The notes below the pieces were generated by a model, which saw nothing but the letters and a program-made list of their open reading frames with translations, searched no databases and had not been told where the DNA came from. From Drouetiella hepatica Uher 2000/2452 (GTDB taxonomy: Bacteria > Cyanobacteriota > Cyanobacteriia > Elainellales > Elainellaceae): a stretch of DNA of 64,000 nucleotides. This document shows, one piece after another, positions 1-64,000 of the stretch (position 1 is its first letter; the number at the start of each line of letters is the position of its first letter). The stretch is from assembly GCA_019359505.1 (NCBI GenBank), contig JAHHHD010000001.1, positions 186,001 to 250,000 on the forward strand. Direction: 5' to 3'. The translations under genes and the position numbers were made by a program.

Positions 1-1
1 G

Positions 2-478
2 AGTTACGCTTCAAACAACCGGATGGGCGATCGCCTCACTATTCAGGCAGTGCCAGGTGCACCCATTGGACCGCTTTTGGTGGAGAATGGCTACCTGCTC
101 ACATTGGCTAGCGGCACCAGTCTTTACTACGAGCCTCATGGGTTTCATTCAGCCACCCTGCAAGCTGTAGGTTCTGTGGATGTGATCATTACGCCACTGA
201 TTAGTCTAGAAATTCCTCTCTTAGGTTCTGTGATTCAGGGCAGCAAGACGGCGCTTCAGGTAATTGAGTGGCTGAAGCCTCAGGTTGTTGTGCCAACCGC
301 AGCTGGAGGCAACGTGCAGTCTGAAGGATTGCTAACCTCGGTATTACAGGAAAAGGGAAGCATTGAAGCGCTGCGAGCAACCCTAGCGGATCGCCAGATC
401 GCAACCCAAATCATGACTCCAAAACCGGGCGATCGCTTTCAGCCGATCGCAGTTCCTAGAAAAGTCGCTTTTTCCTGA
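2..478 (+). CDS. MBL-fold metallo-hydrolase, C-terminal part (cut by window edge)
   Basis: The reading frame is open to the left edge, so the N-terminus lies outside the window; the ATG at 23 is only an internal Met. The visible 150 or so residues resemble the C-terminal half of cyanobacterial beta-lactamase-fold hydrolases: alternating beta strands (LTIQAVPGAPIGPLLVENG, SLYYEPHGFH), a VDVIITPL strand and a WLKPQVVVPTAAGGN stretch, the usual late strand-turn of UlaG-like proteins. The HxHxDH metal motif would be upstream and cannot be checked, so the substrate is unknown. The gene ends at TGA 478, followed by about 400 bp without a gene. Confidence 0.6.
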   Translation, partial: SYASNNRMGDRLTIQAVPGAPIGPLLVENGYLLTLASGTSLYYEPHGFHSATLQAVGSVDVIITPLISLEIPLLGSVIQGSKTALQVIEWLKPQVVVPTAAGGNVQSEGLLTSVLQEKGSIEALRATLADRQIATQIMTPKPGDRFQPIAVPRKVAFS

Positions 479-885
479 CCTTGCAGCCTTAGTAAATTCG
501 TCAAGGTGAAGCTCGTTAAAATTTTGTTAGAAAAATTAGTTAGCCTGGAAGACCTGATAGTTTTTAAAGCCTAAGCAATTCAGCATCTGCCCTACCCTGC
601 TTTTTTACAGTAACTTTGCTCTTTCGTAGCGTGTTTCTAGCTTACTCTTCTAAAAATCCTCCTGATTATAGAGAGATTGCCTTTTGTACCCCATCACCCA
701 GGTTTATCAGGATTTATTGATTTATTTCTGCCTCACTGATAGCTCAGCGAGGTTGTTAGCATGTTATTTCAAGTTGCTGCCAAAGGTTGGGCACACTGAG
801 AACATGACTCGCCCATTGCCTTACCAACCGTGGCACGCTGGCTACGCTGCATAACTTGCTCATTTCATCATCGGACAGACCCTGC
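479..885. other. Intergenic region, no gene seen
   Basis: About 400 bp between the hydrolase stop and the histidine kinase start. It is moderately AT-rich with short A/T runs near 520-540. I see no ORF with coding character, no clear terminator and no convincing -35/-10 pair; the kinase promoter presumably lies here. Confidence 0.4.
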
Positions 886-2682
886 ATGCTTTCTTCTTTT
901 CAAGATGAATCGCCTAATCTTGAGGAAACCCCCAGAGTGAAGGGTCTTGAGACCTGCGAATCCAATGTGGCGGCGATGACTACCAGCGCCCAGCATCTGA
1001 TCCTAGATTCCTTCTTTGCGGCTGCTTCAGCGGTTTCCGCTGGGCTGTGCATTTACGACGCTCAGCTGCGGTTTGTTCGCATCAATAAAGCTCTGGCAGA
1101 AATCTATGGTTTGCCTGTGGAGGCGTACCCTGGTAAAACCATGCAGGAGGTGATCCCTGAATTTTCTACGGCTTTGGAGCCGATCTGTCGGCGGGTGCTA
1201 GACAGGGGCGAACCCATTGCCAATGTGGAAGTTCATGGAGAAAGTAAGTCTCAGCCCGGTATCGCTCGCTACTGGATGACCTCTTGCTTTCCGGTGCCGC
1301 TACCCCAAGGACAGGGTGTGGGCGTAATTGCCTTAGACAATACTGCCCGAAAACAGGTTGAAGAAGCCCTGCGCATGCAGCAATCAAGGCTCTATCAAGA
1401 AATTCAGCGCCTAAATGATGACTTGGAAAGCGAGGTGGAGGCGCGCACCGCTCAGCTTCAGCTTGCCTTTGAATTTGAGGCAACCCTGAAGCGAATTACC
1501 GATCGCGTTCGAGATAGTCTAGACGAAGATCTGATCCTGCAAGCCGCCGTGCGTGAACTTGCTACCGTCATTGGCGTGAGCGGCTGCAATGCCTCGCTTT
1601 ACGATATTGAGCAGGGCACCTCGACGATCTGCTATGAGTACACCCACTCCATGTCGCCCTATCAGGGACGGGTGTCCAAGTTCTCCACGGTTCCAGAGCT
1701 TTACGACCAGATTCTCAAAGGGCAGTATTTTCAATTCTGTACCCTGGTGCCCAACCCAGAGCGGGGATTGGTAGCAACGCTGACCTGTCCTATGCGAGAC
1801 GATCAAGGTGTAATTGGCGATTTGTGGCTGATTAATCACAAAGACTATTGCTTTAGCGATCAGGACATTCGTTTGGTAGAGCAGGTTGCAAACCAATGCG
1901 CGATCGCTATTCGCCAAGCCCGTCTCTACGAAGCTTCTCAGTCGCAGGTTAAGGAGCTGGAGTATCTCAACCAGCTCAAAGACGACTTTCTCAGCACGGT
2001 TTCTCACGAGCTTCGCACGCCGCTTTCCAACATGAAAATGGCGATTCATATGTTGCGCAACGCGCCTCCTTCCGCCCGCCGCGATCGCTACATGGAAATC
2101 TTGGAGGCAGAATGCACCCGCGAAACTGAGCTGATTAACGATTTGCTTGATCTTCAGCGGCTTGAGAATGACTGCTACACGATCGCCTTCGAAACTATTG
2201 ATCTACCGACTTGGCTGCCCAATATGGTTGCCCCATTTCGGTCGCGGGCGCAAAATCGCCAGCAAACCCTTGAACTTAATCTGCCTGAGCATATTGCAAC
2301 TGTGGTGAGCGATCGCAAGAGCTTAGAGCGGATTTTGGCAGAGCTGCTCAATAACGCCTGCAAATACACGGCTCCTGGGGGTGCGATCGCGCTCAGGGTG
2401 GAGTCCAATTTGGACAACAGAGGCGGATTAGTCATTTCTCAGCCGACGATTACCTTCAAAGTCAGCAATCAGGCGCAGGTTCCGGACACAGAACTGTTGC
2501 GTATGTTTGAAAAGTTTTATCGCATTCCCAAGAGCGACCCCTGGCAGCAGGGCGGCACCGGGTTGGGGCTAGCCTTGATCAAAAAGCTGGTGGAGACTCT
2601 GCGAGGAGACATAGAGGCTTCCAGCGGCAAAGGCTGGACAACCCTAACGGTAGAGTTGCCGACTTTAGCGAAAGTTGATTAG
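886..2682 (+). CDS. PAS-GAF sensor histidine kinase
   Basis: A cytosolic-type sensor kinase of 598 aa when started at ATG 886; a TTG at 856 would add ten residues. Order of domains: unstructured N-terminus; PAS domain about residues 40-160 (GLCIYDAQLRFVRINKAL); coiled coil about 165-205 (EIQRLNDDLESEVEARTAQL); GAF domain about 205-345; HisKA box with phospho-acceptor His374 (STVSHELRTPL); HATPase with N box near residue 489 (ELLNNACKYT) and G box GGTGLGLALIKKL near 556. No transmembrane segment is visible, so the PAS and GAF domains should sense an internal signal. No response regulator gene is adjacent, so it is an orphan kinase. A hairpin at 2709-2754 separates it from the convergent acyltransferase gene. 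Signal and partner are unknown. Confidence 0.9.
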   Translation: MLSSFQDESPNLEETPRVKGLETCESNVAAMTTSAQHLILDSFFAAASAVSAGLCIYDAQLRFVRINKALAEIYGLPVEAYPGKTMQEVIPEFSTALEPICRRVLDRGEPIANVEVHGESKSQPGIARYWMTSCFPVPLPQGQGVGVIALDNTARKQVEEALRMQQSRLYQEIQRLNDDLESEVEARTAQLQLAFEFEATLKRITDRVRDSLDEDLILQAAVRELATVIGVSGCNASLYDIEQGTSTICYEYTHSMSPYQGRVSKFSTVPELYDQILKGQYFQFCTLVPNPERGLVATLTCPMRDDQGVIGDLWLINHKDYCFSDQDIRLVEQVANQCAIAIRQARLYEASQSQVKELEYLNQLKDDFLSTVSHELRTPLSNMKMAIHMLRNAPPSARRDRYMEILEAECTRETELINDLLDLQRLENDCYTIAFETIDLPTWLPNMVAPFRSRAQNRQQTLELNLPEHIATVVSDRKSLERILAELLNNACKYTAPGGAIALRVESNLDNRGGLVISQPTITFKVSNQAQVPDTELLRMFEKFYRIPKSDPWQQGGTGLGLALIKKLVETLRGDIEASSGKGWTTLTVELPTLAKVD

Positions 2683-2708
2683 TGGTTAGTCAAGTAATTA
2701 GTTGGCGG

Positions 2709-2754
2709 GTGGATGGGTAGATGGGTAGATGACGGCTTCCATCTACTCATCCAC
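2709..2754. terminator. Inverted repeat between convergent genes, possible bidirectional terminator
   Basis: The arms GTGGATGGGTAGATG (2709-2723) and CATCTACTCATCCAC (2740-2754) pair with one mismatch. The GATGGGTA unit is repeated in the left arm. It lies between the ends of two convergent genes. There is no long T tract, so termination is inferred from position and structure. Confidence 0.5.
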
Positions 2755-2775
2755 TCGTCTACATCAACACTTCAA

Positions 2776-3651
2776 CTAATAATTGACATCATACCCACGA
2801 TCGCCAATCTGCCTCAGGGCCGCCTCTAAATCTTCCGTCAGGCGTTGGGCGTTTTGCTTAACCGATCCCTGCCTGTAGGCGCTGACCTCCAGCGGTTCCC
2901 CGATCGTGATATTCACCTTACAGCCCAACCGGGGAAAAGGTTGATCGTACTCTAGATGGATGGGCACCACCTTAATACCTAGACCGGGCTTACTGGACTC
3001 AGCTTGTAGCGCAAGGCGCGCCAAACCGGGCTTGAGAGAACGTAACTGCTGATCCCGAAAGATATTGCCCTCTGGATAGATCACCAGCATCTCTTGATTT
3101 TGCAGCACCTCTACGCCGTAGCGGAGACTCGCGATCGCCGGATGGCAGGGATTGACCGGAAAGCCGCCCAAACGCCGAATCAGCCAGCCCTGCAACCCCG
3201 TCATTTCGTTTGCCGACACCATGAATCGTAGATCGCGCCCAGTGACAAACCGCCCCACGGCATAGGGAACCAGCAGAGAATCCCAGCGGGCGCGATGTGT
3301 TGGCGCCAGAATTACAGCGCCCTCTCGCGGCAAATTTTCTTGACCCATTAATCGCATCCGAAAATAAGTGGGTAGCAGCAGCGCACCCAAAACATAGGCA
3401 ATTGGCGTCAGCCAGGATGAAATTCGGGAGTTAATGGTAATAATTGGCTCGGTAGCTGGAGAGTGATTTGTAGATTGAAGCTGAGCTGCCGCAGTCACCC
3501 GATCCGGCTCAATCAGCGACTCGGTCAGCAACTTGGACTGAGCACTGGACTGAGAACTCGACTGAGCAAGAAACTTAGTCAATGGAACGAATGGGCGCGA
3601 TCGCACTAGGGCAGACAGTGGGTGACTCTTCCAGGGACTCAGCGAAACCAT
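2776..3651 (-). CDS. 1-acyl-glycerol-3-phosphate acyltransferase-like (PlsC family)
   Basis: Acyltransferase of the PlsC/LPLAT superfamily, expected to move an acyl chain to lysophosphatidate or a related lipid at the membrane. Started at ATG 3651 it has 291 aa; a TTG at 3672 would add seven. The catalytic HX4D motif is present as HRARWD (His119 and Asp124 from the ATG), and YPEGNIFR is the acceptor-binding glycine motif. A hydrophobic segment (IAYVLGALLLPTYF) just before the HX4D box suits membrane association. The first 75 residues are a Ser/Gln-rich extension (SSSQSSAQS) not typical of the core family. Which acyl acceptor is used cannot be read from the sequence. Confidence 0.8.
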   Translation of the reverse strand: MVSLSPWKSHPLSALVRSRPFVPLTKFLAQSSSQSSAQSKLLTESLIEPDRVTAAAQLQSTNHSPATEPIITINSRISSWLTPIAYVLGALLLPTYFRMRLMGQENLPREGAVILAPTHRARWDSLLVPYAVGRFVTGRDLRFMVSANEMTGLQGWLIRRLGGFPVNPCHPAIASLRYGVEVLQNQEMLVIYPEGNIFRDQQLRSLKPGLARLALQAESSKPGLGIKVVPIHLEYDQPFPRLGCKVNITIGEPLEVSAYRQGSVKQNAQRLTEDLEAALRQIGDRGYDVNY

Positions 3652-3806
3652 AAAATACTTACTAGGAATCAATTAACTACAGCATTAGATGAGGGTGGCT
3701 AGGCTTACACTCTGCCCGTCTAGCGTTTCACCCTCGACATCTACTCATACAACATAGGAGATTTGGGAGCGCTGTTGCTTAGAAAAAGGACAGTTCTAGT
3801 GCTGTC

Positions 3807-3898
3807 TATAGCAACCGCCAAGGCGATTAGGACGGGGACATTTTGGGTGGGGCGCGCAGCGCCCCACCCAAAATGTCTTAAGCAAACTGGCGACAGCT
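3807..3898. repeat. Palindromic dispersed repeat, family A copy 1
   Basis: The element starts TATAGCAACCGCCAAGGCG, runs through TTAGGACGGGGAC, and then forms a perfect 18-bp hairpin (3838-3855 with 3859-3876) with a 3-nt GCA loop. It ends GCAAACTGGCGACAGCT. Related copies are at 13847, 19243, 21324 and 61244. It sits 12 bp beyond the tadA stop codon. Confidence 0.85.
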
Positions 3899-3910
3899 CT
3901 GTTCAGCAGC

Positions 3911-4405
3911 CTACCGCCGTTGGGCAAACCAGGTCTGCAACTGCTGACGACAGGTAGATTCCAAAATCCCTCCTAGCACCCCAAGGCGGTGATTCGAGAC
4001 AGGACTATCCGGCAGATTAATTACGGTGCGAATGGCTCCAGTTTTGGGATCATCTGCACCATAAACCAGCAAGCCTATCCGCCCATGAACGATCGCCCCG
4101 CTACACATCGGGCAAGGCTCTAGCGTCACATAGAGCGTACATCGCTCTAGATGCCAGGTCGCTAACGCCTGTCCGGCTCGTCGCAGAGCAATGATCTCGG
4201 CATGAGCCGTGGGATCGTGATCTCGCTCCCGACGATTTTCTCCCTCAGCGATCTTTTCGCCTTGACTGTCCACCACCACGGCTCCGACTGGCACTTCACC
4301 CGCTTGACCTGCCGACTCCGCTAGGGCGATCGCTCGACTCATCCAGTGGTAGTGCCGCAAATACTCTGGGTCATCAATCCAAGGGGGCGGGATATTGAAA
4401 CTCAT
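3911..4405 (-). CDS. tadA: tRNA-specific adenosine deaminase TadA
   Basis: Zinc-dependent deaminase converting A34 to inosine in tRNA-Arg(ACG), needed to read CGN codons. It has 164 aa, normal for TadA. The active-site motif HAE is at residues 68-70 (His68 zinc ligand, Glu70 proton shuttle) and PCPMC at 97-101 supplies Cys98 and Cys101. The VPVGAVVV strand and the YGADDPKTGA region also match the family. It starts at ATG 4405 and lies 20 bp downstream of the glutaredoxin gene, with which it is probably co-transcribed leftward. Confidence 0.93.
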   Translation of the reverse strand: MSFNIPPPWIDDPEYLRHYHWMSRAIALAESAGQAGEVPVGAVVVDSQGEKIAEGENRRERDHDPTAHAEIIALRRAGQALATWHLERCTLYVTLEPCPMCSGAIVHGRIGLLVYGADDPKTGAIRTVINLPDSPVSNHRLGVLGGILESTCRQQLQTWFAQRR

Positions 4406-4425
4406 ACGGCTAGATTAGCTTTCCG

Positions 4426-4740
4426 TCAGCCTTGGCTTTCCATTAGCCTTGCGTCTAGCTGTCCAGCGCGATCGAGCGCATACAGATCGTCGCAGCCGCC
4501 AATGTACTGATGGTTGATAAAGATTTGGGGAACCGATCGCTTTCCGTTGGCGCGTTCTGCCATCTGGGTACGGGCGGCATCGTCGCCGTCAATCTTATAT
4601 TCTGTGAACTGAACTCCTTTCCAACGCAGCAAAATTTTTGCCCGAATGCAGTAGGGACAAGTTTGCCAGGTATAAATTTCGACGATCGCCTTAATAGCTT
4701 CAGGATGGCGATTAAACCAGGCGTTAAAAGTGTTTAACAT
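4426..4740 (-). CDS. grxC: Glutaredoxin 3 (GrxC-type)
   Basis: Small dithiol oxidoreductase that uses glutathione to reduce disulfides. The protein is 104 aa, with about 20 residues before the first strand EIYTWQTCPYC. The redox motif CPYC is at residues 28-31, the cis-proline loop is RSVPQIFIN, and GGCDDLYALDRAGQLD is the usual C-terminal GG-[CS]DD glutathione-binding motif. The start is ATG 4740, 45 bp below the end of the RodZ-like gene, and it probably belongs to the same leftward transcript as tadA. Confidence 0.92.
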   Translation of the reverse strand: MLNTFNAWFNRHPEAIKAIVEIYTWQTCPYCIRAKILLRWKGVQFTEYKIDGDDAARTQMAERANGKRSVPQIFINHQYIGGCDDLYALDRAGQLDARLMESQG

Positions 4741-4785
4741 AGCTTCTCAAAAAGTGGGTCAGAATAGGGTTTCAAAGCTCTTGAG

Positions 4786-5634
4786 CTACTGGCTGGCTTC
4801 TGGATTGGGTAGACTTGCCGCACTCTGACCTGGAGAAAAAGTCTTTTCCTCTACTGCGCCTGCTGCACCCATGGGCTGCGGCTGTCCGCCATTGTAAGCC
4901 ACCATAACGCCCCCGGCATTGCCTGCTCGAATCCGCACCTGATTGTTGGCAGCCCAAGTACGCTCTGTGCCTTCAGGTAAAACCTCAGCTAGTTTGACTT
5001 CACCATCCACCTCAACTTCAATCCAGGATTGAGCCGTCAGTTTCATGTCAATCTGGACAGGTTTATCGGGCTGGGCAGGTTTATCGGGTTGAGATCCGGT
5101 GAGGGGCTGAGCCAAACTGCTAGATAGCCCGATCGCCGCTTTGTTTGGACTGCCAATCGAAGGCTGCTGCGCCGTCTGAACTTGTCCACCCATGCGCGAA
5201 TTGGGTGAAGAGGTAGTGCCCGGAGCCGATCGCCCCACAATAAAAGACAGCAGACTCACCGATGCCATAATCAGCGCCACATAGGCAACATAGAGATGAA
5301 GTGGTCGCAATTGAGCCGCAGGGCTATCTTTCCACGAGTCTTGTTGGGGAAGACGCAATATCCTTTCAGTTGGGAAAGCATCTGCACAATCTGTGCCATC
5401 TAGCCCCAAACTGTCGGCATATCGCTTAATAAAGCCTTGAACATAGACGGGTTCAGGTAGCTGATGAATCTCGCCCGATTCGATCGCCCGCAGCAGCCGA
5501 GGTTGGATCAAAGTTTTGGCAGAGACTTCATCAAGAGACAAAGCCTGATCTTCTCGCACTTGACGCAGATAGGCTCCAATTTGCATCAAGCGATGCACTT
5601 GCTCCTGTTGGGTGAGGATTGTTTCTCTAGTCAT
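4786..5634 (-). CDS. RodZ-like helix-turn-helix membrane protein
   Basis: The protein has 282 aa. Residues about 16-80 are a Cro/C1-type helix-turn-helix (IGAYLRQVREDQALSLDEVSAKTLIQPRLLRAIE) with the YVQGFIKRYADSLGLDG extension characteristic of RodZ. A single transmembrane helix follows (AYVALIMASVSLLSFIVG, about 120-138), then a Pro/Gln/Ser-rich linker with a PDKPAQPDKPVQ repeat, and a C-terminal beta domain (TAQSWIEVEVDGEVKLAEVLPEGTE; DUF4115-like, about 195-260). RodZ links the MreB cytoskeleton to the cell-wall elongation machinery; the role here is inferred from architecture. Its ATG overlaps the 3' end of the upstream pseudouridine synthase gene by 8 nt, so the two are translationally linked. 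Confidence 0.82.
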   Translation of the reverse strand: MTRETILTQQEQVHRLMQIGAYLRQVREDQALSLDEVSAKTLIQPRLLRAIESGEIHQLPEPVYVQGFIKRYADSLGLDGTDCADAFPTERILRLPQQDSWKDSPAAQLRPLHLYVAYVALIMASVSLLSFIVGRSAPGTTSSPNSRMGGQVQTAQQPSIGSPNKAAIGLSSSLAQPLTGSQPDKPAQPDKPVQIDMKLTAQSWIEVEVDGEVKLAEVLPEGTERTWAANNQVRIRAGNAGGVMVAYNGGQPQPMGAAGAVEEKTFSPGQSAASLPNPEASQ

Positions 5635-6541
5635 GATGAGTCGCCTTTACTTTCTCGCGCTTGCCAGTCTCTGGAGCCTGCTTCTCTAGAGCCTGCTTCT
5701 CTGGAACTTGAAGACCCGGAGCTTGAAGACCTGGAGCCTGAAGACCAGAGGAAACTTGCTGACGCAGATACTCTACTTCTGCCGCCATCAAGGAACGATA
5801 TTGACCGCTCGGCAATTGTCCCAGATTTATTGCCCCGATCGCCACTCGATGTAGCCGAACAACAGGATGACCTAGCTGCTCAGCCACCCGACGAATCTGG
5901 CGATTTCGCCCTTCCCGCAGCACTACCTCTAAGTTAGTGTGTTTTGAGGCGATTCGTAAGTCTGGATAACCACCCTGCCTAGAATCCAAAACCTTCACCT
6001 CAGCCGGGAGCGTCAGCCGCCCCTCTAGCCAAATTCCCTGCCGCCATTGTTGCAACACCTCTGGCGAAGGTGAACCTTCTACCTGCACTTGGTAGACCTT
6101 ATGAATCTGATGGCGGGGATGGGTAAAGCCCGCAGTTACCTCACCATCGTTGGTCAACAGCAACGCCCCTGTGGACATGACATCTAGCCGTCCTACGGGA
6201 TGAATGCCTGTGTCCTGCCGCAGCGAGTTAGGCAGCAGGTCGAGCACGGTCGATCGCCCCTCCGGATCATCACAGGTCGAAACGACTCCAATGGGCTTGT
6301 TCACCAATAGGTAGAGGCGTTGCGGACGATCGCTCATCTGCACCCGCTGACCATCTACCTCAATCTGGTCAATGGCTGGATCGGCTTTTTCACCCAACTG
6401 CGCGATCGCCCCATTCAGCCGCACTCGCCCCGCCAAAATCATCTGCTCAGCCTGACGGCGCGAGGCAATCCCCCACTGAGATAGGATTTTTTGCAGTCGT
6501 TCAGCCATAGGATTAGCCACTCGTGTTAGCCACTCGTTCAT
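5627..6541 (-). CDS. rRNA pseudouridine synthase, RsuA/RluB family
   Basis: Enzyme that isomerises uridine in rRNA. An S4 RNA-binding domain (about 12-60: ERLQKILSQWGIASRRQAEQ) precedes the catalytic domain with the GRLDVMSTGALLLTNDG motif, Asp120 being the catalytic residue, and a KVYQVQVEG strand. Length with the ATG at 6541 is 304 aa. That ATG overlaps the stop of sphS (TGATG), favouring coupled translation, but the conserved family start is the second Met (ATG 6508, MAERLQKIL). The C-terminal tail is low-complexity with repeated GLQAP/EKQAP units. Target site (23S U2605 or 16S U516) cannot be decided. Confidence 0.9.
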   Translation of the reverse strand: MNEWLTRVANPMAERLQKILSQWGIASRRQAEQMILAGRVRLNGAIAQLGEKADPAIDQIEVDGQRVQMSDRPQRLYLLVNKPIGVVSTCDDPEGRSTVLDLLPNSLRQDTGIHPVGRLDVMSTGALLLTNDGEVTAGFTHPRHQIHKVYQVQVEGSPSPEVLQQWRQGIWLEGRLTLPAEVKVLDSRQGGYPDLRIASKHTNLEVVLREGRNRQIRRVAEQLGHPVVRLHRVAIGAINLGQLPSGQYRSLMAAEVEYLRQQVSSGLQAPGLQAPGLQVPEKQALEKQAPETGKREKVKATHHD

Positions 6542-8040
6542 CAGCTACGGTTCGTCGGATGTTCAACAGATGAGGCAGACATTTGTTGCGGCAGACGCAC
6601 CTGTAGCCATGCGCCTCCTGTCTCCGGATGATTGCTGGCTCGAATCGAGCCTTGATGGACTTCCACAATCTGTTGAGCGATCGCTAGCCCTAGCCCATTG
6701 CCTCCCTGAATCTGCGCGTCAAGCCCGTTGGGCGAATTCACCCATGCGCTCTTTGAGGAGGGAACGGTGAAGCCAACCCCAGAAGGCTGGCTTACAGAAG
6801 GCTGGGTAGCAGAAGATGAGACAGCAAGCCTTGCCCTAGAAGGATCTGCCCGATAGAATCGCTCAAACACATGGGGTAAATCTTTCTCTGGAAAACCTGA
6901 CCCGTAGTCGATCACATCTAAGTGAACTGAGGCGTAGGACTCAGGAATCTTTGAATGACTGGCGTTCTGATGACTGGCGTTCAGAGAATTTTGAGGAGGC
7001 TGCAAGCTAACCGTGATCCGAATCGGGTGGTGAAAAGGACTGTACTTAATACTGTTGTCCAGGAGATTGACCAAAAGACGGTGAAATCGAGACTGATCGA
7101 TCAGAATGATCAGGCGATCGGGACCTGAATACTCTAAAGTCAGATCCCTCTTGCGAGCCAGAGGTTCCAGACTATTCCAGACAGAGTGGATCAATTCTAC
7201 CAAATCGGTGGGCTTCAGCTTCAGAGGAGAGGATGATCCACGCTCAATGCGGCTCAGATCTAGCAGATCTTCCACTAGGTTGCTTAGACGTACAGTTTCG
7301 TTGATGAGGCGATCGACCCAACCTTTGAGCGGTGGCTCCAAGCGCGATTGCAGCGTTTCAGCCACCAGCCGAATTGAAGTGAGCGGAGTCTTTAGCTCAT
7401 GCGCCAGATCAGAAGCCCAGCGATCGTGCTGCTGCATGATGCTCATTGCTTCCTGGCGATTTTCCAGAAAAATGCCAGTCTGGTTTTCTCGGAGCGGTAT
7501 TCCATAGCCGCGCAGGGCATAAGTTCTCTGAGTGGCAATGTTGAGCGGATCGGCGCTCACCGGATAAAAGATCCACTCACTTTGGCAGGGTTTACCCGTA
7601 TTGCGGGTCTGCTCGATGAGGTCGTCTAGCTCATAAGAACGCACCAGCTCCAGGAGAAGCCTAGGCTGAGTTGGGTAGGTTTCTGGCTTGATGCCCAACA
7701 GGATTTGAGCCTGCTGATTGCACCAAATAAACCGATTTTCATCATCCACCTGCAAATAGCCTACGGGCGCAACCTGGACGATTTGCCGATAGGTTTCAAG
7801 CTGTTGCTCAAGCTGCTGCTGCACCTTCTGCTGATGACCGATCGCCAACGCCAGCTGAGCGGTAGAAGAGAATGGCAAGTCACTGACATTTGGCTTGAAC
7901 TTACGAGCCAGATTATCCAATCGGGCATGGAAACGCGATCGCTGCCACCAGAGCAACGATAATCCAATGCCTAATCCTGAGAAAAATTCAAGGACTGCCA
8001 CGAGCGGAAACCTTCGAGGGACTAGCGCTGCGCCATGCAA
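6541..8040 (-). CDS. sphS: Phosphate-type sensor histidine kinase SphS
   Basis: Sensor kinase paired with the adjacent OmpR-type regulator; in cyanobacteria this arrangement is the phosphate-starvation system SphS-SphR. The N-terminus has one hydrophobic segment (VAVLEFFSGLGIGLSLLWW), then a PAS domain about 88-185 (APVGYLQVDDENRFIWCN), a HisKA box with His214 (SDLAHELKTPLTSI), and an HATPase with HVFERFYRADPSR and GGNGLGLAIAQQIV. Two unusual insertions are seen: a duplicated NASH stretch and a Ser/Pro/Gln-rich insert of about 45 residues between the F and G2 boxes. The start is uncertain: TTG 8040 gives 499 aa; GTG 8001 just before the hydrophobic segment is equally plausible. The assignment rests on context and architecture. 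Confidence 0.82.
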   Translation of the reverse strand: MHGAALVPRRFPLVAVLEFFSGLGIGLSLLWWQRSRFHARLDNLARKFKPNVSDLPFSSTAQLALAIGHQQKVQQQLEQQLETYRQIVQVAPVGYLQVDDENRFIWCNQQAQILLGIKPETYPTQPRLLLELVRSYELDDLIEQTRNTGKPCQSEWIFYPVSADPLNIATQRTYALRGYGIPLRENQTGIFLENRQEAMSIMQQHDRWASDLAHELKTPLTSIRLVAETLQSRLEPPLKGWVDRLINETVRLSNLVEDLLDLSRIERGSSSPLKLKPTDLVELIHSVWNSLEPLARKRDLTLEYSGPDRLIILIDQSRFHRLLVNLLDNSIKYSPFHHPIRITVSLQPPQNSLNASHQNASHSKIPESYASVHLDVIDYGSGFPEKDLPHVFERFYRADPSRARLAVSSSATQPSVSQPSGVGFTVPSSKSAWVNSPNGLDAQIQGGNGLGLAIAQQIVEVHQGSIRASNHPETGGAWLQVRLPQQMSASSVEHPTNRS

Positions 8041-8144
8041 CCAGCACTCCCCCTTACTCTACAGCAACTCAATCTGAACGGTCAGTATTGCCTAACGCAA
8101 TCCGTTAGCCCCTATTAGCCCTTGCTAGCCCCTATTAGCCCTGA

Positions 8145-8909
8145 TTAACCAAAGCGGTATCCAAACCCCCTGACAGTCAGCAGATACTCCGGACGGCTAG
8201 GATCGCTTTCCAATTTTTCGCGTAGCCAGCGGATATGGACATCCACTGTCTTGCTGTCGCCCATAAAATCAGGTCCCCAAATTCGCTCAATCAGCTGCTC
8301 TCTCGACCAAACTCGTCGAGGATGAGACATGAAAAGCTCCAAGATCCGGAACTCTTTGGGCGAAAGGTTAATCTCCTCATTGCGCACCGTTACCCGACAT
8401 TCCTGCGGATACAGCATGATGTCCTGGAAACGCAAGGTCGATTCTTGGGTCTGAAGCTGCGTATGGCGATGGCGGCGCATCAAAGCGCGGCACCGGGCAA
8501 CCAGTTCTCGCATCCCAAAGGGCTTGGTTAGGTAGTCATCTGCTCCCACCTCCAGACCTACCACGCGATCGGTTTCACTACCTTTAGCGCTCAGCATCAA
8601 AATGGGAACGCTATTGCCTTCATGCCGCACTAAACGGCACAGATCTAACCCGTTGACGTAGGGCAGCATTAAATCAAGAATGATCAGATCGAAAGGGATA
8701 ACGTCTAAAGGATATCCAGATTCAGCAGACTTGCAGACCAAGTTCAGCCCTTTACGTCCATCTTCAGCCGTCACCACTTCGTAGCCTTCTTCGGCCAGCG
8801 CCAGAGCGATCGTCTCTCGAATCAGTTCTTCATCCTCAACCACTAGAACGCGTCCTAGCTTCACGTCTCTCTGAAGTTTTATCGCGTCTGGTGTGAGTGT
8901 TAGTGCCAT
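8145..8909 (-). CDS. sphR: OmpR/PhoB-type response regulator SphR
   Basis: Transcription factor of 254 aa. The receiver domain spans about 18-135 with acidic pocket Glu25/Asp26, phospho-acceptor Asp79 (FDLIILDLMLPYVNG) and the Lys of LTKPFGMREL. The C-terminal winged helix about 155-254 includes LSPKEFRILELFMSHP and SKTVDVHIRWLREKLE with the final YLLTVRGFGYRFG typical of PhoB-like regulators. The kinase gene follows about 100 bp downstream on the same strand, interrupted by short TAGCCCCTATTAGCC repeats near 8106-8140. Activation of pho genes under phosphate limitation is inferred from the SphSR family. The ATG at 8909 gives a short extension before the receiver domain. Confidence 0.85.
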   Translation of the reverse strand: MALTLTPDAIKLQRDVKLGRVLVVEDEELIRETIALALAEEGYEVVTAEDGRKGLNLVCKSAESGYPLDVIPFDLIILDLMLPYVNGLDLCRLVRHEGNSVPILMLSAKGSETDRVVGLEVGADDYLTKPFGMRELVARCRALMRRHRHTQLQTQESTLRFQDIMLYPQECRVTVRNEEINLSPKEFRILELFMSHPRRVWSREQLIERIWGPDFMGDSKTVDVHIRWLREKLESDPSRPEYLLTVRGFGYRFG

Positions 8910-9111
8910 AGGAATTGACCGTGTCTCAGCGCTTCACGGATATCTTATCAGAAGGGAATTGGCTAACTTCGTGAAAAAAATAAGAAATTCTAATTATTTA
9001 TGTTCGCGCTGATACGGAATCAGAGATTTATGTAGGTAGCGATACAGAATAATGGATCTATGTGAGCTTCATCTGTTCAAGAATTATTCTTCTGGCTCCG
9101 GTCAACGCTGT

Positions 9112-9441
9112 TTAATGCCCACAGCAGCGATCGATCCCCAAGCTGTCTAGCAACAGATCGCTAACGGCATTGGCAACAGCAAACTCGCTATAGAAGCTTT
9201 TTGAAAAGTCGAAGCCTTGCATCTCAACGATCAGCGCCAGTACCAGGGAAGATAAGTCGTTTTCGCCTTCCATCCGCTGCCGGACAAACACCTGAGCGGC
9301 GCGCTCGGCGATCGTCTGGTTAATAGATTCTGGAGGAAATTCTTCGTCGAGCCAGCGCTGTAGAGCAGTCCTCAGCCACTTGCCCTCTTGTTGAGGATCA
9401 CGGACAGGAGGCAAGGTAATTGCCTGGATGGGTTCAGCCAT
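9112..9441 (-). CDS. Conserved cyanobacterial protein of unknown function
   Basis: I do not recognise a named family. Started at ATG 9441 it has 109 aa (ATG 9456 would add five). It begins MAEPIQAITLPPVRDPQQEG, then KWLRTALQRWLDEEFPPESINQTIAERAAQVFVRQRMEG, an amphipathic helical region with a WLDEE(F/W) box, and ends in a mostly helical acidic segment. No signal peptide or membrane helix is visible. The composition and a probable PhoB-independent location downstream of nothing obvious suggest a small soluble all-helical protein. It could be in one transcript with the doubtful 63-residue ORF just upstream. Confidence 0.65.
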   Translation of the reverse strand: MAEPIQAITLPPVRDPQQEGKWLRTALQRWLDEEFPPESINQTIAERAAQVFVRQRMEGENDLSSLVLALIVEMQGFDFSKSFYSEFAVANAVSDLLLDSLGIDRCCGH

Positions 9442-9625
9442 GAAACCTATCTCCATCAGAGGTTTTTGGATCGATCGCCTGTAGGCTTATCCGCCAATCT
9501 GTATCTGCCCACATTGCTTCTTTTAGAATATCGTTAGACTGCTCAATGTTGCCTCTCTCAATCATTGCCTTTCCTGAGGTTTCCTCTTGTAACAAGCCAC
9601 AAAAATTCATCTCTAGAATCATCAA
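9434..9625 (-). CDS. Doubtful small ORF, 63 aa
   Basis: The frame opens at ATG 9625 and overlaps the next gene start. It contains WADTDWRISLQAID, which could belong to a small acidic protein, but there is no recognised family and no strong ribosome binding site. It is listed because it lies directly upstream on the same strand and could be a leader gene. Confidence 0.3.
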   Translation of the reverse strand: MMILEMNFCGLLQEETSGKAMIERGNIEQSNDILKEAMWADTDWRISLQAIDPKTSDGDRFHG

Positions 9626-9675
9626 CGCTGAAATGATTAACAGGTCATGAAATTAAGCTTGGGTTTTAAGCTTAG

Positions 9676-9729
9676 GGGTAGTCCTTACCTGAATACCACT
9701 ATCAAATCCTTACTCTTCAAGGACTACCC
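9676..9729. terminator. Inverted repeat downstream of the TIGR01777 gene
   Basis: GGGTAGTCCTT (9676-9686) pairs perfectly with AAGGACTACCC (9719-9729), separated by 32 nt. It lies just beyond the stop of the leftward epimerase gene. No T run follows in either direction, so it may be a processing hairpin rather than a classical terminator. Confidence 0.45.
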
Positions 9730-9748
9730 TAGTCTGCTCTCTCTTTAC

Positions 9749-10702
9749 TCACCGAGTGACCGATGCTTTGCCCAAAATTTCTTCTAGCGCTTGTTTGAGG
9801 GTTGGATATTGATACTGGAACCCAGAGGCTTGAGCGCGTTTGGGCACAACTTCCTGCCCTTCCAAAACCACTTTGGCGGCTTCTCCCAGCAGAGCTTCTA
9901 GCGCAAAGTCGGGTACGGGTAGCCACGAAGGACGATTCAATAGTTGCCCCATGGTCTGACATAGCTCACCCATCCGTACCGGGTTGGGAGCCGTGGCATT
10001 GTAGACTCCTGCCATTTCTGGCTGACTAGGAGCTGGCTGAGTCAGAGCAGCCACGATCAGGTTCACCAGATCTTCACGGTGAATCCAAGAAAACCACTGG
10101 CGACCTTTGCCCAAAGGCCCTCCGGCAAACAGACGAAAGGGGATGAGCATCTTGGCGATCGCCCCCCCCATGCCCAAGACAATTCCGGTTCGCAAAATCA
10201 CTAATCGGGTGTCAGAGTCTTTCACCTTTTCAGCTTCGGTTTCCCAGTCTACGCAGACCTGTGCCAAGAAATCCTCACCGGGAGGGCTAGTCTCATCGAA
10301 GGTAGCGGTTTCGCTGGTGCCGTAGTAGCCGATTGCCGAAGAGTTGACGAGCACTGAGGGTTTGGGGTTAGCTTGAGCGATCGCTTCCACAATGCGTTGG
10401 GTGCCCAAGGTGCGGCTTTCCAGAATTTCTCGCTTACGTTCGGGTGTCCAGCGGCTCTCGGCGATCGGCGCTCCTGCCAGATTCACCACGCCATCGCAGC
10501 CAGAAATTTGCTGCTGCCAGTCGCCTGATTGCAGCGGCGAGTAGGCAATCACTTCCACCTTGGGAAATGCGGCAGTGGGGAAAGCCCGTCTAGCGCGATC
10601 GGCATCTCGGCTCAGTACCAGAACCTCGTGCCCTGCTTGCTGGAGGCGATCGACCAGACGACTGCCCACAAATCCTGTTGCCCCTGTGACTGCTACTTTC
10701 AT
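9749..10702 (-). CDS. TIGR01777 family NAD(P)-dependent epimerase/dehydratase-like protein
   Basis: Extended short-chain dehydrogenase fold. From ATG 10702 the protein has 317 aa (a TTG at 10726 adds eight). The N-terminal nucleotide-binding motif is VTGATGFVGSRLV (GxxGxxG), followed by the VVNLAGAPIAESRWTPERKREI signature of the TIGR01777/YfcH group and IGYYG with the Tyr of the YxxxK region altered, as usual in this group. The C-terminal DUF1731-like part (PVPDFALEALLGEAAKVVLEGQEVVPKRAQASGF) is clear. Relatives are linked to cell-division or plastid-division phenotypes, but the substrate is unknown. It is 50 bp downstream of hemW on the same strand. Confidence 0.9.
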   Translation of the reverse strand: MKVAVTGATGFVGSRLVDRLQQAGHEVLVLSRDADRARRAFPTAAFPKVEVIAYSPLQSGDWQQQISGCDGVVNLAGAPIAESRWTPERKREILESRTLGTQRIVEAIAQANPKPSVLVNSSAIGYYGTSETATFDETSPPGEDFLAQVCVDWETEAEKVKDSDTRLVILRTGIVLGMGGAIAKMLIPFRLFAGGPLGKGRQWFSWIHREDLVNLIVAALTQPAPSQPEMAGVYNATAPNPVRMGELCQTMGQLLNRPSWLPVPDFALEALLGEAAKVVLEGQEVVPKRAQASGFQYQYPTLKQALEEILGKASVTR

Positions 10703-10752
10703 ACTTGCTCGATGCGAGAGATTCAACGTACTAGGTATCAGTATAGAGTTCT

Positions 10753-12009
10753 CTACGATTCATCCGGTGCCAGCTCATCCGGTGCCAGCTCTTTGAACAA
10801 CTGACTGAGAACCACATTAGAGAACAGAAAGCCCTCTGGATCAGTTAGCTTCAGGGCTTGGTCGGAAACCTCAACCCAGCCTCGCAGTTGAAAAGGCTGC
10901 AAACAGGTCAGAACTTGCTGGAGCGATCGCTCCCCAAATGCCGCTAATTTCTCTAACCTCAGCCCCTCAGATAATCTCAAGCCCAGCATCAGCGTATCTA
11001 GAAGTCTTTCGGTAGGCTCTGTGATCGGACAATCGATCGCGCCGTTGTCCACATAATCCTGCACCCACTCAGCATAAGCCTGACGAGTGCGCGGTCGGGT
11101 AAAGCGCTGGTGCCCCACATAGCTAGCCGCCGCCATGCCAAAGCCATAGTACGATCGGTTCTGCCAATAAACCCGGTTGTGGCGGCATTCGTAGCCCGGT
11201 TTGGCGTAGTTAGAAATTTCGTAATGTCCGTAACCTGCGCCTGCAAGCTTCTGTCGTGCCACGCGATACATTTGGGCGGTCATTTCGTCGCTGGGCAAAG
11301 GCTGAACTCCCGGCTGGTAGCGGCGATCGAAGGTGGTACCTGGCTCGATCGTCAGATCGTAGATGGAGAGGTGCGTCGGAGAAAGGGCGATCGCTTGTTC
11401 CAAAGAGTCTTGCCAGGAGTCTAGAGTGAGATGGGGCAGTCCTGAGATCAAGTCCAGGCTGAAGTTGGTTAGATTCACCTGATGGATCATCTCAACGGCT
11501 GCATAGATATCTGCTGCCGTGTGGGTGCGTCCACAGCTTTGCAGCAGCTCCGTCTGAAAGGACTGTACCCCCAAGCTGACGCGATTGATCCCGGCACGAC
11601 GGTACCCTTTCAGCCGATCGAGATCGAAAGTATTGGGATCAATTTCCATCGAAATCTCGGCATCGGCAGCAATACCAAACTGGCGATCGAGCGTTTGCAG
11701 AATCTGCTCAAGCTGCTCTGCCGTCAACAACGAGGGAGTGCCGCCGCCCAAAAAGACGGTTTGCAGAGGTTCTGAATGGCTGCGGGTTGCTCGGATTTCC
11801 TGGCAGAGGATTGCAACGTAATGGGCGATCGTCCCAAATTCGACTTGTCCCTGCTGCCATTGAGGAGGGCGATCGCCTACCACGGCAATAGGAAAGTCGC
11901 AGTAGTAGCACCTTCGCCGACAAAAAGGGATGTGCACATATGCCGCCGTTGGACTCTCTGTTAGAGCAGCATTAGAAGCTGCATTCAGCGCTGTAGCGAG
12001 GGTATTCAT
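10753..12009 (-). CDS. hemW: Radical SAM family heme chaperone HemW
   Basis: The protein is 418 aa. The radical SAM cluster motif CxxxCxxC is at Cys30, Cys34 and Cys37 (PFCRRRCYYCDFP), with the extra GGGTPSLL and EIDPNTFD segments of the HemN/HemW family. The CxxxCxxC followed by D-F and the short length favour HemW (heme insertion chaperone) over coproporphyrinogen dehydrogenase HemN; the two are often confused in annotation. The last residues contain a duplicated ELAPD unit caused by a 15-bp DNA direct repeat near 10760-10790. The gene is divergent from the PIN/TRAM gene with about 255 bp between starts. Confidence 0.9.
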   Translation of the reverse strand: MNTLATALNAASNAALTESPTAAYVHIPFCRRRCYYCDFPIAVVGDRPPQWQQGQVEFGTIAHYVAILCQEIRATRSHSEPLQTVFLGGGTPSLLTAEQLEQILQTLDRQFGIAADAEISMEIDPNTFDLDRLKGYRRAGINRVSLGVQSFQTELLQSCGRTHTAADIYAAVEMIHQVNLTNFSLDLISGLPHLTLDSWQDSLEQAIALSPTHLSIYDLTIEPGTTFDRRYQPGVQPLPSDEMTAQMYRVARQKLAGAGYGHYEISNYAKPGYECRHNRVYWQNRSYYGFGMAAASYVGHQRFTRPRTRQAYAEWVQDYVDNGAIDCPITEPTERLLDTLMLGLRLSEGLRLEKLAAFGERSLQQVLTCLQPFQLRGWVEVSDQALKLTDPEGFLFSNVVLSQLFKELAPDELAPDES

Positions 12010-12265
12010 CTAAGCACTCATCTAAAAACTGAGTCAACATATAGAAATGCTGCCAGATAACGGATATCAAGGCAGAACGATATAATGAACCTGTATAAAT
12101 CTAGGAACTGAGCCTACCTTCAGGCATTGCTTGGTCTGGCGACCCGCCTGTCTAGCCAATAGTCTGATAACAGTCAAAAGTGAATTCTTTGAAAAGGTCT
12201 TGCCCCATCAAAGATTAATCCGCTCCCAGATCTGAAGTACACCCAGACCCAGAGGGATTGGAACC

Positions 12266-13345
12266 ATGATCGACGCAATTATAATTCTTTCATTCATCAT
12301 AGCAGGGGCAGGAATCGGCTTTTACGGCGTTGACTTGCTGCCACCCGACACGCTGAAGCAGGTCAATAGCTTGGAAGGCTTGAGCTTTGCAACAGGCGGC
12401 TTTGGGGCGCTGTTTGGTTTGCTTCTAGGGCTGGTGGCTCAAACAACCTATCGGCGGGTTGAGCGGCAGGTTCGGGATATGCCTGTAGATATGCTTCTGA
12501 GTCGATCGGTGGGTCTGGTTTTGGGTCTACTGGTGGCAAATTTGATGCTGGCTCCCATTTTTCTGCTGCCAATTCCGAGCGAGTTTGCCTTCATCAAGCC
12601 GCTGACTGCCGTTTTGGGAAGTCTCATGTTCGCTATCTCTGGGGTCAACCTTGCCGATGTTCACGGGCGGACGCTGCTGCGGATGCTGAATCCCAACAGC
12701 GTCGAAACCATGCTGGTGGCTGAAGGCACTCTAAAATCTGCTACGGCAAAGATCTTAGACACGAGCTGTATTATCGACGGGCGAATTGAAGACCTGCTCA
12801 GCACCGGGTTTTTGGAGGGTCAAATCCTAGTGCCCCAGTTTGTTTTGCAGGAGTTACAGCGGATTGCTGACTCCTCAAATGACCAAAAGCGTGTGCGCGG
12901 ACGGCGTGGGCTAGATATTCTCAATCGAGTTCAGGAAACGTTTCCCGATCGCATTATGATTCATCCGGCAGACTACGAAGACGTGCCGACAGTCGATGCC
13001 AAGCTGGTTCGCCTAGCGCAAGACATTAACGGTTCGCTGCTAACGAATGACTATAACCTCAACAAAGTTGCCAGTTTCCAAAAGGTGTTTGTGCTGAACA
13101 TCAATGACCTAGCCCAAGCGATGCGACCTGCCTATCTGCCGGGAGACACCATTGATCTGAAGATCGTTAAGCAAGGGAAGGAGCCGGAGCAGGGCGTAGG
13201 GTACTTAAATGACGGCACAATGGTAGTCGTGGAGGAAGGCGGTAGCTACATGGGTGATGAGGTTTGCGTGATTGTGACTGGTGCGTTGCAGACCTCAGCA
13301 GGACGCATGATCTTTGCCCGTCCAGAAGCTTCGGTCATGGCGTAG
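12266..13345 (+). CDS. Membrane PIN/TRAM domain protein (YacL-like)
   Basis: The protein is 359 aa. The N-terminal 125 residues hold about four membrane helices (AIIILSFIIAGAGIGFYGVD; ALFGLLLGLVAQ; SVGLVLGLLVANLMLAPIFLLP; AVLGSLMFAISGVNLAD). A PIN nuclease domain follows about 150-265, with acidic residues in LDTSCIIDGRIEDL, VDAKLVRLA and LTNDYNL, then a C-terminal TRAM domain (about 295-350) predicted to bind RNA. The architecture is that of Bacillus YacL and cyanobacterial orthologues. RNA substrate is unknown. The gene heads a rightward group with a CxxC miniprotein and psbK. Confidence 0.9.
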   Translation: MIDAIIILSFIIAGAGIGFYGVDLLPPDTLKQVNSLEGLSFATGGFGALFGLLLGLVAQTTYRRVERQVRDMPVDMLLSRSVGLVLGLLVANLMLAPIFLLPIPSEFAFIKPLTAVLGSLMFAISGVNLADVHGRTLLRMLNPNSVETMLVAEGTLKSATAKILDTSCIIDGRIEDLLSTGFLEGQILVPQFVLQELQRIADSSNDQKRVRGRRGLDILNRVQETFPDRIMIHPADYEDVPTVDAKLVRLAQDINGSLLTNDYNLNKVASFQKVFVLNINDLAQAMRPAYLPGDTIDLKIVKQGKEPEQGVGYLNDGTMVVVEEGGSYMGDEVCVIVTGALQTSAGRMIFARPEASVMA

Positions 13346-13368
13346 CGCAACAGCCTAGGGAGATACCT

Positions 13369-13554
13369 ATGGTACGTACCCCTCGATCGAAGCTTTGTTC
13401 GCAATGCAGTCAAGAAGCTGCGGTGCTGTATCGATCGCAAATTGATACCTCTTGGCAATGGCGCTTCATCTGTGTCGCCTGTTTCCCTCAAGTCAGTCAG
13501 AACAATCCCTGCTATCGCTACGGCGGCACCTGGAAAGCTGAGAAAAAGCGATAG
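13369..13554 (+). CDS. Small zinc-ribbon-like CxxC protein, 61 aa
   Basis: The start ATG 13369 is preceded by an AGGGAG ribosome binding site and follows the PIN/TRAM stop by 23 bp. Residues RSKLCSQCSQEAAVLYR and FICVACFPQ give two CxxC pairs (CSQC, CVAC) about 25 residues apart, the layout of a minimal zinc ribbon. The protein is basic at the end (AEKKR). A function is not known to me; position in the psbK transcript hints only at co-expression. Longer in-frame versions would overlap the upstream gene and are less likely. Confidence 0.78.
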   Translation: MVRTPRSKLCSQCSQEAAVLYRSQIDTSWQWRFICVACFPQVSQNNPCYRYGGTWKAEKKR

Positions 13555-13633
13555 GCACGTTGATTTCGTCGTCCCCCAACTGTGTTAAAATCCGTATCAA
13601 TTATGAACTCGTGTTGGAGAGGTTACCCCATTC

Positions 13634-13768
13634 ATGGAAGCGGCGCTGTTAGCAAAACTACCCGAAGCTTACGCCATTTTTAATCCCCTGGTGGATGTTC
13701 TGCCTGTGATTCCTGTCTTTTTTCTTCTGCTTGCTTTTGTTTGGCAGGCTTCTGTCGGTTTTAGATAA
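13634..13768 (+). CDS. psbK: Photosystem II reaction center protein K
   Basis: A 44-aa gene. The encoded protein starts [17 protein letters not shown], an N-terminal propeptide, followed by the mature [20 protein letters not shown] region and the single membrane helix [17 protein letters not shown], the diagnostic PsbK C-terminus. It is a small thylakoid subunit of the PSII core near CP43. A TTAAAAT box lies about 50 bp upstream (13583-13589), with TTGATT at 13560 as a weak -35, suggesting its own promoter. A strong hairpin terminator follows 30 bp after the stop. Confidence 0.95.
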
Positions 13769-13798
13769 GAAAGTTTTTAGCTTATATCTGTTTTAGTG

Positions 13799-13823
13799 AA
13801 AGGGGCGATCGCCCCTTTTTTTT
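13799..13823 (+). terminator. Rho-independent terminator of psbK
   Basis: The palindrome AGGGGCGATCGCCCCT (13801-13816), built around a HIP1 octamer, is followed by eight Ts. It begins 32 bp after the psbK stop codon. Confidence 0.85.
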
Positions 13824-13846
13824 GTCTAGCTATCTTATGTGGCGAT

Positions 13847-13932
13847 CGCTAAAGCGGTTGGGATGGGGACATTTTGGGTGGGATGCGAAGCGCTCCACCC
13901 AAAATGTTCTGGGCAAACTGGCGACAGCTGTA
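13847..13932. repeat. Palindromic dispersed repeat, family A copy 2
   Basis: This copy matches copy 1 from GGGGACATTTTGGGTGG through ACCCAAAATGT and ends GGGCAAACTGGCGACAGCTGTA. The left end is degraded (GCTAAAGCGGTTGGGATGGGG). The hairpin (13869-13907) has about 13 clean base pairs with a mismatched apex. It lies between the psbK terminator and the convergent peroxiredoxin gene. Confidence 0.8.
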
Positions 13933-13991
13933 CCAACTTAAACGGGTCATGAGGCAGATATCTTTTGAGAGCTTTAAAGCGCTATCGGCAG

Positions 13992-14570
13992 CTAGGCAGC
14001 TTGCAGCTCATCCAGTCGGGCAAGCACTTCAGCGCTGTGAATTGCAGGACGAACTCCTAGAAAGCGCTCTCGCATCATCCCGTCTGGATCAATGAGATAG
14101 GTGTGCCGCAGGGCAGAATAGCCTAGCCAAGAGCCATAGGCTTTGCTGACTTTGCCATCCACATCCGCAAGTAGGGGAAACTTCAACCCTTCTGAATCAC
14201 AGAATTCGGCATGAGAATCAATATCGTCAACGCTAATGCCTAAAATCTGAGCATTCTTCGCCAGGTATTGGGGTAAATCCCGCTGAAATCGCTGGGCTTC
14301 CAGCGTGCATCCCGGCGTAAAGTCTTTGGGATAGAAATAGACCACAACCCACTGCCCTCGATAGTCTGCCAGAGAAATTTCGCCATCTCCAGAATTAGTG
14401 GGTAGCGTGAACTCAGGTGCGGGTTGGTTCAGTGGCGGCTGTTCGCCTCCCATAGCGATCGCCTCTGCTCCGCTACCGAAGGCGGTGAGCAAGATTAGGC
14501 AAAGTATCCAGAAGAAGCTGAGAGTGCGACGCAAAATAATCATGGGGGAAGATGTTGAAGGAGTAACCAT
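13992..14570 (-). CDS. prxQ: Peroxiredoxin Q / BCP type with N-terminal signal
   Basis: Thiol peroxidase of the AhpC/TSA-Bcp group, 192 aa. An N-terminal hydrophobic segment (TLSFFWILCLILLTAFGSGAEA, about 16-37) indicates export across a membrane, probably to the thylakoid lumen or periplasm. The catalytic motif is YPKDFTPGCTLEAQRF with peroxidatic Cys88. The second Cys of classical PrxQ, five residues later, is Gln93; a different Cys124 (HAEFCDSEG) could be the resolving residue, or it may act as a 1-Cys enzyme. The family strands WVVVYFYP and YLIDPDGMMRERFLG are intact. A start at Met10 is also possible. Confidence 0.88.
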   Translation of the reverse strand: MVTPSTSSPMIILRRTLSFFWILCLILLTAFGSGAEAIAMGGEQPPLNQPAPEFTLPTNSGDGEISLADYRGQWVVVYFYPKDFTPGCTLEAQRFQRDLPQYLAKNAQILGISVDDIDSHAEFCDSEGLKFPLLADVDGKVSKAYGSWLGYSALRHTYLIDPDGMMRERFLGVRPAIHSAEVLARLDELQAA

Positions 14571-14716
14571 TAGTTTTAATATAAGTTTACAAAGGTTTAG
14601 TGACTTGTTCTAGGTCAAAAACTAAGCCGGAACTATTTTGATTTTTGGGCTACGTCCAAAATCTAAACTTTCACCTACGAGCGCTGACGGTTGAACCACT
14701 CACTCAGGAGACGACA

Positions 14717-15508
14717 ATGTTAGAGCTTCATCAATTTGAACTATCTCATTACTGCGAGAAGATTCGCCTGATTTTGGACTACAAGGGATTGCCTTACCGC
14801 AAAATAGAAGTGACTCCCGGCATTGGGCAAATTGATTTGTTTCGTCTCTCAGGACAGCGTCAGGTGCCCGTTCTTAAAGATGGTGCTGAAGTGATTGCTG
14901 ACTCCACCGCGATCGCCCTCTATCTCGATCGCAAATACCCTGAGCGCCCCATTATTCCCACAGAACCCAAGCAACGTGCCCTCTGCCTGTTGATGGAAGA
15001 GTGGGCAGATGAGTCGATCGGGCTAAACGGTCGTAAGGCAATGCTAGGCGCATTTAGTCAAGATCCAGCTTTCCGTTCGGCGCTGCTGCCCTCCTCGGCT
15101 CCTAGCTTTTTGAAAACGATCGTTGAATCAGTTCCAGGCGAGGCTCTGAGCATTTTGGGTGCAGGGGCAGGATTGGGCGCTGATGCGGTGAAGGCGGCAC
15201 GCAAAGCAATGCAGCAAAATTTGGAGTCGCTCAACACGCTGCTGACAGACAGCCCTTACCTGATCACTGACCATCCGACTCTGGCGGATTTTGCGGTCGC
15301 AGGGCTAACAATGTACGTTAAGTTTCCGGCAGGGCTATATCTAGACATCCCGGTAGCGCTGAAGGGCAAGGGCGTACCGGGGCTAGCAGACAATCCGCTC
15401 TACGGCAACTTCTGGGGCTGGCGCGATCGCCTTTACAGCGACTACCGCAAGCTGTCTCCTTCGACGAGTGCCCCTTCTAGTAGCCCAACCTCTATCAACA
15501 TTGATTGA
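14717..15508 (+). CDS. Glutathione S-transferase family protein
   Basis: 263 aa from ATG 14717; a longer TTG-started frame from 14645 has no family support. The N-terminal thioredoxin-like domain is LHQFELSHYCEKIRLILDYKGLPY (Ser-x-x-Cys region at the glutathione site), with the QVPVLKDGAEVIADSTAIALYLD strand-helix carrying the conserved Ser/Thr for glutathione contact. A helical C-terminal domain follows (ITDHPTLADFAVAGL). The length slightly exceeds usual 200-230 aa because of a Ala/Gly-rich stretch after 130. Substrate is unknown. It precedes a tRNA gene on the opposite strand. Confidence 0.88.
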   Translation: MLELHQFELSHYCEKIRLILDYKGLPYRKIEVTPGIGQIDLFRLSGQRQVPVLKDGAEVIADSTAIALYLDRKYPERPIIPTEPKQRALCLLMEEWADESIGLNGRKAMLGAFSQDPAFRSALLPSSAPSFLKTIVESVPGEALSILGAGAGLGADAVKAARKAMQQNLESLNTLLTDSPYLITDHPTLADFAVAGLTMYVKFPAGLYLDIPVALKGKGVPGLADNPLYGNFWGWRDRLYSDYRKLSPSTSAPSSSPTSINID

Positions 15509-15537
15509 AGTATCAATGCCTTAAATACAACTCGACG

Positions 15538-15580
15538 GCAAAGGCTGAAGCTTTCCTCATAAGAGAACTTCAGCCTTTGC
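15538..15580. terminator. Perfect 13-bp inverted repeat between GST gene and tRNA
   Basis: GCAAAGGCTGAAG (15538-15550) is perfectly complementary to CTTCAGCCTTTGC (15568-15580) with a 17-nt loop. It lies 30 bp after the GST stop and 25 bp past the tRNA 3' end, so it may end both transcripts. No long T run is present. Confidence 0.55.
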
Positions 15581-15604
15581 TGCATTTGAGAACCACCTTT
15601 AAAA

Positions 15605-15675
15605 GCCGATGGGGAGATTTGAACTCCCGACCGCTCGATTACGAATCGAGTGCTCTACCACTGAGCCACATCGGC
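15605..15675 (-). tRNA. trnT: tRNA-Thr (anticodon CGU)
   Basis: The reverse strand folds into a full 71-nt cloverleaf. The acceptor stem is GCCGATG with CATCGGC, the D arm GCTC-AGTGGTA-GAGC, the anticodon arm CTCGA-TTCGTAA-TCGAG, and the T arm GGGAG-TTCAAAT-CTCCC. The loop places CGT at positions 34-36, reading ACG threonine codons. CCA is not encoded. Confidence 0.96.
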
Positions 15676-15784
15676 AAGCGTTACTAAACTGCGTAACCAG
15701 CCACCCATTATAGCAGTCGCGATCGCTAGTCGAGTAGTTGAAATGCGTAAAAATTGCGCTGCTCATTTAGAAGTTGCCAAGGGA

Positions 15785-15916
15785 TTAACTTAATGGCTTA
15801 CCCAAGATCATCAGAGCTTTGTCAATCTTCCGAATAAATCGACTAAACGGATTAGCCGAGCGAATCTCAATCAGCAACGCCTTCAGGTAAATCACTTCAT
15901 CAGGGGATAGCATCAT
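15785..15916 (-). CDS. Small ORF, 43 aa, unknown
   Basis: ATG 15916 opens a frame of 43 residues ending at TAA 15785. A GGAG ribosome binding site sits ten bases upstream. The sequence starts MMLSPDEVIYLKALLIEIRS and continues with basic FSRFIRKIDKALMILG, predicted as two amphipathic helices. It is divergent from the 67-residue ribbon-helix-helix-like gene. No family is recognised; it could be a small regulator or a fragment. Confidence 0.45.
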   Translation of the reverse strand: MMLSPDEVIYLKALLIEIRSANPFSRFIRKIDKALMILGKPLS

Positions 15917-16036
15917 TGTTGGATAACTCCAGAATAGTTTTTTGCAGCTATACGGAGTTTTCCGTCAATAGGCAAGATCCGATTGGCATCTTTTCTCATG
16001 GGATGATGAAGACGGAAATGTCCAAAATGTTCTGAG

Positions 16037-16240
16037 ATGACTGCTAAGCCGCGTAAGGACGAAATTAGAGTAAACGTCCAGCCCGAAATAACCAGGCTAC
16101 TCAAGACAATTGCAGGCATTAAAGATACTTCTCTCAACGCCTTGGTCAATCTGGCGATCGAGAGGTTTATTGAAGACGAGGATACACAAGAACTTATCAA
16201 GCGATTTAATCTCGATCGCCTTGAAGATCTGGATGAATGA
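16037..16240 (+). CDS. Ribbon-helix-helix-like small protein, 67 aa
   Basis: The sequence KDEIRVNVQPEITRLLKTIA followed by GIKDTSLNALVNLAIERFI fits a strand-helix-helix DNA-binding fold such as CopG/ParD/Arc antitoxins: a short beta strand of alternating residues, then two helices with a TSLNALVN turn. The acidic tail (EDEDTQELIKRFNLDRLEDLDE) could bind a partner. No toxin gene lies directly downstream; the next gene is convergent. The identity as an antitoxin-type or plasmid-type regulator is inference. Confidence 0.68.
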   Translation: MTAKPRKDEIRVNVQPEITRLLKTIAGIKDTSLNALVNLAIERFIEDEDTQELIKRFNLDRLEDLDE

Positions 16241-16268
16241 CCAGCTCTACCAAATTTAGTTTAGAAGT

Positions 16269-17459
16269 CTAGTTTGACTTATCCCGATCAATCTTCTCAT
16301 TGACTATCTCCAGAACCTTTTGGGCAATCCTCTGGTCAACGGCTTCAGTAAAGTGCCCATCGCCTACGAAGTTGCTTCCATCGGTTGCAGGGGCAATCTC
16401 GTGGGTGCTGACGAAGGGAATCTGATTTTGCTCTAGCGTGGGCTGCAATAGCCGATAGAGGTGGTCATCATAGCCACGATCGTTGAACAACAAAACGATC
16501 GGCAACTTGCCATCTTGCTTAGCCGTAGTCGCAAACTCCTGAACCATCTTCTCCAAAACAGGCACCTGCTCCCACTCAGGGTTAAATCCAGATGGCGTAT
16601 GAATTTGGCTGGTGATATTGTCTTGATGAGACTTTGCCAAAGCCCGTCGCAGCATCCGAACGATCGCCGAAGCATCCAGCCAGCTTTTTTCAAATGTGAA
16701 GGAACTAAAAAATTGGTCATGTTCTTGGAGCTGCGCTACAAATGCATCCCGTTTAGGACGATCGCCCATCGCAACCCGTAGATCAGCCAGAGATTTAATT
16801 TGGGGCTGCACTGTCTCTAAGCGTTCCTGTTCAATTTTGTACTTCGGGAACGTATAGGGTGCAGGCACCTCGGCTCCCCAAGTCATCCCGGTCATGGCTC
16901 CCATGCCTTTGACGCTAGAGGCAAGGATGCCTAACATTACGACATTTGCTTGATGATTTCTGCGATCGGTTTCGTAGGCAGCAAATGAGAAGCTAGGAGG
17001 TGCAGAAGGTCCAGCAATAATACGCAGCGTCAATTTAGAATCTAGCTTCTCCATTGCCTCTCCTGTCCGAGCAGCAAACGACATGCCGTAGATGGCGACC
17101 AGCAAATCTTCTCCTGGAGCGGGCTTCACGGCTTGTCCTTCTCCCAGACGAGAATCGAGCCATCCGGGTCTAGCAATCGGAGCACTTGTTTCGTCTGTAG
17201 CTCCAAGCTGGCGAGTGACTTTGCCCTCAATCGATCGCCCATAGTCAAAATACAGATTCATGGCTCCAGGTGACGTGTTGAGCGGATCGGTAGGATAGGG
17301 AAACAGCAAATTGATTGCCACATCCAAAGCGGCTAGCGTTAAAACAAATCCCAATCCTGCTGTAGCAACCCCTCGGACTCTCTTGCTGTACAGAGCTTTA
17401 GTGAAAACATTGGGCATAGAAGCTTCAGAATTGGAAGTAGATAAATTGGGCTGGCGCAT
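16269..17459 (-). CDS. SGNH-like acyltransferase partner protein (AlgJ/AlgX/DHHW-like)
   Basis: The protein has 396 aa from ATG 17459, overlapping the MBOAT gene end by 35 nt; ATG 17417 (MPNVFTKALY) avoids overlap and is equally likely. A membrane anchor lies at about 31-55 (VATAGLGFVLTLAALDVAINLLF). A GxS nucleophile element reads IYGMSFAART (Ser127; usually GDS) and the C-terminal GDGHFTEA gives the Asp367-x-His369 pair. These are the three catalytic-type positions of SGNH hydrolases working next to MBOAT acyltransferases in alginate-like polysaccharide acetylation. The exact polymer is unknown. It is the second gene of a two-gene unit. Confidence 0.72.
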   Translation of the reverse strand: MRQPNLSTSNSEASMPNVFTKALYSKRVRGVATAGLGFVLTLAALDVAINLLFPYPTDPLNTSPGAMNLYFDYGRSIEGKVTRQLGATDETSAPIARPGWLDSRLGEGQAVKPAPGEDLLVAIYGMSFAARTGEAMEKLDSKLTLRIIAGPSAPPSFSFAAYETDRRNHQANVVMLGILASSVKGMGAMTGMTWGAEVPAPYTFPKYKIEQERLETVQPQIKSLADLRVAMGDRPKRDAFVAQLQEHDQFFSSFTFEKSWLDASAIVRMLRRALAKSHQDNITSQIHTPSGFNPEWEQVPVLEKMVQEFATTAKQDGKLPIVLLFNDRGYDDHLYRLLQPTLEQNQIPFVSTHEIAPATDGSNFVGDGHFTEAVDQRIAQKVLEIVNEKIDRDKSN

Positions 17460-19092
17460 TGCTTGTCCCCATCAAGATCAGCAGAGTTAAAATTGCGTAG
17501 AAAGCGCCGCGTAGCAGGGCAGGGTACTGGCGGTAAAAATGCACCCTATTGACGCTGTATTCAGCAAATTCGTAAATAATCAGAACTGCCAATCCCAGTA
17601 GCCCCGAAAGGTTAGGTTTCGGCATCGTTAGCGAAAAGTTACCAAAATCTGTAAACAGAATTTGAGTGAATGACACAATCTGCTCTAGAGAATTGGCGCG
17701 AAACAGCAGCCACCCATAACAGGTCAGCCCAAAGAAGATCAAGGTAGCTGCCGTCGAACTCAAGAATTTTTTGAGATTAAATGCAGGCTTTTCAGACTGA
17801 GAAGATTTTCTGGGATCGCGAATGCCTAAGACTCGATAAATACAGAGTAATGCGCCCTGATAGAACCCCCACAGAACATAGTTCCAAGCCGCTCCATGCC
17901 AGAGACCGCCTAGCACCATGGTGGTCATGAGGTTGCGATAGGTATTTAAGTTGCCTTTACGATTTCCCCCCAAGGAAATATACAAATAATCTCTTAACCA
18001 AGTGGATAAACTAATGTGCCAGCGCTGCCAGAACTCACTCGGCGTTCTTGAGAAATAGGGCAGATTGAAGTTAACAACTAGCTCGACTCCAAACAGCTTA
18101 GAAACGCCCCTGGCAATATCCGTATATCCTGAAAAGTCGCAGTAGATTTGAAAGGTAAACAGCAGCGTTGCCGCCACTACATCGATCCAGGAAACTGTGC
18201 CCGTCGAGTTATAGACCGCGTTTACCGAACCCGCCAGACCATCCGCGATCGCCACCTTCTTAAACAGTCCGAACAGAATTAGATACAGTCCCCGCAGGGT
18301 CTGATCAAAGGTAATTGTCCGCGGCAGAATAAATTGCGGCATGAGGTCTGTCGCCCTAACAATCGGACCTGCAACCAGATGCGGGAAAAAGCAGACCGAG
18401 AGAGCAAAATCAGAGAATTTCTGGGCAGGCTCTAGCTCTCTGCGATACACATCGAGCGTGTAGCTCATAGTCTGAAACGTGTAGAACGAGATGCCTACTG
18501 GAAGCAGAATATTCAGCGTCGTGAAATCTGCTGGCAAACCAACAGATTGCAGCAAATCCACCGCGCTTCCTACAAAGAAATTGAAGTATTTGAAGAAGGC
18601 AAGAATCAGCAGGTCGATCGTGATACTTAGCCCTAGGCAAACATTCTTGCGCCGTCGTTCGGGCAAAGCGATGAGCTTAGGGTAGAAAAAATTGGCGATC
18701 GCCACAGCCCCGATCGATCCCCAAAATACCAACCATCCTGTCCCAACCGGAGGCAGCAAGCGGCTCCAGTCCACTATCATTACCCAGGGATTGAGGGAGA
18801 AACGAATGGCTTCCCATTGAACCGTGACACAGAAAAATGCAGATAGGATGACTACCCAAGAGGGCAGCCGTCTTTGGGTAGCCGTTAATTCACCTTGTCC
18901 GATGATCAGAGCCGAACAAAAATCCAGGGAGGTAATTAAAAGAATTAAAAATAGGAACTGCTTGTCCCACCAACCATAAAAAATATAGCTGGACACCAAC
19001 AGCATCAGGTTTTGCCCCCGAAAAGGTAAAACCCGATATAAGGTATAGACGGTAACCAGAAACACTAGAAATTCTATGGAATTAAATAGCAT
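17425..19092 (-). CDS. MBOAT family O-acyltransferase (AlgI-like)
   Basis: Polytopic membrane enzyme of 555 aa with about ten hydrophobic segments. It has the family start FNSIEFLVFLVTVYTLYRVLP and SYIFYGWWDKQFLFLIL, the GISFYTFQTMSYTLDVYRRELEP block, DFSGYTDIARGVSKLFG and the HISLSTWLRDYLYISLGGNRKG box with GGLWHGAAWNYVLWG, whose His is the catalytic residue. AlgI-type enzymes pass acetyl groups across the membrane to exported polysaccharide. The next gene on the same strand encodes an SGNH-like partner and overlaps it, supporting a two-protein acetylation machine. It starts at ATG 19092. Confidence 0.93.
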   Translation of the reverse strand: MLFNSIEFLVFLVTVYTLYRVLPFRGQNLMLLVSSYIFYGWWDKQFLFLILLITSLDFCSALIIGQGELTATQRRLPSWVVILSAFFCVTVQWEAIRFSLNPWVMIVDWSRLLPPVGTGWLVFWGSIGAVAIANFFYPKLIALPERRRKNVCLGLSITIDLLILAFFKYFNFFVGSAVDLLQSVGLPADFTTLNILLPVGISFYTFQTMSYTLDVYRRELEPAQKFSDFALSVCFFPHLVAGPIVRATDLMPQFILPRTITFDQTLRGLYLILFGLFKKVAIADGLAGSVNAVYNSTGTVSWIDVVAATLLFTFQIYCDFSGYTDIARGVSKLFGVELVVNFNLPYFSRTPSEFWQRWHISLSTWLRDYLYISLGGNRKGNLNTYRNLMTTMVLGGLWHGAAWNYVLWGFYQGALLCIYRVLGIRDPRKSSQSEKPAFNLKKFLSSTAATLIFFGLTCYGWLLFRANSLEQIVSFTQILFTDFGNFSLTMPKPNLSGLLGLAVLIIYEFAEYSVNRVHFYRQYPALLRGAFYAILTLLILMGTSNAPAQFIYFQF

Positions 19093-19242
19093 CTATGATT
19101 CCTATGATCTTCAAAGCGGTAAGTTTCACACAATATATAGCAGGTTTCTTGTGAAAGTCTTGATTAGATTCAAACAAGACTTTGAGATCTTCACACAAAC
19201 TACACAAGCCTAGTAAAGACATTGCCATAGCTCTACTTAAGC

Positions 19243-19329
19243 CATAGCTGTCGCCAGTCTGTTTTTAGTGGGGCGCGAAGCGCTCCACTAAAATGTCCCC
19301 GTCCTAACCGCCTTGGCGGTTACTGTAGA
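19243..19329. repeat. Palindromic dispersed repeat, family A copy 3
   Basis: In opposite orientation to copy 1. It runs ATAGCTGTCGCCAGTCTG, then a hairpin with GTGGGGCGCGAAGCGCTCCAC, then AAATGTCCCCGTCCTAACCG and CCTTGGCGGTTACTGTAGA. Arm and tag sequences match the other family A copies. Confidence 0.82.
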
Positions 19330-19423
19330 TATCACAAGGCCGATTTCACAGACCGCCTAACAGCAAAGCAATAGGTTGAAATCAGAACCTAGCTGCTTTA
19401 ATTTTTGGCGGTGGTATTTAGGT

Positions 19424-19468
19424 AAGGATTTTTGTTGCGTAGGCGTTGCTCACGCGACGAAAATCCTT
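19424..19468. repeat. Imperfect inverted repeat
   Basis: AAGGATTTTTGTTGCGT (19424-19440) pairs with ACGCGACGAAAATCCTT (19452-19468), two mismatches, loop AGGCGTTGCTC. It lies just beyond the stop of the leftward glycosyltransferase gene, where it could act as a terminator or be another small mobile palindrome. Confidence 0.55.
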
Positions 19469-19511
19469 GCTCATTAAAGTTGCTGGATTAAAAGAGCGAA
19501 CAGCAAGGTGC

Positions 19512-20654
19512 TCATCTTTCAATTGAATTAATTGTCTGCATGGACTCTATATTTTCTTTAACAGCCGGATTGACAAGCCCAACTCGGCTCAGTGCGCTAG
19601 CAACCTTGCGTGAGAAGACGTTGAGATTCATCTCTTGTTCTGCAAGCTGCCGTGCTTTAGCGCCCATTTGATGAGCCGCTTCAGGATGATTGATAAGATA
19701 CCCCAAGGCTTCTTGCCAGCCGTTTACATCACCTGTGTCAACCCATAAGCCGATACCTTCAGCTTCAATATCTACGACATAGCGGCTCAGATTGTTGCGG
19801 GTCATAACGACAGGTTTTCCCATCGCCATTGCCTCAAGCAAGTTAGTTAATCCAACAGCATTCTTGGGCTTATTGCGCTTATCTGCAAGTGGAATAGCTA
19901 CGGCATATGCCTTGCGATACCTCTCCAATACTGCTCTCCAAGGCAGAACTTCGTTGTAAAACACTGCGTTGGCTGGAAGCGTTAAATCCCTTCTGACTTC
20001 TTGATAGGCATGGCCACAGATCTGCAATTCACAGTTCAAAGTCTCGATCGCAGCCAGCAACGTTGGGTAGTCTCTGTAGGTCTTCCCCGCCGATAAGATA
20101 ATAGGCTTGCTGTGAGATTCATTCGCTGCTTCTCCAATTGGATAGAACGGCAAATCTCCACCCCATTCAGCAACAGAAATTTTGGCTGGATTAATATTAA
20201 AGTCTTGAATTAAGTCATCTTTCAGCTTTTGGCTCAAGCAAATGATTTGATCATTACCATCTACACACAACTGCGTAAATATATTGCCCCAAAAGCTAGG
20301 ATTCATTGACTGATAGGCAATAGCAACCACAGGCGTTCTGAGAATTCTAAGCTTTCTCAAAGCTGCTAACAGGGGTGTAGTAAGATGATGCGCCGAATAG
20401 ATAGCATCAATCTGTGATGTAGAGCAAGTCAAAATGGTTCTTAGCTGCTGATCAAGATCACCCAAAATCTTGATCCCTTTGCTGAGATTTTTCAGGGGCT
20501 TGTACTTTTCAAAGGGGAGTATTTCTACGTCAATTCCATGTTTACTTAGAGTTGTTGCCCCCCACAAATGTTCTGCTCGCGCCTGTTCTCCCTCTTTTTT
20601 CCAGCTAGCGTGAATTCCTGAAATGTCTTGGTTGCTCAGTATCAATACTTTCAT
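19512..20654 (-). CDS. GT4-like glycosyltransferase
   Basis: The protein has 380 aa and a GT-B fold layout. The N-terminal domain begins MKVLILSNQDISGIHASWKKE, and the C-terminal domain carries the donor-binding region LTNLLEAMAMGKPVVMTRNN with the E-x7-type Glu of GT4 enzymes, followed by HPEAAHQMGAKARQLAEQEMN. It lies near the O-acyltransferase pair, so a role in making the same surface polysaccharide is plausible but not shown. Acceptor and sugar are unknown. The ATG at 20654 directly precedes the characteristic first beta strand. Codon use is similar to neighbours, although the region upstream is AT-rich. Confidence 0.8.
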   Translation of the reverse strand: MKVLILSNQDISGIHASWKKEGEQARAEHLWGATTLSKHGIDVEILPFEKYKPLKNLSKGIKILGDLDQQLRTILTCSTSQIDAIYSAHHLTTPLLAALRKLRILRTPVVAIAYQSMNPSFWGNIFTQLCVDGNDQIICLSQKLKDDLIQDFNINPAKISVAEWGGDLPFYPIGEAANESHSKPIILSAGKTYRDYPTLLAAIETLNCELQICGHAYQEVRRDLTLPANAVFYNEVLPWRAVLERYRKAYAVAIPLADKRNKPKNAVGLTNLLEAMAMGKPVVMTRNNLSRYVVDIEAEGIGLWVDTGDVNGWQEALGYLINHPEAAHQMGAKARQLAEQEMNLNVFSRKVASALSRVGLVNPAVKENIESMQTINSIER

Positions 20655-21323
20655 TTTCTGTAATCCTAAATATTGTGTTCAAGCTCTCTAAGTTCGCTAA
20701 GATTATTAAATCTTGATTGAATCTTATTCACAGGGTTATAACCCGTCAGCAAAAAATGAGATTCTGAAGTAGAAAGTATTTCAACCTGGCACTGTCAATA
20801 AAACTGTTACGAATAAACGTCTACTTCAGAAAAAAAGTTAAGAACGCCTCGCTAAAGAGTTTTTGCTCATTTCGCAGATACTCAAGCTGACATGCGGGGA
20901 AACAGTCCAGCTCTTTACTGATAGAAAATGTTTTCAATGCTCAACTACAGTGGTTCACTCTTGATTCCATATGATTAATTTTGTGAAGGCTATGTCTTCA
21001 CAAAACACCTATGTCTTCAACCATCAAACCCGTTTAAATCTCGGCAACCCTGAAGTGAAAAGTGTATTCTAACCCTGGGGGTGTTAGAAACCTTAGTCCC
21101 AATCTTATACGGTGCTTCAAATTGAATTGTATAAATTATGTAAATATTGTATGTAGATATTGTTTTTTTACTATTCTGAAAAGAAACACATGAGAGCTAC
21201 TTTTTTATGGCGATGCTATTAAGAGATTCCCGTCTTGAAGTTTAAAAACTTATATCTTAAGGAGTTTTTACATTCGTAAATCTATCTACCTCGCATCTAT
21301 TTCCCATCATCTAATCAGTAATT
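20655..21323. other. AT-rich intergenic region, no gene seen
   Basis: About 670 bp without a convincing ORF on either strand. The base composition is lower in GC than the surroundings. A small perfect inverted repeat TTCTAAC/GTTAGAA flanks a CCTGGGGGT centre near 21065-21087. The region may hold the glycosyltransferase promoter and decayed sequence; I cannot identify an RNA gene. Confidence 0.4.
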
Positions 21324-21418
21324 TATAGCTGTCGCCAGTTTGCTTGGGACATTTTTAGTGGGGCGCTTCGTGCCCCACTAAAAATGTCTCCGTCCCAGCC
21401 GCCTTGGCAGTTGCTATA
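21324..21418. repeat. Palindromic dispersed repeat, family A copy 4 (best complete copy)
   Basis: The 95-bp unit begins TATAGCTGTCGCCAGTTTGC and ends GCCTTGGCAGTTGCTATA, giving terminal TATAGC/GCTATA inverted ends. The centre is GACATTTTTAGTGGGGC, a TTC-type apex and its complement. It lies about 100 bp beyond the moeA stop. Confidence 0.87.
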
Positions 21419-21522
21419 CTATTCACAGACTTTTCCCGCCTGCGTTGCTTTTCCTGCACACGCCATTAGGGGTTAAAAGAGTTGAGTCAGAGAATCGCCT
21501 GAAGTAACACAAAATTTCAGCC

Positions 21523-22791
21523 TCAATTCATAGGCAAATCAACCAACATGATCTGAATTGTTTCACCTGTAGCTTTAAAGGTTTCACCCACAGGTAAGAC
21601 TGCCAGACTATTAGTTTGTGCCAGGTTAATTAGATTTCCAGAGCTGGAAGATCCACCTGCCAAGTGAAACTCGTATGATCCATCCACGAGATAGGTTTGT
21701 CCCCATAGATAACTTTCTCGCTTGCCATCCGATAGCAAATCTTGCTGCGATCGTCCCTTCACAAATAGGGGTCGCCAGGAGCTTGATAGACCAGAGAGCT
21801 TGCGCAAAGCAGGCAGGACAAACCGCCAAAAGGTCACTAAAGCCGAAACCGGATTGCCAGGAAGCCCAAAGTAGAGTGCTGAAGGTAATTCTGCCGTTGC
21901 CAATTCCGTCCTTGCAAATGTGGCGACTGTCAGCGGTTTTCCCGGTTTCACGGCAACAGCTCGAATATGAATTTCTGCGCCCAGCTCTGCCAGAATGCGA
22001 TCGACATAATCATAGTCTCCGACCGAAACGCCTCCTGACGAGATCACCAGATCTGCTAGAGCGATGGCTTGGGCGATCGCTTCCTTTAATTCCTCTGGTC
22101 GATCGGGCACAATGCCTAAACAAATTGGCTCTGCCCCAGCATTGGCAACCAGAGCCGCTAGAGCATATTGATTGGAGTCAACAATTTGTCCAGGCTGGAG
22201 CGATTGATCGGGCGATACTAACTCGTTACCCGTCGATAAAATTGCCACACGAGGACGGCGAAAGACGGGAACCTGCATACATTGTGCTGTTGCCAAAACC
22301 GCCATTTCAGGAGCTGACAGACGAATGCCCAGCGGCAGCAGCGGGTTTCCAGCCTGATAGAATTCGCCCTGATGACGGACAAAAGCATTGGGTTTGGGCG
22401 CAGTCGTGAGCGTGACGCGATCGCCCTCTCGCCGCGTATCCTCCTGAATGACGATCGTGTCAGCTCCCGCAGGCATCATGGAGCCTGTGAGAATCCGAGC
22501 TGCTTGACCGGACTGGACTATTTTCTGCGGCTGATATCCAGCAGGAATTTCCTCAATGATTTCCAGCGTCACGGGCTGTTGAGGGTCACAATCTTTTACG
22601 TCAGCATAGCGAACGGCATAGCCATCCATCGCCGAATTGTCCCAATGCGGCACATCTGAAGCGCCGCTGACCGCCGCTGCCAAAATCCGCCCGTTAGCGA
22701 ACTCTAGAGCGATCGTTTCACTATCTCGCTGTGGGTCAAGAGGTTGAACTAGGTCTAAGATTAAGGCTTCTGCTTGTTGGGCGGGCAGCAT
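21523..22791 (-). CDS. moeA: Molybdopterin molybdotransferase MoeA
   Basis: Inserts molybdate into adenylylated molybdopterin, last step of molybdenum cofactor synthesis. From ATG 22791 (MLPAQQAEALILDLVQPL) the protein has 422 aa, normal for MoeA; ATG 22854 would add 21 atypical residues. Family marks: SDVPHWDNSAMDGYAVRYAD, RILTGSMMPAGADTIVIQED, RPRVAILSTGNELV, the MoCF-binding SSGGVSVGDYDYV and AVKPGKPLTVATF, and LPGNPVSALVTFWRFVLPAL. It is divergent from the tocopherol cyclase gene with about 100 bp between starts. Confidence 0.95.
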   Translation of the reverse strand: MLPAQQAEALILDLVQPLDPQRDSETIALEFANGRILAAAVSGASDVPHWDNSAMDGYAVRYADVKDCDPQQPVTLEIIEEIPAGYQPQKIVQSGQAARILTGSMMPAGADTIVIQEDTRREGDRVTLTTAPKPNAFVRHQGEFYQAGNPLLPLGIRLSAPEMAVLATAQCMQVPVFRRPRVAILSTGNELVSPDQSLQPGQIVDSNQYALAALVANAGAEPICLGIVPDRPEELKEAIAQAIALADLVISSGGVSVGDYDYVDRILAELGAEIHIRAVAVKPGKPLTVATFARTELATAELPSALYFGLPGNPVSALVTFWRFVLPALRKLSGLSSSWRPLFVKGRSQQDLLSDGKRESYLWGQTYLVDGSYEFHLAGGSSSSGNLINLAQTNSLAVLPVGETFKATGETIQIMLVDLPMN

Positions 22792-22873
22792 CGCGGCTTT
22801 ACCAGAGAAGAGAACTTTACAGGAAAAAGGAATAATGAGAGAGGCTCCTTTCATCCTATGATGACTTCGCTAA

Positions 22874-23995
<1,122 letters not shown>

Positions 23996-24188
23996 AGCTT
24001 GCCCTGAGCTAGCGACGCGCCATAGCACTAACTCTTATGAGGGGCTGAGTTAGAGTATAGTCAAAGAATTAAACAGGCTTAGAGGCTGTTGGCTGATCGG
24101 GGGCTGGGCAACGGAGCGATCGCTTCAACAAAGTTGGTCAGATAGCGCTGGGTTAATAATGCTAAGAATATGGCACTGGCTCGGTACT

Positions 24189-24617
24189 TTAGACAAGGTC
24201 TCTGGAATTGCGTAGGCGAATTAACTGCCGCCGCATCTGTGGAGAAGCTTCCATGTCGGATAATTCCTGCGTTTTCACGTCAGCGTCCATGGGTTCCATG
24301 TACTCGTCCGCACCGTAGGAAAAAGCGTCCAGCAGTAGCTCTAGAAGCTGTTCGCGGGTGCGAATCACCTGCTTCTCTTCAATGAGCCTGAACTTAAGAT
24401 GGATCTCACAATCGTAAACAGCGAACTCAGGATTAACGGCTTGGCGATCGAGGTTGGAATTCATATCAGGATGTAGCAGGAGAAGGTGGATACCAGGAGA
24501 TCTATGCTCAATGACTTCGGGTAAGGTTATTTTGCCTTGCCGGAGTTTATTGAATGTAGCCATCAATTTCTGAAGGATCGTTCGCGCTTTTAAAAGATCT
24601 ATCGCTAAAACTATCAT
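24189..24617 (-). CDS. Conserved cyanobacterial protein, unknown function
   Basis: The frame is 142 aa from ATG 24617; ATG 24563 (MATFNKLRQGKITLPEVIEH) is an attractive alternative because that is where a compact domain begins. The segments HLLLLHPDMNSNLDRQA and VYDCEIHLKFRLIEEKQVIR look like a mixed alpha/beta fold, followed by an acidic helix RTREQLLELLLDAFSYGADEYMEP. There is no signal peptide or membrane segment. I do not recognise a named function. It is isolated: tocopherol cyclase converges on it and about 900 bp without genes lies upstream. Confidence 0.62.
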   Translation of the reverse strand: MIVLAIDLLKARTILQKLMATFNKLRQGKITLPEVIEHRSPGIHLLLLHPDMNSNLDRQAVNPEFAVYDCEIHLKFRLIEEKQVIRTREQLLELLLDAFSYGADEYMEPMDADVKTQELSDMEASPQMRRQLIRLRNSRDLV

Positions 24618-25526
24618 TCCCCGAAAACTAACCAAATCCGCTAGTTAGCTGAATTAAGAAATAGATAGTTAAATCCTTCAGTTATCTATAGATAGCACTA
24701 CTGAAGAAGCCTCAATAGTGTTTTGTTTAAAGTCTCTGTAAGGAGTTGAAGATACCTTTACAGAGGCTTCAAACCATCTACCTGCTTGATTTGTTGTTCA
24801 TTATTGAACCGCAGTTCTACTGAATCTTCTATTTCTTCAAGTCGTTATCAGTAGTTAATCTAGCTTCAAGCTGGGTTGGTTTCTTAGGTCTAAACTACGC
24901 AATTTCACATCTTATTTGTACATGAGAAACTCAGAGGATACAGGGCTGATTTCAACGAATAGAAATATAGAAAGCCTCTGATCCTTACGGCAAGCGAGTA
25001 TCAAGTTTTATGAGAAAATGATTCAAGCTTAGTGCATTACAACCCTGTGATATTTGTTATACCGGGGTAGAAGCTGAAAAGAAACCGATCGCCTACGTTT
25101 GAATGTAATGAATGTAACGGTGTGTCTCTGTATAAACTCGTCTTTAACGAGCATCTTAAATGCTTGATGAAATCCAGTTAAAATACTGAGATGGAGTGCT
25201 GTTTTTTTACGTTCAAATAATGTGTTAAGCGATGTATTCAGTGAAAAAGGAAGTCAACAGACTTGGGGAGCAAAGAAAAAAATTCTTTCTGTGTTGCCTC
25301 TAAAAGTAAGCTTCATTTCTTAGGAGGCTGAAGCACCTAATTTTCCATAGTTGTACTGAGTCAGGATCAATTTATTAATACCAACTCTGTCAAATTGAGC
25401 ATTATTTTGAAAGTCTAGTGAGTAGTGAATACCTGATAGCTTGTGAAGTCAGAGATTTATAGAAGCGATCGCTCCTCTCAGTAGAATCCGCCTACTCCAG
25501 TAGTTTTTCGCAGACTTTGTGTAAAT
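24618..25526. other. Long AT-rich intergenic region, no gene seen
   Basis: About 900 bp. I find no ORF with coding character. One imperfect hairpin (AAGTCTCTGTAAGG at 24730-24743 with CCTTTACAGAGGCTT at 24755-24769) stands out. Low GC and many short A/T runs could hold an unrecognised small RNA or decayed genes. Confidence 0.4.
24730..24769. repeat. Imperfect hairpin
   Basis: The arms differ by one base bulge and one mismatch, with an 11-nt loop AGTTGAAGATA. It sits about 110 bp upstream of the small conserved gene start and could be a leader structure or terminator of an unrecognised transcript. Confidence 0.45.
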
Positions 25527-26318
25527 CTAAATCCAGGCGGTAAAGTCTCGCACAAAGGTTTCGAGGGATAACAGGTGAATTCGGTCACTCTGACGCGCCA
25601 CTTCGCGATCGGCTTCGGTGTTGTAGCCCCAATCTGCTAGATAGAGTTTGACGGCAGCTAAGTCTGGCTGAGGTGCTATATTGTGTAAGGTTTTCAGCCG
25701 ATCTTCTACAAACCAAACCGTGACGGATTCATCTAATTCTTGGGTAAATTTTTGAATCAGGGCACGTAGGGTATCTGCCTTCGGCTGCTTTGCCTCTTTA
25801 CCAAAAATTCGTGATTCTGGAATCTCGATTTGCTGCTGCTGGAGCAACTGCCGTACAAAGCGCTGTTCCTTGGTAGTGATAATAAACAGCTGTGTTTCAC
25901 TCTGTATGACCTGCCGCAGACGATCGACAACACCAGGATAAAAGCGTTGCTGCGCCAGCCAATCCTCGGCATCGGCATTAATCCAGGCATCTCGCACTCC
26001 ATCAAGCTGTGCGGCAATCTCGCCAGGAGTCAGGGCTAGCTTCTGCAACTGCTGTTGGGCAATAGTTGCCCAGTGGGCGAATAGCTCAGCTTCTGGGATG
26101 TCTTCGAGCAGCGATCGTACTAAGAGCGGCATTTCCCAGCCTGTCTCAATCACAGGGCGCAGATGATAAAATCGCTCAGCCAATCCTGGAGGCGGAACGT
26201 CATCTACAGGTTTCCAGATCTGGCAATAGGTCAGCCATGAGGTTTGAAAATATTCAATCAAGCCGTCGCATACAACTCCATCAAAATCTAATGCCAGAAG
26301 GGTGGGCAGGTTCGGCAT
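25527..26318 (-). CDS. HAD superfamily hydrolase
   Basis: Phosphohydrolase of the haloacid dehalogenase superfamily, 263 aa from ATG 26318 (a TTG at 26333 adds five). Motif I is LALDFDGVVCDGL with the nucleophile and acid Asp pair (DFDGV), motif II is LFIITTKEQRF (Thr), and the Lys of motif III is in RIFGKEAKQPKAD, with WFVEDRLKTLHNI as motif IV. A cap domain of about 100 residues lies between motifs I and II. Substrate is unknown; close cyanobacterial relatives are also unassigned. It is downstream of the GUN4 gene with a repetitive GGCTAATTCTCTTGG stretch between them. Confidence 0.82.
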   Translation of the reverse strand: MPNLPTLLALDFDGVVCDGLIEYFQTSWLTYCQIWKPVDDVPPPGLAERFYHLRPVIETGWEMPLLVRSLLEDIPEAELFAHWATIAQQQLQKLALTPGEIAAQLDGVRDAWINADAEDWLAQQRFYPGVVDRLRQVIQSETQLFIITTKEQRFVRQLLQQQQIEIPESRIFGKEAKQPKADTLRALIQKFTQELDESVTVWFVEDRLKTLHNIAPQPDLAAVKLYLADWGYNTEADREVARQSDRIHLLSLETFVRDFTAWI

Positions 26319-26404
26319 GGCAGGTTTCCTCAACGGCTAATTTTTTGGCTAGTTCTCTTGGCTAATTCTCTTGGCTAATGCGGGGGCAGAATCAGGTAGC
26401 AGTC

Positions 26405-27742
26405 CTACTCAAAGCTGCACATTCTTAACCGTGCCATAAATGTGGGCAAAGTCTGGTTATCCACACTACAGCCCCCCCGACCAGAGCCAAACCCGCCATT
26501 TTGCAGTGCTTTCCACCAGGGCACCGTCCAGAACCAGAGCGCTGGTAAATGTCCTTGGGGTGCCTCTAGGCTAAAGTTGAGCTGATTGTAATATTTAAGA
26601 AACTCTAGGTGATCGGTCCACCACTCCATTTTTCTAGCAAAATCTAGCACCTGATCTTGGACAACGCGGGAAGGCAGGTTATTGGTAAAGCTCGTCCGAG
26701 ATCGCTTGGGAATGGGATAGGCTTGCCACTGTGCTGTAAAGCCAAACTTGCCGCCGCTATAGTAGCTCCAGAGGCGATCGATCGTATGTAAATCAAGGCA
26801 AGGAAGCTGGGTAAGAGCATCGGCATTGAGCCAGCCAGCCGCAGCGCGATCGGCTGCTTTGAGCATGACGACAAGGGTTTCTCGATCGGCATCTAGCCAT
26901 TTTTGCTGCTTCAACAAATCCCGCAGAGTCGTGTAATCTATGCCTTTTTCAGAGCGGAGGTTTATGGGTTCAGCATCGACGGATTTTGCTAGAGCTGCGA
27001 TCGGTGGCGCGGTCGGCGGTAGCTCAGGCGGAATCTCTTGCCTAGAGATGAAAGAGGCTGATTCCGTAGGAGTTGCCGTAGGAGCCATCTGAGCATAGGC
27101 AATGCCACCGGGCACGATCAGAGTGGGGGGAGAATCTATGGGTTCAGGCTGATCTAGACCCTGTGCTAAATTTAGCGAGCTTGAAGGCGTTGGAAGCTGA
27201 GTCAAATGTCGGGAGAGCACCTGATCTTCAATGACCGCAATATCGCTGCCTTGAAGTTTCAAGGAATGCTGGAGCCTGACCAGGCGATCTTGAACAGATT
27301 GACTAAACGGTAGTCCGAGAGCGATCGCTTGAGTAAATTCTTGCTCGTATCGCTTGAGCTGCGCCTGATAGTCTTGCGCCTCAGGCTCTAAATTCGGTTG
27401 AGGTTCAACAGGGCGAGCTTCGCGGGGCGGTTGAGTGGGATTGGCGACTATATCATGAGTCAGTGCGGCACTGGAAGCGCTATTTGCCTGGAGTGAAGAG
27501 ACACGCTCACCCGATCGATCCGCAGAACCCGCTTGCGCCAGAAGTTCCAGTACGCGCCGTTCGATCGCTTCAGCTTCAGCAGAGGTCAGCTTGAGCTGAG
27601 TCTGCTGTCGTTGCAAGATAGAGCGATTGACCGCAGCAATCTCGCCATTGCGAGCATATTGCTTGACAAAAATCGCGTAGGATCGAGCGGTTTCAGGCGT
27701 GATCATAACTAACAGACCGATCGCGGAGGTAACTTCTCGCAT
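26405..27742 (-). CDS. GUN4 domain protein with repeated N-terminal helical module
   Basis: The C-terminal half holds a GUN4 domain (about 265-400: YTTLRDLLKQQKWLDADRET, LPCLDLHTIDRLWSYYSGGK, FGFTAQWQAYP). GUN4 proteins bind porphyrins and stimulate Mg-chelatase. In front of it are two related helical modules: residues 13-60 (SYAIFVKQYARNGEIAAVNR, TSAEAEAIERRVLELL) and about 130-180 (RYEQEFTQAIALGLPFSQSV, QGSDIAVIEDQVLSRH), joined by Pro/Ser-rich linkers. This is one of the multidomain GUN4 paralogues of cyanobacteria rather than the short GUN4 itself, so a chlorophyll role is not certain. Starts are possible at ATG 27742 or 27706. Confidence 0.85.
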   Translation of the reverse strand: MREVTSAIGLLVMITPETARSYAIFVKQYARNGEIAAVNRSILQRQQTQLKLTSAEAEAIERRVLELLAQAGSADRSGERVSSLQANSASSAALTHDIVANPTQPPREARPVEPQPNLEPEAQDYQAQLKRYEQEFTQAIALGLPFSQSVQDRLVRLQHSLKLQGSDIAVIEDQVLSRHLTQLPTPSSSLNLAQGLDQPEPIDSPPTLIVPGGIAYAQMAPTATPTESASFISRQEIPPELPPTAPPIAALAKSVDAEPINLRSEKGIDYTTLRDLLKQQKWLDADRETLVVMLKAADRAAAGWLNADALTQLPCLDLHTIDRLWSYYSGGKFGFTAQWQAYPIPKRSRTSFTNNLPSRVVQDQVLDFARKMEWWTDHLEFLKYYNQLNFSLEAPQGHLPALWFWTVPWWKALQNGGFGSGRGGCSVDNQTLPTFMARLRMCSFE

Positions 27743-27870
27743 CCTACGCTAGATCCAAGCTTCCGTAAACTGTTCCGATCGCGTTTTGCTCTGTCTTGCA
27801 TCGGTCTGGTAGTGACAAATCTGGGCATAATTTTTTGGAAATCCGCGCTCTCTTCAAAAAAATCACACAC

Positions 27871-27971
27871 ATAGCGCTACGCGCTTAGATCCAATGAGTT
27901 ATTTTTTGAGAGCCGCACGGAGCGCGGCTCTCAAAAAATAACTCGTCCTAACTCAATCATGTAATGCTATA
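27871..27971. repeat. Palindromic dispersed repeat, family B copy 1
   Basis: The element begins ATAGCGCTACGCGCTTAGAT and ends TCATGTAATGCTATAC. The perfect 21-bp hairpin (27896-27916 with 27924-27944) reads GAGTTATTTTTTGAGAGCCGC in the left arm up to its last base. The complement of the tag GTTAGGACGAG follows the right arm. It lies between the ABC ATPase stop and the GUN4 gene. Confidence 0.85.
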
Positions 27972-27988
27972 CCACTAGCAAGGTTCAT

Positions 27989-28729
27989 CTATTCCCAATC
28001 TTCAATATCTTGGGTTTCAGCCTCGATCAAGCCCTGCCTCAGATCTGCCCAGACCATCTGTTCGGCAGATAAATCTTGAACCAATTTGCCTTGGCGCAAA
28101 TGCAGAACATGGGTACAAAACTGCTGCGCTAGCTCAAGCTGATGGTTCACCATGAAAATTGTCATCTGCTGAGTTTGCGCCGTCTGAATCAGAGTTTCAA
28201 TTAGATGATGACTGCGTCCGGCATCCAGAGCTGAGGTTGGTTCATCCAGTAAAAGCACCTTGGGCTGAATTACCAGGGCACGAGCGATCGCCACTAATTG
28301 CCGTTGCCCTACAGAAAGCTGTACTTCGGTGCGATCGAGCCACTCGTGAGGAATATGAAGCTGCTCAGTCCAGGTGCTGATCCGCTGCTGAGCCTCTGAT
28401 TTCGGCATTCCCCGTAGCGATAGAGGATATGCCAACGCCTGCCGTACCGTCATGCCCAACAGCTTCGATTCCTGGGAGACTAACGTGATTTGCTGGCGCA
28501 GTGGAATCACCGGAATTTGACGAATGTCCTGCCCTTCAAAAAAAATCTGTCCCTGACTGGCTTCACTGAGACGATTGAGCAGCCGCAGCAAAGAGGTCTT
28601 TCCGGCTCCAGATGCGCCTACAACGGCAACGCGATCGCCCTGAAATACCTTACAGGAGATATCTTGCAGTAGCCGCTGGGCACCTGCGTTGAGGCTGACG
28701 CGATCGAGCAGGAGTTGGGGAGAGGGCAT
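27989..28729 (-). CDS. ABC transporter ATP-binding protein (orphan)
   Basis: ATPase subunit of 246 aa. Walker A is VGASGAGKTSLLRLLNRL, the Q-loop is TLVSQESKLLG, the signature is LSVGQRQLVAIARAL, Walker B is KVLLLDEPTSALDAG, and MVNHQLELAQQFC is the H-loop. The RLLNRLSEASQGQIFFEGQDI pattern resembles STAR1/FetA-like and phosphate-type ATPases. No permease gene lies next to it; the neighbouring membrane protein (28757-29344) does not look like an ABC permease. Substrate is therefore unknown. The gene is probably co-transcribed with the two membrane-protein genes upstream. Confidence 0.88.
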   Translation of the reverse strand: MPSPQLLLDRVSLNAGAQRLLQDISCKVFQGDRVAVVGASGAGKTSLLRLLNRLSEASQGQIFFEGQDIRQIPVIPLRQQITLVSQESKLLGMTVRQALAYPLSLRGMPKSEAQQRISTWTEQLHIPHEWLDRTEVQLSVGQRQLVAIARALVIQPKVLLLDEPTSALDAGRSHHLIETLIQTAQTQQMTIFMVNHQLELAQQFCTHVLHLRQGKLVQDLSAEQMVWADLRQGLIEAETQDIEDWE

Positions 28730-28756
28730 TGAGTGAACAGTGAGGGAGCGGAGATT

Positions 28757-29344
28757 CTAGAGGGCGACAAGTCCTAGCGAAAGGGCTGTCCAGATTGTCC
28801 AAGTGTCGATCGCTAATAAAAATAGCGTCAAGACCAGCAGAATTAGATACATCCAGGGTTGAGACAGCGGCTTGACATCGGTAGTATCGATGCCCGTTTT
28901 GGCTTCAACCTGTTGCACGAGCCTAGCAAATCCGGCTACCCGCATCGGCAAGAGATAACCCTGTCCCGACTGGCTGAGGAAATAATAGACAATGCCGCCC
29001 TGCCCTGTAGAACGAGGCTTGAGAGCCGTGATTTCAGCCCAAGGTAGCGACCAGCCTTTGCGCCAGAATTGCGGTACCCAGTTGGGATAAGTGACTCGAA
29101 TTTCCTCATCGTCCAGAATTACCCGCTCGCAAAGAACGGCATAAAGGGCGATCGCTCCTAGCGCCAAACCCACTGACAGCCAGAGAGGAGGCACCGGAGC
29201 CTGAGTGACCTTTGCCAAAAAGGGTAAGGGCAGCGTTAGAGCCACATACAGCAGCAGCAGCGTCAGCCGAATCAGTGGAGAGAGCCGGAAGATCTGGGGT
29301 GAGATAGGAGCAGACACGGAAAGATTGGCAGGTTGGAAAGACAC
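28757..29344 (-). CDS. Membrane protein with PH-like photosystem-assembly-style domain, unknown
   Basis: 195 aa from GTG 29344. Two membrane helices near the N-terminus (LIRLTLLLLYVALTLPLPFL; PLWLSVGLALGAIALYAVL) are followed by a soluble strand-rich part (VILDDEEIRVTYPNWVPQFWRKGWSLPWAEITALKPRS, with a YPxW-W-LPW pattern like PH-type YdbT/YcdB domains) and a C-terminal helix (MYLILLVLTLFLLAIDTW). The layout fits cyanobacterial PH-domain membrane proteins of unknown role. It lies 27 bp upstream of the ABC ATPase on the same strand. Confidence 0.7.
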   Translation of the reverse strand: MSFQPANLSVSAPISPQIFRLSPLIRLTLLLLYVALTLPLPFLAKVTQAPVPPLWLSVGLALGAIALYAVLCERVILDDEEIRVTYPNWVPQFWRKGWSLPWAEITALKPRSTGQGGIVYYFLSQSGQGYLLPMRVAGFARLVQQVEAKTGIDTTDVKPLSQPWMYLILLVLTLFLLAIDTWTIWTALSLGLVAL

Positions 29345-29397
29345 AGAGGGCGCTTGATTAAATTGATTAAGGGGCTTCTACTAGGGTAAATGCTTTC

Positions 29398-29474
29398 CAG
29401 CAAATGCTCTGACCAGCAAATGCTCTGACCAGCAAATGTTCTGACCAGCAAATGCTCTGACCAGCAAATGTTCT
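29398..29474. repeat. Tandem 16-bp repeat, five units
   Basis: Units of CAGCAAATGCTCTGAC begin at 29398, 29414, 29430, 29446 and 29462; units three and five have T for C (ATGTTCT), and the last is cut short. The array ends at the stop codon of the DUF4079 gene, so it lies in the 3' untranslated part of that transcript. Confidence 0.9.
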
Positions 29475-29910
29475 AAGGCAGGTACTTTTGCACCACCAGC
29501 CAACCTGTAAACGTCACGAATGAAAAGCCTAGAAAAAGCGCGACATTCAGTCCCACATGCAGCGGTCTTGCCCAAGGGCGTTTGGGGCTAATTTGGCTGG
29601 CGCTCCAGGCGGAGGCGATTGTCAAACTCACTACCGCCAGACCTGCGGGTAAATGCGCCGAATGTCCTAGGTTGCCATAGTAGCCGATCGTGCCCATCAG
29701 ACCTACTGCCAGCAGTAGCAGCACTAGACCTACCATTGTGCCGCCAATGCCGTAGTGTAAAGGTCGCAGCCATCGAGGACGAGGCTGCCCCTGCACCCGT
29801 GTCAAAGACATCCATCCGCCCGTCGCTATCAGCAAAACATAGGCAGTCAAGGATAGACCCATTGACCAGGCTGCAATCCGCCAGAGCCAAAGAAAGGAAG
29901 GAAGATTCAC
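29473..29910 (-). CDS. DUF4079 family membrane protein
   Basis: Cyanobacterial four-helix membrane protein, 145 aa from GTG 29910. The helices are about 5-30 (FLWLWRIAAWSMGLSLTAYVLL), 48-75 (LHYGIGGTMVGLVLLLLAVGLMG), 85-105 (LPAGLAVVSLTIASAWSA) and 118-140 (VGLNVALFLGFSFVTFTGWLVV). The histidines in RPLHYGIGG, LGHSAHLP and RPLHVGLN are spaced as possible heme ligands, a feature shared with cytochrome b561-like bundles, but heme binding is inference. The family is widely conserved in cyanobacteria and unassigned. The coding region runs straight into the tandem repeat at its 3' end. Confidence 0.8.
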   Translation of the reverse strand: MNLPSFLWLWRIAAWSMGLSLTAYVLLIATGGWMSLTRVQGQPRPRWLRPLHYGIGGTMVGLVLLLLAVGLMGTIGYYGNLGHSAHLPAGLAVVSLTIASAWSASQISPKRPWARPLHVGLNVALFLGFSFVTFTGWLVVQKYLP

Positions 29911-29934
29911 AGGAGAATGAAGTAAGTTATGCCT

Positions 29935-31029
29935 TTATTCTCCCTCTTCTTCCGGCAAAATTCGTAGCCGAATGGTACGTGAAAAACTGCCATCTGGATC
30001 GCCAAGGCTAATCTCTACCGTTTCGTTGGTGAGCGGAGTGAGGTGAGAGAGGAGCGATCGCAAATTTGGCGTACTCACACCACTATCTAGATAAACTCGC
30101 TCAGATAGAGTATTCATACGCTTCCAGGTCGTGTAGAGCTTGGCGATCATCTGCTCTAGCTGGGCGGCTTGGCTCACGAGTTCGGCAGTGCTGTTGAGAC
30201 AGCCGATGCGTAAAGCCTCCTCTAGGGCAGACTCCAGATCGAGCGATTCATGGGCAAGAGACTGTACCTGACCCGCAGCGTTGAGGTATTTCGCCAGATA
30301 GCGTGCCTCAGCCGTCACCTGCTTAACGGTATCTACATCAGGATTTTCTGCTACCTCTGCCCGCAGAAAAGTCTGATGCGATTCGGGAAGCTTCTCCATT
30401 TCACGGACAAGCGGGGTCAGGTATCGAGCTGGAATGGTGCTGTTGGCTGCCTTCTCTTTGATTTCGATCGGCAATAAATCTGACGTAACCGCCGTCCATT
30501 CATCCACCAACTGCCGCACTTCGCGTTGAGTGACTCGCGGACTAGCGTTGTTTTCCCTCAGGCGATCGCTCACCATTTGCTGCACTTCTGGAGCCGCCTG
30601 AGCCGTGGCAATGAAGGCGCGCTTGCTAAAGTGGCTAACTTCTTCGGAGTCTAAGATGCCGTCCTCTAGTAATTGATCGGCGCTGGTTGCCAGCTCAATT
30701 AGTGAATATGCCTGAGTTTTGCTGATTTCTCGGTCTTTTAGCCAATTGAGAAAGCCAATGCCGTGATCGCTGCCGCGCTTCTCACGATCGCGTACTGCCC
30801 GCAAAATCCGTCCGCGCCAGATATCTGTCTGTAGGTCAAAGCGATCGCACACCTGCCATGCGGTTTCTACCTGCTGCTGAAACTCATGCTCCGAAATCTG
30901 GTCATCTTCAGGATCAGGCACCTGGAAATCTAGCACGGCATTTGTGCCTAAGTCTTTAGAAAAATTGGGCAGAAGCACATCGGAACGGGTGTTAAAACTG
31001 CCATCTGAAAACTGGACTGCGTGAACCAT
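29935..31029 (-). CDS. Conserved cyanobacterial protein, unknown function, 364 aa
   Basis: I recognise no named domain. The N-terminus reads MVHAVQFSDGSFNTRSDVLL, then a region rich in helices: WRGRILRAVRDREKRGSDHG, FLNWLKDREISKTQAYSLIE (a helix-turn-helix-like pattern resembling ParB/KorB-type or phage regulators), VTQREVRQLVDEWTAV, then a long helical middle and a C-terminal strand region (VEISLGDPDGSFSRTIRLRI). No signal peptide or membrane helix is seen. The KTQAYSLIELA motif suggests nucleic-acid binding, but this is inference. It is 24 bp downstream of nothing coding on its strand and faces the sigma factor gene in tandem. Confidence 0.7.
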   Translation of the reverse strand: MVHAVQFSDGSFNTRSDVLLPNFSKDLGTNAVLDFQVPDPEDDQISEHEFQQQVETAWQVCDRFDLQTDIWRGRILRAVRDREKRGSDHGIGFLNWLKDREISKTQAYSLIELATSADQLLEDGILDSEEVSHFSKRAFIATAQAAPEVQQMVSDRLRENNASPRVTQREVRQLVDEWTAVTSDLLPIEIKEKAANSTIPARYLTPLVREMEKLPESHQTFLRAEVAENPDVDTVKQVTAEARYLAKYLNAAGQVQSLAHESLDLESALEEALRIGCLNSTAELVSQAAQLEQMIAKLYTTWKRMNTLSERVYLDSGVSTPNLRSLLSHLTPLTNETVEISLGDPDGSFSRTIRLRILPEEEGE

Positions 31030-31181
31030 TCAATGCTTTGGAGTAACAGCCGACATATTATGCCATGCTCTCTGGCGATCGAGTTGGCAAAGTTTGTAGC
31101 TTAAAGTTCGTGGCTCACGGCAAGACGATCGCGTTACTTAGCAGCGTTTCGTTAAACATCCTACAGACTGGAGATTTTGGG

Positions 31182-31220
31182 ATTAGGTTTGGTGGGGGCG
31201 CAGCCCCCACCAAACCTAAT
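31182..31220. repeat. Perfect palindromic hairpin (family C)
   Basis: ATTAGGTTTGGTGGGGGC (31182-31199) pairs perfectly with 31203-31220 around a 3-nt GCA loop, the same geometry as family A. The flanks differ from A and B. It lies 14 bp beyond the sigma factor stop codon and may serve as its terminator. Confidence 0.85.
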
Positions 31221-31234
31221 TTGCAGGAGGTCTA

Positions 31235-32233
31235 TTAGCTAGCTAAATAGGCTCGGACATTTGCTTTGCGACGACGAAGATGATCTAACGCCTGACGCTC
31301 TAGCTGACGAACCCGCTCACGGCTGATGTTCATCCGCTGACCCACCTTGGCAAGAGATAGCTCATTACCATCTGCTAAGCCAAACCTTAAGACCAGAACC
31401 TCTCGTTGTTGAGGCGTTAGCTCAGCCAACATACTCTCTAGATCTTGACGGAGAGACTCTTGAGTTGCATAGGTTTCTGGAGAAGCATTTTCGTCTTCCA
31501 ACAGATCCTGTAGCTCAGTGTCCTGATTATCCCCAATTCGCAGCTCCAAAGAGACGGGCTGCCGTGCCATCATGAGATACTCACGAATTTGGCTTGGCTC
31601 TAACTCAAGCGCCTCTCCAATCTCTGCTGGATTAGGACTTCGTCCAAGCTGTTGGGTTAGCTCTCGCTGAACTCTCTTAATTTTGTTAAGCTTTTCAGTG
31701 ATGTGAATGGGTAAACGAATCGTGCGAGCTTGCTGAGCGATCGCTCTCGTAATTGCCTGCCGAATCCACCAGTAGGCATAGGTCGAGAATTTGTAGCCCC
31801 GCACCGGATCAAACTTCTCAACACCGCGTTCCAGACCTAGAGTACCTTCCTGAATCAGATCTAGAAACTCTAGATTTCGCTTCTGGTACTTTTTGGCGAT
31901 CGCAACCACTAGCCGCAGGTTTGCAGAGATCATCTTTTGCTTGGCTCGCTGCCCCAAACGCAACGCTTGAGTCAAATCAGCTTCGCTCATTTGCACTTCA
32001 GATGCCCACTCTGCATGAGCTGGTTCACGGTCTAGCTTTTCAGCAAGCTTATCCTTAGCTTCTAAAAGCGCCATCAACTGCTGAACCTGCTTACCAAAAA
32101 CAATTTCTTGCTCATGGGTCAACAAAGGTACACGACCGATTTCATGAAGATAGGTGCGCACCATATCTGCGGTAAATGCTGGCTTGCTGGCTTTGCCCTT
32201 GGTGGTTTGAATATCGATGTTTACAGTTGGCAT
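31235..32233 (-). CDS. Group 2 RNA polymerase sigma factor (SigB/SigD-like)
   Basis: 332 aa, lacking region 1.1 of the primary sigma factor. Region 1.2 is FTADMVRTYLHEIGRVPLLT; 2.1-2.2 NLRLVVAIAKKYQKRNLEFL; 2.3-2.4 GYKFSTYAYWWIRQAITRAI, which contacts the -10 element; region 3 RLPIHITEKLNKIKRVQREL; and region 4.2 LSLAKVGQRMNISRERVRQL for the -35. The final VRAYLAS is typical of cyanobacterial group 2 members. These factors act in stress and dark responses, and in nutrient shifts. The exact letter cannot be fixed without a tree; SigB-type is my guess. A 714-bp gene-free leader precedes the start at ATG 32233. Confidence 0.92.
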   Translation of the reverse strand: MPTVNIDIQTTKGKASKPAFTADMVRTYLHEIGRVPLLTHEQEIVFGKQVQQLMALLEAKDKLAEKLDREPAHAEWASEVQMSEADLTQALRLGQRAKQKMISANLRLVVAIAKKYQKRNLEFLDLIQEGTLGLERGVEKFDPVRGYKFSTYAYWWIRQAITRAIAQQARTIRLPIHITEKLNKIKRVQRELTQQLGRSPNPAEIGEALELEPSQIREYLMMARQPVSLELRIGDNQDTELQDLLEDENASPETYATQESLRQDLESMLAELTPQQREVLVLRFGLADGNELSLAKVGQRMNISRERVRQLERQALDHLRRRKANVRAYLAS

Positions 32234-32947
32234 AGAGCGACAGAGAACTCCTTATAATCAGGACTAATGGGAATACGGTGCCCCGGAAACCTTAGTTTCC
32301 TAGAAACAAAAATAGTTAGGCGGTTAACGGTTTAAGGTTTACAAAACTAGATCAGCGCCATGGCTGTGAAGCGAGAAGATTGTGGGAGAGCAGTAGGGTG
32401 AAATCTGAGGCGATAAATGCTTGCGCAGGTTAATGTTTGCTAAGTGCGTCTTGAAATTTTTTAGCTGCTTGAGGCTCTCTAGCTGCAACCTCGGAAGCAA
32501 TTTCTAGTAGGAACAATCCTTTGTGGCAAATGTTCACTAGGCTGAGTCTGCTGAACCGTGGAATACGTCCATCAAGTACGTTTACCAAAGCGGTGAGCTA
32601 GGAGATCCTGGAGTGATGACGATCGTTCCTGAAACTGGCAAACCAAAAGATGTACTAGCAATATCGTAGATGAGGTGTATGAAAGCCGGAATCGTTACCA
32701 GTTTGAATTGCTTACAATTGTATTACAATTTTAAGGTTCCGTAAAGAGGTCAGCTCTCATCCGATCGGCTGAACTTGTGTAAGATTTTCTTTGCTGCTTC
32801 ATAGAGTGCTTCATTAAACCAGTCGCAAATTTAGAAACGAATTTAGGAGAAAGAGGCGCATCCTTTCCCCGTTCTAATATGATGCAAGATTATCTTGAGG
32901 CAGAAGTACGGGAAACCTAGAGGGATAACCGAACTGTAATATTTCTA
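32234..32947. other. Long leader/promoter region, no gene seen
   Basis: About 714 bp between the sigma factor start and the stop of the HerA-like gene (both leftward). No ORF has coding character. The stretch includes A/T-rich blocks around 32700-32740 (ACAATTGTATTACAATTTT) suitable for promoters. A long leader would be consistent with regulated expression of a stress sigma factor, which is inference. Confidence 0.45.
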
Positions 32948-34675
32948 CTAAAACCCTAAATCCGCTTTGGCGGCTTCAGCGGCTCGAAATAGCGGCTCGT
33001 TGGGCATTTCCTCCCAAGCGCGATCGCCAATTTCGGCATAGAAAGTCTCGTCGTAGGGGCGGGTGCGAACCACGACAGGCATCGGCACCGCGTGACCCAG
33101 AATGAGAGCCTGCTGCTTAGAATCGAGCTTTGCTAGAACCGATCGCAATGCCTGACCGCCTGAAACGCCTGTGAAAATAGCGTCGATGTCTTTTTCGTCG
33201 TTTAGCAGCGCCGTAATCCGCGTACCGACCTGAGACATTACCTCGTTATCAATGCCAGATGGACGTTGATCAACGACGAGGAGTGTAACGAAGTATTTGC
33301 GCATTTCACGGGCGATCGTGCCAAAAATAGTTTGACGGACGGTGCTGGGATCAAGGAAGCGGTGAGCTTCTTCGATGGTGATGACGAGCTGATGGGGGCG
33401 ATCGCTGGGGTTTTTCGTCTGTAAAAACTTCTCAGCTTTGTGGACATAGCTGGCGTGAATCCGACGGGCAATGACGTTGGTTGCCAACATATAGGACAGC
33501 ATATTGGACTGAGAGCCAAACTCGATCACCACATGCTTTCCGGCTTCTAAAGACTCCAGAATCTGTCCGACGTAGTTTTTGGGGCAAGTGTTCCGCAGAT
33601 ACTTCAAGTCGTCTAAGCGAGTCAGCTTGCGCTGGAGCGCCATGATGGAAGACTTGCTCCCCATCTTCACCTCACAGAATTCCTGAATCTCCTCATTGCT
33701 CATGGACATCAGGCGGGTAATCCAGGTTTTGCCAAACTCGTTCCGGAGGATGATCGCATTTTCTAGACTAGCTTCCGAGAGGTTGAGTTCGCCTCGCACC
33801 AGCGCCAGATCCTCTACGTCAATTTGGTCATAGCTGATGTAAAGCTCCTGGGCATCCCGCACGCCGCGCCGCTTGGTGGATTCGGGATCGAGGGTGTAGA
33901 CCTGGACGCGATCGGGAAATAACTGCCGCAAGCCTTTGACGGTGCTAAATTGCTTGCCTTCTCGCGCTGCCTCCCAGCCGTATTCTGAGTGCATATCAAA
34001 GATCAGGTTGACGGCAGCACGCTTGCGAATAATGCCGGAGAGCAGCAGTCGAGTTAAGAATGATTTGCCCGTACCCGACTTGCCAAATATGCCGTTGCTG
34101 CGCTCGACGAAGCGATCGAGATCAATGCAAATGGGGACATCCATGTCGATCGGCTGACCGATGGCAAAGTTGCGGCGATTGGGGTCATCCTCCCAGCCAA
34201 AGACGGCACGAAAGTCTCGATGGGCAGCGTCATACACCTGGCTAAAGTGGCTAGGAATGGTTTTGACGGGCTGCAATTCTACGTCGTTGGTCTGCGCTTC
34301 GTAAGAGCCAAGCTTTCCAGCAGCTTTCTTGGTTTTATTTTTATCTGAGGTTTTCCCCGAATCTGGGCGATCGCGATTAGCAGGCGTAAACATCAGCATT
34401 GGGGTCAGGTTGATGGTGCCATAGGTTCCCGTTCCGGCAAGCACCTCCTGCAAAAATAGGTTGCTGGGATCAGGCGGATTGGAAAGGATACGCGGACTAG
34501 AAGTGCCCAATGCCACATCCGTTAACATGCAGAAGAAGCGCGATCGCACCCCTTGCACCACCAAAAATTTGCCAACCCGCATGTCTTCTACCAGAACATC
34601 CGCATGAAGTCGCACCTCTAATCCCTGGCTGAGGGAACCTTGAATGACGGAACCTAGCGGCTGCTCTGGATTCAT
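32948..34675 (-). CDS. herA: HerA-like ATP-binding protein (DUF87)
   Basis: Hexameric translocase/ATPase of the HerA-FtsK superfamily, 575 aa. The N-terminal HAS-barrel (about 1-110: GSVIQGSLSQGLEVRLHADVL) is followed by a RecA-like core with Walker A IFGKSGTGKSFLTRLLL, Walker B-type VITIEEAHRFLDP, and sensor-like LLVVDQRPSGIDNEVMSQVG with LNDEKDIDAIFTGVSG. HerA works with the NurA nuclease in DNA end resection; a NurA-like gene is present 27 kb away in this window, not adjacent. Start ATG 34675. A degenerate 24-bp repeat (34716-34785) lies directly upstream. Similar DUF87 proteins also occur in defence systems, so the role is not settled. Confidence 0.85.
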   Translation of the reverse strand: MNPEQPLGSVIQGSLSQGLEVRLHADVLVEDMRVGKFLVVQGVRSRFFCMLTDVALGTSSPRILSNPPDPSNLFLQEVLAGTGTYGTINLTPMLMFTPANRDRPDSGKTSDKNKTKKAAGKLGSYEAQTNDVELQPVKTIPSHFSQVYDAAHRDFRAVFGWEDDPNRRNFAIGQPIDMDVPICIDLDRFVERSNGIFGKSGTGKSFLTRLLLSGIIRKRAAVNLIFDMHSEYGWEAAREGKQFSTVKGLRQLFPDRVQVYTLDPESTKRRGVRDAQELYISYDQIDVEDLALVRGELNLSEASLENAIILRNEFGKTWITRLMSMSNEEIQEFCEVKMGSKSSIMALQRKLTRLDDLKYLRNTCPKNYVGQILESLEAGKHVVIEFGSQSNMLSYMLATNVIARRIHASYVHKAEKFLQTKNPSDRPHQLVITIEEAHRFLDPSTVRQTIFGTIAREMRKYFVTLLVVDQRPSGIDNEVMSQVGTRITALLNDEKDIDAIFTGVSGGQALRSVLAKLDSKQQALILGHAVPMPVVVRTRPYDETFYAEIGDRAWEEMPNEPLFRAAEAAKADLGF

Positions 34676-34715
34676 GCCTGAATGTATATGCCTAGATAAA
34701 AATTAGTGAATCTGC

Positions 34716-34785
34716 GAGTTAATACGCCTGTCCTATTATGAGTTAATACGTTCGTTCTATCAATTGATACAGACGTTCTATTCAC
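34716..34785. repeat. Degenerate 24-bp tandem repeat upstream of herA
   Basis: Three units spaced 24 bp share GAGTTAATACG-x-x-TGTTCTAT-like sequence: GAGTTAATACGCCTGTCCTAT, GAGTTAATACGTTCGTTCTAT and TTGATACAGACGTTCTAT. They sit 40-110 bp before the herA start codon, where repressor or activator sites would be expected. Confidence 0.55.
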
Positions 34786-34845
34786 AAACTTATGCCATCT
34801 GAGCTAGCTGCTATTCTCTGTAGCGTTGCTTGGCAAAGATTTGAG

Positions 34846-35529
34846 CTATGGCTCCAATAGCGGCAGTACGGAGTTGGCGAAAATGGCAGCTTGGGTGCGA
34901 TCGCGCAACTCCAGCCGTCCCAAGAGATTTGTAACGTGATTTTTGACGGTGCCCTCAGAAATGTAGAGCGCTTTGGCAATTTCTCGATTGCTTGCGCCTT
35001 GGGCAATCAGCTTCAAGACTTCACGTTCGCGAGGGGTGAGTTCGGCAAATCCGGGTGGCAGGTCGGGCGGCAGGCTAGGCGGCAGGTTGGGCGGCAGATC
35101 GGCAGCAGCAGCCTCCGGGGGTTTAGCAATCAGCCGCTGCAAGATGCCCGGTGCAAACTGAGTGTAGCCTTTGTGAACCGTGCGAATTGCGTTCGCCAGC
35201 TCTTCGGTAGGCGTGTCTTTGAGCAAATATCCCACTGCTCCCTGCTGGAGGGCTGCGGCAACATATTCGTCTTCATCAAATGTGGTGAGCATTAGAATTT
35301 TTACGGCGGGGAACTGCTGGGCGATCGCCGTTGTCGCTGCAACGCCATCCATCACAGGCATTCGCACATCCATCAGCACCACATCCGGCTGCAACGCCTC
35401 AACCTGCTGAACGGCAACCTGTCCATTTTCGGCATCGCCGACGATCTGCAAGTCCGGCTCTAGTTGCAGCAATGCCTTTAGCCCCTGCCGGATAATGCTT
35501 TGATCATCAACCAGTAAGACTCGAATCAT
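34846..35529 (-). CDS. NarL/LuxR-family response regulator
   Basis: 227 aa from ATG 35529 (MIRVLLVDDQSIIRQGLKAL); the longer upstream frame lacks support. The receiver domain (about 1-120) has the phospho-acceptor Asp in VVLMDVRMPVMDG, and the LLKDTPTEELA Lys. A proline-rich linker with a repeated LPP-N/S/D/G pattern (LPPNLPPSLPPDLPPG) leads to the LuxR helix-turn-helix (LTPREREVLKLIAQGASNRE, YISEGTVKNHVTNLLGRLE). Its kinase gene lies 8 bp upstream, so they form a two-gene operon. The targets are unknown; the pair resembles LiaSR/NarXL-type systems. Confidence 0.92.
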   Translation of the reverse strand: MIRVLLVDDQSIIRQGLKALLQLEPDLQIVGDAENGQVAVQQVEALQPDVVLMDVRMPVMDGVAATTAIAQQFPAVKILMLTTFDEDEYVAAALQQGAVGYLLKDTPTEELANAIRTVHKGYTQFAPGILQRLIAKPPEAAAADLPPNLPPSLPPDLPPGFAELTPREREVLKLIAQGASNREIAKALYISEGTVKNHVTNLLGRLELRDRTQAAIFANSVLPLLEP

Positions 35530-35537
35530 AGGGGTTT

Positions 35538-36770
35538 TCAGCCAGAAAATTGAAGGAGGGGAATCTGAACTGTGATGCAACAGCCTTGACCCAGCTGACT
35601 ATCAATTTGCATTTGTCCGCCTAGAGCGATCGTCCGTTCTCGCATTCCTTGCAGTCCAAATCCGGTTTGGTTTTCAGCAATTTGGAAGCCGTCGCCATTG
35701 TCTTGAATCGTGAGATGCAGATGAGGCGCGATCGCCTCTAGGCTGATATTCACCTCAGAGGCATTAGCATACTTGCGGATATTGGTAAGCGCCTCCTGAA
35801 CGATGCGACATATGGCGCTACTGACTTCATAGGGCAGCGACAGAGCTTGAATCTGGCAATGGGGCTGAATGCCCGTGGTGCGATAAAAGTCCTCGGCTAG
35901 GGTGGCGATCGCCTCCAGTAGAGGCATCCCCTGAAGGGGATCAGAGCGCATGGCAGACACCGATCGCCGCACTTCTTGCAGAGCCGTTGAGCCAAGTTGC
36001 TTGGCATCGCGCAAAAAGCTATGCGCCTGATCTGGATTGGAGTCCCAGAGCTTCAAAGCGCCCTCCATTTGCAGATTGAGTCCGGTCAGTGCGTGACCCA
36101 GAGAGTCGTGAATCTCACGGGCGATCCGGGCGCGCTCTTGTGCCATTGCCAGATTTTCGACCCGCAGGGCATATTGGCGGAGCTGGTCATTGGCGATCGT
36201 CAGCTTTTCCCGACTTTGACGCTCGTTGATCAAGGCATTTACTAGCAGCAAGATTAATACCAGAACTAGACCTAGCAGCAAGACAAAATTGAACAGCAGG
36301 GGACGACTGGGAACTTGCCAGCGCAGAGGGGCTTGAATTTCGACACGCCGCATAAACCGAGTCACCATCAGCAGAAACAGACTGAAGGCAATGCCCATGA
36401 CCACCAGCCGCCCCGGCATTCTAAAAATTAGGCAACTCCGAATCATTAGCACCACATAGAGAAACGGAAATATGCGTGGATTTTTGCCCGCCGCGGCTGC
36501 CAGCACGATTAACCCAATCTCTAGAGCGGTGTAGGCAATTTTGTAAGCTGTTTGTGGGCTAGCTTTCTGAGAGGACGAGTAGCTAGGCAACTGTAGCCCC
36601 ATCAGCCCAAATCCCAGCAAGCTCAGAAAATTAAGCAACGGAAATCGCTCGCCTAAGCGAGGTACTGAACCCGGCAGAAATTCCCCCAGCAGAGCGATCG
36701 CTAGCAGCCCCCACTCTAAATACAGCAGAAACGGAAACGGATGCTTCTGGATGAACCGGGGGCGATGCAT
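35538..36770 (-). CDS. HisKA_3-type membrane sensor histidine kinase
   Basis: 410 aa. The first 195 residues contain about five to six membrane helices (FLLYLEWGLLAIALLGEFLP; NFLSLLGFGLMGLQLP; TALEIGLIVLAAAA; VVMGIAFSLFLLMVTRFM; LLFNFVLLLGLVLVLILLLV). Then a dimerisation box with ARIAREIHDSLGHALTGLNL, whose His is the phospho-acceptor of HisKA_3 kinases, and an HATPase with CRIVQEALTNIRKYA and GDGFQIAENQTGFGLQGMRE. The operon partner is the NarL-type regulator directly downstream. The lack of an extracellular domain suggests sensing within the membrane. Start ATG 36770; the Uma2 gene upstream ends 7 bp away on the same strand. Confidence 0.92.
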   Translation of the reverse strand: MHRPRFIQKHPFPFLLYLEWGLLAIALLGEFLPGSVPRLGERFPLLNFLSLLGFGLMGLQLPSYSSSQKASPQTAYKIAYTALEIGLIVLAAAAGKNPRIFPFLYVVLMIRSCLIFRMPGRLVVMGIAFSLFLLMVTRFMRRVEIQAPLRWQVPSRPLLFNFVLLLGLVLVLILLLVNALINERQSREKLTIANDQLRQYALRVENLAMAQERARIAREIHDSLGHALTGLNLQMEGALKLWDSNPDQAHSFLRDAKQLGSTALQEVRRSVSAMRSDPLQGMPLLEAIATLAEDFYRTTGIQPHCQIQALSLPYEVSSAICRIVQEALTNIRKYANASEVNISLEAIAPHLHLTIQDNGDGFQIAENQTGFGLQGMRERTIALGGQMQIDSQLGQGCCITVQIPLLQFSG

Positions 36771-36777
36771 AGATTAG

Positions 36778-37350
36778 CTAGAGAAGTCCCGGAACTTTCT
36801 GATAGAGATGGGCGATCGGGCAATGGAAATCAAGGCTAGAAAAACTTATCTCCTCACCTGCAAGATAGGTTTGCCCTATCCAGTCCCCTACAGAACTGAG
36901 TCGATAGCACTCCACCTGCATTTGAATCTGGTCTACCAGAACATACTCCTTCAAAGTTGGGCAAGTTTGGTAGTCGGCAAATTTTTCACCGCGATCGAAT
37001 GCTGCCGTAGAGCTTGACAGGATTTCAATCACGAATGAGGGGTAAAGAATAAAGTCTTCATTGCCGTTGAGTTCTCGCTCGTCACAAGTCACTGCAACAT
37101 CTGGATAGTAGTAACAATCTGTCGCCTCTAGTCTCACCTTGATGTCGGAAGTGAAGACTAAGCAAGGAGTCGCTGAAAGATGATTTCCTAAAAGCATGAC
37201 AAGGTTACTCGCTAGAACCAGGTGAGGTTTCTTGGCTCCCATCATGGCATAAACATGACCCTGCCGATACTCATGCTTAATCGGGCTGACCCGCTCTCCT
37301 ACTAGATACTCTTCTGCGGAAATATGGAATTTTTTCTGACCCGCAACCAT
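36778..37350 (-). CDS. Uma2 family (DUF820) putative endonuclease
   Basis: 190 aa from ATG 37350 (MVAGQKKFHISAEEYL), the usual family start; the longer frame from 37461 has an atypical extension. It has the fold marks of Uma2 proteins: EYRQGHVYAMMGAKKPHLVL, CLVFTSDIKVRLEATDCYYYPDV, VTCDERELNG and PSFVIEILSSSTAAFDRGEK with the Asp-x-n-Glu-x-Lys pattern of the PD-(D/E)XK superfamily. Cyanobacterial genomes carry dozens of these; function is unknown. It lies 7 bp upstream of the histidine kinase, which could be chance. Confidence 0.88.
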   Translation of the reverse strand: MVAGQKKFHISAEEYLVGERVSPIKHEYRQGHVYAMMGAKKPHLVLASNLVMLLGNHLSATPCLVFTSDIKVRLEATDCYYYPDVAVTCDERELNGNEDFILYPSFVIEILSSSTAAFDRGEKFADYQTCPTLKEYVLVDQIQMQVECYRLSSVGDWIGQTYLAGEEISFSSLDFHCPIAHLYQKVPGLL

Positions 37351-37568
37351 AGATACCTCAGTAAATGGAGAAGGAGCTGAGAAGGAGCTTAAAACCTTTA
37401 CGTCGATTATAGTCGGCTGTCTCAAAGCGGCGAACATGACCAAAGTCATGGGTAAGGTCATGACGATTTGTTCAGGTAGTTCAGGCGCGAAATTTCTACG
37501 ATCGGACTATCGAAAGCTAAACGCTAAAGCGGTTTTCAAGTTCACATCATTCTAGGAAACTACCCGAC

Positions 37569-38327
37569 ATGAAATTTAGTCTCAAAAAAGTTCTGGTGGG
37601 TGGCGCTCTTGTAGGGGCGATCGCGCTTCTTCCCCTCATCGCTAATGCCCAAAACCAGCCCCAAAGTGGAGAAGGCAAAATGCCCAGACTCCATCAGGCA
37701 ATGCGCCAGCTTAACCTCAGTGACGATCAACAAGCGCAAATCCAACAGATTCGTGAAGCTGCCCGGACTCAGATGCAGGGTATCCTCACGGCTGAGCAAA
37801 AGCAGCAGTTGCAGGGGGCGATCGCTCAGGGCACTCCTCTACCTAAAGCCCTAGATGCCCTCAATCTAACCGAAGCTCAGCGCACTCAGGGACGGGAGAT
37901 TATGCAGACTTCCCGTGAGCAAATGCAGGGTATCCTCACGGCTGAGCAGCAGCAGCAAGTTCAGGAATTTCGCCAGTCTCGTCAGGGAAGGCGGGGGGCA
38001 ATGGGTCGCATTCCTCGCGAGATTGCCCAACGGCTGAACCTGACCGAAGATCAGCAGGCAAAGCTCAAGCAAATTCGCGAAAGCACTCGCACTCAGATGG
38101 AGAATGTGCTGACGGCGGAACAAAAGCAGCAGTTGCAGACGGCGATCGCCCAAGGTGAAGATAAATCTGCCGCCCTCAGGGCGCTCAACTTGACGGAGGC
38201 TCAGCGCACTCAAAAACGCGAGATCTTCGAGTCTGCCTACGAGCAAGCCAAGGCTGTTTTGACGGCGGAGCAACAGCAGCAAGTCCAGGAATTTATGAGT
38301 TCTCGTCGATCGGCAATGTTCCAGTAG
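37569..38327 (+). CDS. Secreted Spy/CpxP-like LTxxQ protein with internal duplication
   Basis: 252 aa. A signal peptide (KKVLVGGALVGAIALLPLIANA, cleavage near residue 27) is followed by a Spy-like helical domain present twice: first copy about 40-140 and second about 150-250, each with LNL(S/T)xDQQAxxxQIRExxRTQM, LTAEQKQQLQ, a AIAQG turn, LNLTEAQRTQxREI and LTAEQQQQVQEF. The repeated LTxxQ boxes are the mark of periplasmic Spy/CpxP chaperones. The gene begins a cassette: RTX-like gene, Coq4-like gene, then a single-domain Spy-like and a second RTX-like gene follow in the same direction. A chaperone or metal-sensing function is inferred from family only. Confidence 0.8.
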   Translation: MKFSLKKVLVGGALVGAIALLPLIANAQNQPQSGEGKMPRLHQAMRQLNLSDDQQAQIQQIREAARTQMQGILTAEQKQQLQGAIAQGTPLPKALDALNLTEAQRTQGREIMQTSREQMQGILTAEQQQQVQEFRQSRQGRRGAMGRIPREIAQRLNLTEDQQAKLKQIRESTRTQMENVLTAEQKQQLQTAIAQGEDKSAALRALNLTEAQRTQKREIFESAYEQAKAVLTAEQQQQVQEFMSSRRSAMFQ

Positions 38328-38410
38328 CGGGTTTCAGTGGGGAGTTCCCGATCGGCACCTCAAGACAGGGGAACATTAGCGAGTCATCCGAAATCGTTCA
38401 CCCATCTAAC

Positions 38411-38680
38411 TATAGAACAAGTGTTAGGACGGGGAAGTTTTTGTGGGTGCGCGGAGCGCACCCACAAAAACTTCCTAAGAGGATCTTTGAAAAGTCCAAT
38501 TATTTAGTAGCGAAACGTTTTAAATCCCCCTCAATCCCCGCGCTATAGCGCCGCTGCGCTAGAAAAAAGGGGGACTTTGAGTTCGTTTCCCCCTTTTTTA
38601 AGGGGGCAAGGGGGGATCAAGAGGTGCCTAAAATCACAGCCGACCACTCTTTAAACATCTTCTAAGAGTAATGGCTATAG
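38411..38680. repeat. Palindromic element (family D) interrupted by a second element
   Basis: It starts CTATAGAACAAGTGTTAGGA with the TTAGGACGGGG tag, then a perfect 20-bp hairpin (38433-38452 with 38456-38475, loop GGA). Its sequence resumes at 38666 and ends GGCTATAG, after removal of the inserted 184-bp element. Confidence 0.75.
38479..38662. mobile_element. MITE-like element with GAGGAT inverted ends, copy 1
   Basis: The left end reads GAGGATCTTTGAAAAGTCC; the reverse complement of the right end is GAAGATGTTTAAAGAGTGG, matching at 14 of 19 positions. TAA flanks both ends (38476-38478, 38663-38665), as expected for a 3-bp target duplication. The inside is a C-rich/G-rich imperfect palindrome. 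No transposase is encoded. A second copy with the same ends and flanking GTGCCTAAAATC block is at 62947-63073. Confidence 0.72.
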
Positions 38681-38705
38681 AACAAACTGCAAGGAAATCA
38701 AAATC

Positions 38706-39410
38706 ATGGCGAAGGCAAAATCCATTGTTTCCCAAGAACAAAGACAGAACATCAAAACGTTGCTGACCGATGTCAAAAATAGTGTTGAGAACGCACCCTC
38801 AGACACAACAGTCACGCAGCTCAAGGCTGACGTAAAAGCGGCACTGAGCGATCGCAAGCTCACCCAGTCTGAATTTAAGACGATCGCCAATGACGTGCTG
38901 AATGTGGTCAGCAGTGCTGGAGTCACTGCCGAGGAAGCCCGCACAATCTTCTACGATCTACAAGACATTGCAGAAGCCTCGCGCTTTCCTAAAACCAATG
39001 ACGACTTGACCGGGACGACCGGAAATGACGTTCTTTGGGGCGGGCTGGGACGCGATCGCCTCAAGGCAGCAGGCTCAGATGATGCAGGGAAAGGTGAAAT
39101 TGATGTCCTTTGTGGCGGCGGCGGTAAAGACACCTTTGTGCTGGGAGATGCGGCTACAGGCTTCTATAATGACGGCACATCAGGCACTCTGGGACTTCAG
39201 GACTACGCCACGATTCTGGATTTCAACAAAAAGCAGGACACCATTCAGCTTCATGGCAGTGCTGCTGGCTACACCATGGGCGCTTTGCCCTCAGAGCTTT
39301 CGGTGAAAGGTACAGGCATTTACCAAACAACCGGAAGCTCCCGTGAGCTAGTGGGTGTAGTCGTGGGAGTTAGCCTCACCGACCTTAGCACGGGTTTTAC
39401 GTTCGTTTAA
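38706..39410 (+). CDS. RTX-like calcium-binding protein, cassette copy 1
   Basis: 234 aa. The N-terminal 95 residues are helical with acidic loops (LSDRKLTQSEFKTI; SSAGVTAEEARTIFYDLQ) that resemble degenerate EF-hands. A short RTX/hemolysin-type repeat region follows (LTGTTGNDVLWGGLGRDRL; LCGGGGKDTFVLGDAATGF), then ILDFNKKQDTIQLHGSA, the usual capping module of serralysin-type domains. No signal peptide is seen, as usual for type I secretion substrates whose signal is C-terminal. The paralogue at 40648 shares the same layout and about half its residues. The role is unknown; a Ca2+-dependent extracellular protein is inference. Confidence 0.8.
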   Translation: MAKAKSIVSQEQRQNIKTLLTDVKNSVENAPSDTTVTQLKADVKAALSDRKLTQSEFKTIANDVLNVVSSAGVTAEEARTIFYDLQDIAEASRFPKTNDDLTGTTGNDVLWGGLGRDRLKAAGSDDAGKGEIDVLCGGGGKDTFVLGDAATGFYNDGTSGTLGLQDYATILDFNKKQDTIQLHGSAAGYTMGALPSELSVKGTGIYQTTGSSRELVGVVVGVSLTDLSTGFTFV

Positions 39411-39487
39411 TCAACCTTTTGCACAGGCTGTGGCAATGAAAACAACCTGTGCAAAGCTCCATAACACTGAATTCCGAAAAGGTGACC

Positions 39488-39997
39488 ATGCAATCTTCTT
39501 ACCCAGCTACCCAGCCCAATCCTAAAATTGCCCGATTTCTCAACGCGATCGATCGCCTTTCTGATGCGCTAGGAGTTAGCGTACCGCCCATTGTAGATAT
39601 TCAGGTGCTGCGATCGCTTCCCCTCGGCACTTTCGGTCGAGCCTGGGGAGATTCCCTCGATCGCCACAATCTGCAACCTTTCACGACAGGGCCTCGCCGC
39701 AAACAGCTTCATGATGGCGTGCATGTCTTGACGGGTTACGGCACAGATGCGATCGGTGAAGCCGAAGTTCAGGCTTTTCTTTTGGGAGCCAAGTTTCGTT
39801 TGGCTCACGTTATTTTGGGATTAGGGCTTTTGCGCCAGGTAAAACAGCAATCAGGTCTTTCTAATGGGATGAAGCTAAGGCTACGAGCAGCCTATCGGCG
39901 GGGTCGGCGTTCTCAATTCGATGCAGACAGGTGGCAACCTGAGCTGATGTGGAGCTTGCCGTTGGGTGAAGTGCGATCGCGGTTAGGCATTGATTGA
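39488..39997 (+). CDS. Coq4-like protein
   Basis: 169 aa from ATG 39488. The sequence ARFLNAIDRLSDALGVSVPP, then a RAWGDSLDRHNLQPF and the motif HDGVHVLTGYGTDAIGE match the HDxxH-(x)11-E zinc motif of COQ4 (His75, Asp76, His79, Glu91). The C-terminus AYRRGRRSQFDADRWQPELMW and PLGEVRSRLGI also fits. COQ4 acts in ubiquinone synthesis, as a decarboxylase/hydroxylase for C1. Cyanobacteria make plastoquinone instead, so the true substrate is unclear. It sits inside the Spy/RTX cassette, with 76 bp to the RTX gene before it; a link is not shown. Confidence 0.8.
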   Translation: MQSSYPATQPNPKIARFLNAIDRLSDALGVSVPPIVDIQVLRSLPLGTFGRAWGDSLDRHNLQPFTTGPRRKQLHDGVHVLTGYGTDAIGEAEVQAFLLGAKFRLAHVILGLGLLRQVKQQSGLSNGMKLRLRAAYRRGRRSQFDADRWQPELMWSLPLGEVRSRLGID

Positions 39998-40025
39998 AAA
40001 CCTAACGCTAATCGTGATCTTGATC

Positions 40026-40090
40026 GGGACTAAAGTCCTGTTTTCATGGAACTAAAGTCCCGTTCTCATGGGACTAAAGCCCTATTTGAG
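40026..40090. repeat. 22-bp tandem repeat with palindromic core, three units
   Basis: Units at 40026, 40048 and 40070 each begin GGGACTAAAGTCC-like (the second GGAACTAAAGTCCC, the third GGGACTAAAGCCC). The core GGGACT-AA-AGTCC is itself palindromic. The array lies about 105 bp before the second Spy-like gene, on its coding strand. Confidence 0.85.
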
Positions 40091-40193
40091 ATCAGGACGA
40101 TCGCCTCATGTGCTTTCAGAGCAGAATTTTTAGGATTGAACCGTTGGAGCTAAATCGAGCTTCTAGCGAGTCTACCTAAGGAGATTTCCTCAA

Positions 40194-40592
40194 ATGAAAC
40201 TCAAGTTCAATGCCATTCTGCTTTGTGTCACTGGCGTGGTTATTTGCCTGTCTTTCCCAGCTCAAGCACAGTTCCAAGGGCCTCCAGAAAGAATGCCTTC
40301 AATGCCACAGGGCATGCCTCAAGAGCAGATGCCGCGGCGCTCTATAGATCAGAGCAATCTCAGCGAGGAGCAGCAAGAAAAACTGCGTGAGATTCAAGAA
40401 AGCGTCCAAGAGGAGATATCAGACCTGCTGACAGATGACCAGAATGAGCAGCTAGAGAGGGCGATCGCATCCGGCAAAAATCCGCAAGAGGCGCTGCGAT
40501 CGCTCGATCTGGACGAAGATCAGCAAACTGAAGTCAGAGAGCTTTTACAAAATGCTCAGGAGGAGATGCACGCTGTTTTGACGGAACAGTAG
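40194..40592 (+). CDS. Secreted Spy-like protein, single-domain, cassette copy 2
   Basis: 132 aa. A signal peptide (FNAILLCVTGVVICLSFPAQA, cleavage about residue 24) is followed by a Met/Pro-rich stretch (GPPERMPSMPQGMPQEQMP), then one Spy-like domain: LSEEQQEKLREIQESVQEEI, LLTDDQNEQLERAIASGKNP, ALRSLDLDEDQQTEVREL and a terminal VLTEQ. It matches one of the two repeats of the 37569 gene. A GGAGATTT ribosome binding site lies just before ATG 40194. The second RTX-like gene follows 55 bp later, mirroring the first pair. The methionine-rich linker could bind metal, which is inference. Confidence 0.78.
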   Translation: MKLKFNAILLCVTGVVICLSFPAQAQFQGPPERMPSMPQGMPQEQMPRRSIDQSNLSEEQQEKLREIQESVQEEISDLLTDDQNEQLERAIASGKNPQEALRSLDLDEDQQTEVRELLQNAQEEMHAVLTEQ

Positions 40593-40647
40593 CCCTTTTC
40601 CTCCTACCGTATCAGGAGTCATTCATGCAGCTTGAAGGAGACTCACC

Positions 40648-41388
40648 ATGTCAAAAAAATCGCAGAACGGTAAAAACAGCAAAAAGACCCAGAGCAGCTC
40701 CATCACAGATGAGCAAAAGCAAATCTTTGAGACATTAGTGAGCGATGTCAGCAGTAGTTTTGAGGATTCCGCCTCAGACACGAGTGTAGGCCAGCTTAAA
40801 ACAGATGTTGAATCTGCCTTGAGCGATCAAACCGTGACCCGCTCTGAGCTTAAGACGATTGTCAAAGATATCTTCACGGTTCTAGACAGCGATGAAATTA
40901 ACGATGAGGAAGCCCGTACCATCTTTGATGACTTACAAGAAGTTATCGCAGTTTCTACTAGCTCCCAATCAAATGATGAGCTGACTGGGACTGATGGAGA
41001 TGACATTTTGTCAGGAGGAACCGGAAACGATCGCCTCACCGGGACAAGCTCTACCCAGGCAGGAAAGGATGAGATCGACCTGCTAATCGGCGGTAGTGGC
41101 AAAGATACATTCGTTTTGGGCAACGCCTCTAAAACTTTCTATGACGATGGCAAGAGCGACACCCAAGGCTCAGCGGACTATGCCGCAATTTTGGATTTCA
41201 ACCCAAAAAAAGACACGATTCAACTCAAGGGTAGTTCAAGCAGCTACTCGGTGGGTGCTTTACCAGACAACCTCAACATTACGGGAACCGGAATCTACTA
41301 TCAGAGCAGCGGCTCTGAATCTGAGCTGATTGGGGTGGTGGTTGACGTCACCCTTAGTGACTTAAGTAAAGGTTTCACCTTTGCCTAA
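40648..41388 (+). CDS. RTX-like calcium-binding protein, cassette copy 2
   Basis: 246 aa, paralogue of the 38706 gene. The N-terminal Lys/Ser/Gln-rich tip (SKKSQNGKNSKKTQSS) is followed by the helical acidic domain (ALSDQTVTRSELKTI; LDSDEINDEEARTIFDDLQE), a RTX segment (ELTGTDGDDILSGGTGNDRL; LIGGSGKDTFVLGNA) and the ILDFNPKKDTIQLKGSS capping module ending LSDLSKGFTFA. GGxGxDx repeats bind calcium in type I secreted proteins. A GAAGGAG ribosome binding site precedes ATG 40648. A perfect 26-bp palindrome lies just after the gene. Function is unknown. Confidence 0.82.
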   Translation: MSKKSQNGKNSKKTQSSSITDEQKQIFETLVSDVSSSFEDSASDTSVGQLKTDVESALSDQTVTRSELKTIVKDIFTVLDSDEINDEEARTIFDDLQEVIAVSTSSQSNDELTGTDGDDILSGGTGNDRLTGTSSTQAGKDEIDLLIGGSGKDTFVLGNASKTFYDDGKSDTQGSADYAAILDFNPKKDTIQLKGSSSSYSVGALPDNLNITGTGIYYQSSGSESELIGVVVDVTLSDLSKGFTFA

Positions 41389-41418
41389 AAATCTTTAATC
41401 CGGCGTTGCTGATTTTAT

Positions 41419-41473
41419 GGGCAAGTTTTTTTGAAGGAGGGCGCAGAGCGCCCTCCTTCAAAAAAACTTGCCC
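41419..41473. repeat. Perfect 26-bp palindromic hairpin (family E)
   Basis: Left arm 41419-41444 and right arm 41448-41473 pair perfectly around the 3-nt loop AGA. The apex GGCGC-AGA-GCGCC matches the style of families A and D. It follows the RTX-like gene by about 30 bp and could end its transcript, although no T run follows on the + strand. Confidence 0.88.
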
Positions 41474-41537
41474 AGATTATCCAGATTGCGTCCATTTACA
41501 GTAGCTTATAGAACAGTGCAATGATTCTGCTGCTGTT

Positions 41538-43106
41538 ATGTCTGCGATCACCCCTAAGCCTCCACTGTTCAATGCTTCCAGTCGTTCCCCTTGGTTCTGG
41601 ATAGGCATGGCTGGGATTTTTCTATTCTCCCTTGCCCTACGATTTTGGGGGCTGAGCCGCTTCAATACCCTGGTGTTTGATGAAATTTACTACGCCAGAT
41701 TTGCCAGCCACTTTCTCAAGGGCGAAATTATTTTCACCGGGCATCCCCCCCTTAGCACTTACATCATTGAGTTTGGCATTTGGCTAGGCGAAAAAATGCC
41801 CTGGGGCGATCGCACCCTCAAGAATGGATTGGCGGGTTTGCTGATTTCTCCCTTCAGCTACCGCTGGCTGAATGCTCTGACCGGATCGGTTTTGCCGCTG
41901 GTGATGGCGGCGATCGCCTATCAGCTCAGCTATCGTCGCAGCTACGCTTTGATTGCCGGACTACTGCTCTCCATGGATGGGCTGTTTTTGGTGGAATCGC
42001 GCTATGCTCTCAACAACGTCTACCTGCTGCTGTTTGGACTATTGGGGCAGCTCTTTTTTCTGATCGCACTCCGTGCCCAGGGCTGGCAAAGATGGCTCTG
42101 GCTTGGCTTAGCCGGAATTGGCTTTGGGGCTTCTGCGGCGATCAAGTGGAACGGACTCGGATTTTTGTTGGGAGCCATTTTGATTTGGTCAGCGGGCTGG
42201 ATTTTGCAGTGGGTGAGGCTGAAATCCGCTAAAGGTGAAGAGGGCGATCGTCTCCCCACAAATTTCTTTAGTAGTCAAACCCCCTTTCAAAACCTGACTC
42301 AGCTTCATCTAGGACATGCCTTTGTCTGTTTTGCCGCAATTCCGCTGCTGGTTTACTACCTGTGCTGGCTGCCCTACATGCAGATCGATCCTTCAGGAGA
42401 CAGCTTTTGGACGTTGCAGGTCAAAACCTACGACTACCACAAGCGAGTTGGAGGCGTGAGTGCTCATCCTTACTGCTCTCTATGGTTTACCTGGCCGCTG
42501 ATGCTGCGTCCGATCGCCTATTTTTACAGAACATCCAACAGCGTCAACGAGCTGCCATCTGTTGTGGGGCCACCCTTGCCGCAAGCTGCGGGGAGCGTCA
42601 TCTATGACGTTCATGCCATGGGTAATCCTTTTCTGTGGTGGTTTTCCACAGCAGCGATCGTTCTCTTGTTTGGGCTGTTCGCGCATCAAACTTGGCAATG
42701 GCTGGCACGTTGGGTTAGTGAAACATCTCTGACCGCTAAATCTGGGGCTGAGTCCAGTCCCGGATTCAGTACATCTGCAGCTGGAAATCCTTCGGGTCTG
42801 AATACCCAGAGCTGGCTCGTCCTTTACCTGGCGCTCAACTGGTCAGCCAATTTGCTGCCTTGGCTAGAAGTGACGCGCTGCGCCTTCTTGTATCACTACA
42901 TGGAATCGTTAGTGTTTGCGTTGCTAGGCTTAGCGCTGGTGGTCGATCGCTGGCTGCATAGTCCACTTCGTGCCCGCAGAAGGCTAGGCTTTGGTATTCT
43001 TGCCCTGATTTTTATCGCCTTCATTTTCTGGATGCCTATTTATCTGGGGTTGCCGCTTTCCCCGATCGAAATTCAGATGCGCCGCTGGCTGCCGTCCTGG
43101 ATTTAA
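41538..43106 (+). CDS. PMT-type (phospholipid-carrier) glycosyltransferase
   Basis: Membrane protein of 522 aa with about ten hydrophobic segments. It belongs to the GT-C class of protein mannosyltransferases: LVFDEIYYARFASHFLKGEI contains the conserved catalytic-type Asp-Glu (DEIYY), then TGHPPLSTYIIEFGIWLG, a SMDGLFLVESRYALNNVYLL segment and a HKRVGGVSAHPYCSLWFTW region with WHSGPW-like content. GT-C enzymes move a sugar from a lipid carrier to protein on the outer face of the membrane. Target and sugar are unknown; neighbours include secreted proteins (Spy/RTX), possible substrates by position only. The ATG at 41538 fits the first helix. Confidence 0.88.
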   Translation: MSAITPKPPLFNASSRSPWFWIGMAGIFLFSLALRFWGLSRFNTLVFDEIYYARFASHFLKGEIIFTGHPPLSTYIIEFGIWLGEKMPWGDRTLKNGLAGLLISPFSYRWLNALTGSVLPLVMAAIAYQLSYRRSYALIAGLLLSMDGLFLVESRYALNNVYLLLFGLLGQLFFLIALRAQGWQRWLWLGLAGIGFGASAAIKWNGLGFLLGAILIWSAGWILQWVRLKSAKGEEGDRLPTNFFSSQTPFQNLTQLHLGHAFVCFAAIPLLVYYLCWLPYMQIDPSGDSFWTLQVKTYDYHKRVGGVSAHPYCSLWFTWPLMLRPIAYFYRTSNSVNELPSVVGPPLPQAAGSVIYDVHAMGNPFLWWFSTAAIVLLFGLFAHQTWQWLARWVSETSLTAKSGAESSPGFSTSAAGNPSGLNTQSWLVLYLALNWSANLLPWLEVTRCAFLYHYMESLVFALLGLALVVDRWLHSPLRARRRLGFGILALIFIAFIFWMPIYLGLPLSPIEIQMRRWLPSWI

Positions 43107-43132
43107 GGCGGCATTCTCGTCTTTCTGTGTTT

Positions 43133-43780
43133 TCATTTTCTTATAAAGACCGCCCGGTATACAGGCTCTCCGCGCAATAGCGTCGATTGCTCCCGCTCTG
43201 TAGGCACGGCTAGGGGATTGATCTCTAGCCACTCAGAGTCTTTGCGCACAGAGTCTTGGCGAGCGAAGGCAGGATGCTCCTGAAAGCGATCGCACATTTC
43301 TATCTCTACGTCCTTCACGTCAGACTGTAGAAAAACCATTCCACCGGGCGCTAGATGGAGTGATAGCTCTTCGACTAGCTCAGGCTGTACTACCCGCCGC
43401 TTTTGGTGACGCTTCTTAAACCAGGGATCGGGAAACTGGATGCTGATTCTATGCAGAGATCTTTCAGGGAGAGCGGAGAGAAGCGATCGCAGTGAATTAT
43501 TGACGTTGCAAAAGATGTAGTAAAGATTCGTGAATCCCGCCTCTTGCGACCGGAGATTGGCTTCCAAAACGAGCGGCTCTCGAATCTCTAGCCCCAAATA
43601 GTTCCAGTCAGGCTGCTCTTGAGCCATCTTGAGCAGAAAAACTCCCTTGCCGCAGCCAATATCTAAATGCAGTGGCAGCGATAAATCTGCATAAACTTTT
43701 GTCCAATCTGGCGGAGCTGCCGACTGTTTGTACTTCTGACTGAGTGGGTTAACATGCTGCCGCACACGAACGATCGCCAA
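43133..43780 (-). CDS. trmB: tRNA (guanine-N7)-methyltransferase TrmB
   Basis: SAM-dependent enzyme methylating G46 of tRNA. The start is TTG 43780: it has a GAGGAG ribosome binding site 8 nt upstream and yields the family N-terminus (M)AIVRVRQHVNPLSQKYQ; a GTG at 43819 has no such site. Length is then 215 aa. The SAM motif is LHLDIGCGKGVFLLKMA, and the tRNA-side motifs are IQFPDPWFKKRHQKRR and GGMVFLQSDVKDV with the RLHRISIQFPDPW Asp. It is convergent with the PMT gene, 26 bp between stops. Confidence 0.94.
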   Translation of the reverse strand: MAIVRVRQHVNPLSQKYKQSAAPPDWTKVYADLSLPLHLDIGCGKGVFLLKMAQEQPDWNYLGLEIREPLVLEANLRSQEAGFTNLYYIFCNVNNSLRSLLSALPERSLHRISIQFPDPWFKKRHQKRRVVQPELVEELSLHLAPGGMVFLQSDVKDVEIEMCDRFQEHPAFARQDSVRKDSEWLEINPLAVPTEREQSTLLRGEPVYRAVFIRK

Positions 43781-43921
43781 TTGGGACTCCTCTCTGCTAG
43801 AACCTACCAGAGTAAACACACTTTACTGCTTATTACAAATCAAGTTGCAAATCAAGGTGTAGCGTAGGAGATATGGGCATTCTTACCCCAGATATTCTTA
43901 CTTTGCTTTTACCTTTTCCCC

Positions 43922-45073
43922 ATGACACTCAATTTTCGGTTCGCTATCCTCAGCGATCCCCATATTGCTCTTCCCCATACCATCTGGGATCATCCTAGCC
44001 GCTTCCACTTGGTTGAGTTTAGTATGCAGGCGCTAGAAGTTGTTCTGCGAGAGCTGGAAACACTCCATCTCGATTTCTTGCTAATCCCTGGCGATCTGAC
44101 TCAGCATGGAGAGCCAGAGAATCATGCTTGGCTAGCGGATCGCCTGACTCAGCTTCCCTATCCAGTCTGTGTCATTCCTGGAAATCATGATGTCGTAGAA
44201 CAGTTTCCTACCGATCGATCGATCGGGTTGGCAGACTTCCCGCTTTACTATAAAAAGTTTGGCTATGGGGAAGGCGATCGTCCTTACTACAGCCGAGAAG
44301 TTTTGCCGGGGGTACATATCATTGGTCTTAACTCCAACGGCTTCGATAGTTGGGGCAAGCAGATGCCTACAGGATATCTAGATCCAGAGCAGCTTTCCTG
44401 GCTCAGGCATACGCTCTCTCGGCTGCAAGGGATTGTGTTTGTTATGGTGCATCATAACGTCATCGAGCATCTGCCCGACCAGTCTCATAGTCCGCTAGGT
44501 CAGCGATACATGCTTGAAAATGCGGCTCCCCTATTGCAGATGATGCAAGAATTTGAGGCTAACGTCGTATTTACAGGGCATTTGCATATTCAGGACGTTG
44601 CACAGCATGAAGCGTTGGGGCATCAGACTATTTTTGAGGTTACAACTGGCTCTCTCGTCACCTATCCTCACCCTTATCGGATTCTCCACTTCGAGCAGAC
44701 CTGTCAGGGAAATCGGTTGCAAATAGAGTCTCGGCGAGTTCTGGCGGTACCAGAGCAATCAGACTTGCAGCATTTCTCACGAGAGTGGATGGGCGATCGC
44801 TCTACTCCCTTCGTGACTAAGTTACTCACCCAGCCACCCCTTAGCTTGTCTCTACCCCAGATCGAGGCGCTGGTTCCGGCACTCCGCTACTTTTGGGCAG
44901 ACATTGCCAGTGGAGATAGCAAATTCAACTTTCCGAGCTTTCCTGAAACAGTCAATCAGTATTTCGCCAGATTTGGCGCGATCGATGCTCAGGGCAGGTA
45001 TAGCCCGATCGATAATACGGTCAGTCTTGAGCTGGAGAATAGGCGCGATCGCACTCGTTCTCTAAGTTTTTGA
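43922..45073 (+). CDS. Calcineurin-like metallophosphoesterase
   Basis: 383 aa. The dinuclear metal motifs are in order: AILSDPHIALP (DxH), LLIPGDLTQHGEPENHAWL (GD), VCVIPGNHDVVEQF (GNHD), VMVHHNVIEHLP (H) and VFTGHLHIQDVA (GHxH). These are typical of the CpdA/ICC and purple acid phosphatase-like superfamily; length and the C-terminal helical extension (about 270-383) differ from 3',5'-cAMP phosphodiesterase, so the substrate is not known. It ends 134 bp before rpsL, and the str operon promoter lies in that gap. Confidence 0.88.
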   Translation: MTLNFRFAILSDPHIALPHTIWDHPSRFHLVEFSMQALEVVLRELETLHLDFLLIPGDLTQHGEPENHAWLADRLTQLPYPVCVIPGNHDVVEQFPTDRSIGLADFPLYYKKFGYGEGDRPYYSREVLPGVHIIGLNSNGFDSWGKQMPTGYLDPEQLSWLRHTLSRLQGIVFVMVHHNVIEHLPDQSHSPLGQRYMLENAAPLLQMMQEFEANVVFTGHLHIQDVAQHEALGHQTIFEVTTGSLVTYPHPYRILHFEQTCQGNRLQIESRRVLAVPEQSDLQHFSREWMGDRSTPFVTKLLTQPPLSLSLPQIEALVPALRYFWADIASGDSKFNFPSFPETVNQYFARFGAIDAQGRYSPIDNTVSLELENRRDRTRSLSF

Positions 45074-45102
45074 CATAACTCTCTTTACATAACAAACACA
45101 AA

Positions 45103-45132
45103 TTGACAGAAACCCAATAAAATCGATATAGT
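45103..45132 (+). promoter_or_regulatory. Putative sigma-70 promoter of the str operon
   Basis: TTGACA (45103-45108), 18-bp spacer, TATAGT (45127-45132). It starts 104 bp before the rpsL ATG. A second TTGACA occurs at 45070 without a matching -10. The prediction rests on consensus only. Confidence 0.55.
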
Positions 45133-45206
45133 TGAAGACTGTGAAAAGTTAAAATTAACTAATCCATACCACCCGTCAAGACCAGAGGCGAAATTTGCTC
45201 TAAGTC

Positions 45207-45587
45207 ATGCCAACGATTCAGCAACTCATCCACAACGAACGTAACAAAGCCAAGAAGAAGACCAAATCTCCTGCTTTGAAGAGCTGTCCGCAGCGTCGCG
45301 GTGTCTGCACCCGCGTCTACACAACCACACCTAAGAAACCAAACTCTGCTCTCCGTAAGGTGGCGCGGGTTCGCCTCACCTCAGGATTTGAGGTGACGGC
45401 CTATATCCCTGGCATTGGACATAACCTACAAGAGCATTCCGTCGTCATGATTCGTGGGGGTCGGGTTAAAGACTTGCCAGGTGTCAGATACCACATTATT
45501 CGCGGAACGCTAGATACAGCCGGAGTTAAGGATCGTAAGCAAGGTCGTTCCAAATATGGTGCGAAGCGCCCCAAAGCTGCAAAGTAA
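45207..45587 (+). CDS. rpsL: 30S ribosomal protein S12
   Basis: 126 aa. It keeps the invariant [39 protein letters not shown] and [26 protein letters not shown] blocks; the KPNSALRK lysine and the GGRVKDLPG region form the decoding-site loop targeted by streptomycin, with wild-type residues as far as I can tell. It heads the str gene order rpsL-rpsG-fusA-tuf-rpsJ. A hairpin lies in the 270-bp gap before rpsG. Confidence 0.98.
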
Positions 45588-45598
45588 TGGACAAACTC

Positions 45599-45640
45599 TA
45601 GAGCAGCTAGGCAGGTGATTGAAACCCGCTAGCTGCTCTA
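45599..45640. terminator. Inverted repeat between rpsL and rpsG
   Basis: TAGAGCAGCTAG (45599-45610) pairs perfectly with CTAGCTGCTCTA (45629-45640) across an 18-nt loop, followed by AAAATG rather than a T run. It begins 12 bp after the rpsL stop. It could be an attenuator or an RNase processing site of the str transcript. Confidence 0.6.
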
Positions 45641-45857
45641 AAAATGCCTTCATCGACTTAGCTAAGGCTTGGGCGCAAGAGCTTCAAGATTCAGATTCTC
45701 TGAAATCGAAAGTTCATGGGTTTAAGCCGAGCAGGCAAGATTTAGGTTTGACCATCTAAGAACGCTGGCACAAGAATTTCCGGCATACTTTTGACACACT
45801 GTATCCTGCCCACTCATTAGACATTCCTGTAAAGATTTATTTCTCAAGAGCTAGCCT

Positions 45858-46328
45858 ATGTCTCGCCGTACTGTTGTCCAAAAGCGCCCAATTCAACCCG
45901 ATCCAGTTCATAACAGCCGGGTCGTCACCATGATGGTGTCTCGGCTTATGAAGAGTGGAAAGAAGTCTATTGCCTATGGCATTATCTATGATGCTTTCAA
46001 GATGATAGAAGAGCGAACAGGTACAGATCCTCTGGAACTGTTTGAAAGAGCCGTCAAGAATGCGACTCCGCTAGTTGAGGTCAAAGCCAGACGAGTAGGT
46101 GGTGCAACTTACCAGGTTCCTATGGAAGTCCGTTCTGAGCGGGGCACAGCTCTGGCTCTCCGTTGGCTTTCTCAGTTTGCCCGTCAGCGTTCTGGCAGAA
46201 CTATGGCAGGGAAGCTAGCAAATGAGCTGATGGATGCAGCTAATGAAACTGGCAGCGCCATTCGCAAGCGCGAAGAAACTCACCGTATGGCTGAAGCAAA
46301 TAAAGCATTTGCTCACTACCGTTACTAA
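45858..46328 (+). CDS. rpsG: 30S ribosomal protein S7
   Basis: 156 aa, initiating assembly of the 30S head. It keeps [56 protein letters not shown] and the C-terminal [20 protein letters not shown] patterns of bacterial S7. It follows rpsL by 270 bp and precedes fusA by about 175 bp, the usual str order. Confidence 0.98.
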
Positions 46329-46502
46329 GACGCTGTTACCACACTGTGCGAAGTTTTTGGGTTGAGTCGCTCTGCCGTGCCGTTGGTAGGCGACTGCCGA
46401 TAAGTTTGTGAAAACCACACGTTAGCCATAAATAAAGTATAAAATCTTAACAGACGCAGCCTTTGTCAGGGAGGCGCTGCGGCATAAATCAAGGAGGTAG
46501 CT

Positions 46503-48578
46503 GTGGTACGTACTATTCCCCTCGAACGGGTACGTAATATTGGGATCGCCGCTCACATTGATGCGGGCAAGACAACAACGACTGAGAGAATTCTGTTCTA
46601 CTCTGGCGTTGTGCATAAAATTGGCGAAGTCCATGAAGGAACAGCAGTTACTGACTGGATGGAGCAGGAGCGAGAGCGAGGAATTACCATCACGGCGGCT
46701 GCGATCAGTACCAGCTGGAACGACCATCGCATCAACATTATTGATACCCCTGGTCATGTAGATTTCACCATTGAAGTAGAGCGCTCCATGCGCGTCTTGG
46801 ATGGCGTAATTGCAGTCTTTTGCTCTGTGGGTGGAGTGCAGCCTCAGTCTGAGACGGTGTGGCGGCAAGCCGATCGCTACAATGTTCCTCGCATTGTTTT
46901 CATCAATAAGATGGATCGGACAGGTGCGAACTTCTACAGAGTCTATGAGCAGATTCGCGATCGCCTACGTGCCAACGCAGTCCCTATCCAACTGCCTATT
47001 GGCAGCGAGGATGTTTTCAAGGGCATTGTCGATCTGGTCAAGATGAAGGCGTACATCTACGTTGATGAGCTAGGCTCTAAGCCCGAAGAAATCGACATCC
47101 CTGAGGACATGAGGGAGCTGGCAAATGAGTATCACGGCAAGCTGGTAGAGTCGGTTGCTGAAACGGATGACGTTCTGATTGAGAAATACTTGGGCGGTGA
47201 AGAACTCACAGAAGCTGAGATTCGTAGGGGTCTTCGTATTGGCACCGTTTCAGGAAAGATTGTGCCTTTGATCTGTGGCTCTGCCTTCAAAAACAAAGGC
47301 GTTCAGCTCCTGCTAGATGCAGTGGTGGATTACTTGCCTTCTCCGCTAGAAGTGAAGCCTGTTCAAGGAGTTCTTCCTGATGGCAGCACTGCCACCCGAC
47401 CTGCCAGTGACACTGAGCCAACGGCTGCCTTAGCGTTTAAGATTATGGCTGATCCCTATGGTCGCCTAACTTTTGTTAGGGTTTACTCCGGTGTGCTCGT
47501 CAAGGGCAGCTATGTCTACAATGCCTCTAAGGACAAGAAAGAGAGAATCTCCCGCTTAATTATCCTGAAGGCAGACGATCGCCAAGAGGTCGATGAGTTG
47601 CGGGCAGGGGATCTAGGCGCTGCCCTAGGCTTGAAAGATACCTTTACAGGTGACACGCTCTGTGACGAGGCTTCTCCCATCATCCTGGAATCCCTATTTG
47701 TTCCGGAACCTGTGATCTCGGTTGCAGTTGAGCCGAAAACAAAGCAGGATATGGAAAAGCTCTCTAAGGCATTGCAAGCCCTATCTGAGGAAGACCCAAC
47801 CTTTCGGGTTAGCGTTGACTCGGAAACTAACCAGACAGTAATTGCCGGGATGGGTGAGCTGCACTTGGATATCTTGGTCGATCGCATGAAGCGAGAATAC
47901 AAGGTGGAGGCCAATGTAGGTGCGCCTCAGGTCGCCTATCGGGAAACCATTCGTAAACCCGTTCGCGCTGAGGGTAAATTTATCCGGCAGAGTGGCGGCA
48001 AAGGTCAGTATGGTCACGTTGTGATTCAGATTGAACCCGGTGAACCGGGCACTGGGTTTGAATTTGTTTCCAAGATTGTCGGCGGTACTGTGCCTAAAGA
48101 GTACATTGGTCCTGCCGAACAGGGAATGAAGGAAGCTTGTGAGTCTGGCATCCTGGCAGGTTATCCTGTCATTGATCTGAAGATCACAATGGTGGATGGT
48201 TCTTATCATGATGTAGACTCTTCGGAAATGGCGTTCAAAATTGCTGGTTCAATGGCAATTAAGGAAGCCGTGATGAAGGCTTCTCCAGTCTTGTTAGAGC
48301 CGACCATGAAAGTTGAAGTTGAAGTTCCTGAGGACTTCATCGGCAACGTTATTGGCGATTTGAACTCTCGTCGAGGGCAAATTGAAGGACAGGACACTGA
48401 GCAAGGCACTGCCAAGGTTATTGCTAAAGTACCCTTGGCGGAAATGTTTGGGTATGCTACCGACATTCGGTCAAAAACTCAAGGTCGTGGCATATTCTCA
48501 ATGGAGTTCAGCGCTTATGACGAGGTACCTCGCAACGTCGCTGAAACCATCATTGCGAAGAGTAAAGGGAACGCATAG
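46503..48578 (+). CDS. fusA: Elongation factor G
   Basis: Translocase GTPase of 691 aa. It starts at GTG 46503 with a strong AGGAGG ribosome binding site. G1 is [15 protein letters not shown]2 [10 protein letters not shown]3 [13 protein letters not shown]4 [11 protein letters not shown], and the domain IV loop region includes [12 protein letters not shown]. Length and motifs match bacterial EF-G, not the mitochondrial EF-G2 type. It lies between rpsG and tuf, with 25 bp to tuf. Confidence 0.98.
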
Positions 48579-48603
48579 TCAGTAAAGAGGAACAAATAGA
48601 TAA

Positions 48604-49833
48604 ATGGCACGCGCAAAGTTTGAACGGACTAAACCCCACGTTAATATCGGCACCATTGGTCACGTTGACCATGGTAAAACGACCCTAACTGCTGCGATCA
48701 CAATGACGCTGGCAGCATTGGGACAAGCCCAGGCGAGAAACTATGATCAGATCGATGCTGCGCCTGAAGAAAAAGCGCGGGGTATTACGATCAACACTGC
48801 TCACGTGGAATATGAAACCACTGAGCGCCACTACGCCCATGTGGATTGCCCAGGTCACGCTGACTATGTGAAGAACATGATCACGGGTGCAGCTCAGATG
48901 GATGGCGCAATCTTAGTGGTTGCGGCAACCGACGGTGCGATGCCTCAGACGAAAGAGCATATTCTGCTGGCGAAGCAGGTGGGTGTACCTAGCGTTGTGG
49001 TCTTCCTGAACAAAATTGACCAGGTGGACGACGAAGAACTGCTTGAGCTTGTGGAATTGGAGCTGCGGGAACTTCTGACTGATTACGACTTCCCCGGTGA
49101 CGATGTGCCGATCGTTCGTGGTTCAGGTCTGATGGCTCTGGAGCAGATGCAAAAGAACCCCAAAACCATCAAGGGCGAGAATGAGTGGACTGATAAAATC
49201 TACGAATTGATGGAAGCTGTGGACTCTTTCATCCCGACTCCTGAGCGGGATATCGACAAGCCTTTCTTGATGGCGGTAGAAGATGTCTTCACCATTACAG
49301 GTCGGGGAACCGTTGCTACAGGTCGGATTGAGCGCGGCAAGGTCAAAGTGGGTGAAACGGTGGAAATTATCGGCATCCGCGACAGCCGGAGCACAACCGT
49401 GACCGGAATCGAGATGTTTAAGAAGAGTCTTGATGAAGGGATGGCGGGTGATAATGCAGGTCTCCTGCTGCGGGGTATTCAGAAGACTGATATTGAACGG
49501 GGCATGGTAATTGCTAAGCCGGGTTCAATTAAACCTCATACCCAGTTTGAGGGTGAGGTATATGTGCTTCAGGAAAAAGAAGGCGGACGCAAAACCCCCT
49601 TCTTCCCTGGCTACAAGCCTCAGTTTTATGTCCGAACCACCGACGTGACGGGCACGATCGCTTCTTTTACCGCGGATGATGGTAGCGAAGCGGAAATGGT
49701 GATGCCGGGTGACCGCATCAAAATGACGGTCGAACTGATCAACCCGATCGCAATTGAGCAAGGGATGCGTTTCGCCATCCGTGAAGGCGGTCGTACCATT
49801 GGAGCGGGCGTGGTTTCCAAGATCCTGAAATAG
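48604..49833 (+). CDS. tuf: Elongation factor Tu
   Basis: 409 aa, carrying aminoacyl-tRNA to the ribosome. G1 is [15 protein letters not shown]3 [13 protein letters not shown]4 NKIDQVDDE and the domain II-III strands ([32 protein letters not shown]) are intact. The sequence has the short insert [12 protein letters not shown] and 409-aa length typical of cyanobacterial and chloroplast EF-Tu. A GAGGAA ribosome binding site lies before the ATG. A hairpin with T-rich tail follows. Confidence 0.98.
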
Positions 49834-49851
49834 CGGGATTTCAGCTTGCAG

Positions 49852-49890
49852 TCAGCAGCTAGCATTAGACACTAGCTGCTGATTATTTTG
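49852..49890 (+). terminator. Rho-independent-like terminator after tuf
   Basis: TCAGCAGCTAG (49852-49862) pairs with CTAGCTGCTGA (49872-49882), loop CATTAGACA, then TTATTTTG. It lies between tuf and rpsJ, so it may only partly stop transcription into rpsJ. Confidence 0.65.
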
Positions 49891-49938
49891 TCTCAGTCGT
49901 CTTACTCTGAACCTAGAAAACTTAACCTTGGCACTTAA

Positions 49939-50256
49939 ATGGCAACTATTCAACAGCAGAAAATTCGGATTCGCCTCAAGGCTTTCGATCGCCGCCTCCT
50001 AGACACTTCCTGCGAAAAGATTGTAGATACCGCTAACCGCACCAATGCCACAGCTGTAGGACCGATTCCGCTCCCCACAAAGCGTCGGATTTATTGTGTC
50101 CTGCGATCGCCTCACGTAGACAAAGACTCACGGGAGCATTTTGAGACTCGTACCCATCGCCGCATCATTGATATCTACCAGCCTTCCTCAAAAACCATTG
50201 ATGCGCTGATGAAGCTTGACCTACCCGCAGGCGTAGATATTGAAGTAAAGCTGTAG
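49939..50256 (+). CDS. rpsJ: 30S ribosomal protein S10
   Basis: 105 aa, part of the 30S subunit and also the NusE antitermination factor. The sequence [40 protein letters not shown] and [35 protein letters not shown] is typical. In cyanobacteria rpsJ is at the end of the str cluster rather than in the S10 cluster, as here. It is separated from tuf by a hairpin. Confidence 0.98.
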
Positions 50257-50309
50257 TGAATTTCGGACGTCTTGCCTCGGCTAGACTATGGCAATACGAT
50301 AGACTATTA

Positions 50310-50350
50310 AGAGTAGCTTAACCCTTTAGGTCAAGCTACTCTGATGTTTT
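50310..50350 (+). terminator. Hairpin after rpsJ
   Basis: AGAGTAGCTT pairs with AAGCTACTCT around AACCCTTTAGGTC and is followed by GATGTTTT. Position just past the last str gene favours a terminator. Confidence 0.6.
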
Positions 50351-50440
50351 AAAGACCTGCTGTTTTTAGGCTGGTGTTAATAAGATAATTCTCAGATTAG
50401 TCCTTAAGTTCAGCTTCTTCCCACGGAAATTAGAGTTGTA

Positions 50441-51082
50441 ATGACATTTTCTTCATCCGTCGCTGTCCGCGAACTTCCCCTTTTTCCTCTATCTGAAGTT
50501 GTTTTGTTTCCAGGTAGCCAATTGCCATTGCAAATTTTTGAGCCTCGCTATCGCATCATGATGAATACCATTCTGCAAAGCGATGGACGCTTTGGAGTGC
50601 TAATGGTTGATCCGACACAGGGACGAATTGCTAACGTGGGTTGCTGTGCCGAAGTTGTGCAGCATCAGCGCTTGCCTGACGATCGCTTCAAGGTTTTGAC
50701 GTTAGGGCAGCAGCGCTTCCGAGTTTTAGAGTACGTGCGTGAAAAGCCTTACTATGTAGGTCTAGTCGAGTGGATTGAAGACCAGCCCACCGACAAAAAT
50801 CTGAGTGAACTTGCTGATGAGGTTGATCAGCTCCTTCGAGACGTAGTGCACCTCTCGACCAAGCTGACTGGACAGGAGATTGTTTTGCCGGATGACGTGC
50901 CTGAGCTACCTGTCGAGCTTTCCTATTGGGTTGCTGGAAATTTGCATGGCGTTGCTCAAGAGCAGCAGCTCTTGCTAGAAATGCAAGACACTGCGGCTCG
51001 CCTAGAGCGTGAATCGGAGATCCTCACCTCAACGCGCAACCATCTAGCAGCGCGTACCGCTCTTAAGGGTGTATTCGAGTAG
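50441..51082 (+). CDS. LON peptidase substrate-binding domain protein
   Basis: 213 aa, consisting of the N-terminal LON domain (LonN/CRBN fold) without ATPase or protease parts. It begins VRELPLFPLSEVVLFPGSQL with the diagnostic LFPL/FPG sequence, then LQIFEPRYRIMMNTILQS, FGVLMVDPTQGRIANVGCCA and a helical C-terminal part (WVAGNLHGVAQEQQLLLEM). Such stand-alone proteins are conserved in cyanobacteria and plants; role unknown. It lies downstream of rpsJ in the same direction, about 185 bp away. Confidence 0.9.
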   Translation: MTFSSSVAVRELPLFPLSEVVLFPGSQLPLQIFEPRYRIMMNTILQSDGRFGVLMVDPTQGRIANVGCCAEVVQHQRLPDDRFKVLTLGQQRFRVLEYVREKPYYVGLVEWIEDQPTDKNLSELADEVDQLLRDVVHLSTKLTGQEIVLPDDVPELPVELSYWVAGNLHGVAQEQQLLLEMQDTAARLERESEILTSTRNHLAARTALKGVFE

Positions 51083-51098
51083 TCTGTTCTACAAACGC

Positions 51099-51941
51099 TC
51101 ATTCGATAGATAAGATGTCGTAGCTGCCCAGAATCTTGATAGTTTCTGTGCAGCCTTGGAGTTCCGCTAGAGCTGATTGCACCATAACAGACTCTAGGTT
51201 AGCTTCTAAATCGATAAAAAATAGATAGTCTCCAAGCGATCGCTTGGTTGGTCGGGATTCAATTCGACTCATGTTAATTTGGCGCTGAGCGAAGATTTGC
51301 AGAGGTTTGAGCAGGGCGCCGGGCGTGTTCGCCGGAAGGCTAAACGCTAGAGAAGTCTGGCTACCGCTCTGGGGCGGTTCTAAGCTCAACACCCAGAAGC
51401 GAGTACAGTTGTCAGGGTGATCGTTGATCGGATAAGCGAGGATGGGTAGTTCATAGAGCTGTGCTGCTCTTTGAGAAGAGATCGCCCCGGCCTGAGGATT
51501 AGTTTTGAGATACTGTAGGGCTTCTGTGGTCGAATTGGTAGGAACTAGCGGCACGGCTGGGAGATACTGCTCAAGCCATGCTTGACATTGCGCTAGCGCC
51601 TGGGGATGAGAGTAAACTACTTCGATCGCGCCAAGGTCTGGAGCGGTAGACAGCAAGGCGTGGGCGATCGGCAAGATTAATGCCTGCTGGATGTGAAGTT
51701 TATCTAATTGCCATAGTGTGTCAAGGGTAACTGTGACGCTGCCCTCGATAGAGTTCTCAACGGGAACGACCGCCATCTGAGTTTCACCCTGAGCGGCGGC
51801 TCGAATAGCCTGGGCAATGCTGGCGTAGGAATGAAGAATTGAAGAGTTGCCTGTGGTCTTCTCAAGCCATGTACTGTAGGCTAGCGCCGCGCTCTCGGCA
51901 TAAGTTCCGGCGGGTCCCAAATGAGCGATCGATATGTCCAT
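51099..51941 (-). CDS. pheA: Prephenate dehydratase
   Basis: Converts prephenate to phenylpyruvate in phenylalanine synthesis. From ATG 51941 (MDISIAHLGPAGTYAESAAL) the protein has 280 aa; a TTG at 51989 lacks family support. The catalytic domain includes VPVENSIEGSVTVTLDTLW and the Thr-x-Arg pocket DNCTRFWVLS. An ACT domain follows with the ESRPTKRSLGDYLFFIDLE motif for phenylalanine feedback. No chorismate mutase domain is fused, as usual in cyanobacteria. Confidence 0.95.
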   Translation of the reverse strand: MDISIAHLGPAGTYAESAALAYSTWLEKTTGNSSILHSYASIAQAIRAAAQGETQMAVVPVENSIEGSVTVTLDTLWQLDKLHIQQALILPIAHALLSTAPDLGAIEVVYSHPQALAQCQAWLEQYLPAVPLVPTNSTTEALQYLKTNPQAGAISSQRAAQLYELPILAYPINDHPDNCTRFWVLSLEPPQSGSQTSLAFSLPANTPGALLKPLQIFAQRQINMSRIESRPTKRSLGDYLFFIDLEANLESVMVQSALAELQGCTETIKILGSYDILSIE

Positions 51942-52020
51942 AGGGCAGGGCTTTGATAAAGCTTTGATAACGAAAAGACTGTATGGCAAGAAAGCTGCTG
52001 CAAATCAGTGGATCAAGCCA

Positions 52021-52120
52021 TATGGCATTACTTAATTGAGTTAGGACGAGTTATTTTTGAGAGCCGCGCGGAGCGCAGCTCTCAAAAATAACTCATTGGA
52101 TCTAAGCGCGTAGCGCCATA
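52021..52120. repeat. Palindromic dispersed repeat, family B copy 2
   Basis: Inverted orientation to copy 1. It begins TATGGCATTACTTAATTGAG, then TTAGGACGAGTTATTTTTGA and a nearly perfect 20-bp hairpin (19 of 20 pairs), and ends AAGCGCGTAGCGCCATA. The ends TATGGC/GCCATA are inverted. Confidence 0.85.
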
Positions 52121-52279
52121 TATCAAATTACAACATTTCATTACGTAGATTCAGATGTATTGATGCAGGCAAGTATAAATACTGAAAGAATGCCTTGAAA
52201 GCTGAATTTTGTATTGTCAAGGTAGATTCCTTGGAAAAAATGTAAAATTTACTTAATCGCTTCTTATTTAATTTCTTCT

Positions 52280-52336
52280 TAGCTAACTTTTTCAGCTAAT
52301 TGTTTCAGTTAATTGTTTCAGCTAGCTATTTCAGCA
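52280..52336. repeat. Imperfect short tandem repeat upstream of DUF1997 gene
   Basis: Four 13-bp-like units of TTTCAGCTAATTG (variants TTTCAGTTAATTG, TTTCAGCTAGCTA) lie 40-100 bp before ATG 52377. Possible regulatory spacing; could be slippage. Confidence 0.6.
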
Positions 52337-52376
52337 CGATCGCTTCAACCTTCAGATCGACGATGGTAAGCCCCGT

Positions 52377-52970
52377 ATGCCCACCTGCTTTTCTGCTTCT
52401 CAAGCTGTCGAATTAGCCATTCCAGAACAGCCTATCCCTATTCAACACTACTTGCGACAGCCCCAGCGCTTAATTGCGGCATTGGTCGATCCGAGTCGCA
52501 TAGAGCCATTGGGAGCTGACGTATTTCGGCTGAAAATGCGCCCCCTCAGCTTCCTGACGCTGAGTATTCAGCCGACCGTAGATGTGAGAGTCACAGAAAC
52601 AGAGGGGTCGATTTGCATGGAGTCGATTGCCTGTGAAATTCGCGGCATAGAATACATCAATCAACGCTTTGGACTGAAGCTAGTGGGACGACTTACCCCT
52701 TCAGTAATAGATGACATTACCTATCTCAAAGGCAAAGCCGATTTGCGGGTTGAGGTTGAGATGCCGCCTCCACTATGGCTCACACCCCGCCCCATTTTAG
52801 AAGCAGCCGGAAATGGACTGCTCCACAGCGTGCTGCTTACTATCAAGCAACGGCTGATGCATCAGCTTTTGTCAGACTATCGTCAATGGGCTGCCTCTCA
52901 GACACAGGCTAGTGGTGATCCGTCCATGGTTGAACCCACACTCCTCTCGTCCAATAGCCCGATCGCCTAA
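52377..52970 (+). CDS. DUF1997 family protein
   Basis: 197 aa. The sequence PIQHYLRQPQRLIAALVDPSRIEPLG is the usual N-terminus of this cyanobacterial/plastid family, with FRLKMRPLSFLTLSIQPTVD and LPPPLWLTPR-like elements (MPPPLWLTPRPILEAAGNGL) and a helical end IKQRLMHQLLSDYRQWA. The fold is START/PYR-like by family; ligand unknown. The stop overlaps the stop region of the convergent rnhB by 4 bp. Confidence 0.85.
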   Translation: MPTCFSASQAVELAIPEQPIPIQHYLRQPQRLIAALVDPSRIEPLGADVFRLKMRPLSFLTLSIQPTVDVRVTETEGSICMESIACEIRGIEYINQRFGLKLVGRLTPSVIDDITYLKGKADLRVEVEMPPPLWLTPRPILEAAGNGLLHSVLLTIKQRLMHQLLSDYRQWAASQTQASGDPSMVEPTLLSSNSPIA

Positions 52971-53683
52971 TGAGCGCTGAGCCAGTCAATGGATTGGGCA
53001 TTGTTTCCTGAATCACCCCCCGAATTATTTCCTGAGAGCCTACAGGGACTAAAGGAGCAGCGGTGCTGGGGAGAAATACCCTGCTGCTGCAATGCCAATC
53101 GGTGCTTGGCAGTCCCGTAGCCCTTATTAGCGCTGAGATCATAGCCGGGGTAGCGAGCCGCAAGCCGCATGATCAGGTCATCTCGCCAAACTTTTGCCAC
53201 GATGCTGGCTGCCGCGATCGCCACAGACTTTTGGTCGCCTTTGACGACGGTCTTTTGAGGAACCAGCAGGCCCGGAATCCGCTGGTTGCCATCCACTAGA
53301 CATAGCGCTGGCTGCGGCTGCAATTGCCTGATGGCGCGCTTCATGGCTAGAAATGTCGCTTGCAAGATATTAAGGCGATCGATCTCTCGCACAGAAGCCA
53401 TACCGATATGACAGGCGATCGCCACTGCTCTAATTTCTTCAGCCAACTGCCTGCGCCGCGCCGCCGACAGCAGTTTGCTATCAGTTACTCCAGCACTGAT
53501 CAAGGGGGCATGAGCCGCGATCGGCAAGACCACAGCAGCGGCAATCACGGGGCCGAATAACGCTCCTCGCCCTACTTCATCGACTCCTGCAATGGGAACC
53601 GCCTCATCTGCTTCACTGCCAAGCAGTTCTGATAGGCTCAGAAAATCAGGCGGTTTCATCGCAGCACTTTTTCTTTCCAACAT
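52967..53683 (-). CDS. rnhB: Ribonuclease HII
   Basis: Cleaves RNA in RNA-DNA hybrids, including single ribonucleotides. The 238-aa frame has the active-site GVDEVGRGALFGPVIAAAVV (Asp-Glu-x-Gly-Arg-Gly), LVDGNQRIPG and SIVAKVWRDDLIMRLA motifs. The start ATG 53683 adds a short tip; an internal Met9 is another option. It lies 15 bp after the stop of rne on the same strand, the conserved rne-rnhB pair of cyanobacteria. Confidence 0.94.
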   Translation of the reverse strand: MLERKSAAMKPPDFLSLSELLGSEADEAVPIAGVDEVGRGALFGPVIAAAVVLPIAAHAPLISAGVTDSKLLSAARRRQLAEEIRAVAIACHIGMASVREIDRLNILQATFLAMKRAIRQLQPQPALCLVDGNQRIPGLLVPQKTVVKGDQKSVAIAAASIVAKVWRDDLIMRLAARYPGYDLSANKGYGTAKHRLALQQQGISPQHRCSFSPCRLSGNNSGGDSGNNAQSIDWLSAH

Positions 53684-53697
53684 TTACCTGCTGTAGC

Positions 53698-55818
53698 CTA
53701 ACCTGCATCCGTATTAGTGTCTGCATCCGATAGGTTAACGGATGAACGACGGCGACGGCGACGGCGAGGAGCATCGGTATCAGAGAGGGTATCCTCAGCC
53801 TCAGCCCCTTGATTGCTCACCTCAGGAGCGTTTTTCAGGACAACAGGCTCAGAAATTTGAATCTCTGCAAAGGATTCGGTAAGTGGCTCTCTATCCTCAA
53901 ATTCTTCTTCTGCGAGTTCTTCAGCATCTAGCTCTAACGCTGGAGTAGAGTCTGAGAAAGATACGTCGGCAGAGCGAATACTTTGCCCCGGTAAAGTCAC
54001 AGAAATAATGGCAGACTTTGGATCTTTAATAGGCTCTGTCGCCAATACCATTGGAGAGATACCCATCAGAGCATAAATTTCCTGCTCTTCGGGGGTCATT
54101 TCCACAGAAATGACTTGAGGCGGTTCAGCTACAGGCTTTTCTCGGCGTGCAGCGGTGCGTCCCCGCTCAGGCTTCTCAGGTCGAGGTTCCCTCACATTGC
54201 GAGGGACAGGAGCAGGCTCCTCAATCACAGGCAGCGGCAGCGGCTCATCTTCGGTCTCTATTTCTGACCTCAGCGTAGGTGCAACGCTTCCACGAATTAC
54301 AGGTTCACCCACCTTGAGGCGAGTCCGACGACGACGACGGCTATCCTTACTACGCTCTTGGTAATTGGGGTGGTTGGTTAAATCTAGCTCCTGCAAGTCG
54401 GCAGAGGCGTCTAAATCGAGATTCTCTTGCTCAAATCCCGCTCTTTCGTGGGTTCTTTCGTTAGATCTTTCAGTGACTCTCTCACCCGATCGCTCCCAAT
54501 TGTCCCGCAGGGCAGGGATGCGAGATTCTGCGGCGGTAGCTGTCCGTGAAGCTTCTATTGGCTCTGCGATCTCATGATCCATCTCGCCAGGGAGATGAAT
54601 AATCAGACCCGTACTGCTGCAAGTTTGGCAAGGGCGACCAAACAGCTCGTAGATATTTTGTCCTTGGCGCTTGCGGGTCAATTCGACCAGACCTAGCTCA
54701 GTCAATTGGGCAATTTGAGGACGGGCTTTATCTGACCTCAATGCCTTATTAAACTGCTCCAAAACCTGAAGCTGATCGCGGCGGGCATCCATGTCGATGA
54801 AATCGACGATGATGATGCCTGCAATATTGCGAAGCCGCAACTGTCGAGCAATTTCGGTGGCCGCCTCAGAGTTTGTCCACAGGACGGTTTCACGTGCCGT
54901 TGCGGAACGGGTGAATGAGCCTGAGTTGACATCAATTACAGTCAGAGCCTCAGTCCGCTCAATAATGATGTATCCCCCAGAAGCCAGATCAACACGGGGC
55001 TTGAGGGCTTCTCGAATGGCGGCGTTGACTCGGAAATACTCCAGGATGGGCTGGCGATCGCGGTGGTGGTCAATCAGCACGCCCTGGGGCGCTTTGCCAC
55101 CACTCCAGTTGACTAGGTGCTGCTTAACGCGCTTCAGCCCGGTATGGGAATCTACGACAATGCGGTTGACATCGGTGCTGTAGACATCCCGCAAAACCCG
55201 CTGAATGAAATCATCATCTCGGTTAAGCAAGCTAGGCGGACGGGTTGTCAGCGCCTCTTGCTGAATGTTTTCCCACTGCTTTTGCAGGGTTTCCAGGTCT
55301 TCAATAATCGCTTCTTCAGGCATTCCCTCTGCTTCGGTTCGCACCAGCAGCCCCATGCCAGGAGGCTTAACTAAGATAGCAAGTGCTCGCAGACGGTTGC
55401 GCTCGGCTTCGCTGCGGATGCGTCGAGAGAGATTGACGCCGCGACCAAACGGCATCAGCACTAGATAGCGACCGGGCAGACTAATGTTTCCGGTCAGTCG
55501 GGGCCCTTTGTTCCCCGTTGGCTCCTTCATAATTTGCACCAGAACCTTCTGCTGAGGAGCCAGCAACTCGGTAATGGAGGCGGCTGACTTTCTCAGCCGC
55601 ACAGGTCCTAAATCGGTAACGTGAATAAATCCGTTGCGCTCGCTGTCTCCAATGTTGACGAAAGCAGCATCAATTCCAGGGAGAACGTTCTCAACAATTC
55701 CGAGGTAAATGTCGCTAACCTGATGGTTTCCCTTTGCAACAATAAGTTCTTGAATCTGATCTTCGGAAAAGACAGCCGCGATCCGGTGCTGTTCGGCGAT
55801 AATAATTTGCTTTGACAT
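53698..55818 (-). CDS. rne: Ribonuclease E/G
   Basis: Endonuclease of RNA processing and decay, 706 aa. The S1-like domain is near 35-110 (VSDIYLGIVENVLPGIDAAF), the DNase I-like catalytic part includes LTVIDVNSGSFTRSATA (Asp) and IIIVDFIDMDARRDQ, and the zinc-link CQTCSST is present (Cys pair). The C-terminal about 300 residues are disordered, acidic and Arg/Pro-rich. Near the end a run of seven Arg (RRRRRRRSSVNLS) matches the cyanobacterial motif that binds polynucleotide phosphorylase. A 511-bp non-coding leader precedes it. Confidence 0.96.
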   Translation of the reverse strand: MSKQIIIAEQHRIAAVFSEDQIQELIVAKGNHQVSDIYLGIVENVLPGIDAAFVNIGDSERNGFIHVTDLGPVRLRKSAASITELLAPQQKVLVQIMKEPTGNKGPRLTGNISLPGRYLVLMPFGRGVNLSRRIRSEAERNRLRALAILVKPPGMGLLVRTEAEGMPEEAIIEDLETLQKQWENIQQEALTTRPPSLLNRDDDFIQRVLRDVYSTDVNRIVVDSHTGLKRVKQHLVNWSGGKAPQGVLIDHHRDRQPILEYFRVNAAIREALKPRVDLASGGYIIIERTEALTVIDVNSGSFTRSATARETVLWTNSEAATEIARQLRLRNIAGIIIVDFIDMDARRDQLQVLEQFNKALRSDKARPQIAQLTELGLVELTRKRQGQNIYELFGRPCQTCSSTGLIIHLPGEMDHEIAEPIEASRTATAAESRIPALRDNWERSGERVTERSNERTHERAGFEQENLDLDASADLQELDLTNHPNYQERSKDSRRRRRTRLKVGEPVIRGSVAPTLRSEIETEDEPLPLPVIEEPAPVPRNVREPRPEKPERGRTAARREKPVAEPPQVISVEMTPEEQEIYALMGISPMVLATEPIKDPKSAIISVTLPGQSIRSADVSFSDSTPALELDAEELAEEEFEDREPLTESFAEIQISEPVVLKNAPEVSNQGAEAEDTLSDTDAPRRRRRRRSSVNLSDADTNTDAG

Positions 55819-56329
55819 TCAATTTCCTCAAAAACGGTCAGCCCCAGAGGCAATGGCTTCGTCCGTGCCGTCTGTGCTGGGCTTAAGCTTGGGTAGGTGA
55901 AAAAACATGATGCGTGGAAGCCACAGATCCGATCTACCTGAAGTGGATGCTTAGATAGATCTAACTCTGGATAAAAACGGTTTCATCGCCACTGCTTTCT
56001 GAATATTTCAGTTAGTCTGAACGCCTCAGTTAGCAGGATGCGAGAATGAGCAGTTGAGTGAACGATCATCACTAGCTTTTCGACAGGCCCCTTCCACAAA
56101 GACAGGAACCTAACGATCGAAAGTAAGTTAAAAGCTTTGCTGAAGCAGACCCGGATCAGCACATAGTGCCGATTTAACCACTGGCAACCTGAGAGACACC
56201 AGTCTGCTACGGCTTCTCTTGATGAGAATTATAGCGTGGACAACTGACTCTGCTCTGTTTATTGGTAAATATTTTGTAAAAATTAGGAAATTTGCAGAAT
56301 ATTTCTTTCCCAGAAAAAAGCGATCGCGC
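55819..56329 (-). other. rne upstream/leader region, no gene seen
   Basis: 511 bp between the pcrA stop and the rne ATG, both leftward. No ORF. In cyanobacteria rne carries a long 5' untranslated region used for autoregulation, and this region has the size for it. A/T-rich sequence near 56240-56300 would be the promoter zone. Regulation is inference. Confidence 0.5.
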
Positions 56330-58669
56330 TCAATCCATTCGCTGAAGTAGCGTAATTTTGGGATCGAGGATTTTTTGCCCAATGCCGGGAAACCTGACGG
56401 CTAGACAGATTTTGTTGCCTGCCCCGAAAATATGGGTGACTTTGCCCTCGCCAAAGCCCTTGTGGAGAATGCGATCGCCCACGTTCCAATCATCCTCATG
56501 CATTCCGGGGGCATCGGCGACCTGCTGCTTGATTTCTCGAATAGGGGTGGTCATGCGCTTGGGGATGGCTCCGCTAGCGCTACCCAGCAACAGCTCTTTC
56601 GGCAGTTCTCCCAAAAACAGCGACGGGCTTGCCGACTCGCGAGAGCCATACAGCCGTCGCTCACGGGCATAGGAGAGAAAAAGCTGCTCTCTGGCGCGGG
56701 TAATGCCAACATAGCAAAGACGGCGCTCTTCCTCCAGCGATTTGGGGTCTTCCATGGCTCGATGGTTGGGAAACAATCCCTGCTCCATGCCCACCAGAAA
56801 GACGACCGGGAACTCTAGCCCCTTGGACGAGTGCAGCGTCATCAGCGACACTTTGGACTGCTGCTCTTCATCGAGGTTGTCCAGATCGGAGGCGAGAGAG
56901 GCATTTGCCAAAAATAGCAGCAGGTTTGCCGCCTCGTTTTGCTCCTCAAATTGCAGGACGGCATTGTATAGCTCCTGAACGTTTTGCAGGCGATCGAGGG
57001 CTTCATCCGTGCCTTGGGTTTTCAAGTCATCCACATAGCCTGACTCGTCCAGAATGCCCTGGACAATCTGAGAGGCAGGTGCTTCTTCAACTTGAGCTTG
57101 CCAGGATTGTATCATCCGCACAAAGCCAAGGACGGGCTTGGACGATCGCCCTGCGAGAGTCTGCACTGAAGTATCGTCGGTCAAGATTTGCCAGAGCGAG
57201 ACATTTAGCTCACGGGCAGCGGTTTCCAGGCGATCGATTGTGGCTTTGCCGATGCCGCGCCGGGGGGTGTTGAGGATGCGCTTAAGGCTGATGGAGTCTT
57301 CTGGGTTGGCGACCAGCCGCAGGTAGCATAGAACATCCTTGATTTCTTTGCGATCGTAGAACCGCAGTCCACCCACTACCGTGTAGGGAATTGCCTGCTG
57401 CACCAGCACTTCCTCAAACGATCGCGATTGAGCATTCGTCCGGTAAAGAATGGCAAAGCTGCCCCAATTTAGCTCTGGGTTAGTCAGCTCCATCTGACGC
57501 AGCTGATTGATGACAAAATTTGCCTCGGCGGTTTCATCTTCGGCACGATAGCAAAAGACCGTCTCTCCAGAACCGCGCGTCGGGCGCAAAACCTTGTCGA
57601 TGCGCTCAGTGTTGTTCTCAATCAGCGCATTGGCAATTTGCAGAATGTTCTCGGTAGAGCGATAGTTTTCCTCCAGCTTCACCATGGTACGGGTGTCGTC
57701 GTCGGGCAAGCCGTCCCCAAAGTCGTTCTGGAAATCCATGAGGATGGTGAAATCTGCCGCCCGGAAGGAATAAATCGACTGATCGGCATCGCCTACGACG
57801 AGAATCGATCGATGCTCCCAGTCAGCAAATTTGCGCGAGTCGGCTCCGTTAGTGACAAGCAAGCGAATCAGGTTGTACTGCGTCCGGTTAGTGTCTTGAT
57901 ATTCATCCACCAAAATATGGCGAAAACGGCGATGCCAGTAGTCTAAGACCTGTTGATTTTGCTGGAAAAGCTGCACAGGAATTAGGATTAGATCATCAAA
58001 ATCCAGGGCATTGTTGGCAGCTAGCGCCTTCTGATACTCGGAATAGACATTGGCAATCACCCGTCCTTTAAAGGTCGGCTGATCCTTCTCAACATCTGCC
58101 GGGGTAAAGCCCTGATTCTTGGCGTTGCTGATGGCGTAGCGCATCGATCGCGGGTCAAACTTTTTGTCATCCAGATTGAGCTGCTGGGTGACGATGTTTT
58201 TTACCAAGCTTTGCACATCCGACTCGTCAAAGATCGAGAAGCTCTTTGTCCAACCGCCGTTTGCCCCTTCGTATTTCTCAATGTCGTAGCGCAAAATCCG
58301 GGCACAAAGGGCATGGAAGGTGCCGATCCACAGCTCTTTGGTGATGGTTTTGTAGACCTGCGATCGCAGCCGGGTTTGCTCGATCGGCGAGAGGGTTTCC
58401 AGCCGCTTGCCGTATTTTGCCTCAGCTTCCTGCTCAGCAAACAGCTTTTCAATCCGCTCTTTCATTTCTCTGGCGGCTTTGTTGGTAAACGTCACCGCTA
58501 GAATGTTTCCGGGATCAACGCGATGGGTCAACACCAGATTGGCAATCCGGTAAGTGAGGGCACGAGTCTTGCCAGAGCCAGCCCCTGCTACGACCAGCAA
58601 AGGACCGCAGTAATGTTCGACGGCGCTGCGCTGAGAGGGGTTGAGGTGGCTGAGGAAGTCGGCAGGCAT
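56330..58669 (-). CDS. pcrA: ATP-dependent DNA helicase PcrA/UvrD
   Basis: SF1 helicase of 779 aa from ATG 58669 (MPADFLSHLNPSQRSAVEHY); a TTG at 58732 adds 21 atypical residues. Motif I is VVAGAGSGKTRALTYRI, Ia ILAVTFTNKAAREMKERI, II RHILVDEYQDTNRTQYNLIR, III VVGDADQSIYSFRAADF, and VI YVGITRAREQLFLSYA. The C-terminal tail ends in a Tudor-like part (VGDRILHKGFGEGKVTHIFG) that contacts RNA polymerase. It works in nucleotide excision repair and replication restart. It is divergent from the DAHP synthase. Confidence 0.95.
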   Translation of the reverse strand: MPADFLSHLNPSQRSAVEHYCGPLLVVAGAGSGKTRALTYRIANLVLTHRVDPGNILAVTFTNKAAREMKERIEKLFAEQEAEAKYGKRLETLSPIEQTRLRSQVYKTITKELWIGTFHALCARILRYDIEKYEGANGGWTKSFSIFDESDVQSLVKNIVTQQLNLDDKKFDPRSMRYAISNAKNQGFTPADVEKDQPTFKGRVIANVYSEYQKALAANNALDFDDLILIPVQLFQQNQQVLDYWHRRFRHILVDEYQDTNRTQYNLIRLLVTNGADSRKFADWEHRSILVVGDADQSIYSFRAADFTILMDFQNDFGDGLPDDDTRTMVKLEENYRSTENILQIANALIENNTERIDKVLRPTRGSGETVFCYRAEDETAEANFVINQLRQMELTNPELNWGSFAILYRTNAQSRSFEEVLVQQAIPYTVVGGLRFYDRKEIKDVLCYLRLVANPEDSISLKRILNTPRRGIGKATIDRLETAARELNVSLWQILTDDTSVQTLAGRSSKPVLGFVRMIQSWQAQVEEAPASQIVQGILDESGYVDDLKTQGTDEALDRLQNVQELYNAVLQFEEQNEAANLLLFLANASLASDLDNLDEEQQSKVSLMTLHSSKGLEFPVVFLVGMEQGLFPNHRAMEDPKSLEEERRLCYVGITRAREQLFLSYARERRLYGSRESASPSLFLGELPKELLLGSASGAIPKRMTTPIREIKQQVADAPGMHEDDWNVGDRILHKGFGEGKVTHIFGAGNKICLAVRFPGIGQKILDPKITLLQRMD

Positions 58670-58901
58670 GGCGGGGAGTAGGGGAATGAAGGGATGGGGT
58701 GAGGGGGCGATCGTAACACCTTCACGCTGCATCTTTATGGTAAAGCGTATCGTATCTGCCGTCTTCCTGGGTTAGATCGCATTACTTTCAAGAGATCTGT
58801 CGAAATTCGATAGAATGTTCAAGGCTAACGTTTTTGCTCAACACTACATACCGCCATGGCGATCGCCCCGTTAGCTCTGTCGCCGCCAGCCCAAACCCAC
58901 T

Positions 58902-59966
58902 ATGCCTAAGACTTCTGACCTGCACGTTGTTGAAACTCGCCCACTCATCACGCCTGCGACGATTCACAACGAGCTTCCCATTACCGACACAGCCGCTTCA
59001 CTGGTGGCTCAAACTCGCGATCGCATCCGCAACATCATGCAAAACGAAGATCGGCGCTTGCTGGTCATCGTTGGTCCTTGCTCGATCCACGACATCAATG
59101 CGGCGCTGGAGTATGGCGAGAAACTGGCGGCGCTGCGAGCTGAGCTAGCGGACGATCTGGAAATCGTTATGCGGGTCTATTTCGAGAAGCCTAGGACGAC
59201 GATCGGCTGGAAAGGGCTAATTAACGATCCGCATCTAGACGGCAGCTATGACATCAATACCGGGCTGCGTCTAGCTCGTAAGCTGCTGGTGAGCCTATCT
59301 GAAATGGGACTCCCAGCGGCTACCGAGCTGCTCGACCCGATTATTCCTCAATATATTGCGGATGTGATTGCCTGGACGGCGATCGGTGCCCGCACGACCG
59401 AGAGCCAAACCCACCGCGAAATGGCATCGGGTCTTTCCATGCCCATCGGCTTCAAGAACAATACGGATGGTAGCCTTCATGCTGCTGCTAACGCCATGCT
59501 GGCTGCCAGTCAGCCCCACCGTTTCCTGGGCATCAACACGCAGGGTTTGGCAAGTATTGTGACGACAACGGGCAACCCGGATGGGCATCTGGTGCTGCGG
59601 GGCGGCAAGCAGGGTATCAACTACGATACCGATAATGTTCAGAAGGCAGCTGGTACCCTAGCGAGTTTGGGCATTAACCCCCGTGTGATGGTGGATTGCA
59701 GCCACGATAACTCTAGTAAAGATTACAGTCGTCAGACGATCGTGATTGAGGATGTCGCCGCGCAGTTGGCAGCAGGTTCTAGACACATCATGGGCGTGAT
59801 GGTGGAAAGCCATCTGGTGGCAGGCAAACAGGCGATTTCTAAAGATCTCTCCCAGCTCACTTACGGTCAGAGCATCACCGACGGTTGTGTAGATTTCGCA
59901 ACAACGGCAACCATGCTGCGATCGCTTGCCAAAACGGTCACGCAGAGCTGCATTTCCCTCAGCTAG
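58902..59966 (+). CDS. aroG: 3-deoxy-7-phosphoheptulonate (DAHP) synthase, class I AroF/G type
   Basis: First enzyme of the shikimate pathway. The 354-aa protein has the N-terminal ETRPLITPATIHNELPITDT, VGPCSIHDINAALEYGEKLA (the GPCSI pocket), VMRVYFEKPRTTIGWKG, GINYDTDNVQKAAG and VDCSHDNSSKDYSRQ motifs, with the conserved metal ligands Cys, His, Glu and Asp in the expected blocks. It is the long E. coli AroG-like class; which aromatic acid feeds back cannot be read. pheA lies 7 kb away. It is convergent with the GT1 gene and overlaps it by 8 nt. Confidence 0.95.
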   Translation: MPKTSDLHVVETRPLITPATIHNELPITDTAASLVAQTRDRIRNIMQNEDRRLLVIVGPCSIHDINAALEYGEKLAALRAELADDLEIVMRVYFEKPRTTIGWKGLINDPHLDGSYDINTGLRLARKLLVSLSEMGLPAATELLDPIIPQYIADVIAWTAIGARTTESQTHREMASGLSMPIGFKNNTDGSLHAAANAMLAASQPHRFLGINTQGLASIVTTTGNPDGHLVLRGGKQGINYDTDNVQKAAGTLASLGINPRVMVDCSHDNSSKDYSRQTIVIEDVAAQLAAGSRHIMGVMVESHLVAGKQAISKDLSQLTYGQSITDGCVDFATTATMLRSLAKTVTQSCISLS

Positions 59967-61224
59967 CTAGGGGCTGAAGCTGTTTCTCAATTTCATCACA
60001 GGCGACCTGCGCCCCTGCTTCTGTCTGCATAATCTGAGCTACGGCAACTGCTTGAGCAGCGTAGCCCGGATTCTCCAGCAGGGCATGCAGTTCTCTGACG
60101 GCTCTTGTCGCCTGGTATTGCTGGCGAGCGATCGTGCGGGACGTGCCCAAACGCTCTAGGCGAGCGGCATTATCGGGTTGGTCATGGCTGTAGGGCATCA
60201 CCAGCGTCGGGCGACCCGATCGCAGTGCCTGTGCGGTTGTGCCAATGCCGCCCTGATGAACGATCGCGCTGGCATGGGGAAAGATCTTTGAATAGGGAGC
60301 ATAGTCCCAGGCTATGATGCTCTCTGGCAAATTGTCTGGGGGCAAATTCTGCCCCATGAGCAAGACAGCTCGTCGGTTGAGCTGCTGTGCAGCCTGGATG
60401 CTGTAGCGATAAAAATCACCCGGATCAAATACGGCGGCTGAACCTAGCGTAAACACAATGGGCGGTTCACCTGCCGCTAAAAAATCTTGCAGCTTTGGGG
60501 CAAGACCCATCCCTTCAAGGGTGCCGTCATAGAAGGTGAATCCTGTCACCACGGTATTGGGCGGCCAGTCAATCTGAGGGGCAGCCAGCACCGATGAAAA
60601 AAGCGCAAGCACCAGATGGGGCGAAAACTTATCATCTATGAGGGGGTTGCCAATGGGCGGTAATCCAACTTCTCGCCGCAATTGATGCAGTGGATCAGCC
60701 CAAGAGCGCGTTGCCAATCGGGCGAGATTCTTGACCCCACGATTTACAAAGGGGAGCGATCGAAATTTCGTCATTCCCTCCAGCGTTGGCAGCACAGGGG
60801 GATCGTAGATAGAGAACATAGAGGAGGGAGAAAGCGCACAAAAAGCCCAAGGCATTCCCAGCTTTTCGGCTACGAGCCTTGTAGCATAGACTACCTCGCC
60901 CGTCAGGATAAAATCTGCTCCTTGGGCGATCGCCATGAGGTCAGCATAGGTCTGCCGCAGATTAGCAAAAATGTAGTCCCGCAGCAGTCGCTCCGTCCCT
61001 TTTTTCAGATCCATCATCCGTGCGATCGTTTCGGGGTCATCGGGTGAAACTTGGTCGGGACGAATAGGCTGCACCTCAAACCCTAGCGCCTGGATTCTGT
61101 CGCTGAACTGCTTGACAACGGCAAACACAACATCATGACCGCGCTCTCGCAAAGCTAGACCGATCGCCAGCATCGGATGCAGATCGCCCAACGACCCGAT
61201 CGTGGTTATAACAATTCGGCTCAC
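59959..61224 (-). CDS. GT1 (UGT-like) glycosyltransferase
   Basis: 421 aa from GTG 61224. The N-terminal domain begins RIVITTIGSLGDLHPMLAIG, and the C-terminal donor-binding box is IVHQGGIGTTAQALRSGRPT followed by LVMPYSHDQPDNAARLERLG, with H-x-G-G-x-G-T of GT1 enzymes acting on sterols, macrolides or carotenoids (CrtX-like). In cyanobacteria such enzymes are often linked to glycosylation of small hydrophobic compounds; acceptor unknown. The gene is convergent with the DAHP synthase. A family A repeat lies just upstream (61244-61341). Confidence 0.88.
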   Translation of the reverse strand: MSRIVITTIGSLGDLHPMLAIGLALRERGHDVVFAVVKQFSDRIQALGFEVQPIRPDQVSPDDPETIARMMDLKKGTERLLRDYIFANLRQTYADLMAIAQGADFILTGEVVYATRLVAEKLGMPWAFCALSPSSMFSIYDPPVLPTLEGMTKFRSLPFVNRGVKNLARLATRSWADPLHQLRREVGLPPIGNPLIDDKFSPHLVLALFSSVLAAPQIDWPPNTVVTGFTFYDGTLEGMGLAPKLQDFLAAGEPPIVFTLGSAAVFDPGDFYRYSIQAAQQLNRRAVLLMGQNLPPDNLPESIIAWDYAPYSKIFPHASAIVHQGGIGTTAQALRSGRPTLVMPYSHDQPDNAARLERLGTSRTIARQQYQATRAVRELHALLENPGYAAQAVAVAQIMQTEAGAQVACDEIEKQLQPLAS

Positions 61225-61243
61225 GCTGCCCCCTGTAGTGTTT

Positions 61244-61341
61244 TATGGCAACCGCCAAGGCGGGTTAGGACGGGGACATTTAGGGTGGGGGCGCTAAGCG
61301 CCCCCACCCTAAATGTCCTCAGAAAACTGGCGATATTCATA
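61244..61341. repeat. Palindromic dispersed repeat, family A copy 5
   Basis: Starts TATGGCAACCGCCAAGGCGG, has TTAGGACGGGGACATTTAGG and a perfect hairpin with the apex GGGGGCGCTAAGCGCCCCC, and ends AAACTGGCGATATTCATA. The stem letters differ from copy 1 on both arms in a compensating way (TTTAGGG/CCCTAAA versus TTTTGGG/CCCAAAA). Confidence 0.85.
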
Positions 61342-61362
61342 GATTTTAGATTAGGCAAAATT

Positions 61363-62604
61363 TTAGGCGATGCTTCCCCGTTTCCGAGCCTCTTTGTAGG
61401 AGGTACCTACGTTTCTCAACCCGGCTCGAATCATCTGCTGCTCCAGGAGGGCAAAGAATCGAGCGCGATCGCCTCCCCTTACCACCGCCTGGTTGTGAGC
61501 TTCTGCCAGAGCTACCGGGTAGCCGTAGCCCTTTTGTACCTGGGTCATGGTCAGGCTCAGTGCCGTCTCCAAGAGATCTCGATCTTCTGCTACCCATGCT
61601 GGAAACTCGACACGGGCAATCTCTGAACCCATGTGAACATAGCAAAAATGAATCGCATGGTCGCCGTAAGATTCCAGAATCTTTGCCGAACTGCGCCAGA
61701 TTGCTCCGCGCTGTCCGGGTTCTAGAACTAGCCCCCAGAGCGCAGTATCCCGTAGCGGAGCAAATACTTGGCAGGGAGCTTGCTCCGTTTGTCCCTGGCA
61801 ATGGGTCATGCAGTCTGGAGCCAAAAAAGGGCAGGTGTGCAGCCGCAAAAAGTTCAGCGATTCGCCACTCCTGGCTGCGCTGATGTAGCCCACAAGGGGA
61901 ATTCGTGCGGCCCGAAGCTGATCCCAAGCCTCTAGGATGGGTGGCAGAATACAGTTGCGGGCATCTGCGGGTAGCGGCTCTAGGAACCAGTGAATGAGTG
62001 ACCCATCTACCATGGCAAGAGTGTTGGCAGCAGATGAATTTAAGCTGCCCGTCACGGAATCTGTGACGGAATCTGTGACGGAATTTGCTAGAGAATCTGC
62101 TACGAAATCTGTCGCCAGTTCTGAAAGGACGATCGCCTCAGATACGGTGCGACGATAGCCCATCCATTCTTCTGTTCGAATGCCCCACTGCCGAGAGACG
62201 TAGAGATCTTCAGGACGATAAAAAACTTCGGGCAGGTTGTCCAAGAGCGGATGGCGATTTTGTCCGTAGTGCAACGCAATTCGCCCGACGTTGATCAAAT
62301 AACAGTAGGCAATTTCGTGATGGCTAGGAGCAATCTGGGAACCGTCTGTAGCGAGGACGGTATGAATCGGCGGAGCAGGCGTAAGATCAATTTTTGTATC
62401 TAGCGGTTCTAGAGGTGCGGCGGCGGCAAAGCCTAAGCGATCGCGCCAAATTTGCTGCTGGGTCACGAGGTCATCTTGATGCTGACGAGCTTGCGCCAAT
62501 AGCTGCTGAGCCAAGCCTAGGCGCTGACGGGTGGCGGCGGCTTCGTGAGTCAGATGTTGACCGATGCCCTGCATCTGACGGGCAAGTTTAATCAGATCAA
62601 GCAT
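61363..62604 (-). CDS. nurA: NurA-domain nuclease
   Basis: 413 aa from ATG 62604 (MLDLIKLARQMQGIG); ATG 62637 would add 11 residues. The NurA domain has VLATDGSQIAPSHHEIAYCY (Asp of the Mn site), LAMVDGSLIHWFLEP (second Asp) and HMGSEIARVEFPAWVAED toward the end. NurA is a 5'-3' nuclease working with HerA in end resection. The HerA-like ATPase is at 32948 in this window. An internal stretch carries a repeated SVTDSVTDSVTGS caused by 12-bp DNA repeats (GAATCTGTGACG-like, 62053-62100). A perfect 17-bp inverted repeat overlaps the start. Confidence 0.88.
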   Translation of the reverse strand: MLDLIKLARQMQGIGQHLTHEAAATRQRLGLAQQLLAQARQHQDDLVTQQQIWRDRLGFAAAAPLEPLDTKIDLTPAPPIHTVLATDGSQIAPSHHEIAYCYLINVGRIALHYGQNRHPLLDNLPEVFYRPEDLYVSRQWGIRTEEWMGYRRTVSEAIVLSELATDFVADSLANSVTDSVTDSVTGSLNSSAANTLAMVDGSLIHWFLEPLPADARNCILPPILEAWDQLRAARIPLVGYISAARSGESLNFLRLHTCPFLAPDCMTHCQGQTEQAPCQVFAPLRDTALWGLVLEPGQRGAIWRSSAKILESYGDHAIHFCYVHMGSEIARVEFPAWVAEDRDLLETALSLTMTQVQKGYGYPVALAEAHNQAVVRGGDRARFFALLEQQMIRAGLRNVGTSYKEARKRGSIA

Positions 62605-62647
62605 AGGATAATGACAGACAAATGTACTGGCTGTCATTATCCTATGC
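62601..62647 (-). promoter_or_regulatory. Perfect 17-bp inverted repeat over nurA start codons
   Basis: GCATAGGATAATGACAG (62601-62617) and CTGTCATTATCCTATGC (62631-62647) are exact reverse complements with a 13-nt spacer. The ATG at 62604 lies in one arm and the ATG at 62637 in the other. It could be an operator or a hairpin that hides the start. Confidence 0.7.
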
Positions 62648-63430
62648 GATTTTTACAGACGTCTAGCGATCGCGCTTCAAAGTTGTTTATTTTTTGAAAG
62701 GAGCGTGCCCTTTTCAAAAGTAGGCATTAAGCAGCTTTCAGTTTCACCGAATTTATTCATGCCATTAGCTGATCCCGTCCTACCCCTCAGACTCCCTAGC
62801 GTGGTGAAGGTATCACCGCGCAACCCAAACAGGGTGCTTGTAGCACGTCCAGAGAATCGCTATGTTGACTACTTCATCATCCACTTCATTATCCCCATCA
62901 ACGTATCCCTCAATATCTCACCCGTCGTTAATGTCGTGAGCTGTTAGAGGATATTTTAAAGGTCCAACTATGGGTGGCGAAACGTTCCAGATCTCCACTG
63001 TCCCCTTTTTAAGGGGACAGTGGAGATCATCCAGGTGCCTAAAATCGCAGCTGACCACTTTTCAAACATCCTCTAATGTCGTTGCCCCCTAGCTCTGCTA
63101 GAAGTAGCTTCATGCTATCTTCCCTGCAGATGGACGATTCATGTTCAGAAATTACGCTGTCAATGCTTTGCCTAGGTTGCGTCCAGTGATTTGATCGCGA
63201 TCGCTGATGTCAAAAAGTAGCTGCCGATATGAATGCGCTGCAAAGACTTCCCACCCCACTCTATTGACTGTCCTTGAACGGGCAGCAGCAAGAAATACAG
63301 GTCGGAAGCTTGGGAAGAAATCTTGCTAACAGATCACCAATCTCTATTTACTTGACATCAATTCTCATTTAAACTCAATATTATGGTTCAATTTAAATAA
63401 AGGAATATTTCTATCAAGACGCTTCCGTAT
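62648..63430. other. Intergenic region with a miniature element, no gene seen
   Basis: About 780 bp. Contains the GAGGAT-ended element copy 2 (62947-63073). An 80-codon frame at 62705-62947 has no family support. The rest (63077-63430) has no clear feature. Confidence 0.4.
62947..63073. mobile_element. MITE-like element with GAGGAT inverted ends, copy 2
   Basis: Left end GAGGATATTTTAAAGGTCC; reverse complement of the right end GAGGATGTTTGAAAAGTGG. The inside contains a perfect palindrome (GATCTCCACTGTCCCCTT with its complement, near 62990-63028). GTGGCGAAACGTT follows the left end and GGTGCCTAAAATC precedes the right end, as in copy 1. Flanks are TTA and TAA. Confidence 0.75.
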
Positions 63431-63922
63431 ATGGTCGATCCTTTCATTATCTTGTGCCGCACAGGTATGATGACGGCTCTAGTCTCCTCTGTAGCTGCTC
63501 ATTGCCTGGTGTCAGAGGCTGGGGCTGAGTTTGCTTACGCCACTACAATTTGTCTGCTAGCTGCCATTACTTTGCAGGCAATGATGGAAAAGTTATTTCA
63601 GCAGGAATCATTTGCAAAAATTTTTACCGGATTTTTCTTCTCAAGGACGCTGTTCTGGATGAAGCAGATGGGGCGATCGCCTAAAAACACACCGCAGCTA
63701 AAAGCCTCCCGCCAAAAAAGCCCTGAGTCCAGAGTTTTTTCTACAGGAGGCGTTAGGAAGCGAAGCGTTATCGGCTCAGCACAAGCGTATCAGGCGCAAG
63801 GAAGTGAGCAATGTGGTAAGCCCGTTCTTCTGTTTTTAGCAAGATCTTCTCGTACAGATAGCGGGTGGCGCGATCGCCCAAACTCTCGGCTTGAGCAGCC
63901 TGACGACGCAGCAAACCAATAA
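63431..63922 (+). CDS. Doubtful ORF with hydrophobic N-terminus
   Basis: 163 codons. The first 60 residues ([37 protein letters not shown]) could form one or two membrane helices, but the last 50 codons run antisense through the dps coding region and there is no ribosome binding site. It may be a decayed membrane protein or chance. Confidence 0.22.
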
Positions 63923-64000
63923 TGGACTGTTCTGCCACCAAATCGTTCTCTAGCATTTGACGACAGTTGTATGCCCCATCCGGCTCAGGCGCAAAGCAGC
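63768..64000 (-). CDS. dpsA: Dps-like ferritin (DpsA), C-terminal part, cut by window edge
   Basis: The frame continues to the right edge with no start in the window; the visible 77 residues include the cyanobacterial DpsA pattern [20 protein letters not shown], followed by [20 protein letters not shown] and [17 protein letters not shown]. These residues form the last helices of the four-helix bundle. Dps proteins store iron and protect DNA in stress and stationary phase. An internal Met at 63956 is not the start. Confidence 0.9.

Follow-up and report, generated by a model that had tools for sequence, protein, structure and literature searches.

Family A, judged from its ends and one empty insertion site, is an IS630-derived MITE family, and the two arms of its central hairpin change in concert. 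IS630 is a DDE, Tc1/mariner-type family. The kind of element, the IS630 MITE, is already known; the concerted arms are what is new. The account as a whole, in which a non-autonomous IS630-type MITE has its arms homogenised in place by template switching, is very probably correct.

The window is the whole 64-kb stretch that was analysed, positions 186001-250000 of contig C5 in a genome (G000) of 6.42 Mb and 87 contigs. The host is a cyanobacterium, as indicated by the RNase E at 53698-55818, whose score with the cyanobacterial model NF052586 was 1020.7 bits, above the cut-off of 900. The octamer GCGATCGC, which we take to be a cyanobacterial marker, recurs among the repeats of the window. An earlier note had reported five copies of family A, and all five were recovered at the same positions or within a few bases of them:

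3807-3902, plus strand: copy 1; left end 3807-3834; perfect hairpin 3837-3877 with 19-bp arms and loop GCA; right end decayed (GCTCTG for GCTATA) and extending to 3902.
13842-13932, plus strand: copy 2; left end decayed, true start at about 13842 rather than the 13847 of the earlier note; one-sided changes near the loop.
19242-19329, minus strand: copy 3; one arm shortened by a deletion of about 9 bp.
21324-21418, minus strand: copy 4, the feature under study; right end 21324-21350, hairpin 21348-21388, left end 21391-21418; scored with a 7-nt loop, from one mismatch beside the 3-nt loop TTC.
61244-61341, plus strand: copy 5; hairpin 61274-61318 with 21-bp perfect arms and an extra G/C pair in both arms.

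The copies at 21324-21418 and 61244-61341 are complete. Loops of 3 nt, previously ascribed to the whole set, are present in most copies and not in all. The element is short (92-95 bp), multicopy and without coding capacity.

Ends, insertion site and copy number

Read inward, both ends of family A follow the plan TATAGC-N14-TTAGGAC, followed by G at the left end and by A at the right end. The motif TTAGGACGGGGACA had been described as a free tag; this is corrected here, as TTAGGAC belongs to the transposon end, of which it forms the inner portion. The same plan is found on IS630 elements of the host genome, including L016-L018 and L020, and further ends of the plan lie in L013, L016, L020, L022, L024 and L026. 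Two of these elements are as follows:

L017, 129-1092: IS630 element of 964 bp; ends TATAGCTATAGCCAGCCTAGTTAGGACG and TATAGCGGTAGCCACCTCCATTAGGACA.
L018, 1439-2401: IS630 element with the same end plan.

The ends of the closest IS630 in G000 are similar to those of family A, not identical. Genome-wide, the plan with up to two mismatches occurred 720 times, compared with 201 in the reversed control. The left end TATAGCAACCGCCAAGGCGGTTAGGACG matches IS630 elements of 964-990 bp from other cyanobacteria (L210, L226, L239 and others) at 28/28 positions of their ends, and elements coding for PF01710 and PF13358 carry these 28/28 ends in the named cyanobacteria. The exact 19-mer of the left end was found in 44 stretches of the named genomes, and the TATAGC-N14-TTAGGAC plan (up to two mismatches) was present in all of them except L220 and L253 (42/44). 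The named genomes supplied eight (L210, L215, L222, L224, L226, L233, L236 and L239) of the ten elements of 963-990 bp that were inspected, and G000 the other two. IS630-type reading frames were present in all ten, though disrupted in some. DDE_3 (PF13358) was above the Pfam cut-off in four named elements and in L017, and all N-terminal frames tested (L215, L239, L226 and L017) exceeded the cut-off for HTH_Tnp_IS630 (PF01710). The candidate partner transposase with matching ends, for which a search had been proposed, is thus of DDE type (IS630), not of REP or Y1 type. In addition, seven contigs of G000 (C15, C17, C20, C21, C35, C37 and C40) begin, at about base 100, inside an TATAGCGCTACG...TTAGGAC IS630 end; the assembly was therefore probably broken at these starts by a high-copy, near-identical IS630.

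The insertion site at window position 3807 is unoccupied in both sister species, G002 and G003, which supports the earlier view that the repeats are mobile. One TA is present at the empty site, which reads GTGCTGTC-TA-TTCGGT in G002, with flanks 84% identical, and GTGCTGTC-TA-TTCAGT in G003. The occupied site in G000 reads GTGCTGTC-TA-[TAGC...GCTC]-TG-TTCAGC. These reads indicate a TA on both sides of the insert, the right one since mutated to TG. The apparent TA target duplication, which rests on this one clean site compared with two sister species, is the target signature of IS630. Cut-and-paste movement of IS630 into TA has been established for ISY100, according to the portion of PMC2170065 consulted. 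Family A is classified as an IS630-derived MITE because the IS630 ends are common to both and the empty site has a single TA.

At the L186 copies and at window 13842, the element is also absent in the relatives, with flanks too diverged for a clean junction. No orthologous copy pairs were found when the G002 and G003 copies were compared with about 1.3 Mb of G000 stretches. At L107, L120 and L070 an intergenic region is shared with hairpins in the relatives, but the targets are different or the sequences differ throughout; L207 has no hairpin. These four shared-position loci represent independent insertions or are unrelated. No shared hairpins were found in the 39.5 kb searched, and the loci fetched from G006 and G024 belong to different families with no common flank. 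Near position 7779 of L196, a different hairpin with 25-bp arms is apparently nested inside a family A element.

A scan with the two ends alone was performed over 864 kb, comprising the window, the larger parts of contigs C5 and C22 and the beginning of C27. It returned 52 matches, representing 51 distinct copies (L171 was read twice), and the reversed patterns returned none. Scaled to the genome, this corresponds to about 370-380 copies, and the earlier expectation of hundreds per genome agrees with this figure of about 370. The suggested genome search with a covariance model, here built from 13 copies, gave at least 150 matches, with E <= 4.5e-15 for all 150 that were scored, and the weakest of the 150 listed for G000 scored 78.7 bits. 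Chance is excluded for family A because of the end scan (52 versus 0 reversed) and the E-values of the model. In the sister species, 1 of 51 model matches in G003 (106 bits) and 2 of 15 in G002, whose genome is 72% complete, reached family A strength, so the family expanded mainly in the G000 lineage.

Changes along the hairpin stem

Stem analysis used the 34 of the 52 end-scan hits whose core is 44 nt long, with the other 18 left out; these copies, found by their ends alone, are an unbiased sample. Columns are numbered from 0 in the alignment; the basal pairs are columns 29-30, the mid stem columns 31-41 and the loop-proximal pairs columns 42-48. Two-sided changes that kept Watson-Crick pairing numbered 52 in the mid stem, where 7 cells were unpaired. 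The loop-proximal pairs contained 3 two-sided and 21 one-sided changes, and the basal pairs 5 and 15, respectively. The difference between mid stem and tip gave a Fisher p=7e-11; this and the other p-values are indicative, as cells count copies and not independent events. The proposal that the stem varies from copy to copy and keeps its pairing is thus true of the mid stem, but not of the loop-proximal and basal pairs, which change mostly on one side. The compensatory change TTTTGGG/CCCAAAA versus TTTAGGG/CCCTAAA noted earlier is real and common, and it lies at columns 37/38, which are subfamily variants. Without these two columns the counts are 19/6 in the mid stem versus 3/21 at the tip (p=1e-5). 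When the right arm was shuffled among copies, two-sided changes averaged 1.7 and did not exceed 7 in 1000 shuffles, compared with the 19 observed. The unpaired rate per pair was 1.9% in the mid stem, 8.8% at the tip and 22% at the base, and the ends of the same 34 copies differ from their consensus at 9.9% of sites.

The pattern was sharper in 124 copies picked by the covariance model, a set selected by that model itself. It was less sharp in a 118-row union, with 44/20 in the mid stem (outside 37/38) versus 16/51 at the tip (p=3e-7), and one-sided mid-stem changes were commoner in these rows (20 versus 44 two-sided) than among the 124 model-picked copies. A 154-row union is biased by locus fetching, and at least three of its rows look like second readings (L171, L037 and L117). 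Transversions were found in 29/65 rows among the two-sided changes. In the 34 unbiased copies, the mid-stem changes fell into 18 distinct combinations when sorted by column, pair and 37/38 background, and most of the two-sided changes outside 37/38 were private to one copy.

Further traces of copying between the arms were found. The loops occur in both orientations (GAA in 49 and TTC in 28 of 118 rows) while the ends keep theirs. The arms changed by equal length in ten rows. By reading, equal indels are clear inside both arms of about seven copies (L178, L179, L208, L045, L055, L119 and window 61244); the remaining equal-length rows are near the tip or less certain. In 14 rows the arms are unequal, and several of these cases lie at the flank or are second readings; another 14 did not fold with a loop of 3 nt. 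In four copies, L108, L127, L179 and L200, pairing extends into flanks that are normally unlike, private changes included. The left GTTTGCTGAGGACA of L108 is the complement of its own right TGTCCTCAGCAAAC, where the consensus is TGTCCTAAGC. Likewise, GCTTCGGACA pairs against TGTCCGAAGC in L127 and GCTAGGGACA against TGTCCCTAGC in L179, and a right-side insert CCTTCCTCA in L200 matches its own altered left flank TGAGGAAGG. We read these four flanks as templated copies made within the element.

Proposed template switching and the alternatives

The tip and mid-stem profile, the loop flips, the equal indels and the copied flanks all favour template switching during replication (quasipalindrome correction), which fits better than selection or a palindrome-dependent enzyme. 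An IS630-family DDE transposase would recognise the TATAGC-N14-TTAGGAC ends and presumably act on the MITE, and a cut-and-paste reaction would carry the 92-95 bp element into TA and duplicate that target. Between the ends lies the hairpin, whose arms are 20 bp long and whose loop is 3 nt. After insertion or between transpositions, its arms would be homogenised in place by template switching of the DNA polymerase. The nascent strand may fold back through the loop-proximal GC pairs, use its own other arm as the template for the outer arm, and then return. The loop-proximal pairs would serve as the primer, and hence remain uncorrected; the outer end would be spared once the polymerase is back on its template. 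Mid-stem mutations would be spread to both arms or erased, while those at tip and base stay one-sided, because the proposed fold-back copies only the middle. Loops would flip, and copying would sometimes overrun the palindrome. Quasipalindromes are affected by exonucleases and sbcCD. We infer in-place change from private mutations, not from before/after pairs.

Arm homogenisation and spacer inversion by template switching have been established in yeast genes, GAA/TTC being among the examples in the consulted portion of PMC8604942, and the process has been proposed for RNA stems. In the sections of that latter study consulted (Monttinen and Loytynoja 2022; PMC8794818), the authors call their own evidence that template switching maintains existing stems circumstantial.

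Selection could also keep the stem paired, for an RNA, a DNA cruciform or a need of transposition, and the earlier note had suggested selection on structure. The two-sided changes agree with this, as do the presence of similar cores in MITEs from other genomes, including ones whose ends are unrelated, and the location of the copies, which are nearly all intergenic: 1 of 52 hit midpoints falls inside an ORF of at least 150 aa, though such ORFs span 77% of the 864 kb. However, the loop-proximal GC pairs, which are key to folding, change one-sidedly, and the ends of the same copies are off consensus at about one site in ten. Stepwise compensation does not yield equal-size indels or copied flanks, and the frequent transversions do not follow a G-U path. 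Family A had no match in Rfam; only a tRNA matched in the window. Selection is not needed, leaves the mid-stem-only pairing, the equal indels and the copied flanks unexplained, and is considered unlikely.

A still less probable explanation is that the two-sided variants arose in a few master copies and were spread by transposition, with no in-place correction. Columns 37/38 do define large subfamilies on both arms, as expected of master copies, but most other two-sided changes are private. Neutral decay should also hit the mid stem like the tip and the ends, contrary to the unpaired rates above, and the copied flanks bear each copy's own mutations. Movement of REP/RAYT-type elements by a palindrome-recognising Y1 transposase is barely credible: the copies are palindromic, intergenic and numerous and the genome has seven PF01797 hits, yet the stem is 20 bp with no GTAG tag beside it, the ends are of DDE type with a TA duplication, and none of the seven Y1 loci has family A sequence or ends, so that a REP/Y1 origin was rejected. 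None of the seven lies inside the window, as previously noted for REP-type transposases. The palindrome-dependent copying enzyme proposed earlier is likewise not supported; the ends are those of IS630 DDE elements.

Paired stem changes are usually taken as proof of a selected structure; family A has them without a known function, in many scattered copies, and the position profile and the copied flanks point to a mutation process. The family makes the maintenance of stems by template switching directly testable, and it calls for caution in covariation-based RNA discovery in bacterial intergenic DNA. As a more tentative idea, long hairpins with a 3-nt loop and a GC tip might be a replication attractor. 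Template switching in MITEs might keep arms perfect without selection and carry mutations across, so that unrelated MITE families (IS630 TATAGC ends here, CTAG ends elsewhere) converge on or share a core. Such elements might then be natural recorders of switch start and end points genome-wide.

Other hairpin elements and known systems

A second hairpin MITE family (family B) and other hairpins are present in the window:

27870-27971, minus strand: family B copy; end plan TATAGC-N14-TTAGGACG; hairpin and loop differ from family A.
52021-52120, plus strand: family B copy; end plan TATAGC-N14-TTAGGACG.
38411-38480, plus strand: third hairpin element; hairpin 38433-38475 with TTAGGACG next to its stem; the left end is the only clear one.
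41418-41474: free-standing perfect hairpin with 27-bp arms and loop AGA, without TATAGC ends.
29381-29476: tandem array of the 16-bp unit CCAGCAAATGCTCTGA.

Family B has IS630 ends like those of TATAGCGCTACG elements. Its loops are nearly equally GGA (14) and TCC (11) among 31 rows; by eye, these rows repeat the pattern of family A, with the one-sided changes concentrated at the tip and the base and the T-runs lengthened or shortened on both arms together. The 864 kb contain 128 perfect hairpins with arms of at least 13 bp, 92 of them with 3-nt loops, compared with none in three block-shuffled controls. They include several families with other ends (such as ACCAATTTAA..., GATTTTA... and ACTTACGCAAG...), many with T-runs on the 5' arm. 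Among the 99 hairpins with arms of at least 17 bp, the 5' arm has a keto bias (T>A in 78/99, G>C in 88/99), which was 21/31 and 23/31, respectively, after removal of shared 9-mers. An intrinsic terminator was rejected for family A, as the 5' arm of its hairpin carries the T-runs and the 3' arm the A-runs, opposite to a terminator.

The covariance model matched 15 of 39 other genomes at E <= 0.001, many weakly (related hairpin elements in other cyanobacteria). The 20 loci read in G027 share the end plan of family A and carry a sister hairpin. In G006, the odd-numbered loci L331-L357 are MITEs with CTAGTAGGCTG/CTAGTNCGCTGAGGCGG (CTAG-type) ends around a core resembling that of family A; the tip-anchored similarity is 12/17 (P=0.01 by shuffling, one of eleven comparisons, uncorrected). 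G024 has more than 20 copies of a hairpin element, all at 49.4 bits, and this identical score suggests a very recent burst.

Among open-licence papers, no report was found of template-switch homogenisation in a bacterial MITE family, or of a dispersed natural family recording template switching position by position. Family A shares TA duplication and terminal inverted repeats with IS630/Tc1-mariner elements, of which ISY100 of Synechocystis is the studied member and which have a DDE transposase with an N-terminal HTH; it differs in having no gene, a length of 92-95 bp and an inner hairpin. Like the bacterial MITEs Correia/NEMIS, RUP and Nezha, it is short and noncoding, with IS-like ends and many intergenic copies. 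Its 20-bp perfect core hairpin and concerted arms set it apart from Correia/NEMIS and RUP, and presumably also from Nezha. CGTC-tagged REPs (Di Nocera 2013) have CGTC beside the stem, as family A does (CCCCGTCCTAA). In the portion of the literature consulted (PMC3733652), they are defined by stems of 8-9 bp, loops of 4-5 nt and a CCA tail, without transposon ends; this identity was rejected, as family A has 20 bp, a loop of 3 nt and IS630 ends. The same portion describes TATAGGA...TCCTATA palindromes around GTAG-15 dimers in Anabaena variabilis, a TATAG-ended frame around a hairpin as in family A, but the hairpin there is a GTAG REP dimer. Quasipalindrome template-switch mutations in E. coli, yeast and rRNA stems show the same arm homogenisation and GAA/TTC spacer inversion; in family A, they are seen across copies of one dispersed element that numbers about 370 in the genome, which gives a profile along the stem.

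Follow-up and report, generated by a model that had tools for sequence, protein, structure and literature searches.

Short hairpin-bearing repeats with IS630-type ends in a cyanobacterial genome

ISY100 of Synechocystis inserts at TA, which it duplicates, and is bounded by imperfect 24-bp inverted repeats, 30 bp of each end being sufficient (PMC2170065). In Anabaena sp. 90, 147 MITEs have been reported without a matching insertion sequence (PMC3542288), and tagged REPs are known in cyanobacteria as well, those of the CGTC type having stems of 8-9 bp, loops of 4-5 nt and CGTC at one end (PMC3733652). The repeats considered here come from a window of 64,000 nucleotides (G000:C5:186001-250000) in a cyanobacterial genome, G000, of 6.4 Mb in 87 contigs. 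They resemble ISY100, as far as its published description goes, in that the TA at their edges fits insertion at TA, and they resemble Nezha, again by description only, and other cyanobacterial MITEs in being short, multicopy, non-coding and mostly intergenic, with inverted repeats and a predicted secondary structure. Unlike the MITEs of Anabaena sp. 90, they can be assigned a matching insertion-sequence family.

Anatomy of the copies in the window

A preliminary description of the window had proposed several palindrome families, among them A, B and D, with different hairpins yet shared outer ends and a shared tag beside the hairpin. The copies that we recognize, all five of family C being additional to those named there, are listed below together with the parts of element D.

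27870-27971, minus strand: putative IS630-type MITE of family A, 102 bp, with TATAGC-N14-TTAGGACG at one end, ..GCGCTATG at the other end and a 21-bp perfect stem
27924-27951, minus strand: inner TIR block beside the right arm of that hairpin, with TTAGGACG at 27944-27951
27896-27944: perfect central hairpin of the 27870-27971 copy, 21-bp stem with a 7-nt unpaired centre
52021-52120, plus strand: putative MITE of family A, 100 bp (B of the preliminary description)
3807-3901, plus strand: putative MITE of family C, 95 bp
13838-13932, plus strand: putative MITE of family C, 95 bp, tag decayed to TTGGGATG
19243-19327, minus strand: putative MITE of family C, right side shortened, tag intact
21324-21418, minus strand: putative MITE of family C, 95 bp, tag decayed to CTGGGACG
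61244-61341, plus strand: putative MITE of family C, 98 bp, 22-bp perfect stem
38411-38475, plus strand: left end of D (TATAGA, tag spacing 13) and a 20-bp hairpin
38473-38666, plus strand: separate repeat of ~190 bp joined to D, boundaries approximate, with 87% identical copies at C5:149671-149861 and C22:114570-114758

The elements first described as families A and B belong to a single family, of which they are two copies that agree in their TIRs and in the core GAGTTATTTTT(T)GAGAGCCGCGC; the TATRGC ends reported for both, and the GTTAGGACGAG directly beside the hairpin, are confirmed by the sequence. Element D (38411-38680) is a composite that includes an independent repeat of ~190 bp. Its tag and hairpin stand, while the TATRGC ends attributed to it are doubtful, because of this composite make-up, a left end that reads TATAGA and a tag at a spacing of 13 instead of 20. 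Two further long hairpins of like style in the window carry no tag, one at 41411-41481 with GGCGTTGCTGATTTTA-type ends and one at 31182-31220 with GGAGGTCTA/GACCTCTTGC-type ends, and these are probably MITEs of other transposase families.

Perfect hairpins were listed in a detailed survey of 850 kb of G000, and the whole genome and its relatives were searched by pattern; the C27 and C22 pieces of the survey were picked for holding tags, and densities from them are therefore biased. In the 850 kb, 48 copies of family C and 22 of family A have both ends, the elements being non-coding and 95-102 bp in size. In the window the tag TTAGGACG has seven occurrences where 1.24 would be expected; over the whole genome TTAGGACGRG has 219, and a reversed control pattern 59. 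A hairpin of at least 14 bp directly adjoins TTAGGACG at 39 of the 71 tags in the survey, compared with 1 of 954 for thirty permuted tags, and the association of tag and hairpin, which the preliminary description had allowed might be coincidental, is thus well beyond chance. In the same 850 kb, TTAGGAC follows TATRGC at a distance of exactly 20 in 43 of 50 cases, controls being flat, and in the aligned copies of both families the edge falls sharply at TATRGC, TTAGGAC keeping a constant distance inward of it. In family C, and in a small group at C22:111945-112039, TTAGGAC stands inverted on both sides and therefore constitutes the inner block of a TIR; in family A it is clear on one side, the other end being a degenerate version. 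The TATRGC ends and the TTAGGACG tag are not separate features: a single TIR of ~28 bp has the former as its outer block and the latter as its inner block.

A short conserved motif at one side of a palindrome, with a complement that contains CGTC, is reminiscent of the GTAG- and CGTC-tagged REPs (PMC3733652), and with seven Y1_Tnp matches in the genome one could speculate that the tag is a recognition tetranucleotide of the GTAG or CGTC type, mobility being provided by a Y1/RAYT transposase of the IS200/IS605 group. However, long hairpins flank none of the seven Y1 loci, and the tags in their neighbourhood number two, no more than chance would give. We rejected a REP/RAYT origin since the Y1 genes, although present, are not linked to the hairpins, and a CGTC REP since the elements have two inverted TIRs and far longer stems of ~19-25 bp with mostly 3-nt loops, where a stem of 8-9 bp and a loop of 4-5 nt are required; this reading is extremely improbable.

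Correspondence to IS630/Tc1-mariner ends

TATAGC-N14-TTAGGAC is the TIR grammar of IS630/Tc1-mariner insertion sequences, in G000 as well as in other cyanobacteria. DDE_3 (PF13358) has 13 matches in G000, and the DDE_3 transposase genes of this genome sit within TIRs of this grammar; HTH_Tnp_IS630 and DDE_3 domains were found by Pfam, the elements at two loci (L072 and L073) measure ~963 bp, and TATAGCGCTACGCATGTACGTTAGGACA, or a sequence close to it, is seen in several of the copies that lie at contig ends. The left end of family C, 24 exact bases, recurs in 40 loci of other cyanobacteria and is letter-identical to the TIR of IS630 elements of ~964-990 bp in Tychonema, Microcoleus, Symploca and others. 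At least seven of the 40 loci each represent one terminus of an element of 964-990 bp, and in most of these elements IS630-type reading frames are clear; a complete relative genome holds an intact 955-bp IS630 copy with this TIR grammar in several places. The preliminary description had been unable to match the repeats to any known element class, a view that no longer holds, as the same repeat bounds complete insertion sequences of the IS630 family. The short elements share their TIR grammar and the TA at their edges with the cyanobacterial IS630 copies that we found (955-990 bp), but they are about ten times shorter, contain no gene and carry a central hairpin, a long hairpin being present at 0 of the 40 loci that match the family C left end.

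An IS630 copy of G000 with the exact ends of family C or A was not found, self-comparison of the 850 kb revealed no autonomous parent, and in the fragmented assemblies of G038 and G062, two genomes of another cyanobacterial family, the search for a resident IS630 with matching ends gave none. The idea that the ends follow the resident transposase in G038 and G062 is unsupported, no matching IS630 TIR having been found there.

Because the TIR grammar and the family C end are common to IS630 elements, and because TA at the edges fits IS630 insertion, the elements are very probably non-autonomous IS630/Tc1-mariner MITEs of ~95-102 bp, with TIRs around a perfect hairpin, mobilised in trans and with a core that evolves separately. 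Each would consist of two TATRGC-N14-TTAGGAC TIRs, one of them degenerate in family A, around a perfect hairpin of ~19-25 bp, the outer TIR block containing the TA at which IS630 transposases insert and which they duplicate. Multiplication would most likely proceed in trans through IS630 transposases, the HTH part binding the TIR and the DDE part cutting and pasting at TA, which would be duplicated at insertion. The hairpin core lies outside the insertion sequence and would follow an evolutionary course of its own.

Some further features of the IS630 copies may be recorded here. The ~963-bp copies at L072:129-1092 and L073:1439-2401 each have two frames, one for the HTH part and one for the DDE part, that overlap about a stretch of 8-9 A, an arrangement that looks like a programmed frameshift. 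At contig ends of G000 (e.g. C5:486354-486464, C27:295310-295639) there are about twenty IS630 3' ends that are nearly identical, as would be expected had a recently multiplied insertion sequence broken the assembly, and this one seems to have been broken in that way. Locus L071 (G000:C22:256980-260399) is a mosaic of a family A-type end, TAGGACTTACGCA and part of another transposase, followed by an IS630 C-terminal part and right TIR.

With respect to movement, the 27870-27971 element is absent from the orthologous spacer in the congeners G003 and G001; this is one site, and the junction is unreadable to the base because the spacers have otherwise diverged. TA is found at both edges of most copies, where a duplication is indistinguishable from TIR sequence, and the aligned copies of families A and C show no flanking direct repeats longer than TA.

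The pattern TATRGC-N14-TTAGGAC has 262 matches in G000 and 0, 10 and 28 in three congeners, and of 98 cyanobacterial genomes searched 62 contain it; control patterns gave counts near zero. The elements of G038 and G062, 95 bp long, have the same grammar and a hairpin of the same style with another sequence (e.g. GGACGTTTKTGTGGGGACGC-GAA-(complement)), and the junction TTAGGACGGGGACRTTT, which they share with family C, suggests common descent. The proposed superfamily with conserved ends and tag and varying cores thus holds in G000 and in another cyanobacterial family, except that ends and tag are not separate entities. In sampled elements of G057 and G084 the TIR grammar is present and the long hairpin absent. 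Four of the loci in these two genomes (L279-L282) have short tandem units (e.g. CTCAGCA, TGCCTCT) in the interior instead of a hairpin, and in two 94-bp elements of G023 (L277, L278), which have the same grammar, the sole palindrome is one of 11 bp without a loop, close to the right end.

One could also suppose that the hairpins serve the cell as RNA or DNA signals, such as terminators, mRNA stabilisers or protein sites, and that the shared ends are incidental. All seven family A and C copies in the window sit outside long ORFs likely to be genes, their stems are very stable, and the covariation of the arms described below would also be expected under selection for pairing. Yet a T-run precedes the stem and an A-run follows it on both strands, which is the reverse of an intrinsic terminator, an Rfam search of the window returned one tRNA and nothing else, and neither the sharp TIR edges nor their identity to IS630 ends would be explained, so that this account is very improbable, although a secondary effect of the hairpins on neighbouring transcripts is possible.

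Loops and arms of the hairpins

The GCGC-NNN-GCGC loop style noted at the outset is borne out: a 3-nt loop is present in 79 of the 136 long hairpins and is closed by C-G in all but one of them (78 of 79). In 66 of these 79 the triloop is GNA or its complement (C-GNA-G), compared with 2 of 38 short controls and ~16% of random trinucleotides. The copies are related, yet a GNA-type loop is found in 23 of 30 distinct 8-bp inner cores. C-GNA-G loops make for unusually stable DNA hairpins, and no paper on GNA triloops in DNA turned up among those searched.

The two arms change together. In the stem of family C the change is paired, affecting both arms, in 48 cells and single in 44, counts that do not represent independent events because the paired changes cluster at few positions, and the unpaired outer part has no compensating pairs (0). 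The loop lies in both orientations relative to the ends (GAA 10 and TTC 6 in family C; TCC 8 and GGA 6 in family A), and in some copies the arms extend into the TIR, with lengths of 39 bp at C5:183031 and, in a congener, 35 bp at L247.

Template switching between inverted repeats is known to leave homogenised arms and inverted spacers (PMC8604942; PMC8794818). The arms are probably kept identical by switching of the replication template from one arm to the other, which would also flip the loop and sometimes copy hairpin sequence outward into the TIR, and arm covariation, loop flips and palindromes growing into the TIRs seem to be as such copying predicts. Alternatively, arm identity could be due to selection for the hairpin and not to template switching. 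The 22 cells in which a single change retains a G-T pair, as expected of intermediates, speak for selection, as does the predominance of C-GNA-G loops across distinct cores. Selection alone, however, predicts neither loop inversion nor palindrome growth into the TIR in both directions, and both are known marks of template switching (PMC8604942; PMC8794818). We thus regard selection in place of template switching as conceivable but doubtful.

Exchange of cores and significance of the repeats

Exchange of the core, as the preliminary description had envisaged, does occur, since the same core is found with other ends and three hybrids exist. The core GAGAGCCGCGC-NNN-GCGCGGCTCTC is present 93 times in G000 and also in several other genera of the family, where the TACAGCGC or TATAGCGC ends that bound it are in some cases similar to the degenerate end of family A. 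In G000 this core is also combined with ACCAATTTAA-type ends, as in the hairpins at C5:420766, C5:140132 and C22:139905, and the three hybrids join a family A end to a ACCAATTTAA-type end (C5:151330, C27:5802 and, in L218, C1:75559). Most core differences within a family are paired substitutions in the two arms, not wholesale swaps, and the idea of an exchangeable core is only partly right. Ordinary recombination between dispersed copies could be the source of the exchange. A bolder reading, which we consider unlikely, is that the C-GNA-G hairpin is a portable DNA-structure module, advantageous to mini-transposons of several transposase families and passed between them, with cores and ends following separate evolutionary courses across the cyanobacteria.

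The pattern is real but largely explained by IS630, and the oddity left is a very stable central hairpin that recurs across cyanobacteria. In place of a supposed new class there is a rule, namely that TATRGC-N14-TTAGGAC marks IS630-type ends in many cyanobacteria, and with its help hundreds of repeats that bear no label can be annotated. The hairpins raise the question of why almost all of them bear one kind of triloop, and, being a large natural collection of perfect DNA palindromes, they allow events of arm-to-arm copying and of loop inversion to be counted.
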